In this document: piece by piece, positions 1 through 32,234 of the stretch
Layout of the letters: each line of letters starts with the position of its first letter
Numbering within the stretch: the first letter of the stretch is position 1
IMG/VR virus record: IMGVR_UViG_3300045789_000075
Coordinates: 1-32,234 of that record
DNA from: a virus
DNA: 32,234 nt
Direction: 5' to 3' (one strand)
The notes under the pieces: model-generated
What the model saw: the letters and a program-made list of their open reading frames with translations, nothing else
Databases searched by the model: none
What the model was told of the DNA's origin: nothing
Program-made: the position numbers and the translations under genes

Positions 1-1112
1 AGTCAACTAAGTTTGAAGATTTAGATTCTTTGAGAGACTATGCTCAAAATGAACATGATGCTATAAAATACGTCCCTATAGACCATGGACGACTTCAAAT
101 GCAGGATGACAGATTAATATTTAATGGCCACGATTTCTTAAAATTCAATGAACATGGCATTAAATCATTATTCACAGCAATTGGAGTTAATGGCTTATAC
201 CCTTGTATGATGGCTCCAGAAGGTACTTTAGTAGCTAGTCATTTTGTTACTAAGTTACTTTTACAAGATAACGTGGAAAGAATACTTAGTAATAAACAAC
301 TAATAATTAATAATGACACAATAATTGGAGTTGTATCTAATCAATATAATAGATACTCAAACCATAGATTCTTAGAAGACTTTGTATCAAAGAATGACAT
401 AGCAAATACAATAGACTTTGAGCGTGGAATGGTTAAAAACACTAAGATGTCATTAAACTGGCTTGACAAAGAATATACAGGCATTGAGATTGACGGAAAA
501 CTTGACCGTTCTAGAATAGGATTCTACTCAGGCAATTCAATGGTAGGAGATGCACCAATTGGATCAGCGTTGAGTATATTTGATACACTTTGTACTAATG
601 GAATGAAGATAAAGTCTAATATCAATTCCATGCGTATAGTACATAGAGGTTCTATGGGTATGAAGTGGCGTATGCAGAAAATGATGGAAGAAACAAGAAA
701 CCAGTATAAAGCCGTTAAGGAGCGTTTAGAGACATTATTAGAAATACCCTTCGAAAACCACACGGCAGAGAGACTTCTTTCAAGTAACGCCCCTTTAAGC
801 ATCATTCCAGAGCTAAAAGAGAAAAAGCTATGGCATACTAAGAAGAAATTCAACTCTCCAGAAAATTCAGTTATGGATTTAAGGAGATCAATAAGTGTAG
901 TACAACATTCACCTATAAAATATGGTGGTATCCATACTCATAAGATATGGGACAGCCATTACAGGAAAGGCAACCGTAGTATGTATCATTTTGTAGGTGC
1001 ATTTACAGAGTTTGCTCAAACACAGACTCCAGAAGTTCAGTATCAAATAGAAGAAGAAGCTGGTGAATTAACTTCATGGATACATAAAAATAAAGCAGTA
1101 CTATTAAATTAA
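1..1112 (+). CDS. DUF932-like phage protein (5' end cut by window)
   Basis: The reading frame is open from base 3 to the stop at 1110-1112 and runs off the left edge, so the start is outside; the TTG at 30 is not a convincing start. About 370 residues are visible. The segment reading GVVSNQYNRYSN followed by a helix, and later CTNGMKIKSN with a downstream IVHRGSM, match the general pattern of the DUF932 (phage/plasmid-like, TIGR03299) family, which often sits next to recombination and replication genes. Its biochemical role is not established. Here it heads the early, rightward unit and is followed by a structured gap and then small regulators and a Red-type recombination pair. The family call rests on motif resemblance only; function is unknown. 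Confidence 0.6.
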   Translation, partial: STKFEDLDSLRDYAQNEHDAIKYVPIDHGRLQMQDDRLIFNGHDFLKFNEHGIKSLFTAIGVNGLYPCMMAPEGTLVASHFVTKLLLQDNVERILSNKQLIINNDTIIGVVSNQYNRYSNHRFLEDFVSKNDIANTIDFERGMVKNTKMSLNWLDKEYTGIEIDGKLDRSRIGFYSGNSMVGDAPIGSALSIFDTLCTNGMKIKSNINSMRIVHRGSMGMKWRMQKMMEETRNQYKAVKERLETLLEIPFENHTAERLLSSNAPLSIIPELKEKKLWHTKKKFNSPENSVMDLRRSISVVQHSPIKYGGIHTHKIWDSHYRKGNRSMYHFVGAFTEFAQTQTPEVQYQIEEEAGELTSWIHKNKAVLLN

Positions 1113-1138
1113 TCAGGATAGTACTAATCAGATTAATT

Positions 1139-1218
1139 GGGCAGTCTCAGGCGGGGAAAGTGGAGGGAATATTCAGGTGTAAGGTGATTCTGGAGTATTC
1201 AGGCAGGACTGCCCTTTT
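1139..1218 (+). ncRNA. Candidate structured RNA, GGA-rich, closed by a 9-bp stem and followed by TTTT
   Basis: GGGCAGTC (1139-1146) pairs with GACTGCCC (1207-1214), with one further G-U pair inside. The enclosed 60 nt are purine-rich and C-poor and contain five GGA trinucleotides (near 1155, 1162, 1166, 1192 and 1206). They also hold a 12-nt direct repeat with one mismatch (1166-1177 and 1192-1203). Four T residues follow the right arm directly, as in an intrinsic terminator. It lies in the 177-nt gap after the DUF932-like gene. It could be a small RNA with its own terminator, a terminator with an oversized loop, or an mRNA processing site. The pairing is visible; the function is inferred. 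Confidence 0.45.
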
Positions 1219-1289
1219 CATTAATATAAGTAATACTACTAATATATGATACATAACCAAAGAAACATCAAAAAAATAGAAAGGACATT

Positions 1290-1562
1290 ATGGATAAAAA
1301 AGAAATACATGAAGCAACAAAAGGAGAACATACTACCACATATTATCCAGACATAGACGATATTCTACATCTTATACAATTAGAAACACATTTTGAAAAA
1401 GGATGGATTTCTGATGTAAAAGAAGAAAGAGTAAAAGCAATTGAATGGGGATTAAAAGTGCTACAGTATCAAGAATTAACAGAAGTAAGTTTCTATTTAG
1501 AACGCATAAAAGATGAATTACTTGCAATCCGTACAGCAATATATGATACAAGCGATGAGTAA
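1290..1562 (+). CDS. Small acidic hypothetical protein
   Basis: This encodes 90 residues starting at an ATG preceded by AAAGGAC, a reasonable ribosome-binding site about 6 nt upstream. The protein is rich in Glu and Lys and is predicted by eye to be mostly helical. The middle (HFEKGWISDVKEERVKAIEWG) carries an amphipathic helix pattern. No signal peptide, membrane segment or metal-binding motif is visible, and no family is recognised. It stands between the structured element after the DUF932-like gene and the promoter region of the HTH regulator, so it belongs to the early operon. A modulator of host or phage functions is possible but unsupported. Confidence 0.6.
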   Translation: MDKKEIHEATKGEHTTTYYPDIDDILHLIQLETHFEKGWISDVKEERVKAIEWGLKVLQYQELTEVSFYLERIKDELLAIRTAIYDTSDE

Positions 1563-1617
1563 ATTAATCAGATAGGTACTATTCGGTCATAACCAATGGT
1601 CAACCAAGCATTTAAAG

Positions 1618-1644
1618 TTGACAAGTGATATTTATTAATATAAT
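1618..1644 (+). promoter_or_regulatory. Sigma70-type promoter upstream of the HTH gene
   Basis: A perfect TTGACA (1618-1623) is followed by TATAAT (1639-1644) with a 15-nt spacer; an alternative -10, TAATCT at 1641-1646, gives 17 nt. The start of transcription would be near 1652, leaving a leader of about 30 nt before the ATG at 1681. A second pair, TTGTTA (1651-1656) and TATAAT (1674-1679), has a 17-nt spacer but would start inside the gene. AAGTGA (1623-1628) and its complement TCACTT (1658-1663) flank the start and could be operator half-sites. The hexamers are visible; activity is inferred. Confidence 0.55.
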
Positions 1645-1680
1645 CTTTAATTGTTACTCACTTCTAACTATAATATAATC

Positions 1681-1866
1681 ATGGATATAAGAAAACAATG
1701 TCAAGAGCTACAGGTCAAATTAGGGCCAATAGCAGATGAATTGGGCTATTCCAGAAATTATGTTGGAATGGTATTAAACGGCAAACGCCAAAATCACAAA
1801 ATAACTTCAGCAGTTTTCTTAGCGTTAGAAAAACGAAAAGCAGAATTGCGAAAATTAATCGGATAA
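1681..1866 (+). CDS. Small Cro/XRE-like helix-turn-helix DNA-binding protein
   Basis: From the ATG at 1681 the product is 61 residues; the upstream TTG at 1651 would overlap promoter-like sequence and is less likely. Residues 12-36 (VKLGPIADELG, then YSRNYVGMVLNG) fit an XRE/Cro helix-turn-helix: an alanine in helix 2, glycine in the turn, and a recognition helix followed by the usual LNGKR. The protein ends soon after a third basic helix, so it is a bare DNA-binding domain. There is no clear Shine-Dalgarno, so translation may be weak or depend on a short leader. It lies directly behind a strong promoter-like sequence and ahead of the exonuclease gene, which fits an autoregulated early repressor or Cro-type switch. 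The target is unknown. Confidence 0.65.
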   Translation: MDIRKQCQELQVKLGPIADELGYSRNYVGMVLNGKRQNHKITSAVFLALEKRKAELRKLIG

Positions 1867-1881
1867 CCGAGAAAGGCCAAT

Positions 1882-2823
1882 ATGAGAACATCTCATACTA
1901 AAATTAATTTATCAGTAAGCGATTGGAAAGGGAGATTACCCTTCATAGGTGCATCTTCTGCACATAAAACTCTACCTAATTCTGATTACCAACACACATT
2001 TTGGAATGAAAAAGTAAGTGAAGTAGAACCTGAAGATATATCAGAATTACCACAAATTATACGTGGCAACAGAATAGAGCAAGTAATGCCTGATTGGATC
2101 GAGAAAGACTATGGCATGAAGATTAAACCAAACACTCAAACTTACCTTAGTAAGAAATTTCCATGGGCTATAGCAACACCAGATGGCTTCTATAAAAATA
2201 GCGAAGGTACATACGGTATTGAAGAAAAAGCCCCATCAGTATTTAATGTTAATTATGGAGAACCAGACACAGACGACGTACCACAGTATAACTTAGTTCA
2301 AGTTCATCATACAATGGCAGTTATGCCTGAATTAGTAGGCTACTTCTTATTTGCATGGAACGAAAATGGTTTACGCAGGTATATAATCAAGAAAGATAAA
2401 AGCATAGAAACAGCACTTATGGAGAAGGAAAATCGCTTCATGGGTTATGTCAAAGAAAAAATCCCTCCTCCACCTAAAAATGAAAAAGACTTAATATATC
2501 ATTTCTTCAAGTCTAATAAGAAGTACATTGGTAGTCCCTCTGCTCAATTACTTCAAGACAGTAACGAACTATATCAAATACGTAAATCAAACAAAGCAAA
2601 TAAAGAACGAGAATCTATCCTAAGATTTAAAGTACAGCAAGGTATAGGCGAAAATGCCGGTATAGAATACCCTGATGGTAAAAAACTAAGAATGGATAGA
2701 ATATCTAGTTCAGCTTTACAATTTGATAGTGCAAAGTTCAAACAAGAAAATCCAGATCAACACAGCAAATACTGCACAAAAGAAAGCAAACCATACATCA
2801 AGTTAGTATTCCCTAGAGATTAA
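1882..2823 (+). CDS. YqaJ/lambda-exonuclease-type 5'-3' exonuclease
   Basis: A 313-residue protein whose core matches the YqaJ-type PD-(D/E)XK nuclease fold: RGNRIEQVM (Glu66), then ATPDGF (Asp101), then GIEEKAP (Glu114 and Lys116), then a helix with PQYNLVQVHH (Gln140). These are the positions used for metal binding and catalysis in lambda exonuclease relatives. Such enzymes resect double-stranded ends and hand single strands to an annealing partner. That partner is encoded next, across a 190-nt structured gap. The residues after about 210 are rich in Lys, Asn and Ser and less recognisable. The ATG is preceded by GAAAGG. The nuclease call is strong; substrate details are inferred from the family. 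Confidence 0.8.
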   Translation: MRTSHTKINLSVSDWKGRLPFIGASSAHKTLPNSDYQHTFWNEKVSEVEPEDISELPQIIRGNRIEQVMPDWIEKDYGMKIKPNTQTYLSKKFPWAIATPDGFYKNSEGTYGIEEKAPSVFNVNYGEPDTDDVPQYNLVQVHHTMAVMPELVGYFLFAWNENGLRRYIIKKDKSIETALMEKENRFMGYVKEKIPPPPKNEKDLIYHFFKSNKKYIGSPSAQLLQDSNELYQIRKSNKANKERESILRFKVQQGIGENAGIEYPDGKKLRMDRISSSALQFDSAKFKQENPDQHSKYCTKESKPYIKLVFPRD

Positions 2824-2824
2824 A

Positions 2825-2976
2825 GCGGTTTAGAGGCTAAGACTGTATGTGGTTAGTGTTTCACCGATGCTCAATGGCAAAGGTAATGTCCACAGCGATT
2901 CAGCAGTTAAATCAATACTAAGCTCATTGGCTTGTCCATTAGACAGCAAGCACGCTTTACGATGTCTCTAAGCCGC
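2825..2976 (+). ncRNA. Candidate structured RNA of about 152 nt closed by a 12-bp stem
   Basis: Bases 2825-2836 (GCGGTTTAGAGG) pair with 2965-2976 (TCTCTAAGCCGC, read with its 5' T), giving 12 consecutive pairs of which two are G-U. Inside, TTAGTGTT (2853-2860) can pair with AATACTAA (2914-2921), and TGTGG (2848-2852) with CCACA (2890-2894); these two cross, so they are alternatives or a pseudoknot. GCTCAATGGC and GCTCATTGGC recur as near-direct repeats. No open reading frame fits the 190-nt gap, and no T run follows, so it is not a simple terminator. It separates the exonuclease from its annealing partner, so it may control expression or processing of the mRNA. Function unknown. Confidence 0.45.
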
Positions 2977-3013
2977 ACTCCCACATCAACTTCAACATAT
3001 AAATAAGGTAACA

Positions 3014-3940
3014 ATGAAAAAAGAAATAACTAAGAACATTGATGAAAATCAATCAGCAATTGAAAAGTGTCTCTTAGATGGAGATTTAAGTAAATTAACT
3101 GAAGATCAAAGAAGCAATTATTATCAAATGGTATGTGAAACTACTGGTCTTAATCCATTAACTCAACCATTTCAGTACATAGTCTTAAATGGAAAGTTAA
3201 AGATGTATGCACTCAAAGGTGCAACAGATCAGTTACGAAGAATATACGATATATCCTGTGAAGTAAAAACTACAGAAAAGATCGAAGACCTGTTAGTTAT
3301 TACAGTAAAAGCTACCAACAATAAATCTGGTAGAGTAGACGAAGATATGGGATTTGCCAAAATCTCAGGTTTAAAAGGCGAGATGTTAGGTAATGCAATG
3401 TTAAAAGCAACCACTAAAGCCAAACGTCGTGTAACCTTATCTATGTGTGGATTAGGCATGTTAGATGAAGATGAGATTGCTTCAATACCTGATGATAAAG
3501 GTAATGGTAGAGGTAAAAAGGAATTTGTAAGTAGTCCTACAGCTAAATCTGAAGAGTTAAAAGAAGCATTAGTTGAAGAAGAACCTACTCCAGAACCAAT
3601 TGAAGTTCTTACTCCTCCAGTTTCTAAAGATTCCAGCGACAAAGCATATGAAGCCGCTGAAAGTTTATTAGATGAAGCATTTGCATTCTGTAAAGACCAA
3701 GATATTCACGACAGAATAATTAATCATCTAAATGATGCAAAATATGATGAGACAAAAGAGACAAATGAAATTCTCACTAAATTTGCTACTCAACATCCAG
3801 AAAACATGTTAACTTTTCAAAGTGTTGCTTCTCAAAATAATAAGAAATGGCAATCAGAAATGCAAAAAGATGCATATGGGCAATTATATACATGGATGGG
3901 AACCCTTAATAGTTACTTTACTGAAAGGGAGGCTGAATGA
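3014..3940 (+). CDS. Bet/RecT-like single-strand annealing recombinase
   Basis: A 308-residue protein. Residues 35-75 contain YYQMVCETTGLNPLTQPF followed by a strand and LKGATDQLRR, the N-terminal pattern of phage Bet/RecT-type annealing proteins. Residues 112-155 carry GFAKISGLKGEMLGNAMLKA, then TKAKRRVTLSMCGLGMLDEDE, which matches the conserved 'sets of mutation-sensitive basic residues then GLGMLDE' region of the family. After residue 165 a Pro/Glu-rich linker leads to a helical C-terminal part. These proteins anneal complementary strands produced by an exonuclease, here the upstream YqaJ-type enzyme, forming a Red-like system. The start has AAGG upstream. The stop overlaps the next start (ATGA), so the two genes are translationally coupled. 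Confidence 0.75.
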   Translation: MKKEITKNIDENQSAIEKCLLDGDLSKLTEDQRSNYYQMVCETTGLNPLTQPFQYIVLNGKLKMYALKGATDQLRRIYDISCEVKTTEKIEDLLVITVKATNNKSGRVDEDMGFAKISGLKGEMLGNAMLKATTKAKRRVTLSMCGLGMLDEDEIASIPDDKGNGRGKKEFVSSPTAKSEELKEALVEEEPTPEPIEVLTPPVSKDSSDKAYEAAESLLDEAFAFCKDQDIHDRIINHLNDAKYDETKETNEILTKFATQHPENMLTFQSVASQNNKKWQSEMQKDAYGQLYTWMGTLNSYFTEREAE

Positions 3941-4281
3941 ATAAACTTGTAGTACAAATAACAATTCCTGAATGGATTAATCCTGAGTTATGGGAAGAAT
4001 TCAAAGAACACAGGAAGTTATTAGGTAAAAACAAAGAACTTAATCATTTATCAACTAAAAGAATATTAACTAAACTGTTAAAATTCAAAGATCAAGGATA
4101 TGATCCAAACAAAATACTTGATGCCGCTATTGAAAATGGTTGGACATCAGTTTTTGTTACTAGAGAAATGGAACAATCCAAAAACAAAACTAGAGGTGGT
4201 TGGGCAGGATTAGACCCTGATCATCAAATTCAACAAGCAACTGAAGATTTCTTAAAGGGGGGAAATGTCACAATCAACTGA
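3937..4281 (+). CDS. Small protein resembling a phage replication-initiator C-terminal domain
   Basis: A 114-residue protein starting inside the stop codon of the annealing protein. The pattern WEEFKEHRK, then a basic loop, then LTKLLKFKDQGYDPNKILDAAIENGW recalls the helical domain found at the C-terminus of many phage O-like replication proteins (W-x2-F-x2-HR, then L-x2-L-x4-G, then a final x-A-I-x-x-G-W). The N-terminal DNA-binding half of those proteins is absent, so this would be a stand-alone domain. It precedes a loader-like gene, the usual order of initiator then loader. The resemblance is by eye and moderate; an alternative is an unrelated helical protein of the recombination operon. 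Confidence 0.4.
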   Translation: MNKLVVQITIPEWINPELWEEFKEHRKLLGKNKELNHLSTKRILTKLLKFKDQGYDPNKILDAAIENGWTSVFVTREMEQSKNKTRGGWAGLDPDHQIQQATEDFLKGGNVTIN

Positions 4282-4750
4282 TCCAACTATAAATCCTCAA
4301 GTTAGAACATTTGTTACAATGCTTTGCGAAGGATTTAATGTGCCTAATTCATTAACTAAAATGCAAGCATTTAATGATAAACTAACCCATCCTCATCTTC
4401 CTGCACTTAAAGAAACATACAATATATTCACAGATGGCAGAGCATCTACTAACAAGATGCCAACCATTGCAGAAGTAATGGAAGTTTATAAAGGAGTAGT
4501 TAAAAGATTAACTATGGATTCAGAAAAATCATTACTTGAATCACAACCTAAAGAAATTGACTATGCCAAAAGCAAAGAGCTTTTTCATAAACTTAGACAA
4601 ATGATTGCTGGCAAAATACCTAAAGTCAAAGAATCAATAGATCGTACAACTGTTGGTTGGCAGAATGGTTATAAATTTACACTCAGCAGGAACAAAGATG
4701 GTCGAGATTACGTATATTACCATAATCACCCCATCAATGATCGTTCTTGA
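4265..4750 (+). CDS. Possible helicase-loader-like replication protein
   Basis: A 161-residue protein overlapping the previous gene by 17 nt, with a strong GGGGGG stretch as ribosome-binding site just before the ATG. The first 80 residues look like the N-terminal helical domain of phage helicase-loading proteins such as G39P or lambda-P-like factors: an early FVTMLCEGF helix, then LPALKETYNIF, then a KMPTIAEVMEVYKG segment resembling their 'fpPsiaEv' region. The C-terminal half is basic with no known motif and has no P-loop. Because no phage helicase is seen, such a protein might recruit the host DnaB. This is inference from position and weak pattern. Confidence 0.35.
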   Translation: MSQSTDPTINPQVRTFVTMLCEGFNVPNSLTKMQAFNDKLTHPHLPALKETYNIFTDGRASTNKMPTIAEVMEVYKGVVKRLTMDSEKSLLESQPKEIDYAKSKELFHKLRQMIAGKIPKVKESIDRTTVGWQNGYKFTLSRNKDGRDYVYYHNHPINDRS

Positions 4751-4762
4751 ACTCTCAGATCG

Positions 4763-4833
4763 CTCTCTGCTGAAAGAAAGCTAGGCAACTCATGGATGAG
4801 TACCTTTTTCTGAGGCCGTATTTCAGTAGAGGG
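4763..4833 (+). ncRNA. Candidate structured RNA of 71 nt closed by a 13-bp stem
   Basis: CTCTCTGCTGAAA (4763-4775) pairs with TTTCAGTAGAGGG (4821-4833) over 13 consecutive positions, including two G-U pairs (4764/4832 and 4769/4827). Within the 45-nt loop, ACTCA and TGAGT form a 5-bp hairpin with a TGGA tetraloop (near 4788-4801), flanked by AGG and CCT that can also pair. No T run follows and no ORF fits the 106-nt gap. It stands between the loader-like gene and the zinc-ribbon gene. The helix is seen in the sequence; whether it is a processing site, regulator or separate RNA is unknown. Confidence 0.45.
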
Positions 4834-4856
4834 CTTTACAACTATAACGAGGTATT

Positions 4857-5045
4857 ATGGAAGAATACCCTAACGGTGATTGGCGTAAATACAAAATGGC
4901 CAGACTTAATAAAAAACGATTCTGTATTCAATGCAAATCTGAAATAAATAACTCAGACCGCAAAATACATAAACGTACTAAGTTCTGTTCTGAAGATTGT
5001 GCCGATGACTATAAATGGAACAAACAACTTAAAAAGGTAACATGA
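4857..5045 (+). CDS. Small zinc-ribbon protein
   Basis: A 62-residue basic protein. Cys23 and Cys26 (FCIQC) and a second pair near the C-terminal half (FCSEDC) give a CxxC...CxxxC arrangement with a 20-residue spacer, typical of small zinc-ribbon or FCS-type zinc fingers. The rest is lysine-rich, which would suit nucleic acid binding. The ATG has GAGG just upstream, and the stop overlaps the start of the next gene (ATGA), so it is coupled to the alpha-CTD-like protein. It follows a structured gap. It may be an RNA- or protein-binding accessory factor; the exact family is not identified. Confidence 0.55.
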   Translation: MEEYPNGDWRKYKMARLNKKRFCIQCKSEINNSDRKIHKRTKFCSEDCADDYKWNKQLKKVT

Positions 5046-5752
5046 ATACTGAAGAAATAGACTTATTAATGAAATTAGTAGATAAAGTTGGTGACAAATC
5101 AGAATCACCAAAAGTTAATCCAGACATGCGAGCCAAAGCAGAAAGAGCGACTAAACTTATTAACCAACAAACAGAAAGGATAAAACGACTTGAAAGTGAC
5201 ACAGAAGTAATAGAAGAAATGGTCGAAACTTTCCGAACAAATCAACATTCTATAAATAGAGAACTTAAACATGCTATAGCTAATGTACCAAAGATTAAGC
5301 CTGTTGATACATTTAATAACTCTGATGATTATAGAGAGATGGTAAAGCTACTGGAGGATTTAAAAACTACCATGTATAGGCACTCTGACCAGTTAAAAAC
5401 TATTGAAGAGTGGATCAAAGCTACAGGACATGTAGAAAAAGCAAGACTTCGTGAGGAAATAGCTTCTGAAGATGAAGACGTAGATTTAAGAGAAGTAGCT
5501 CTGGAAGATGTCATTGAACCACTTGTACCCCACATTACAGAAGATTGGGATAGTAAATTAGTTCATGAAGAAATAGTGTTAGATACAAGAACACATAAAC
5601 TATTGAGAGCTTTAAATGTAGTTACTTTTGAAGAGTTAATGTGCTTTACCGAAAAAGAACTTATGAGCAATAATAATTTTGGAGGTTGTTCAATGGCAAA
5701 ACTAAACAAAGACTTACAAGGATTAGGTCTTTCACTATCGAAAGGAGAATAA
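5042..5752 (+). CDS. Coiled-coil protein with an RNA polymerase alpha-CTD-like C-terminal domain
   Basis: A 236-residue acidic protein. Residues 25-130 are rich in heptad-like helices (coiled-coil by eye). Residues 140-175 form an acidic linker. Residues 176-234 match the helix-hairpin-helix fold of the RNA polymerase alpha C-terminal domain: IVLDTRTHKLLRALNV, then TFEELMCFTEKELMSNNNFGG, then KLNKDLQGLGLSL. In alpha-CTD the same order is 'l.lsvR..ncL...i.tv.dL...te.eLl...nlG..sl.ei...L...gl.L'. Arg183 falls where the DNA-contacting arginine of alpha (Arg265 in E. coli) lies; the usual lysine in 'NLGKKS' is Cys216 here. It may bind DNA or host transcription factors and redirect host transcription. 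The domain call is motif-based; the role is inferred. Confidence 0.6.
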   Translation: MNTEEIDLLMKLVDKVGDKSESPKVNPDMRAKAERATKLINQQTERIKRLESDTEVIEEMVETFRTNQHSINRELKHAIANVPKIKPVDTFNNSDDYREMVKLLEDLKTTMYRHSDQLKTIEEWIKATGHVEKARLREEIASEDEDVDLREVALEDVIEPLVPHITEDWDSKLVHEEIVLDTRTHKLLRALNVVTFEELMCFTEKELMSNNNFGGCSMAKLNKDLQGLGLSLSKGE

Positions 5753-5755
5753 TTT

Positions 5756-6145
5756 ATGATACTAGAGACTTCAGTTATAACAATAGACGTTGCTCCTTGC
5801 TCAAAACCTAGAATGACTCAACGTGATAGATGGGCTAAAAGGCAATGTGTACTCAAGTTTTTTGCCTTTAAAGATGCTATAAAGCAAAGTAAATATTGGG
5901 AGCCTCATAATTTACTATCTTTAGAATCCTTTGATATTGAGTTTTATATTGAAATGCCTAAATCTTGGAGTAAAAAGAAAAAAGCATTACATGTTAATCA
6001 ACCTCATAAACAACGTCCTGATCTTGATAACTTTATAAAAGGATGGTGTGATTCTGTGTTTGAAGAAGATTCTGTTGTCTGGAGGTTCAAAGCATCAAAG
6101 CGTTGGACTGATCAACCCGGTCATATTAAACTTTCAACATATTAA
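5756..6145 (+). CDS. rusA: RusA-like Holliday junction resolvase
   Basis: A 129-residue protein, the usual size for RusA. Residues 15-22 (CSKPRMTQRD) match the early 'p.s.Nr.' region, and residues 86-100 carry the hallmark QRPDLDNFIKGWCDS. Asp89, Asp91 and Lys95 occupy positions of the RusA catalytic set, with Asp99 or Asp105 as the third acid. RusA dimers cut four-way junctions, here made by annealing recombination or replication. AAAGGAGA lies 8 nt before the ATG, and the gene follows the alpha-CTD-like gene by 3 nt. It ends 7 nt before the next ATG. This call is confident. Confidence 0.85.
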   Translation: MILETSVITIDVAPCSKPRMTQRDRWAKRQCVLKFFAFKDAIKQSKYWEPHNLLSLESFDIEFYIEMPKSWSKKKKALHVNQPHKQRPDLDNFIKGWCDSVFEEDSVVWRFKASKRWTDQPGHIKLSTY

Positions 6146-6152
6146 GGAGACT

Positions 6153-6407
6153 ATGAAAAAACATTGGCATATACATCCATTTAAGGCAAACATGTCTTTA
6201 CAAAAAGATACTGTAAATAAAGAACAATTAAGAATAGATGTTAAACAAGCAACAACTGAGTATCTTAAAACAAAAACAATACAATATCAAAATGACTCTC
6301 CAAATGGGAAAGTGCAATCAGTAGGTATCAGAGAACTAGGTTCATATTCTGATTCTGCTGAATTTTACTATCTAGAAGAAAGTCTTGATAACAACCCTTT
6401 AACTTAA
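6153..6407 (+). CDS. Hypothetical early protein
   Basis: The ATG at 6153 is preceded by AAGGAG (6144-6149) with 3 nt between, and is preferred over the in-frame upstream ATG at 6048, which lies inside the RusA gene. The product has 84 residues, begins with a His- and Lys-rich stretch, and continues into a helix, then Ser/Tyr/Glu-rich residues. No recognised domain, membrane segment or metal motif is visible. It sits in the recombination/replication operon between RusA and an excisionase-like HTH. Function is unknown. Confidence 0.55.
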   Translation: MKKHWHIHPFKANMSLQKDTVNKEQLRIDVKQATTEYLKTKTIQYQNDSPNGKVQSVGIRELGSYSDSAEFYYLEESLDNNPLT

Positions 6408-6414
6408 ACTAAAT

Positions 6415-6618
6415 ATGGATTTACCGAAATTAATACCAATAAAAGACATACCAAACTACTTACCTGTATCTTTACCAACTGTAAGAGCATGGGTACATTA
6501 TAAGAAATTACCAGTAGTAAGATTAGGACGTAAAGTTTTTATTAAAGAAGCTGACCTTGTGCGAATTGGCAATGAAGGTACACAAGGTGCGCCATGGAAG
6601 GAGTGGAATAATGAATAA
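6415..6618 (+). CDS. Excisionase-type (HTH_17/MerR-like) DNA-binding protein
   Basis: A 67-residue protein with the typical HTH_17 pattern: IPNYLPVSLPTVRAWVHYKKLPVVRLGRKVFIKEADLV. This gives a helix-turn-helix with the WV-x5-LPVVRLG turn and a wing ending in an Asp-Leu. Proteins of this class act as phage excisionases or as small transcription regulators. There is no clear Shine-Dalgarno before the ATG, only 7 nt after the previous stop, so translation may rely on coupling. No integrase gene is visible in the window, so a lysogeny role cannot be claimed. Its neighbours are small unknown proteins and SSB, which suits a regulator of early genes. Confidence 0.7.
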   Translation: MDLPKLIPIKDIPNYLPVSLPTVRAWVHYKKLPVVRLGRKVFIKEADLVRIGNEGTQGAPWKEWNNE

Positions 6619-6967
6619 AGCAATATATGTCCATGTAAATGGGCGAAAAACATTCGTGGGTAAACATATAAAAGATCAGATAGTTAGAGAGTTTGATTTC
6701 TCTAAAGCAGTTTTATGGCAAAATGCAGAACTGTCTTTTGATAAAAGTTTACTTACTTATGCACTTGAGCAAAGTGTAAAGTCTTTCATAATGACTAATA
6801 CTAGAAATAAATCTAGTTTTAAGTTTGGTATTCAAGCTATTGTGAACAATGGCCATTACATGAAAGAATTTGGAGAAGGTGAACAATGGTACTTCTCTAA
6901 AGACATAGGAAGAAAAATAAGGTATGTAAAGACTCCATATGTTAAACAAGAAACAATCTTAAACTGA
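6611..6967 (+). CDS. Hypothetical early protein
   Basis: The ATG at 6611 has AAGGAG (6598-6603) 7 nt upstream and overlaps the end of the HTH gene by 8 nt; the in-frame upstream ATG at 6557 lies within that gene and is not used. The product has 118 residues with alternating hydrophobic and charged stretches, including an early IYVHVNGRKTFVG strand pair and a basic C-terminal part. No conserved motif is recognised. It lies between the excisionase-like regulator and the SSB-like gene. Function is unknown. Confidence 0.55.
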   Translation: MNKAIYVHVNGRKTFVGKHIKDQIVREFDFSKAVLWQNAELSFDKSLLTYALEQSVKSFIMTNTRNKSSFKFGIQAIVNNGHYMKEFGEGEQWYFSKDIGRKIRYVKTPYVKQETILN

Positions 6968-6977
6968 AAGGTACAAT

Positions 6978-7376
6978 ATGGCATACGATGATATATGTAA
7001 TCTATCTTTATTTGTAGGATGGACAACTGCTGAACCTGAACATGGACAAACAGGGGATTTACAATGGTGTAATTTCTCTATTGGGCTTGCTGGTGGTAAA
7101 AAAGGTGATCCTAAAGAGTTTCGTAAGTTATCTGCTTATTATGATAATGCGGAAAGAGTTAAGAAAACTATAGGGAAAGGTACTCTTATTGCTATTCTTT
7201 GTAGGTCTAAAACTAAGAAATGGGAAACTAAAACAACAGGAGAAAAAAGGGAATCTATGTTTTTTATAGTTAATTCGTTCTTAGACCCTAAATCTTTAAT
7301 GGGGGCTAGTGGCAATAGAGAAGTTGAAGAAAAAACTCTAGAACAAGCCTTTGATAACCTGCCTTTTAATAATTAA
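6978..7376 (+). CDS. Phage single-stranded DNA-binding protein (SSB-like)
   Basis: A 132-residue protein with OB-fold features: LSLFVGWTTAEPE near the start, then WCNFSIGLAGG, then KLSAYYDNAERVKKTIGKGTLIAILC, then a strand with MFFIVNSF. The C-terminus ends DNLPFNN, close to the acidic tip (D-D-x-P-F type) by which bacterial SSB recruits partner proteins; here two Asn follow the Phe. The family coats single-stranded DNA during replication and recombination, so it would serve with the exonuclease and annealing protein of the same operon. The ATG has GAAAGG 7 nt upstream. The SSB call is fairly sure. Confidence 0.7.
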   Translation: MAYDDICNLSLFVGWTTAEPEHGQTGDLQWCNFSIGLAGGKKGDPKEFRKLSAYYDNAERVKKTIGKGTLIAILCRSKTKKWETKTTGEKRESMFFIVNSFLDPKSLMGASGNREVEEKTLEQAFDNLPFNN

Positions 7377-7646
7377 ATGGAGTTTAAAAGTTTAAATGAA
7401 AGGGAAACCTACTTTGATATGGGAATGTATCCCCTTGAAAAGTCTAGATTAGATTTGTTCTGGTCTTTACTTGGAGAGTGTATTGAAGAAAGAAAACCTT
7501 TTAGTTTCCAATGTATTGAACAAGAAGAAGCAGATGAGTTACAAAAACTCACTTATACTCTTGTGTTTCAAATTAATGATATATGGAAAGTTACTTTAGA
7601 TGAAGACTTAATTATTAATGCAATTCCACCTAGTAAGACCACATAG
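7377..7646 (+). CDS. Hypothetical early protein, last gene of the rightward unit
   Basis: The ATG directly follows the SSB stop codon (no gap) and lacks a clear Shine-Dalgarno, so it would be translated by coupling. The product has 89 residues, is acidic, and has a central helix and a C-terminal strand-rich part. No domain is recognised. Its last 17 nt overlap the end of the endolysin gene on the other strand, so the rightward and leftward units meet here. Function unknown. Confidence 0.5.
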   Translation: MEFKSLNERETYFDMGMYPLEKSRLDLFWSLLGECIEERKPFSFQCIEQEEADELQKLTYTLVFQINDIWKVTLDEDLIINAIPPSKTT

Positions 7647-8025
7647 TAGGTCTAGGATGTTTATCGTCAGAGAGTGTATCTACATGTATAAAACGTTTTG
7701 CATGTAATCCTCTCTGCGATATTCCAACTCCACTTATACCATGCTTCCTCGCTATATCTACAAACCTTAATGCATCTGCTCCAGCAATGACGATATCTGC
7801 CGCCTTCCCACCGCTAGTTCTTGGAACATGTGGCCCTGTAGAACCTGTTGAAGACACGTTAGAGTTATGTTTAACACAGCGTACTCCACTACTGATCTTC
7901 AAAGGTCTATTCATATCCTCCCTTATATTCTGCAATATATCCATAAAGTCCATGTCCATAGAATCCTCCCCACATCCACAATGACATTTCATTTCATCCA
8001 CAGAAAAGTTCTTTGTAATCATCAT
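7630..8025 (-). CDS. M15-family peptidase endolysin
   Basis: A 131-residue protein using the ATG at 8025, which has TCCTCCT (AGGAGGA on the coding strand) at 8032-8038; the longer form from 8079 lacks such a site. It begins MMITKNFSVDEMKCHCGCG, the N-terminal 'F-x-x-x-E-x-x-C-x-CGC' typical of Peptidase_M15_3 endolysins, then ISSGVRC, then GPHVPRTSGGKAADI (His66 and Asp77), then FIHVD (His114). These are the three zinc ligands. Enzymes of this class cut cell-wall peptides. No signal peptide is present, so it needs a holin; one is encoded upstream. It is the final gene of the late unit. Confidence 0.85.
   Translation of the reverse strand: MMITKNFSVDEMKCHCGCGEDSMDMDFMDILQNIREDMNRPLKISSGVRCVKHNSNVSSTGSTGPHVPRTSGGKAADIVIAGADALRFVDIARKHGISGVGISQRGLHAKRFIHVDTLSDDKHPRPTMWSY
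7636..7653. terminator. Inverted repeat at the meeting point of the two operons
   Basis: AGACC (7636-7640) and GGTCT (7649-7653) form a 5-bp stem with an 8-nt loop, and flanking CCT and AGG can extend it with a bulge. It covers the stop codons of both convergent genes. Neither strand has a T run after it, so it is only a weak candidate for a bidirectional terminator. Confidence 0.25.
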
Positions 8026-8097
8026 AGCTATTCCTCCTATAATTAGCCCATTGAATTGTCGTCTAGTTCCAACCCACATGGGATTAGTAAATCGGAC

Positions 8098-8277
8098 TTA
8101 CTTGCCCGACTTGCCCAATGATTCTTTTAGAAGTTTGACGAGCTTATCATCTACATCTGAATCTGTCTTCTTCGCCAAAGTTTCTAATAATAAAATAATG
8201 ACCTTCTCAATTATGCCAGAATTCCCTAACATACTGAAAGCCATACTCTTTACTACTCCTGCGATTATGAAAGGCAT
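8098..8277 (-). CDS. Small amphipathic protein of the lysis module
   Basis: This 59-residue reading frame has GAGGAGGTAG as a strong ribosome-binding site 2-4 nt before its ATG and overlaps the end of the previous gene by 13 nt. The first 35 residues are hydrophobic (MPFIIAGVVKSMAFSMLG, then IIEKVIILLLETL), with a charged Lys/Asp-rich C-terminus. It lies between the lysis-region genes and the endolysin. A membrane-active lysis accessory is possible, but no known family is recognised. The strong site and overlap argue it is real. Confidence 0.55.
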   Translation of the reverse strand: MPFIIAGVVKSMAFSMLGNSGIIEKVIILLLETLAKKTDSDVDDKLVKLLKESLGKSGK

Positions 8278-8555
8278 TCTACCTCCTCACTTTCTTTAAG
8301 TGTTTTATTATATTGTTCCATATTACTAATAAACTGTTGAAGTTTCCATGTTGTCATCCATGTTTTCCCACATAAATGTTTTACCCAATGTAATATCTCT
8401 GAATCATTCTTTATTCTATTTAATTCAATAAAATAATCTTCATAACCTTTTCGTGTTTCAATATCAATATAACTAACTCCATTATTATTCATATCAAAAT
8501 GAACTTCTACTGGTGGTAGTTTAATATCAGACATTTTCGTTACAATAAATCCCAT
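8265..8555 (-). CDS. Hypothetical protein in the lysis module
   Basis: A 96-residue protein with AAGGAG 6 nt before its ATG at 8555. Its ATG immediately follows the TAG stop of the lipoprotein gene, with no gap. It begins with a hydrophobic strand (GFIVTKMSDIKLPPVEVHF), has a central Glu/Tyr-rich helix and a C-terminal helix. No membrane span, signal peptide or known domain is visible. It could be a small virion or lysis accessory; the function is not assigned. Confidence 0.5.
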   Translation of the reverse strand: MGFIVTKMSDIKLPPVEVHFDMNNNGVSYIDIETRKGYEDYFIELNRIKNDSEILHWVKHLCGKTWMTTWKLQQFISNMEQYNKTLKESEEVECLS

Positions 8556-8705
8556 CTAACACTCCTTATTCTTATATGGTGTAATTGGCTCTACGCATTG
8601 CCAGATTGAAAATTCACTCGGATAAGTATCTACCCAATGTCCATATCTATTACTACTAACTGTACTACATCCTGATAATATTAAAACTAACAATAAAATC
8701 TTCAT
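8556..8705 (-). CDS. Small lipoprotein, candidate outer-membrane spanin (Rz1-like)
   Basis: A 49-residue protein too short for ordinary gene callers. It starts MKILLLVLILSGCSTV: a Lys, a Leu-rich signal and an LSGC lipobox giving a mature Cys13 that would be lipid-modified. The rest is short and polar with two more Cys. The start overlaps the stop of the upstream one-TM gene (ATGA). This gene pair, an inner-membrane protein followed by an overlapping lipoprotein, is the usual order of two-component spanins that fuse the membranes in the last step of Gram-negative lysis. The pairing is inferred from order and topology, not homology. Confidence 0.5.
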   Translation of the reverse strand: MKILLLVLILSGCSTVSSNRYGHWVDTYPSEFSIWQCVEPITPYKNKEC

Positions 8706-8863
8706 TCTTTTGCAGTCAAAATCTTTAGGTCGTCACTATTCTGATTAACTTGGTATTTAATAACCTTAACATCTCCACTAAGCTCTGAGACTGTCACCAG
8801 TAGCCATGTAATAGAAGCTACTACCAAACTACCTAATACTAATAAAATGTTGTTGACGGACAT
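8702..8863 (-). CDS. One-TM protein, candidate inner-membrane spanin (i-spanin-like)
   Basis: A 53-residue protein with GGAG about 7 nt upstream of its ATG at 8863. Residues 5-25 (NILLVLGSLVVASITWLLVTV) form one membrane helix; the remaining 28 residues are polar and would project into the periplasm. i-spanins usually have a longer coiled-coil region, so this would be a very short version. The stop codon overlaps the start of the lipoprotein gene. The identity rests on this tight pairing with a lipoprotein and on the position in the lysis module. Confidence 0.45.
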   Translation of the reverse strand: MSVNNILLVLGSLVVASITWLLVTVSELSGDVKVIKYQVNQNSDDLKILTAKE

Positions 8864-8874
8864 ATAAGGCTCCA

Positions 8875-9129
8875 TTAATGAACTAATCGACCTACATTAA
8901 TACGAATATCAGTTAATGTTTTATTCATATCTTCTATTTGCTTCTCAAAAGTCTCCTCAGCCATATGTATGTGTTTTACATGCGTTGAATTTTCAAGAGC
9001 TAGTTTTTCCACATCCATAACTGTACTAAACAACCACCCAACAGTCCCAAGTAATGCCGCAACTGCAAGTGGAGTAAAGGTTTTCACAATACCGTGATCT
9101 ATAACTGATTGCAAATTACCGTTTGCCAT
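8875..9129 (-). CDS. One-TM protein with a helical C-terminal region
   Basis: An 84-residue protein. Residues 18-38 (FTPLAVAALLGTVGWLFSTVM) form a membrane helix; the following half (ENSTHVKHIHMAEETFEKQIEDMNKTL) is helical with heptad-like spacing and could be a coiled coil. The ATG at 9129 has GAGGAAAC upstream, and its start overlaps the end of the previous gene by 14 nt. The topology suits a second small holin, a pinholin-like protein or an i-spanin. Because the next two genes also form a membrane protein pair, an exact role cannot be fixed. Confidence 0.5.
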   Translation of the reverse strand: MANGNLQSVIDHGIVKTFTPLAVAALLGTVGWLFSTVMDVEKLALENSTHVKHIHMAEETFEKQIEDMNKTLTDIRINVGRLVH

Positions 9130-9334
9130 GTTTCCTCAATTGATTTGCTCTATCAAAGTCTTCTATTTTAAGTGACTTTTTAACTTTAGATTTTGTAGTC
9201 TGCTTACGAGACTGTCTATGTAATTCCTTTATACGATCTGCTTCATCAACTTCTATCTTCCATCTATCTATTCTTTCTTGATCTGAAACATCTGGTTTAA
9301 AAAACAAATCCTTAAACTTTTGTATTATTTCCAT
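9116..9334 (-). CDS. Small charged hypothetical protein
   Basis: A 72-residue protein lying between the holin candidate and the one-TM protein and starting 3 nt after the holin stop. It is highly charged, rich in Lys, Arg, Glu and Asp, and predicted to be helical throughout (ERIDRWKIEVDEADRIKELHRQSRK, then a basic stretch). No signal or membrane segment is present. A cytoplasmic or virion accessory role is possible; nothing more can be said. Confidence 0.45.
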   Translation of the reverse strand: MEIIQKFKDLFFKPDVSDQERIDRWKIEVDEADRIKELHRQSRKQTTKSKVKKSLKIEDFDRANQLRKHGKR

Positions 9335-9337
9335 GTT

Positions 9338-9646
9338 TCACTTACTTTTTTTTAATTTATATCTTCCCTTGCTTGCTTCCATCTCTTCCTCATGTTCATG
9401 ATCTTTCTTCTCCCTAAACCAATAATCGGTACTCTTTGCAAGGACTGCCACATATGCTCCACAGAGGATATTAACCAAGTCACGGCTCGATTCCTTAACC
9501 TCCGAATAGAACAATAAATAGAGTAAAACCAGAAACGTAAGTGCGTTGGCAATTGATATGACAAATCGTGCCCAAAAGTTAAGAAGTTTCCTGTTTTCAA
9601 GTGGACTTCCTGCACCCCCAAGTAATGTGTGATGTACTTTCTTCAT
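9338..9646 (-). CDS. Holin candidate with two membrane helices
   Basis: A 102-residue protein. Residues 27-47 (RFVISIANALTFLVLLYLLFY) and 57-72 (LVNILCGAYVAVLAKS) are hydrophobic and the C-terminus is strongly charged (EKKDHEHEEEMEA, then a Lys-rich tail). Two helices with both ends inside and a charged tail fit a class II holin. It is the first membrane protein of the lysis region and stands upstream of the endolysin, which lacks its own signal. The class fits topology, size and location; no family match is claimed. Confidence 0.55.
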   Translation of the reverse strand: MKKVHHTLLGGAGSPLENRKLLNFWARFVISIANALTFLVLLYLLFYSEVKESSRDLVNILCGAYVAVLAKSTDYWFREKKDHEHEEEMEASKGRYKLKKSK

Positions 9647-9677
9647 TAATCATAATAGTATCGAACACTTATGTCCG

Positions 9678-10001
9678 TTATGCTGGAACTCTTTCATCCC
9701 ATGCTTGTGTGTCTTCATTCCATGTGTACTTCTTATCGTCTACTGGCATTGCCGTAGGAGGTTGCCAATCAAATGAAGCATCTAGTGTCCATGATGCATA
9801 AGGCTTTGGTGAAATGAATACATCGTTTACTTTATCGTATGTGTATCCTATGCCAGCTTTCTGTTTACGAAAGTTGTCGTTGTAGCTTGTTTGTACCCAT
9901 AAGAAAGAGTCACCAACTTTTCCTGAGTTGATAAAGTCTTGTTCTGCCACGATTCCTTCTGTGACTGTATTTGTACTATCTATTTTTACGAAATGTGTCA
10001 T
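9678..10001 (-). CDS. Small tail-associated protein of a type common in marine phages
   Basis: A 107-residue protein overlapping the end of the receptor-binding-type gene by 4 nt. It contains FISPKPYASWTLDASFDWQPP followed by DDKKYTWNEDTQAWD. A 'fI.PkPy.SW.L......W..P' pattern with a 'Y.W.e....W' end is common in small proteins next to tail-fibre genes of marine phages. Such proteins may be virion parts or fibre chaperones; the role is not established. The gene order, right after the fibre genes, supports this. Confidence 0.55.
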   Translation of the reverse strand: MTHFVKIDSTNTVTEGIVAEQDFINSGKVGDSFLWVQTSYNDNFRKQKAGIGYTYDKVNDVFISPKPYASWTLDASFDWQPPTAMPVDDKKYTWNEDTQAWDERVPA

Positions 10002-11362
10002 ATTGTATACCTTATAATTACGATTCCTGAACCTCCATTACCACCAGCAATACCGTTTCGGCCACCACCACCACCACCACTACCTGTATTAGCAGTACCA
10101 GTACCTGCCGTTTGCTCAGCGCCAGCAGAACCTGCAGAACCAGAACCTCCTCCTCCAGTTCCACCATTAATACCCGATGTGCTACCATATGCGCCTCCAC
10201 CACCTCCTCCAGCGAAGTATCTGTATGTATCGCTTTCAACTACACCAGCACCAGCATTTGTTAATAATGTCAAAGAATCGGCGACACTTTCTCCCATAAC
10301 TTGATCTTCTCCAGCACCCCCATGACCAATTTCATCTATGCTTCCAGCGTCGGTTCCAACTGCTCCTGCGCCGCCACCACCACCTCCCCCATAGGGCGAG
10401 CCATAACCAGTATTTGCTCCCCCATCGTGGCCTTGATATGTTGCTGTCCCAAAAGTACCACCATCATTTATACCGTCGCCACCTGGATCAAGCCAGCCAT
10501 CGCACCCTGTACCACCACCAGAACCTCCATTTTCACCCTCCATCAATCCGCCTCCGCTATCGCTATTGTGGTAGGTAGATCCACCTCCACCGCCAGTTGA
10601 AGTTATACTGGAAAAAGTGCTAGGTGATCCATTACCACCTTTTATTGTCGTACTTGCCTTTGTTCCCGGCTGACCTGCGCCATAAGCACCTACAATTACA
10701 GGATATGCTTGAACGGTTACAGATAAACCTGTCCCAGTTCTAAATCCTCCTGCTCCACCTCCACCAGCTTGATATGATCCACCTCCACCACCTCCAGCAA
10801 CTACGAGATAGTCAACTGTGCCTGAAGAAACAGGTGTAAATGTTCCTGAAGTTAGAAATGTGTGAACCATATAATTAGTTGCACCTACAGTATACGTTGT
10901 TATAACCCCACCAGTAGCAAGATTGGTTAGGAAAACCCAAGCAGAACCATTATAAACTTTAACTGCATCAGCAGTACTGTCGTAATATATCTCACCTTCT
11001 GCTGGAGATCCGGGGGTAGACCCCGGTGTTAATGTAAGGCTACTAAATGTGCTTCCACCAGCAACAGCCCAAGCATTATCCCCTCTTAAAAAGGTTGTAG
11101 CATCTGCTGTTCCTGTAGCAGATAACATTGCAATATCTACTGCATCTGTTGCAATAGTAAGTGCTTGAGAACCTGTTACATCGCCAGTATGTGCTACAGC
11201 ATTAGCAAAAGCCTCTGTAGCTAAAGGTTTACCTCCTGCCGTAGCATTGTCATGCACTACCAGAGTGTCTTTATCAGTATCTACTGTTACTTCTCCTTCT
11301 GCACCTGTAAAAGAACTATGCTGTGAAGTAGTTCCTCGTCTTAATTGTAATAATTTAGCCAT
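9998..11362 (-). CDS. Glycine-rich receptor-binding-type tail protein
   Basis: A 454-residue protein. Residues 1-50 (LLQLRRGTTSQHSSFTGAEGEVTVDTDKDTLVVHDNATAGG) match the N-terminal domain found in Mtd and many phage fibre proteins. Residues 110-150 hold a PAEGEIYYDSTADAVKVYNGSAWV module also present in the next fibre gene. From about residue 185 to 454 the protein is very Gly-rich, with runs such as GGGGGGSY, spaced like the polyglycine helix lattices that present loops in phage adhesins, and it ends in a hydrophobic strand (GIVIIRYTI). This would be the host-binding tip; the host receptor is unknown. Confidence 0.65.
   Translation of the reverse strand: MAKLLQLRRGTTSQHSSFTGAEGEVTVDTDKDTLVVHDNATAGGKPLATEAFANAVAHTGDVTGSQALTIATDAVDIAMLSATGTADATTFLRGDNAWAVAGGSTFSSLTLTPGSTPGSPAEGEIYYDSTADAVKVYNGSAWVFLTNLATGGVITTYTVGATNYMVHTFLTSGTFTPVSSGTVDYLVVAGGGGGGSYQAGGGGAGGFRTGTGLSVTVQAYPVIVGAYGAGQPGTKASTTIKGGNGSPSTFSSITSTGGGGGSTYHNSDSGGGLMEGENGGSGGGTGCDGWLDPGGDGINDGGTFGTATYQGHDGGANTGYGSPYGGGGGGGAGAVGTDAGSIDEIGHGGAGEDQVMGESVADSLTLLTNAGAGVVESDTYRYFAGGGGGGAYGSTSGINGGTGGGGSGSAGSAGAEQTAGTGTANTGSGGGGGGRNGIAGGNGGSGIVIIRYTI
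11010..11026. repeat. GC-only hairpin inside the glycine-rich tail gene
   Basis: CCGGGG (11010-11015) and CCCCGG (11021-11026) form a 6-bp, all-GC stem with a 5-nt loop, in DNA that is otherwise AT-rich. It encodes the short TPGSTPGSP linker between the N-terminal domain and the fibre module. It could be a domain-shuffling point or a transcription pause. Confidence 0.4.
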
Positions 11363-11371
11363 TGTATATCC

Positions 11372-13990
11372 TTATGGTAGTGTTCCAAAATCTATTTGAA
11401 GGTTGTCACCGCTAATAGTTCCTACTTCGGTAAAGTTATTATTGTTTGCATCTAATGCTCCTCCTAATTCTGGAGTAACATCAGCTATCAGAGATGTCAT
11501 TCCAGTAGTAATTACGGCAAATGCTGTTCCGTTATGATATTTCATTTCATTAGTACTAGAGTCGTACCATAAGTCACCGGCAGTTGGAGTAGGTGAAGTA
11601 GGTGTAGATGAAGATATTACATATTCATTTGCATATCTATTTACATTCCCAATACTATCTGCAACTGTTTCTATATCACCTATTACTCCAGATGCTCCTA
11701 ATAAATCCATATCTGTAATAACAGCAGGAACAGCTAATAAAGCCATATCATCTGTAACTGTAGTACTACCAAGTATAGCTAAATCATCAGTTACTGTGGC
11801 ATTACCAAGTACCTTCAGATAACCAGTAGAAGTGTCAGTCATAGCAGTAGTTCCAAGTAAGGCTATACTACCTGTTGTGGCTGTTGCCATTGGAACAGTA
11901 CCTAATCGCTCTATTTCATCTTCTAAAGCGGCAACTTTTCCAATTTCATTTGTTACAGTACTTGTGGTAACAGCAGTAGCTATTGAACCTAAATCTTCCT
12001 GATAAATTATATTTCCTGCAACTATATTAATAGCATCTATATCACCTTGATTCGGTGTAGCTTGTTGCCAAAGTGAAGTAGTGGCATTATAAACATTCAA
12101 TTCATTAGTATTTGTATTGAAATAAAGATCACCAGCATCAAGATTTGGTAATGGAAGATCAGCATTAGCGGCTACTCGATAACGATTAGCAAAGTCATTA
12201 ACAGTAGTTATATTATTTGCTACTGTATTAACTTGTGTTAAATTAGTATTTGTACCACTCAGAGTTGCAGTTCCATCATATCCTGCACCAAGTTTAGTAA
12301 GATTACCTGTAGTAGCATGAGCCATAGCAGAAGTACCAAGTAACGCAATCTCAGTATCTACATCTGCAACTTTACTCACATCTCCGGTTGTTATTACTCC
12401 AACTTTACTCACATCACCTGTAGTTATAGCCGCAACTTTAGAAACATCACCTGTAGTAATAACTGCAACTTTACTCACATCTCCAGTTGTAATAACTGCA
12501 ACTTTGCTTACATCACCAGTAGTTATATCCGCTACTTTACTAACATCACCAGTTGTGATAATAGCTACTTTACTTATATCTCCTGCTGTAATATTTGCTA
12601 CTGTAGTAACATCTGCACCAGCAGTACCTATACCAGCAACAGTAGAAATATCAACTCCAGCAGTACCAAGAACAGCTAATTGTCCTATTTCAGTATCTAT
12701 GGCGGCTACTTTACCAATATCTACTGCATCTGCTACTGCCGCATTAATATTTGTTTGTTCTGCACTTGAAGGAGTAAGGTTTTTCCAAGTAGAAGAGGTT
12801 GTATCATAAACCTTTAATACATCATCTGTAGTATTAAAGTATAAAGCTCCATCTGCTAATGCAACTCCATCATTATCTAATGCAGGGCCATCCTTAGTTC
12901 CATCAAAAGTTCCGTAAATACCATGTCCAGTAAATGTAAGAGGTACAGTAGAAGATGCACTAACTGCCGCCATATTGTCTGATATAACTATTGCAGTTCC
13001 ATCTATTGAAATAACATTAGGTACTGGAGAAGTTTCAATTCCTGCACCAACAACAATCTGTCCTACCTTTATATTTGTATTAGCTGATACTGTTATAGTA
13101 GAAGAATTTTTTGTCCATTGACCTGTAGGTTCAGGATTAAGACCTTGAGCCGCAGTATCTAACATTGATCCAAGATATTTATCATTAAATGCATCATACA
13201 TTACTGCTACAGCATCAGCAGAGGCGTTTGCAGAGGTTTCACTTATTGCCGCATTTGCCGCATATTGCTTTGCACTATAAAGACTACCTGTAACTGCAAC
13301 AGTATCAGTAGTAGCCCATTCCTTTGCAGAACCATCTGGAGGACTACCAACCGCATGTTCTAAAGATGAATATACATTTGTTTGAGGGGAAGCTACTCCA
13401 GCAGAATAATGATTTACTACAGCAGGAGTTTGAGTAGCATAACTTTTTGCTTCTAATATATAATCTTCAGCTTTATCAGTATCAATAGTTGTAACTGCAA
13501 GATTACCTGTTGCATCAAATTTAAGTGATTTATTAGCCCTTAATGCAGAAGTAACATTTAATGTAGAATGTGTTTCTGTAGCATTAACCGCAGTTAAAGT
13601 ATCAGAAAATCTAAGGTTTCGTGAAGTATTATCATTAATTTGCTGGCTTTGGTTAACCATTAAGTCTAATTGACTTTCTAATGATTCTGCATCTAATTGG
13701 GAATTATTGGCAAGGTCAGTATCTTGTGTAAAAGGAACATCTCGTATAAATAATATATTAGCAGTTCCACTAGGAGGAACATTACCTACAGTAAATGTTA
13801 TTGTTGCTGTAGTTCCTACAAAACCAACAGTATAATGTGTAGTAAGTGTCTTTAAAACAGCACCTACATACACTTTTATATGAGATACATCTTTAACTGG
13901 AATATCTGTACCACCACTTGTACGAAATACAAATGCTGTAGCAGAAGCATCTCCATTAAATTCTGCTCTGTTTATATCTGTTGAAATCAC
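11372..13990 (-). CDS. Tail fibre with T7 gp17-like N-terminus and repeat modules
   Basis: An 872-residue protein. Residues 1-140 resemble the virion-attachment domain of T7-type fibres: RAEFNGDASATAFVF, then IKVYVGAVLKTLTTHYTVGFVG, then ILFIRDVPFTQDTDL, then LESQLDLMVNQSQQINDNTSRNLRFSD. The rest is Ala/Thr/Val-rich and fibrous. Three similar modules of about 28 residues (near 379-407, 619-646 and 804-828; pattern 'aGdLyfnt.tn.l.vYn..t..W') alternate with coiled or beta-repeat stretches, including a perfect-length 11-residue tandem array at 467-543. It lies between the internal virion genes and the glycine-rich tip gene, so it is probably the stem that carries the latter. Confident for fibre, less so for domain roles. 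Confidence 0.8.
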   Translation of the reverse strand: MISTDINRAEFNGDASATAFVFRTSGGTDIPVKDVSHIKVYVGAVLKTLTTHYTVGFVGTTATITFTVGNVPPSGTANILFIRDVPFTQDTDLANNSQLDAESLESQLDLMVNQSQQINDNTSRNLRFSDTLTAVNATETHSTLNVTSALRANKSLKFDATGNLAVTTIDTDKAEDYILEAKSYATQTPAVVNHYSAGVASPQTNVYSSLEHAVGSPPDGSAKEWATTDTVAVTGSLYSAKQYAANAAISETSANASADAVAVMYDAFNDKYLGSMLDTAAQGLNPEPTGQWTKNSSTITVSANTNIKVGQIVVGAGIETSPVPNVISIDGTAIVISDNMAAVSASSTVPLTFTGHGIYGTFDGTKDGPALDNDGVALADGALYFNTTDDVLKVYDTTSSTWKNLTPSSAEQTNINAAVADAVDIGKVAAIDTEIGQLAVLGTAGVDISTVAGIGTAGADVTTVANITAGDISKVAIITTGDVSKVADITTGDVSKVAVITTGDVSKVAVITTGDVSKVAAITTGDVSKVGVITTGDVSKVADVDTEIALLGTSAMAHATTGNLTKLGAGYDGTATLSGTNTNLTQVNTVANNITTVNDFANRYRVAANADLPLPNLDAGDLYFNTNTNELNVYNATTSLWQQATPNQGDIDAINIVAGNIIYQEDLGSIATAVTTSTVTNEIGKVAALEDEIERLGTVPMATATTGSIALLGTTAMTDTSTGYLKVLGNATVTDDLAILGSTTVTDDMALLAVPAVITDMDLLGASGVIGDIETVADSIGNVNRYANEYVISSSTPTSPTPTAGDLWYDSSTNEMKYHNGTAFAVITTGMTSLIADVTPELGGALDANNNNFTEVGTISGDNLQIDFGTLP
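12362..12592 (-). repeat. Seven tandem 33-nt repeats in the tail fibre gene
   Basis: Seven in-frame copies of 33 nt encode an 11-residue unit of type ITTGDVSKVAx (residues 467-543). Copies differ mainly at synonymous third positions, and in the first copy and a few Ala/Gly, Ala/Asp positions. The protein unit is held much more tightly than the DNA, so selection acts on the protein. The unit would extend a fibre shaft by fixed steps. Confidence 0.85.
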
Positions 13991-13991
13991 T

Positions 13992-16526
13992 TTATCCTCC
14001 CCAAATTGATGACGGTTTAATCATATATTCAGCGTTAGTCCCTTTAGCACGTGCTTCTAACCGTTTTTTATATCCGGGTCTAAATGCCTCCATTATATTA
14101 TAATGTATGAAATAATTTACTGCGGCTTCCGTCCAGAATAGATTAGCAAATGGTACTTGATGGCGCAAGTGATTATAAAAATCAACTGCATCTTTGTTAC
14201 CCCTTACTAACTCAGTTCCTAATTCCCCCCATGAAGTCAATGTTTTATAAGCACTTCCTGCTATAGCTTCATCCATATCATGTTTGTAATTTCCAAACTG
14301 ACCACCTAAGAAATCTGCAAGGAACCCTAAAAAACCACTTTGTTCTAATGAACGTACAAGCGTTTGAGGATCATCATAAGCCATCGGTTCTTTTCCTGCA
14401 ACCATATTTTTTAAACTTGCAGATACATATCCCAATCCAATTGCAGGTAACACATGTGCTAATGATGGTGTACCCATCTCATACATTCTAGGAGCTAAAG
14501 CTCTAATCATTTTTACTTGATGAGTACGGAATTGAAAAAACAATCGTAATGTAGATTCAGGTAAAGAACCTCTTGCATGTTCACCAAACATCCATGCTCT
14601 ATCTGCGGCTCCTGCTTCTGGTACTGCAACTCTACTTTCCATTATATAATATCTGTTAATAGATTGCTCTATCCTACGTACATCTGCTTCCTTCAGCCCT
14701 TCTTTTGCCCATTCATCTTTAATTTTCCATCCACCGCTATCCAATGGTTCTGTAACAGTATCAATAAAATGATCTGAAGTAAAAAATTTATTCTTTTTAT
14801 CTCCACCTGTTTTAAATTTAGTTTCATCAAATGCACCTACTTTTCTTAATATATCCCAATCTTTAGAATTAAGATCATATGATTCTAGTAATGTTTTAAA
14901 TCGTGGAGGCATTTTATCAAATGATTTAGCTAGATTATCTGCAAAATGCATTGACATCATTTTAGCAACACCTTCTCTTGAAGAGTTCGTCCACCAGTTT
15001 AATAAATTAAGATCAAACATTGTATCTGTCATCTTATTTAATGTACCCATTGCTGGGTTATTTATATAGTTTCTTGAATAAGTTTCAAAGATACCATCAA
15101 CACCTACGTTAAGCTGTCTAAGAAGAACATCTCTTTCTTTAGTAGATATTTGTTGTGTTGCTTTTTTTAATATATGATTTACTAATCCTAGATATGCTCT
15201 TCCGGGCTTAACGCCTTGATAGTGAAGAATAACTGCTCCTGTCCATAAGTCATTAACTGATGATAATGTTGCCTTACCTAACTTTGTAATATACTCCCAA
15301 AACTGAAAGCCAGTAACAAATTTAGACAATGTTGGCCTTCCTACTTGATATGAATCTCCTGTTACTTGCGATAAAGCTCCTCTTAATCTTCTGTATTGAC
15401 TCCCGGTGATTCGCTTATCTCTATGTAAGTTATACATTTCTCGTTGCAATTCATCGGTAGGATTTACTTCTTTCCATTTTAAGTTTTCTAAAGCGTTTTC
15501 AGCTTCTAATATAAGGTCTTGCTCACCTGACATCGTTGCTTCATGAAGTGCATCTTGATGTTGTCTTAAAGTTGCTTCATCGGGTTTTACTTTCTTTCTA
15601 TAACCAAATCCGAATGCTTCTCCAAATGAAATATGGTTATCTACCATTGTCATATTTTCAAATATTGCATGAGCTACGTTCTCATGTCCATATGACTTAT
15701 TATAATCGATAAAGGATTTTGAATCTTTAAACTTTAATGTCCGTTTTAAATGCAGAGAATCTAACAATAAACCTTTATTTGTTGATTTAGCTGTCATTGC
15801 TGTATATGCCGACCTAAGATACTTCTTCATATCAAATTGTTTTTCATTCCATTTCATCCCTCTATCTAATATTATATTCCTAATTCTATCTTTTGTTAGA
15901 TTATAATCTAAAGATTTATAAATATCATTTACCCATACTTCTTTTTTTACTTTAAGCATTCTATACGCATCATGCCATTGTTTAGTAATATAATCGTCTC
16001 TCCATAATACCCCACCACCAAAACTATTTAATTCGCTAACCTGTCTTTTTTGATAAGAAGTAATTGCACCTGCAAGTTCAAATGCTAAATCGTTTTTAGT
16101 TTTCTTTACTCCAGTAAAGTTATCCATTTCTTGAACTAAATCAGCGACAAATCCTTTATCATTTAATTTGGCTTTAATATCTCTATTAGGCATTCTAAGC
16201 TTTGCCGCAAAAAAGCCAGCTCTCGCTTGCGCTCTCGCTAATGACCTAGATGTAATACCTGACGTATCCCCTACTAAAAACTTAAATAATGCATTATATG
16301 GTTTTTTAACTTTTGTAGCAACGTCACTTAATTTACTTAAAAACTCGTTGGTATTTGTTTCTGATATTTCATTATTAGCTTTACGATGTCTTTGTTTTTT
16401 TATGTCGTCTATCAGTTTTTCAGTAATCTCTTCTGTTCCTGCTCCTAGTTTAACTTGATTGTCAATCCACTTTATCTCTTCTGGAGTGGCTTTCATCTCC
16501 TTGAGAATATCTACACAACTACTCAT
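13992..16526 (-). CDS. Internal virion (ejection) protein, gp16-like C-terminal part
   Basis: An 844-residue protein from the ATG at 16526, whose ATGA overlaps the upstream stop and has AGGAGG (16535-16540) 8 nt before it; the in-frame GTG at 16535 falls in that site. The first half is basic and helical. The second half contains an amphipathic region (RLFFQFRTHQVKMIRALAPRM, then LAHVLPAIGLGYVSASLKNMVAG) and a terminal LLADFLGGQFGN-type stretch with a YDDPQTLVRSLEQSG segment. This resembles the C-terminal end of T7-like internal core protein gp16, which forms the DNA ejection channel. No transglycosylase motif is seen. In many relatives the neighbouring ORF would be part of the same chain. Confidence 0.6.
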   Translation of the reverse strand: MSSCVDILKEMKATPEEIKWIDNQVKLGAGTEEITEKLIDDIKKQRHRKANNEISETNTNEFLSKLSDVATKVKKPYNALFKFLVGDTSGITSRSLARAQARAGFFAAKLRMPNRDIKAKLNDKGFVADLVQEMDNFTGVKKTKNDLAFELAGAITSYQKRQVSELNSFGGGVLWRDDYITKQWHDAYRMLKVKKEVWVNDIYKSLDYNLTKDRIRNIILDRGMKWNEKQFDMKKYLRSAYTAMTAKSTNKGLLLDSLHLKRTLKFKDSKSFIDYNKSYGHENVAHAIFENMTMVDNHISFGEAFGFGYRKKVKPDEATLRQHQDALHEATMSGEQDLILEAENALENLKWKEVNPTDELQREMYNLHRDKRITGSQYRRLRGALSQVTGDSYQVGRPTLSKFVTGFQFWEYITKLGKATLSSVNDLWTGAVILHYQGVKPGRAYLGLVNHILKKATQQISTKERDVLLRQLNVGVDGIFETYSRNYINNPAMGTLNKMTDTMFDLNLLNWWTNSSREGVAKMMSMHFADNLAKSFDKMPPRFKTLLESYDLNSKDWDILRKVGAFDETKFKTGGDKKNKFFTSDHFIDTVTEPLDSGGWKIKDEWAKEGLKEADVRRIEQSINRYYIMESRVAVPEAGAADRAWMFGEHARGSLPESTLRLFFQFRTHQVKMIRALAPRMYEMGTPSLAHVLPAIGLGYVSASLKNMVAGKEPMAYDDPQTLVRSLEQSGFLGFLADFLGGQFGNYKHDMDEAIAGSAYKTLTSWGELGTELVRGNKDAVDFYNHLRHQVPFANLFWTEAAVNYFIHYNIMEAFRPGYKKRLEARAKGTNAEYMIKPSSIWGG

Positions 16527-17626
16527 GAGGAACACCTCCTATATGCTCCTATAAAAGTCTTCATACCAGTTTTCATATCTCCCCATCCTTCTTCTAGAAA
16601 ACTTTGAATTGGATGAGCTTCTTTCTTTATATCATCTATAGATTTCTCAAATCCATCTACATCTGCTTTATTATTAGCTGTAGCTTCTGCATCAGATACT
16701 CTAAATTGAGCATCAGTTCCAGACCCATCTATTGCAACAAAACCTTGATCTCCCCAAGTATCCATAGATTCAGCTAAAGCCCGGTGTAATTGTTCTTTTT
16801 TAAAGTTACGTCTAAAGTTTATTGCCATAGGTAAAGTGCCTAATACCCCTCCAAATATTCCTGCAATCATTACGTCAAATACACCACCCATATAATCTAT
16901 GTCTTCTTCTGCTCTAGCATCTGACATATGTTTTATAGTTTGATATGCTGATTCTGCAAGCATACCTTCCATTGAATACGTTGCTACTGGTTTAAATGGC
17001 TTTAGAATACCTTTAAATGTAGCTTTAACAGGACTTATAACCTTTGATAGTCTACTTACCTCTGCAATAGTTCTTGTAGCCAATGTAGCCGTCATGCCCC
17101 CCATAACACCCTGCATTGAAATCTTACCTATATCAGCAGTATGTTTACCTATTCTTGCTAATTGATAAGCTGTCCTTGCTCCTGTAGCTATTTTAGCGGC
17201 TGGGCCTACAAACGGTATATAAGATAAAGGATCAAATGCGGCGGCTCCAAGTGCGGCTCCAATATTATGTAAAGCAAATGGGTCTGTATTACCCATATTT
17301 AATTGGAATTCAGCATCTCTATCATGTCTCTCAGATAATATCCTAGCATCTGTATTAGTTAAGTTCTCATGCCAGTTTATTCCTTTACGAAAATAAGGTG
17401 TATTTTCTTGATTCCACATATCAAGTGGTATAGTTTCTTGACTACCCTGCTCACGCATTAATGTATCTCTTGCAAATGGGACTGTACCCATTGACATATG
17501 TTGTTGCCAAGTTTGAGACATTTGATCTAACATACCGGGCTTATAACTACGCAGAGCTTGCTCCATGAACTGCCTACTAGCATATCCTTCGTTTTTATCA
17601 ATTAGATATTCTTGTTGTCGTCTCAT
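16523..17626 (-). CDS. Internal virion protein with membrane-interacting segments
   Basis: A 367-residue protein. Residues 1-105 are polar; residues about 119-160 (IGAALGAAAFDPLSYIPFVGPAAKIATGARTAY) and 250-270 (DVMIAGIFGGVLGTLPMAI) are hydrophobic and Gly/Ala-rich, like segments of ejection proteins that enter the host envelope. The C-terminus is acidic. It shares one base with the upstream stop (TAATG) and overlaps the downstream start by 4 nt, so the three ORFs are translated as a coupled set. It may be the middle part of a split gp16-like ejection protein. No enzyme motif is visible. Position and composition support an internal virion role. Confidence 0.6.
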   Translation of the reverse strand: MRRQQEYLIDKNEGYASRQFMEQALRSYKPGMLDQMSQTWQQHMSMGTVPFARDTLMREQGSQETIPLDMWNQENTPYFRKGINWHENLTNTDARILSERHDRDAEFQLNMGNTDPFALHNIGAALGAAAFDPLSYIPFVGPAAKIATGARTAYQLARIGKHTADIGKISMQGVMGGMTATLATRTIAEVSRLSKVISPVKATFKGILKPFKPVATYSMEGMLAESAYQTIKHMSDARAEEDIDYMGGVFDVMIAGIFGGVLGTLPMAINFRRNFKKEQLHRALAESMDTWGDQGFVAIDGSGTDAQFRVSDAEATANNKADVDGFEKSIDDIKKEAHPIQSFLEEGWGDMKTGMKTFIGAYRRCSS

Positions 17627-19017
17627 TAGTTACCCCTAAGAATTTGTCCTGCTGGAGATAAAAGCTCTGGGACTTCTTGACTATATTCTCCTCCTATTAC
17701 ATCTGGCTCTGTATCAAAAAATAATCCGCTAGGTTTTCCTGTAGGACGATTTCTCCCTCCTAGTCTTCCTTGTTTACTGTAAGAACCTGCACCATGCCTA
17801 AAAGGAACTACATCTGCTCTAAATACATCAATTATACCTTTAAAATGTAAATTCCAATATTTATCTTCAAATGCAAATGTCTCTTGTTTTCTAACTTCTT
17901 CCCATTTATTGGCAAATGCTTCTTTTCCTAAATGTTTATACTTTTCCCAAAATGGCACAACAACTTGATTATACTCAAACTTGCCAATTTTTACAGGCGA
18001 CCATTTGCTTACAATTATTTCTTCCATAAAACTTGGAATACTATCTATTAGTTCGCTAGGCCCATCATCAATCCATCTTGCAACATCTTCTTTAATATCT
18101 CCATCATTCTCAATGTCCATAAAGTTACCACGCTTATATGCAGATAAAACTTTAAGCTGATTGTCTTTACCATCATATTTAAGTGTTTTCAAAACAGAAT
18201 TCCCATCTTTATCTTTATCTTTATATTTCCATCTAGCAACTACTTGTCTATCACTTCTTTCATGCATATTACCTGTCATTAAGACCACTTCCATTGATTT
18301 ACCATCTTGAGACAGTCTGGTTGCAGTCCATATAGACGAATCAGCATCACGTTCCATTAATTTCTCTTTTAATTCTTTTAATCTTGTAAGTTGATGCATA
18401 CCGGGTGCAAACCCTTCTACTTTCTCTGATTTTGCTAAAATTTCAAATGTTAAGTGTTTACCTTCTTTCATTGCACGAATCATAGCGTAATTTGCACTAT
18501 CATATAAATCAGCCATTTCAAGACCTCTAGCCTTTAAGTCACTTTTTAGGAATACTATATTAGTATCTGCTCCACCATCATATACAGCATATGGTTCATT
18601 TAACATATCTGATATAGCTTCATGTCCTACACCTTGAAACTGACTATGATTAGCTAATGCATCTATTAAATGACCAAATGAGTTTCTTCTTCCATTAGCT
18701 TCAAACTGTGAAGCAAATCCCCCATCAAAATCTGCATCAAATGTAAAACTTCTTTTATCTTTATCAAGAGGTTCCCCCCATTGTAATGGTTCTGTACTAT
18801 CAAATAACACATTGAATATTTTATTATTTAAACCTGCACGTTTAGATGTTTGTAGTTCTGGTGATAAATCTCTCCATGCAGATATTGCCGATAATCGCCT
18901 ATCATTACCCTCTAGCATTTGCATTTGTATCCAATGGCTCGTAACACCATCATCATTTGCTATCTTATCAATCTGATTCCAATGTGCTTCTACTTCTATT
19001 GCGCTATTAAATTTCAT
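17626..19017 (-). CDS. Internal virion protein of unknown family
   Basis: A 463-residue, charged protein with no signal peptide and no membrane span. It is helical near its N-terminus and mixed beyond, with a Gly/Arg-rich segment (QGRLGGRNRPTGKPSG) near the C-terminus. No lysozyme, transglycosylase or nuclease motif is seen. The ATG overlaps the stop of the gp15-like gene (ATGA) and its own stop overlaps the next ATG. It lies in the block where T7-like phages carry gp15 and gp16, so it is probably ejected with the DNA. A role is inferred from place only. Confidence 0.5.
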   Translation of the reverse strand: MKFNSAIEVEAHWNQIDKIANDDGVTSHWIQMQMLEGNDRRLSAISAWRDLSPELQTSKRAGLNNKIFNVLFDSTEPLQWGEPLDKDKRSFTFDADFDGGFASQFEANGRRNSFGHLIDALANHSQFQGVGHEAISDMLNEPYAVYDGGADTNIVFLKSDLKARGLEMADLYDSANYAMIRAMKEGKHLTFEILAKSEKVEGFAPGMHQLTRLKELKEKLMERDADSSIWTATRLSQDGKSMEVVLMTGNMHERSDRQVVARWKYKDKDKDGNSVLKTLKYDGKDNQLKVLSAYKRGNFMDIENDGDIKEDVARWIDDGPSELIDSIPSFMEEIIVSKWSPVKIGKFEYNQVVVPFWEKYKHLGKEAFANKWEEVRKQETFAFEDKYWNLHFKGIIDVFRADVVPFRHGAGSYSKQGRLGGRNRPTGKPSGLFFDTEPDVIGGEYSQEVPELLSPAGQILRGN

Positions 19018-21392
19018 TGACTTATTTGATGTTTTGCAGTTGGAGTTTGTCTTTTTAATTCTAAAAATCCTTCGTCTAGAAAAAATGGACTTATCATACC
19101 TTGTAATGCATTTTTATCTAAATAAATCCATACTTGTTCTTCTTTTATTCCCCCCGGCCCTGTTATTTTAGTGCCACCCTTAAATCTACTCCGGTCTTCA
19201 CCTAAAAGTTTCCATCTTATATCTAAAGCATCCTTCATGTCCTGAGTAACTCCTTCTGTAGCATCAAATGTCATTTTAATATCTCTCAACATTGTACCAT
19301 TTGGGTCTTCAGCTAATGCTTTTATTCTAGGAATTAATATAATATTTGCATATTTATCACCAATAACACTCATTGCTCTTGTTCTTCCTGCGGTGTCGGA
19401 ACCTTGTCTATCCTGAATTTTTCTCCAACCATTTGTTAAAGTTTTTGTTGATTTTTCAAGGAATTTATCATTATCAAAGTTTATAATTTCTTGATATTCA
19501 TTCCTTTGATTAGCAAGTAATATATGTTGGTCATCACTCAATTGGTATAAATTATATTCATCATTAGCGCCATCAGCTACATGCATGGGGTCTGGATTGT
19601 AGCTAGTGGCTCCTCCCTGTTTGTTATCTTTTCTTACAAACAATTCATTTGTATAATACGAAGCAAGCGCATTTTGTAAAGTTTTCATACCTGTAGGGTC
19701 TAATCCACCTTTTGGGCTTCTTGTAGGAATACCGGGAGTTATACCGCCCATATATATTCTTGCATCATCTTCATCTATACCACCATGCAAAACCATATCT
19801 TTTATATAACTTTCTTTTACCTTCCATATATTATGTTTAGGATCAATTTCAAATGCTTGAGATATTATTTCAAATCTTTCTGTTTTATTTTCTTTTCCTT
19901 TTACAGCTTTATAAAATACTCCAATTCTATCTAAATACTTCTTAGTCCTTTTTGCATCTTCTCGTTCTACATGCTCTTTGTATTTTTTCTTTTCACCTTT
20001 AGCATCAAGCACCAAACCTTGATAAACTGATTTGACATGTGCCGCACTTGTAAAGCCTGATCCTTTACCTAATTTTTTAAATAGGTATTCTGAATGTTTG
20101 TTCATTCTTTCTTCTTGCTCTTTAGCAGTATACAAGCGACCACTTTTGCCAACTCTTGCTTTCTGTTCTGATTTATCTACATTACTTTCTTGGTCTACTC
20201 CCCTTTGTAATATATCAAATATTGCTATACCTTGATCATCATGTCCCGACGTTATTGCCCCTTCTTTGTATTGATCCCATCGTTGGGCAGTTGGATCAAA
20301 TGCTCTATAAGTTTCAAGGAACTTTTCAGCTCCTTCATCTTTATATTGTAATTTCCTTGCTTGTATATGTGAGTTTCTTCTATTAGTCTCTAGTTCTGAT
20401 CTTTCTCTAATTCTTGTTGTATTAATATAATTACTTAGTTGTGGATCATTAAATACAATTTTATCTCTTCCATCTCCGGGATCAAGAACAATACCTTTTT
20501 TAAGAGCTAAATCAAATGCTTTTTCTTCATCAATACCAGCATAATGGTCAAATTGTACTTTACCTAATTCTTGTGCATAATTAAAAACTCTTAAATCCAT
20601 AGCACCTTGAGACATTAATTTTCTTTCAACTTTTCCTTCTAGTACATTTTTAACATAGACACTAAGAAGATTATTAGCCGCTTGTGCTTTTTGGGTATCT
20701 ATACCTATTCCTCTAGTAAAGAAAAAACTTCCTCTGTCTTTCTTTGTCCTACCTCCTACTAATTCACCTTCTGCATTTCTTCTACCTTGTGTCTGTGATG
20801 TAGGCGTAATAGTAATAGAAGAATCTCTTTTTGATTCTATCTCTTCTAATTGTAAAGATAGTCCACTTAATGACTTAGCCTCAAGTAGTGATAATTGGTT
20901 ATTACTACGATTAACTAACTCTCCAAAGTGCAGTTTAATTGCATCTGCGTGGAACTTTTTCTCTGCAAGCTCAATAAACGGAGCCATTTCTTCTTGTGCC
21001 TTTTTACTATATCCATCGGCAACTTTAAATTCTTTTAGCCCTTTATAACTTCCATCAAGTTTCCCACTACCATATAAATCTTCAAATCCAGTTAATTGTT
21101 CATTAGTCTGTTCATTCATCCCTGTAGATAATGCAGATGTAGCATCAATATAATGGCTTTGCATGTCAGCAGATATTTTAACTTTTTCATCTTCAAGTGC
21201 CAGACGACGCATTTTATTGCCGACACTAACTACAGTCTGTAAATCATTTGTAATACTATCCCACATTTTTTTAGTAGATGCCTCAACCTCTCCACCACCG
21301 CTCCGATTAGGAGTATCTTTTATTTGTACGCCTTTACTTTGATAACGTCTTAATTGTGGTTTAGCACCAGATGTATCTTGTATTTCAGCCAT
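19014..21392 (-). CDS. Internal virion protein, gp15-like
   Basis: A 792-residue protein at the T7 gp15 position, after the gp14-like gene. It is long, charged and mostly helical, with Gln/Ser-rich loops. Near the N-terminus is RYQSKGVQIKDTPNRSGGGEVEA, then long helices (MRRLALEDEKVKISADMQSHY). No enzymatic motif is seen. In T7-like phages, gp15 is a core protein that is ejected and spans the periplasm. The start follows the gp14-like stop by 3 nt, and its stop overlaps the next start by 4 nt. The call is from size, composition and synteny. Confidence 0.6.
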   Translation of the reverse strand: MAEIQDTSGAKPQLRRYQSKGVQIKDTPNRSGGGEVEASTKKMWDSITNDLQTVVSVGNKMRRLALEDEKVKISADMQSHYIDATSALSTGMNEQTNEQLTGFEDLYGSGKLDGSYKGLKEFKVADGYSKKAQEEMAPFIELAEKKFHADAIKLHFGELVNRSNNQLSLLEAKSLSGLSLQLEEIESKRDSSITITPTSQTQGRRNAEGELVGGRTKKDRGSFFFTRGIGIDTQKAQAANNLLSVYVKNVLEGKVERKLMSQGAMDLRVFNYAQELGKVQFDHYAGIDEEKAFDLALKKGIVLDPGDGRDKIVFNDPQLSNYINTTRIRERSELETNRRNSHIQARKLQYKDEGAEKFLETYRAFDPTAQRWDQYKEGAITSGHDDQGIAIFDILQRGVDQESNVDKSEQKARVGKSGRLYTAKEQEERMNKHSEYLFKKLGKGSGFTSAAHVKSVYQGLVLDAKGEKKKYKEHVEREDAKRTKKYLDRIGVFYKAVKGKENKTERFEIISQAFEIDPKHNIWKVKESYIKDMVLHGGIDEDDARIYMGGITPGIPTRSPKGGLDPTGMKTLQNALASYYTNELFVRKDNKQGGATSYNPDPMHVADGANDEYNLYQLSDDQHILLANQRNEYQEIINFDNDKFLEKSTKTLTNGWRKIQDRQGSDTAGRTRAMSVIGDKYANIILIPRIKALAEDPNGTMLRDIKMTFDATEGVTQDMKDALDIRWKLLGEDRSRFKGGTKITGPGGIKEEQVWIYLDKNALQGMISPFFLDEGFLELKRQTPTAKHQISQ

Positions 21393-21395
21393 TAT

Positions 21396-22037
21396 TTATC
21401 CCCATGTAAAGTCTCCTGCTTTAATTTGATCCCATGAAGCAAACTCTTTATTCCAAAATGCTGTATCCGATCCACCAACACCTCCAGATGCTTGGATACT
21501 AGAACTTGTAGTATAACCTTTTGCCGCCGCACCTATAATACCTGATACCATTTTACGTTGGTTATCCTTATATATATTGCTGGCTTGTTTATTTAGGAAT
21601 TGTTGATTTGTTTGTGCAGTTATAAGGTCTTCTTTATTTTGAGCATTTGTATCTCGAGTAATACCTTCTATATTTTTTTCCGTATTGTCATTAATAGACT
21701 GTACAACAGCATCTAACTGCTTTTCTTTTGATCTCATTACATCATTAACTGTACCACTTATAACTGCTCCACTACCTGATGCTTCTGCTTTTGTGTTTTT
21801 AATATCTTTATTAGATGCTACATATGAATTAATTATTGCCTCCCCACCCATTTCTTTAACATCCTCTGTTGCTAAATATGAAGTTAAATTACGGTTAGCA
21901 ATACGTCTATGTGCAGTTAGGATAGATTGACGGCCTTGCTCTTCCATAAATTTGCCTTCAGCCTTACCAGCTTGCATTCCACTATAAGTACCATAAAGAC
22001 TTGAAGCAACAGTAACACCAGTTCCCCACCAACTCAT
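21396..22037 (-). CDS. Internal virion protein, gp14-like
   Basis: A 213-residue protein beginning MSWWGTGVTVASSLYGTYSGMQAGKAEGKFMEEQG: a short hydrophobic start, Gly and Ala rich, then a long helical stretch of Ala/Gln/Asn/Lys. This is typical of T7 gp14-like internal virion proteins, which open a pore in the outer membrane. Its C-terminal third is Ser/Gly-rich and ends in WNKEFASWDQIKAGDFTWG. Its ATG overlaps the end of the cupin-like gene by 4 nt (ATGA). Gene order from tail tubular B to this gene also fits T7. Confidence 0.65.
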   Translation of the reverse strand: MSWWGTGVTVASSLYGTYSGMQAGKAEGKFMEEQGRQSILTAHRRIANRNLTSYLATEDVKEMGGEAIINSYVASNKDIKNTKAEASGSGAVISGTVNDVMRSKEKQLDAVVQSINDNTEKNIEGITRDTNAQNKEDLITAQTNQQFLNKQASNIYKDNQRKMVSGIIGAAAKGYTTSSSIQASGGVGGSDTAFWNKEFASWDQIKAGDFTWG

Positions 22038-22522
22038 ATTTTTACCTCTAGTTCATCAAATGATTTTGCAATAATTTCTTTTTCAATTTTGTCTAAATCT
22101 GTTTCAAATGTTCTATGCACAGTTACTACAATAGCATTTGTATGAGTATATAACATTCTTTTGGTTCCAGCAGGAGTGATATTATAATAAGGAGCTTGTA
22201 GTAATTTCTCACCTTCTTCTGATAATACTGAAATTCTGCCTTTGATCAAAAAGAATGGATGTGCTATTTTATGTATTTTACTTATTACTATTTCACCTCT
22301 AGGCATAAAAATCTCACGAATATACATACCATCTGCATATGTATGCTTAACAGGGTTAATAGCATTTGCTTCTTCACCTTCTATACTATCTTCACGTTTA
22401 CTAATTTGTTTATGTATATCAGTAACATAGTTTCTATATTCTTGTTTTGTTAAAGCTGGTGGATAAGACTCTATAGCATTATTTAAATAAGTAGTATCTA
22501 TCCTATTAACTACAGAATTCAT
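22034..22522 (-). CDS. Cupin-fold virion-associated protein in the T7 gene 13 position
   Basis: A 162-residue protein. Residues 1-60 are helical; residues 62-140 have the strand-rich pattern of a small cupin: YIREIFMPRGEIVISKIHKIAHPFFLIKGRISVLSEEG, with His84 and His88 as possible ligands in motif 1, then YNITPAGTKRMLYTHTNAIVVTVHRT (His127, His136). Most of the usual Glu ligand is not obvious, so an enzyme function is unclear; it may be structural. It lies between tail tubular B and gp14-like genes, where T7 has gene 13, an assembly factor. The start overlaps the tail tubular B stop by one base. An assembly or adhesion role is inferred. Confidence 0.55.
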   Translation of the reverse strand: MNSVVNRIDTTYLNNAIESYPPALTKQEYRNYVTDIHKQISKREDSIEGEEANAINPVKHTYADGMYIREIFMPRGEIVISKIHKIAHPFFLIKGRISVLSEEGEKLLQAPYYNITPAGTKRMLYTHTNAIVVTVHRTFETDLDKIEKEIIAKSFDELEVKI

Positions 22523-25119
22523 TAACTACCTCCTGTCTCTGTTTCTAAGACAATGGAGTTTATCTGCATTGGAAATGGGCCATTAGAAACTATCTTTATA
22601 TCAAAGTCCTCCCATGCCATACCTGATAGAGAGAGTTTACGTTTACCTGAAAATAAAGGAATCTGTTTACCCATTAAATCTCCAGAAGTTCTAAATAAAA
22701 TTTCTTCATTTTCATCTCCATATTCTATTTTAATACCCAAAGATTCTTCAATTAGGAGAGATATATTTTTGACTTGTTTAGAATAAGAATACTGATTCTC
22801 TGGTGCAGTAGGTTCTAAAGTCTCTAATTCTCCATTATATGCTAAACCTACTACAACATTTGATCCAGCAGTATTATCTAAGGTGATTGCTCCTGATGCT
22901 ACAGTCTTATTAATATGTTGCATTCCATCATAATATATTGATACTGATTCTCCATCTAAATGAGCTAAACCACTTACAACTCCTCCACTTTGTGTTGTTG
23001 TGATTGCAGAATCTAAAAACACTAAGGCATTTCTTGCCAAAGCTCCTTCAGTAGGAAATCTAGCCATCGTTTCCATGTAGTATTTAGTAACACCACCTAT
23101 TGTTCTTTCAACTTTCATCCATATTTGGTCATGTGTACTTGTAGCTATCATTTCAATATCAGTAACTTTTGCATTCGTTCCAGATATTACATGTTCTGAC
23201 CATGCTTGAAATGCAGTTTGTCTATCATAACTTAATGATAATAACCTACCATCATCCATCATCATCCAAATAACATTATTAGGTCTTTCCTGCCATACCA
23301 TCTTTTTAATTGTGGAAGTTTTAATAACATCATATCCTTTAATTGATATTTTACTATTAAACCATTGGCCTTGCTGACCTTCAAATAATAGTTGTTGTAC
23401 ATCTTTACCACCAATTTGTGCATACATTAATGCATTAGAAACAACAACAGGAGGAGTATCTGTAGCAGAAAACGATGATTCTCTATTAATTGTAAATCTA
23501 AATGGAGTTACTACTAAATTAGTCTCTGAGCCATAAAGCATATATACCCCAGCAGAAGTACCCATTGTCATCTTCTTTGATTCTGCAATCCACTTTATTT
23601 GGTCAAGAGTATCTGAATCTAAAGTAAATGTTAATGCACTTGAAGATGTAATAACTTCAATTGCTTCTCCATTTATAATAGAAGAAGGAGAATCTTGAGC
23701 AGGTAGTTCACTAGGTGCAAAAGAATAGAAGTTATTTGTTTCAGATAACCATACAGTAGAAGGTTGTAGCTTAGTTGCGGCAAATACCATTCTTTGCTGA
23801 TATATCTGCGATACAGTAGGGAACCCTTCGTTTATACTAAATGCTCCTACTCTAAAATCTGTTGTGCCAGCTTCAATATTACTGCCAGATGGAGTACCTC
23901 CTCTTATATTAGCCATTTCTGTTTTTAAAGTTACATTAATATTGTTTCCAGAAATGGAATTAATTATACCCCAACACCATCTTATCCCACCTATTCTATT
24001 TAATGGTCTCGACAATGGATTTATCCTTATTAACCTTCCTGCATCATTAGCAGTAGTAAATAAATCATTATCTGCAGTACTGTTTTTATATACAGTTAAA
24101 TCAACAGTAGTTGCCGCTTTATCAACATATCTCCAAACATTTACTTTTGCATCAGCCGCAGTCTTTGATTCATAGAGCATAAACTCTAAAGCTGAACCAC
24201 CATCAGTTGTAGATACTTGAAAGGAAGTTGAAGTTGTAGATATTATATAATAATCTGCATCTCCAAGTTTTGTAGCATCACTTGTTGTAGAATTTTCATT
24301 ATCTCCAACTATAGCTCCCCACCCATTTAGGTTATTATCTGCCGTAACCGAATCAAAATAAGAATTACCTGTTACATAAGGAATACTTGTTTCTTGATCA
24401 TCATCGTCCAATCTAACTTTCATTCCAACTTGAAGACCATGATTAGGAAGAACAATATGATTGGTTACAGTATTAAATTCAACTCCACCTATTTTTACTT
24501 TTGTACTAGGTTCTGCTTTATATAATGCATACCTTTCAGTAGCATCTGATTCAGAATAGACATTAATTTCTTTATAAGGCCCATCTTTCAAGACTATTGG
24601 ATATACAGTCCATACACTATCATCTAAAGCATAATCTGCTGTTGCACCCCCTGTAAGTGTTATTACTCGTTTTATTATTTGGGGTGTTTTAGTAGGACAA
24701 CAGACAAATATATAATCACCACTTTGAGTAAACTTGAGTTTAAGCAATTCTGCTCTAGTCCAAGTTACTCCAGCAGTTACCTCATATATCGCAGGACTAC
24801 TTTGTCTATCAACTAGAAGTTGATCTTGCGACCATAATCTAAGGTATCCACCTGTAGTAAGAGTAGCATGAGTTTGGCCTATTTCTAAGATGTATGTATT
24901 ATCTTTGTCTTTAAAAAAGGGAATGAAGATTGCGGAAAGGTCTTTTATTACGCCTATGTAGTTTGTACCCGGACGCTTCACCACAGGCCCGGAGAGAATA
25001 GGAAGCATGTTCTTAGCTCCCTTTAGGCCATATTTATAAAACTCTTCGCTAGAACGCCCCTGAAGACTTTTTGCTAATACACCTTCAGAAAATCTAGGTT
25101 GGACAAACTCAAATTTCAT
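22522..25119 (-). CDS. Tail tubular protein B (gp12-like nozzle)
   Basis: An 865-residue protein, the usual size for T7 gp12-type tail nozzle proteins. It begins MKFEFVQPRFSEGVLAKSLQGRSSEEFYKYGLKGAKNMLPILSGPVVKRPGTNYIG, matching the N-terminal signature in which the chain folds at 'F..G...P.l..R.D...y..gl....N..p...G...rRpGT.fi'. Later segments such as IYQQRMVFAAT, LSETNNFYSF and NRESSFSATDTPPVVVSNALMYAQIGGKDVQQL follow the rest of the family. It forms a hexameric nozzle under the portal and gp11. It follows gp11-like by 5 nt. Strong call. Confidence 0.85.
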   Translation of the reverse strand: MKFEFVQPRFSEGVLAKSLQGRSSEEFYKYGLKGAKNMLPILSGPVVKRPGTNYIGVIKDLSAIFIPFFKDKDNTYILEIGQTHATLTTGGYLRLWSQDQLLVDRQSSPAIYEVTAGVTWTRAELLKLKFTQSGDYIFVCCPTKTPQIIKRVITLTGGATADYALDDSVWTVYPIVLKDGPYKEINVYSESDATERYALYKAEPSTKVKIGGVEFNTVTNHIVLPNHGLQVGMKVRLDDDDQETSIPYVTGNSYFDSVTADNNLNGWGAIVGDNENSTTSDATKLGDADYYIISTTSTSFQVSTTDGGSALEFMLYESKTAADAKVNVWRYVDKAATTVDLTVYKNSTADNDLFTTANDAGRLIRINPLSRPLNRIGGIRWCWGIINSISGNNINVTLKTEMANIRGGTPSGSNIEAGTTDFRVGAFSINEGFPTVSQIYQQRMVFAATKLQPSTVWLSETNNFYSFAPSELPAQDSPSSIINGEAIEVITSSSALTFTLDSDTLDQIKWIAESKKMTMGTSAGVYMLYGSETNLVVTPFRFTINRESSFSATDTPPVVVSNALMYAQIGGKDVQQLLFEGQQGQWFNSKISIKGYDVIKTSTIKKMVWQERPNNVIWMMMDDGRLLSLSYDRQTAFQAWSEHVISGTNAKVTDIEMIATSTHDQIWMKVERTIGGVTKYYMETMARFPTEGALARNALVFLDSAITTTQSGGVVSGLAHLDGESVSIYYDGMQHINKTVASGAITLDNTAGSNVVVGLAYNGELETLEPTAPENQYSYSKQVKNISLLIEESLGIKIEYGDENEEILFRTSGDLMGKQIPLFSGKRKLSLSGMAWEDFDIKIVSNGPFPMQINSIVLETETGGS

Positions 25120-25124
25120 AGATG

Positions 25125-25766
25125 TTATCCGATATTATATCCAATACTGTAAGTATGTTCGTTTGCCTCATAGCCAATAGTAGGTGTACTAAATGTTCTA
25201 TGTGGTACAGAAAATCTACCTCTTTTAGCATCTATATAAGTTGATCTCTCTCGATGTTCTGGCGTTTTATCATGGGAGTTTGCTGATCTAGCTTCTTGTA
25301 AAGCAATCACATACTTTTGCATCATCTCTTGTTTTAAACCTTGCTTACTTGTTAAGGTTTCTGCAATTTCTAATGCTAGTTTCATTGCTATTGCTTCTGC
25401 TAGTAGAGAATCTAAGTTATTTATATCGGTTGGATTACCCACATATAATAAGTTAAGTGTCGATTCATTTGAGAGTATATTCTTTTTTTCTACTTGGTAT
25501 CTTGACACAGGACTTACTTCTACTACTTTTATACATTCAGCAGGTAGTTGGAATATATAATTCCATCCAAATATAGGAACTCCAACACTTGTTAATGCCG
25601 CTCTTTCTAATGCACTATTCCATGTATGCATTCTTAATACTGTTGTAATAACATCATCAAGCCGTGCATTACATGCTCTAGCCCTAGAATTATTGTCAGT
25701 TAAGTTTTGAATCCTTGCTTCTCCTAGAGAACCTAAGGCAAGGTTAGCTATACCAGTTTTATCCAT
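25125..25766 (-). CDS. Tail tubular protein A (gp11-like adaptor)
   Basis: A 213-residue protein of the usual length. It begins MDKTGIANLALGSLGEARIQNLTDNNSRARACNARLDDVITTVLRMHTWNSALERAALT, the clear gp11-like start with a WN-x-A-x-x-R-x-x-L sequence found in the tail adaptor family. Twelve copies join the portal to the nozzle. No Shine-Dalgarno precedes the ATG at 25766; the preceding 110-nt gap holds a large inverted repeat. Gene order capsid, gp11, gp12 is conserved. Strong call. Confidence 0.85.
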   Translation of the reverse strand: MDKTGIANLALGSLGEARIQNLTDNNSRARACNARLDDVITTVLRMHTWNSALERAALTSVGVPIFGWNYIFQLPAECIKVVEVSPVSRYQVEKKNILSNESTLNLLYVGNPTDINNLDSLLAEAIAMKLALEIAETLTSKQGLKQEMMQKYVIALQEARSANSHDKTPEHRERSTYIDAKRGRFSVPHRTFSTPTIGYEANEHTYSIGYNIG

Positions 25767-25782
25767 AGTATTTTTTTGATTT

Positions 25783-25868
25783 GGGAGTTAGTAGTTAATT
25801 TATTTACCATCCGTGTCCTAGATAGCACTAGAATATTGGGGCAAATTAGTTTTAAACTACCAACTCCC
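25783..25868 (-). other. Long inverted repeat between the decoration-like gene and tail tubular A
   Basis: GGGAGTTAGTAGTT (25783-25796) and AACTACCAACTCCC (25855-25868) pair over 14 positions with one mismatch, leaving a 58-nt loop in which CTAG-N6-CTAG can form a small hairpin. On the coding (-) strand no T run follows the repeat, so it is not a simple terminator. It may be an RNase III-type processing site or an attenuator separating highly expressed capsid genes from tail genes. The pairing is seen; the role is inferred. Confidence 0.5.
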
Positions 25869-25876
25869 GATTGTTA

Positions 25877-26329
25877 TTAATCAACGGTATAATAAATCCG
25901 CACTTCAATAAAAGCCGCAGTTGTTGTACTCACGCCACCTCTTAAAGTAACAAGAACTGTACTTTCAGAAGTTATAGTTATAGGAGCTTGAGTAATATTA
26001 GCTACGCCTTCTCGCATGTGACGAGTCCCAACCGCAGTTGAGGCCGCCGCAATTAATAAAGCAGTACCAGCACCAGTATAACCTAATTCTAAGGTTGTAC
26101 TTGTACCTAGTGTTGCAGAATAATGTAAAGATGCATCCCATACTTTTGCTCCGGGAGGCAGTTTACCAAAAGATATTGTATCTGCAATTGCCATCGCAAG
26201 ACTCGGCGATGTATAAGTGAATTTATCATACAACATTCGCATCCGTCCACCCTGATCAGCTACATCTGTTAGCTTTGCAGGAACAGTTACGTGTCGTTTC
26301 TTGTGATTTACAGCATATTGATTAGCCAT
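25877..26329 (-). CDS. Capsid decoration-like or minor head protein
   Basis: A 150-residue protein with AAAGGAC before its ATG. It has no membrane span and is Ala/Thr/Val/Gly-rich with many short beta strands (ITSESTVLVTLRGGVST, then AFIEVRIYYTVD). Size, composition and position right after the major capsid gene suit a decoration or head-stabilising protein; several T7-like marine phages have a similar gene there. A head fibre is the alternative. The family is not recognised by a clear motif. Confidence 0.5.
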   Translation of the reverse strand: MANQYAVNHKKRHVTVPAKLTDVADQGGRMRMLYDKFTYTSPSLAMAIADTISFGKLPPGAKVWDASLHYSATLGTSTTLELGYTGAGTALLIAAASTAVGTRHMREGVANITQAPITITSESTVLVTLRGGVSTTTAAFIEVRIYYTVD

Positions 26330-26351
26330 ATTAGTCCTTTTAGATTATAGG

Positions 26352-27335
26352 TTAAGCAGTTTTAAAACATTCAATTTGAATGACCATCTCTTCCCAAACC
26401 CTTGTCGCACCAATATCCATTTCAAAATACGCATAAGGCACAAAAGATTTGTCAGAACGTCTTTCTATTTCAGTAATCGGTTCTTCCCAAGAACAGAAAG
26501 CAAGACCTTGTGGATGGAAACATAATACGGATTCCACCGTTGCATCTGCCGTAGGAGTTACAGTAGGTAGATTTTCATACCTAATGAATTGAAACCCACC
26601 AAAATAGTTGGTTTGCCCTTCAACCAAAGCACGAATATTATTATAATCGGAACTTTGAACTTGTTGGGAGTGGAGTAAAGATTCTATCTGAGATGCGGAA
26701 CAGACAATGAAATAAAGAGGATTACCTCCTTCATCATATTGATCTGCTTCATTTTCAGAAAGAATTCTACGTGCCTTCAACAGTTTGTCGATTGATAATG
26801 TACGAGAATCTGATGCCGTATTATCAATACCACTCATGTCAACGCTCGGAGTGCCAACATGAAAGTCTTTTGCAATAAACTGTTTTGGGAAGTTAGTAGA
26901 ATTCCAGACAATCTCGGTTGCACCGTCCATTGCTCCACCGTCTGATTCATATGCTGAACCAAAAGCGGCATCTACAATAGTTGCATCCATCTTACGAGCC
27001 ATTGCCATAGACGTAGCTTCTGCATAAGGTTGAAACACATCGTAGTTCATTCTACGAGTATCAAAACCCTCTACGAAGAAACCAGCATTTTTAGGTTGTG
27101 CTGATACTCTCCTACGTTTATGAGAAATCGCTTGTACAGGTGAATCTGCAAAACGTGCAACTTTGTCTAGTGCTTCGTTAGTTCCGATCTTATCAATGAA
27201 CTCGGCAACACCACGACAATCTGGTTTATTAGTTACGAAATTACGTAACCGTGTCGTTTTTTGTTGAAGCGAATGTAATACATCAGCGGAATAGCGATGT
27301 ATATAAGACGTTTCAATATCATGAAAATTAGCCAT
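26352..27335 (-). CDS. Major capsid protein
   Basis: A 327-residue protein. The ATG at 27335 (MANFHDIETSYIHRY) is preferred to an in-frame GTG at 27365, which is preceded by no ribosome site; a weak AGGG precedes the ATG. The sequence has the N-terminal helix, RFADSPVQAISHKRRRVSAQPKNAGFFVEGFD segment, and a C-terminal VPYAYFEMDIGATRVWEEMVIQIECFKT that fits HK97-fold capsid proteins of T7-like marine phages. It follows the scaffold gene. About 415 copies form the T=7 head in relatives. The structured gap on either side may adjust its mRNA. Confidence 0.8.
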   Translation of the reverse strand: MANFHDIETSYIHRYSADVLHSLQQKTTRLRNFVTNKPDCRGVAEFIDKIGTNEALDKVARFADSPVQAISHKRRRVSAQPKNAGFFVEGFDTRRMNYDVFQPYAEATSMAMARKMDATIVDAAFGSAYESDGGAMDGATEIVWNSTNFPKQFIAKDFHVGTPSVDMSGIDNTASDSRTLSIDKLLKARRILSENEADQYDEGGNPLYFIVCSASQIESLLHSQQVQSSDYNNIRALVEGQTNYFGGFQFIRYENLPTVTPTADATVESVLCFHPQGLAFCSWEEPITEIERRSDKSFVPYAYFEMDIGATRVWEEMVIQIECFKTA

Positions 27336-27365
27336 AATTAACCCTATTATAGTTATCTCATACAC

Positions 27366-27474
27366 TTATGTGTATAAGTAAAAATCACTATAACCTAGAG
27401 ATTATCCATATAGGGTCTCAAAGAGCTTTCAACAGGCCCGAAGGTTGTCTGCCTACTTTATCTTTTATTCGGTC
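27366..27474 (-). other. Leader gap between scaffold and capsid genes with small hairpins
   Basis: On the coding strand this gap has a CCTTCGGG hairpin core (27437-27444; a C-UUCG-G loop) that outer CAA (27447-27445) and TTG (27432-27430) can extend around a bulge. Nearer the gene is a 6-bp hairpin, ACTTAT and ATAAGT, at 27364-27379. A TATAAT lies only about 10 nt before the capsid ATG, too close for a normal promoter. No clear promoter or terminator is identified. The hairpins may affect capsid mRNA stability. Confidence 0.3.
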
Positions 27475-28290
27475 TTATCTTTTTCTTACATTACCCGGAT
27501 AGGCTGATTGATACAGATTATCCATTTTTTTCATCGCTTGACGATGACCCGGATCACGATTATCACGATACGAGGCTGAAAAATCCTTGTCACTATACAG
27601 AGCCTGAATTTCTGATTGTGCTTGCTGTGGAGAAAGCTGGCTTGAACCAAGTCCTGTCCCTACAACTAAGGAATCTTCACCCAAAATTTCACCAACTTTA
27701 GAAAAGGTTCGGAGCATTTCAGGATGATTACCCAAACCCGACTCGTCCATAAGTTGACTTAATTCTGGAGATGCAAATTGAGCAAATGCTCTTTTTGCGT
27801 AATCTAATTTACCATCATAATTCTTACCCCATTCTTTCTGGAGTTGCATTGTAGTATTTACTTCTAAATCTTTGTGTTGTTGTTGAGATTCAGATTCTTC
27901 TTGTTCTTGATTATCTGCATATAAATTTAGAATCTTATCAGCTTGATCTTGGGTTAGACCAGTATCATGAGCAAACTCACGAAACCCATCTAATTCTCCA
28001 TTTTCGTCTGAAAACCGATAATCTTTAGCTTGTTCAGGTCTACCCATTTTATTGTAAAAACCATTCCAATCTTCTCCTTCTTGTGGTATTGCTACCATTT
28101 GATCAGGATTCCCACCAATCATTTTTACAGCATTTACATATGACTTTGCAAGTTTATCTACAGAATCAAATGTTGCCAAACTTGGTTCATCACGCAAACC
28201 TGCTGGCATTTCTGCTGGGTTAAATCCAATTGATGCTACGTCGCTAGTGACTTGTCCTGAATCATCAGGGGCTACTGCTTCTTCTGACAT
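27475..28290 (-). CDS. Capsid scaffolding protein
   Basis: A 271-residue acidic protein. It has LRDEPSLATFDSVDKLAKSYVNAVKMIGG, then IPQEGEDWNGFYNKMGRPEQAKDYRF, then a helical region rich in Gln and Glu (ADNQEQEESESQQQHKDLE), and a basic C-terminus (MKKMDNLYQSAYPGNVRKR). The pattern is typical of scaffold proteins of marine T7-like phages. It guides head assembly and leaves before packaging. The ATG at 28290 has no clear ribosome-binding site. It lies immediately upstream of the capsid gene. Strong call. Confidence 0.8.
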   Translation of the reverse strand: MSEEAVAPDDSGQVTSDVASIGFNPAEMPAGLRDEPSLATFDSVDKLAKSYVNAVKMIGGNPDQMVAIPQEGEDWNGFYNKMGRPEQAKDYRFSDENGELDGFREFAHDTGLTQDQADKILNLYADNQEQEESESQQQHKDLEVNTTMQLQKEWGKNYDGKLDYAKRAFAQFASPELSQLMDESGLGNHPEMLRTFSKVGEILGEDSLVVGTGLGSSQLSPQQAQSEIQALYSDKDFSASYRDNRDPGHRQAMKKMDNLYQSAYPGNVRKR

Positions 28291-28302
28291 GTTAATTTAT
28301 TA

Positions 28303-28575
28303 TTAATTGTTATCCTGCCGTTTAAGTCTGGCAAGTTCTTGTTGATCATAGCGTGTACGAAGCACCCTAAGATCGGTATCCACCATCTCCATAATCTTGA
28401 GTACGACACTCCGCTGGCCTTCTTGCCATGCAGATAAATACGGATCAGGAGTCGGTGTAGTCTTAAAAACAAAGTGATCTTTAATCAGTTTATTTAATAC
28501 TTCTTTACCTTGCTCTGTTGCAAAACATTCTTTAAAGATCCTTCGTGTATTAGATTCCTTGTCAAACCACTCCAT
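28303..28575 (-). CDS. Bbp19-like small phage protein
   Basis: A 90-residue protein containing FATEQGKEVLNKLIKDHF, then AWQEGQRSVVLKIMEMVD. The combination of F-x-x-x-x-G-x-x-V-x-x-x-L and EGQRxVVLxIM matches the Bbp19-like family, found between portal and scaffold genes of podoviruses. Its role is unknown; it is probably a head assembly or virion part. It starts at the end of the HNH gene with a one-base overlap (TAATG). Confidence 0.65.
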   Translation of the reverse strand: MEWFDKESNTRRIFKECFATEQGKEVLNKLIKDHFVFKTTPTPDPYLSAWQEGQRSVVLKIMEMVDTDLRVLRTRYDQQELARLKRQDNN

Positions 28576-29144
28576 TATTTATGTTTACCAGCAGAATGGT
28601 TAATATGACAACTAGCACAATATTTAGTATTCTCTACATTTGGCCTTATTTTAACATTAGGCTTTCGTCCTATTATATTCTTAAAAACTTTTGCCTCTTT
28701 TTTGGTGTTAGATAACCCATATTTTATGTCAGTCGATTCTGTTCGTAGTAGGTATGATTTAAGATTACGTGGTGGTGTCCATTTATCAATACCTTTATAG
28801 CCTTTAGCTCTATTAACTCCACTTACAGCCATTACAATATTAGAAACATCGTGTGTAAACTTTTTCTTTTGTTCAGGACTCCATGCAAAACCACCTTTTC
28901 GATGTGCATCTTTTATCGCTCTTCCATGATCTGCCTGAAAATGTTTTTGATTGGGACTTTTATAATCAGTATAAGCACCTTTTATAAAACCTTTGTTTTT
29001 AAGAACATTTGATCTTATTACTGCGTTACGAGTAATATTTACAAAAGTTTCCCTATCTTCCCAATTCTTACGATTATAATGGGCTGGTAGCCCTTCAGGT
29101 GTTACCGCATCATAATATTCTTTACTATGTCTTGGTTTACCCAT
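28575..29144 (-). CDS. HNH endonuclease (free-standing, possibly homing)
   Basis: A 189-residue basic protein inserted between the portal and the Bbp19-like gene. Residues 70-125 have the GmrSD-like HNH pattern: QADHGRAIKDAHRKGGFAWSPEQ, then FTHDVSNIVMAV, then NRAKGYKGIDKWTPP. Asp72-His73, Asn102 and Asn111 fit the metal and catalytic positions (D-H ... N ... N-R-x-K-G). A C-terminal Cys-x2-Cys-His-x2-His (176-183) could bind zinc. Free-standing HNH nucleases in virion operons are often homing enzymes or packaging helpers. Which applies is unknown. The gene shares its end and start with its neighbours by one base, so it is well integrated. Confidence 0.6.
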   Translation of the reverse strand: MGKPRHSKEYYDAVTPEGLPAHYNRKNWEDRETFVNITRNAVIRSNVLKNKGFIKGAYTDYKSPNQKHFQADHGRAIKDAHRKGGFAWSPEQKKKFTHDVSNIVMAVSGVNRAKGYKGIDKWTPPRNLKSYLLRTESTDIKYGLSNTKKEAKVFKNIIGRKPNVKIRPNVENTKYCASCHINHSAGKHK

Positions 29145-30787
29145 TACTCACCTCTAATATTTTCAGCTTGTGCAGTTTTCTGATTTACATCTGCGGCAAC
29201 TTGAGCTTGTTGCATTTGTGCTTGTTCCTGCTGTTGTTTCTGTTGTTCAGCAACCATTGCATCAACCTCTTCTTTAGTCCTTATGTTAGAAGCTGGTACT
29301 TGTAATACTTGTGCAGTATTTTGCAATATCTGATGTGTATTGAAGTACATAGGTATCGTTTGATCTATTTGTGCAAGTGGCATAATCATTTCAAACAACT
29401 GATTCATAGAACTTATCTCACCTGACCTCATTGAGATAGATACTGGATTCAAGTACTCAATTCTAAAGTCCTGCATCTCTTCTGGCATCGGAGGTAATAA
29501 ATATGACCTCATTAGTATGTTTACTGTACGTCTAATAAGTGGATCAAGGAATTCTGCTTCTTGACGAGCTAGTATTGGGCCAAGTACAGGCATTCTTTGT
29601 CTCATACGTACAGATACTTCTGTAGCACTAAAACGCATTACATCACCATCTGGAGCTACAGGGCCGGGTAGTTCTAGTAAATCTAAAAAGTAACCTTCTC
29701 TAATTGCAGTAATACATTTTGAACTTAATCTTTCTGCATATTCAGGTCTGGCATTAGTAGGAGCCTCAAATATCATATCTTTACCACCAAGACCAACAGA
29801 ATAGTAATTGATGGCATCAGGTGTTGTGTCTAAGGGGTCTAACAATCCCGAATCAGGCACAAACAAAGGGGGAGATACCGATTTCTGTATAGCTTTCAGA
29901 TAACTTTTATCCACTTCTGTGATTAGTCTTATATCTGGCATTATTTCCCAAGTTGGCCCTCTTCCATATATTTCTCTATCGGAGCGTTCCCATCTAGCAC
30001 ATATATAAGGCATCTCATCATATCCACCAACAGATAGTATGCTTTTTCTTTCTTTAAGATAGTGAATAGATATATAATTCTTTTTGAAATTATTATCTTC
30101 AGGTAAAAAGGCTTGTAAAGTCCAAGTTGGCAATACTGCATGGACAACATCGTATTCATCCAGCATTTTTTCACCATATCCTTTTTCAAGAATCTCTGGA
30201 GGTAAACTGTCTTGATTAAATCTTTGTACTATATCTTTAGCCGTTTGCTTATAGTTTCTAAATACCGTGTCAATTTCCATTTCGCTTCCAGAACCCAATA
30301 TACAATCCGAAAGAGGAAAATTGCGGTAACGAGGGCCAAATCCCGGAACATCTTCGACAAAAAGAATGCCAGTACCAAATGCTCCAGCTTCAAGATAATA
30401 TTGGAACACAGCACTTTGAAAGTTTGAAATAGGTCGTGACATATGATGCTGAATAATCCTAGTTGCTTCTTCCAGCCATAATGACACATTACGCATCTCA
30501 TCTAAATTAGAGTTACCACTTGTTAATTTAAACCATTCTGCACCCATTGGAGTAAAAACATTATGAATGTTAGAAGCAAAACGTTTTAATAAACGCATCG
30601 CAGAACCTTCAAATGCATGATCCATTCTGTCTGCACCTCTAGAATGAGTAGTCGTAAAATCAGAACGATGTGGTAAGACATACTCTGCAATATCCTGCCA
30701 TTGACGTTCCCATTGATTACGGTTATTCTTCAGCTTCTCATGTTGCCGATCTATCAATGAGCTTAATGAATTATTATCATATGCCAT
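29144..30787 (-). CDS. Head-tail connector (portal) protein
   Basis: A 547-residue protein, the usual size for T7 gp8-like portals. It includes NQWERQWQDIAEYVLPHRSDF, then RMDHAFEGSAMRLLKRFASNIHNVFTPMGAEWFKL, then GTGILFVEDVPG, then YGRGPTWEIMPDIRLITEVDKSYLKAIQKSVSPPLFVP, then MRFSATEVSVRMRQRMPVLGPILARQEAEFL. These are the conserved segments of the family. The C-terminus is Gln-rich (QQKQQQEQAQMQQAQ), a feature of the portal barrel. Twelve copies form the packaging vertex. It stands after the small virion gene. Strong call. Confidence 0.85.
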   Translation of the reverse strand: MAYDNNSLSSLIDRQHEKLKNNRNQWERQWQDIAEYVLPHRSDFTTTHSRGADRMDHAFEGSAMRLLKRFASNIHNVFTPMGAEWFKLTSGNSNLDEMRNVSLWLEEATRIIQHHMSRPISNFQSAVFQYYLEAGAFGTGILFVEDVPGFGPRYRNFPLSDCILGSGSEMEIDTVFRNYKQTAKDIVQRFNQDSLPPEILEKGYGEKMLDEYDVVHAVLPTWTLQAFLPEDNNFKKNYISIHYLKERKSILSVGGYDEMPYICARWERSDREIYGRGPTWEIMPDIRLITEVDKSYLKAIQKSVSPPLFVPDSGLLDPLDTTPDAINYYSVGLGGKDMIFEAPTNARPEYAERLSSKCITAIREGYFLDLLELPGPVAPDGDVMRFSATEVSVRMRQRMPVLGPILARQEAEFLDPLIRRTVNILMRSYLLPPMPEEMQDFRIEYLNPVSISMRSGEISSMNQLFEMIMPLAQIDQTIPMYFNTHQILQNTAQVLQVPASNIRTKEEVDAMVAEQQKQQQEQAQMQQAQVAADVNQKTAQAENIRGE

Positions 30788-30801
30788 ATTATAACTCTAT
30801 T

Positions 30802-31266
30802 TTAGACAGTTGATGCTGAACCTGAACCTGAATGTGCAGAACGACCTTGACCTTTTCTACGTTGCCCTGTTAGTAATGTCCTTTGTGCTGTTGCCGCCTC
30901 AAATCCAGTTGGGCCGGGAGCGGCTGGGCCGGGGCCTTCATCATCTGAATAGCCACCTTCGCCTGTCATTGCCTCCTTACCTAATTTAGCAAGTTCATTG
31001 AGATTCCTAACTACAGGATTAACTATCCCCTGAATACCATAGCCAACATTCTCACCAAGTTTAGTTATACCAGTTGTCAACATAGAAGTAGCATGTGACG
31101 AATCTGGTATATTAATGTTTGGAGTACCTATATCTGGTGGTGTAATTACAGGAATATTTATATCAGCAGTCGCTGGATTAAGATCAATTTGACTGTTATC
31201 TTCATATATTCCTGTCGCAGTATCTGCTATTTTTTTAATTGGATTACTCCAGCTTCCAAAACCCAT
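30802..31266 (-). CDS. Small virion-associated protein between terminase and portal
   Basis: A 154-residue protein with AAAGGAG before its ATG. The N-terminus is Asn/Asp/Pro-rich (DINIPVITPPDIGTPNINIP), a helix-prone middle follows, and the C-terminus is Gly/Ser/Arg-rich after a Pro/Gly run (EGPGPAAPGPTGFEAATAQRTLLTG). No signal peptide, membrane span or motif of a small terminase is seen. T7-like marine phages often carry a gene of this size here. Its role is unknown. Confidence 0.5.
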   Translation of the reverse strand: MGFGSWSNPIKKIADTATGIYEDNSQIDLNPATADINIPVITPPDIGTPNINIPDSSHATSMLTTGITKLGENVGYGIQGIVNPVVRNLNELAKLGKEAMTGEGGYSDDEGPGPAAPGPTGFEAATAQRTLLTGQRRKGQGRSAHSGSGSASTV

Positions 31267-31294
31267 ATTATCTCCTTTATTTTAGATTAATAAA

Positions 31295-32234
31295 TTATGC
31301 ATAAGCGACATTATCATTGGAATAATAATCATAATCACTTATGGCCTTTCGTGGTCTTTTTTTATGAGAACCAGTAGAGGCATAAACTAATGACTGAGAA
31401 GCATATCTAGTTGCACTCATCAAATCATCGTGAACTTTAACTATTTTCCCATCTTTACGATGGTACATTCTTAACTCTTCAAACCAAAAATTAAGATAGT
31501 TAAAGACTTTGAACCTTCCAGTTTGCATTCTTTGTAGCATATCCATAATTCCGGGTTCCACAGAGATACCACCATCAGGGTTTTGAAAATGTTTATGAAC
31601 CATATTCAACCCTTGTTTGCGATACAGTTCTGCTAATGGTTTACCTGATCCTTTATCATGTTGAGAACCATCATGAGGCCATACTACAGGTATCCATTTA
31701 CCTCTTTCTCTAATTGCCGCACTATGGACAACTGGTGTTTCCGCAGACTTACGATAACAATCATAAACATATATTGTATCTGTATCCCGATCCCATGCTA
31801 ACCAGACTACGGCAGTAGGGTGATCCCACCCAAAGTCCAGCCCACATATCTTAGGCCAATACTCAGGTAATGGAAAGGGTTCTACTTTTAAATCATCTTC
31901 ACTTACAGGAAATACCATACCTGATCCTAATACTGGTATTCCTTTTGATCTCATATCTCTTTCATGAGGAGGAAGTGCTTGTAATATCTCCTTCTTCACA
32001 TCTTCATCTAAGTGTATAGCATCATCCCACGTTGCATGATATAAAGCCTGTGACTGTCCTAGTTTAGTCATAAACTGTGTTACAACTTCTGTCATGCCAC
32101 TTTCAGGAGTAAAGGTCATAAATACTATACCGCCACTTTTTAAGGCCGCTCTTAGTGCTTGTGAGTATATATCTTGTGGAGGCTCTTCGTCAAGCCAAGT
32201 TACATCTACTGCTTTTCCCATCCATTGCATCTTA
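31295..32234 (-). CDS. terL: Terminase large subunit, C-terminal part (5' end outside window)
   Basis: The frame is open to the right edge, so the N-terminal ATPase region with Walker A is not seen; the ATG at 32230 is internal. DVTWLDEE gives the Walker B acids, FTPESG the coupling motif, and from ICGLDFGWDHPTAVVW the RNase H-like nuclease begins. Acids at Asp132 (counted from the internal Met), Asp187 (PHDGSQHDKGSG) and Asp268-269 (VHDDLMSATRYA) fit the nuclease centre. It translocates DNA into the head through the portal and cuts it. It is the first late gene visible, followed by the small virion protein. Strong call. Confidence 0.9.
   Translation of the reverse strand, partial: KMQWMGKAVDVTWLDEEPPQDIYSQALRAALKSGGIVFMTFTPESGMTEVVTQFMTKLGQSQALYHATWDDAIHLDEDVKKEILQALPPHERDMRSKGIPVLGSGMVFPVSEDDLKVEPFPLPEYWPKICGLDFGWDHPTAVVWLAWDRDTDTIYVYDCYRKSAETPVVHSAAIRERGKWIPVVWPHDGSQHDKGSGKPLAELYRKQGLNMVHKHFQNPDGGISVEPGIMDMLQRMQTGRFKVFNYLNFWFEELRMYHRKDGKIVKVHDDLMSATRYASQSLVYASTGSHKKRPRKAISDYDYYSNDNVAYA

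Follow-up and report, generated by a model that had tools for sequence, protein, structure and literature searches.

Three of the four large intergenic gaps in the early operon of an uncultured phage were found to hold conserved RNAs predicted to fold in the sense strand. Compensatory base changes among relatives showed this for the elements termed g3 (gap 3), f2 (gap 1) and f1 (a sister family of f2), and did so weakly for g4 (gap 4). Annotations of phage recombination operons usually show closely spaced protein genes and nothing in the gaps; here the gaps contain conserved RNAs, at least two of which covary strongly and are absent from Rfam. On the comparative evidence, we regard it as an even call whether the three elements are cis-acting mRNA control elements of the early polycistronic transcript, with g3 serving as a leader of the single-strand annealing protein (annealase) gene in the manner of the T4 gene 32 operator.

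The stretch analysed (the window), a virus record of 32,234 bases in IMG/VR, is probably of marine origin, judging from the company of related contigs. The analysis concerned its rightward early operon, in which the following genes were recognised:

DUF932 (PF06067), early rightward gene
1681-1866, plus strand, small HTH protein, a PHROG transcriptional repressor (phrog_1468)
YqaJ/RecE-like exonuclease, early rightward gene
3014-3940, plus strand, annealase gene downstream of g3, its product having 26% identity to a RecT-family relative
O-like replication protein, early rightward gene
Short protein with a weak HNH-type match, early rightward gene
Protein with a weak alpha-CTD-like match, early rightward gene
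RusA, early rightward gene

The gaps between the rightward genes measure 177, 118, 15, 190, -4, -17, 106, -4, 3, 10, 7, 4, 10, and 0 nt. An earlier note on this DNA had described tightly packed genes with four gaps above 100 nt, one carrying a promoter and the others a long-range stem. This description held, as exactly four gaps exceed that length (177, 118, 190, and 106 nt), spacing elsewhere is -17 to 15 nt and gap 2 contains promoter-like TTGACA and TATAAT hexamers. The best closing stems of the other three gaps, together with a conserved flanking motif, were:

1139-1214, plus strand, f2, the gap 1 RNA after DUF932: 9-pair closing stem (GGGCAGTCT/GGACTGCCC), purine-rich interior, then TTTT
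2825-2976, plus strand, g3, whole element in the exonuclease-annealase gap: 13-pair closing stem
4754-4761, plus strand, conserved CUCAGAUC before the g4 stem
4762-4834, plus strand, g4, the gap 4 RNA: 14-pair closing stem

Stems of 9, 12, and 13 pairs had been proposed; the first was confirmed, whereas the other two were remeasured as 13 and 14. G-U pairs are present in all three, and the elements differ in sequence and are not copies of one repeat, both as claimed. Chance stems in AT-rich gaps would be one explanation of such pairing. In dinucleotide shuffles an equal stem was obtained in 15/300 cases for gap 1, a marginal result for that stem alone, but in 0/300 for each of gaps 3 and 4, while the promoter gap (gap 2) had no long stem (261/300). 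Whole-gap folding energies gave z-scores of 0.09, -1.79, -2.05, and -2.14, only mildly better than shuffled sequence, and were dropped as evidence. As folding energy alone would not settle the question, the real support comes from covariation in relatives, which refutes chance for g3 and f2 and leaves that explanation a practically negligible probability.

Gap 2 differs from the others in its promoter-like site, and gaps 1 and 2 additionally hold short palindromic modules:

1107-1138, no strand assigned, palindromic module h1 (AATTAATC-AGGATAGTACTAATCA-GATTAATT) directly after DUF932
1570-1586, no strand assigned, palindromic module h2 (AGATAGGTACTATTCGG) in the promoter gap
1618-1644, plus strand, promoter-like TTGACA-15-TATAAT upstream of the HTH repressor gene

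The hexamers of this site (TTGACA 1618-1623, TATAAT 1639-1644, spacer 15 nt) were read directly, the promoter scan being restricted to spacers of 16-18 nt and hence leaving the site unscored. The scan itself lists TTGTTA-17-TATAAT at 1651-1679, and the promoter-like sites that it finds are no more frequent than in shuffles. The h1 sequence AATCRGGATAGTACTAA was found in 12 viral contigs, several copies adjoining DUF932 in either orientation, and h2 occurs as an exact 17-mer in three viral contigs, all of them members of the clade described next.

Relatives were gathered from viral contigs (IMG/VR) by annealase and DUF932 searches and by motif scans. This identified a clade with identical gene order (L002/L007, L003/L009, L004, L005/L008, L045, L047–L049, L052–L056, L058, L060–L062, L064, L065, and L069), whereas an exonuclease-based search of viral contigs gave no relatives. 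All contigs used are environmental and partial. Among GenBank phages the sole DNA match to the window was a short stretch of a Campylobacter phage inside the annealase, the DUF932 gap of L009 had no DNA match, and a DUF932 protein search returned no match, so that no cultured phage of the clade was found by these DNA and protein searches. DUF932 was likewise absent from the genome contigs searched, and no host genome was found there. Alignments comprised 6–18 related sequences each, and the shuffle tests applied to them ignore this relatedness.

From the comparison of these relatives, g3 was shown to have the predicted architecture of a three-way junction, comprising a long P1, an arm of P2, P3, and P4, and a P5 helix, in which the loops of P4 and P5 join in a kissing pseudoknot. 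The element is present in every clade member in which the exonuclease-annealase junction is covered. Its parts in the window are:

2825-2837/2964-2976, plus strand, P1
2842-2846/2903-2907, plus strand, P2
2848-2852/2890-2894, plus strand, P3
about 2863-2865/2882-2884, plus strand, P4
2872-2876, plus strand, pseudoknot strand CAAUG in the P4 loop, with its partner CAUUG at 2925-2929 in the P5 loop
2908-2917, plus strand, conserved unpaired junction UAAAUCAAUA, in near-invariant alignment columns
2920-2923/2954-2957, plus strand, P5
2959-2963, plus strand, second conserved unpaired junction strand, ACGAU

P1 was found unaided by RNAalifold on a MAFFT alignment of 11 sequences, with two-sided changes at 9 of its 13 pairs. 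Counting pairs on the MAFFT alignment gave two-sided changes at 10/13, with 96.5% paired and 0/500 shuffles as good; sliding the partner strand by 1–3 columns reduced pairing to 34–50% (slid controls overall 29–51%). P2, P3, P4, P5, and the kissing pseudoknot were added by inspection. P2 (ACUGU/GCAGU) covaries to ACCGU/GCGGU and GCCGU/ACGGU. A core including the pseudoknot, taken from 12 sequences, showed two-sided changes at 24/36 pairs with 95.1% of cells paired (0/500 shuffles), a fit that is overstated since the segments were cut by hand in favour of the chosen structure. For the pseudoknot, the four inner pairs are invariant in the 12 sequences and the outer pair covaries, so that its support consists of complementarity in 12/12 and the covarying end pair. 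The common pseudoknot sequence is absent from L009 and L045; in L009 a GUUCUC/GAGAAC complementarity seen by eye could act as a substitute.

A covariance model (R2) was built from eight sequences with P1, P2, and P5 only, leaving out the window, L063, L009, and L045. On the rough scale of covariance-model E-values, R2 detected g3 in the window (71.3 bits, E 2.8e-15) and in L063, a contig without any clade proteins (63.4 bits, E 2.9e-13). It also matched the L004 record (E 2.1e-4), and L009 (2.9e-5) and L045 (5.6e-4) gave the best matches of their loci. The alignment made with the model is biased in favour of the modelled structure; in it, 14/22 pairs had two-sided changes (0/500 shuffles). In distant annealase contigs neither g3, f1 nor g4 was detected by the covariance models.

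The substitutions also bear on which nucleic acid folds. On the coding strand, G-U combinations outnumber A-C at paired positions by 19:0 in P1 of g3 and 43:2 in the g3 core, with further comparisons giving 12:0, 17:3, and 1:0. Such an excess indicates that the transcribed strand folds, as RNA and not as DNA hairpins. Operators, cruciforms or recombination linkers acting at the DNA level might be suggested by the h modules, which are palindromic and found in both orientations, and by the position of g3 beside a swapped gene segment (see below). The G-U excess nevertheless disfavours them for f, g3, and g4, as does the orientation of all f copies with the genes, and we consider DNA-level elements there highly improbable.

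No Rfam 15 family scored above its gathering threshold on the window, permissive searches up to E 10 gave only sub-threshold, chance-like matches, and ARAGORN found no tRNA or tmRNA there. For gut microbiomes, a list of candidate structured RNAs close to phage genes exists (PMC8040213). A literature search, covering sources outside subscription journals, found no description of g3, f1/f2 or g4. The earlier note had spoken of a family of structured RNAs; the covariation bears out structured RNA, while the single family gives way, as far as comparison of the f, g3, and g4 elements indicates, to at least three unrelated ones. The compensatory changes that it had proposed to look for were clear in gaps 3 and 1 and weak in gap 4.

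The position of g3 relative to the annealase gene is nearly fixed, with 27–37 nt between its end and the annealase ATG in 12/12 clade members. The intervening segment in the window is:

2977-3013, plus strand, leader between g3 and the annealase start, G-free before the Shine-Dalgarno region and predicted to be unpaired

Upstream of its last 14 nt this leader is G-free in 11/12 members, with one G in L009. The leader is predicted to be 64–85% unpaired, and the last 20 nt ahead of the ATG mostly so. Structure prediction gave no alternative pairing that would hide the annealase ribosome-binding site, and as this site is predicted to be mostly open, no switching expression platform is visible. 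The genes behind g3 encode different annealase cores, namely a RecT type (phrog_2780), another RecT type (phrog_2760) and, in L045, a protein containing NSTSYVENCETSAIGRALA, which had no Pfam match and which from this motif we take to be ERF-like. The window annealase has 26% identity to a RecT type over most of its length and aligns with the L045 protein solely at the C-terminal part. As the cores differ but this part aligns, the RNA and the C-terminal part of the annealase appear to have been kept while the core was exchanged.

The fixed distance, the unstructured leader and a gene product handling single-stranded DNA recall the gene 32 operator, where a pseudoknot lying 5' to the start of gene 32 is bound by T4 gp32, which also spreads along a leader rich in A+U (PMC3014915). 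As in the gene 32 operators of T4, T2, and RB69, the g3 region has a pseudoknot upstream of the start (CAAUG/CAUUG in 12/12, judged by sequence) and 5' to an unstructured ribosome-binding leader of a gene for an ssDNA-handling protein. It differs in being about 140–170 nt long with a three-way junction and kissing loops, and in preceding an annealase whose core domain has been exchanged between families. As a putative control element of the annealase gene, folded g3 might be bound by a small ligand or by a protein, the candidates for the latter being the phage SSB and the annealase, which would use its C-terminal part; binding would adjust annealase translation relative to the exonuclease. The exchange of the core makes a simple autogenous operator less plausible, except if g3 is read by the common C-terminal part or by SSB. 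Also counting against control of the annealase is L063, where g3 lies at a longer distance (~104 nt) upstream of a DUF932 gene, with no annealase there. If g3 does control the annealase, phage ssDNA proteins would have a further pseudoknotted operator besides that of T4 gene 32, and this one would outlive replacement of the annealase core.

By analogy, g3 might sense a ligand. Purine riboswitches are leader elements with a three-way junction, conserved joining strands and loop-loop kissing of two arms, an architecture like that of g3; however, g3 has no shared sequence, Rfam match or visibly sequestered ribosome-binding site. Another comparison is with the RNase III processing sites between genes of the T7 early mRNA, which are likewise structured, intergenic and part of an early polycistronic transcript. 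Elements for RNase processing or mRNA stability would explain why long stems separate genes within a single early transcript, and other two-hairpin elements occur in the endonuclease-primase gap of marine T7-like phages. The conserved unpaired strands and pseudoknot of g3, though, exceed the needs of an RNase III substrate, and the T7 sites are not known to have conserved loops and a pseudoknot comparable to those of g3; we consider such a role unlikely.

The f elements show a different arrangement. Close relatives of f2 follow DUF932 in L049, L007, and L005, with related copies in L004 and L047, and across six phages its closing stem has two-sided changes at 6/8 aligned pairs with all cells paired (0/500 shuffles). 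Neighbouring positions in the clade are occupied by f1, which consists of a closing stem of variable sequence, UGAGG, a purine-rich interior, GUGUA, and the closing strand, and in which 5/8 pairs show two-sided changes with 99.3% paired (0/500 shuffles). The f1 model (R1) found up to three copies per record and does not detect f2; treatment of f1 and f2 as one family was rejected on this ground. A hammerhead was also rejected for f1, as the CUGAUGAG of some copies arises only through closing-stem variation. Outside the clade, f1 was found in the gap before the T7-type primase-helicase of two T7-like phages (L090 and L098) and in the otherwise unrelated-looking contig L097, whose interior is near-identical to that of L090 with a different closing stem. 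When the f pattern was searched for in genome contigs, the matches listed were scattered over unrelated phyla and look like chance.

All 27 f copies examined are intergenic and oriented with the genes. Their closing stems of 7–14 pairs enclose a very long loop, an interior of roughly 40–110 nt with conserved motifs, and a T-run directly follows the stem in most. Judged by position only, the f elements would more likely be terminators, attenuators or 3' ends, given that the stem is usually followed by a T-run and that the next gene lies at varying distances. For f1 and f2 to be large intrinsic terminators or attenuators of early transcription, an explanation confined to the f elements, the stem, the usual T-rich sequence and the constant coding-strand orientation would fit, but the long interior with its motifs would not, several copies lack a T-run, and a simple scan (loops of at most 8 nt) finds no terminator at f; we consider this quite unlikely. 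The elements might instead be small RNAs that act in trans after being cleaved from the early transcript or released from it by termination. Consistent with this are the three f1 copies in one 38-kb record, the near-identical interiors with different closing stems in T7-like phages and L097, the frequent T-run of f, and the occurrence of g3 in an otherwise unrelated contig. Weighing against it, the distance from g3 to the annealase start is short and fixed, the g3 of the window has no T-run, and the elements do not each have a recognised promoter; small RNAs appear rather unlikely.

Returning to cis-acting control, a broader and more tentative reading, possible but short of probable, is that g3 represents a new class of phage regulatory RNA, in which a three-way junction with kissing loops senses a ligand or a protein; it would keep its place before annealing genes despite core exchange while serving other early genes too. 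In that case g3, f1/f2 and g4 together would belong to a layer of RNA-based control that passes between lineages of marine phages. The manA and wcaG motifs are structured RNAs of cyanophages (PMC2864571), and a glutamine riboswitch occurs in phage Melnitz (PMC9004378). Like the present elements these are structured RNAs in marine phage mRNAs, but they accompany metabolic genes or tmRNA, while the present elements lie in an early recombination operon and have no Rfam match.

The gap 4 element is probably a conserved structured RNA, its structure being not proven. With its model (R3), g4 was found in ten clade members, conserved both in sequence and in place, between a 161-aa gene and the gene that follows it, which in most is a zinc-ribbon gene; the start of g4, CUCAGAUCGCUCU, is nearly invariant. 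Covariation was not above shuffles on the MAFFT alignment (81/500); on the alignment from the model, with its bias in favour of the structure, shuffles did as well in 4/500 cases on score and in 265/500 on pair number. A weaker R3 match, with a rough E of 0.0017, lies on the opposite strand of a T7-like phage.

Directly 3' of the DUF932 gene, a pair of tandem hairpins was found in eight contigs of the clade sharing the gene order of the window (L002, L003, L004, L005, L045, L053, L055, and L058). The stems of these hairpins vary while the loops stay conserved, being AGCUGAGUC or AGUGAGUC and, next, AUGGAU or AUGGAA. The tandem hairpins are absent from the window. A further non-coding stretch 3' of DUF932 is conserved as GGUUGGAGGUGCUUGGGUAGCUGGCAAGAAGUGCCA ... 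AAAAAGUGAGUCCGAGCAAGGAGG ... GGGUUAGGGGUGGGUGCG in L009 and L045, and is clear in L004 only for its last part, GGGUUAGGGGUGGGUGCG; this stretch is possibly another structured RNA.

Non-coding features downstream of DUF932
L002 4218-4260, tandem hairpins
L003 3607-3645, tandem hairpins
L009 7640-7850, conserved non-coding stretch
L045 1700-1880, conserved non-coding stretch
L004, reverse strand, conserved non-coding stretch

Short palindromic modules, occurring in either orientation, lie near the HTH repressor promoter in the window (1107-1138 and 1570-1586) and also in L047, L048, and L061. These modules may be operators or bidirectional terminators and not RNA elements.

The single-strand annealing protein gene (window 3014-3940) and its relatives have had the annealase core swapped between RecT types and ERF-like, with the C-terminal part still recognizable across them despite this exchange. 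At the conserved start of gap 4 (window 4754-4775) a small alternative hairpin, CAGA-UCGCUC-UCUG, is predicted to be able to form, mutually exclusive with the 14-pair stem of the gap 4 element. Downstream, window 5042-5752 encodes a 236-aa protein that weakly matches the C-terminal domain of the RNA polymerase alpha subunit, scoring under the curated cut-off.

In pelagiphage HTVC134P and relatives (L229, L231, and L232), the endonuclease I-primase gap holds a two-hairpin element, different from f1 (the sister family of the gap 1 element) and occupying the site where f1 sits in L098 and L090. On the reverse strand of L090, a second element with a 12-pair closing stem (AACCAGTAACTA/TAGTTACTGGTT) was observed directly 3' of f1, upstream of the primase gene.
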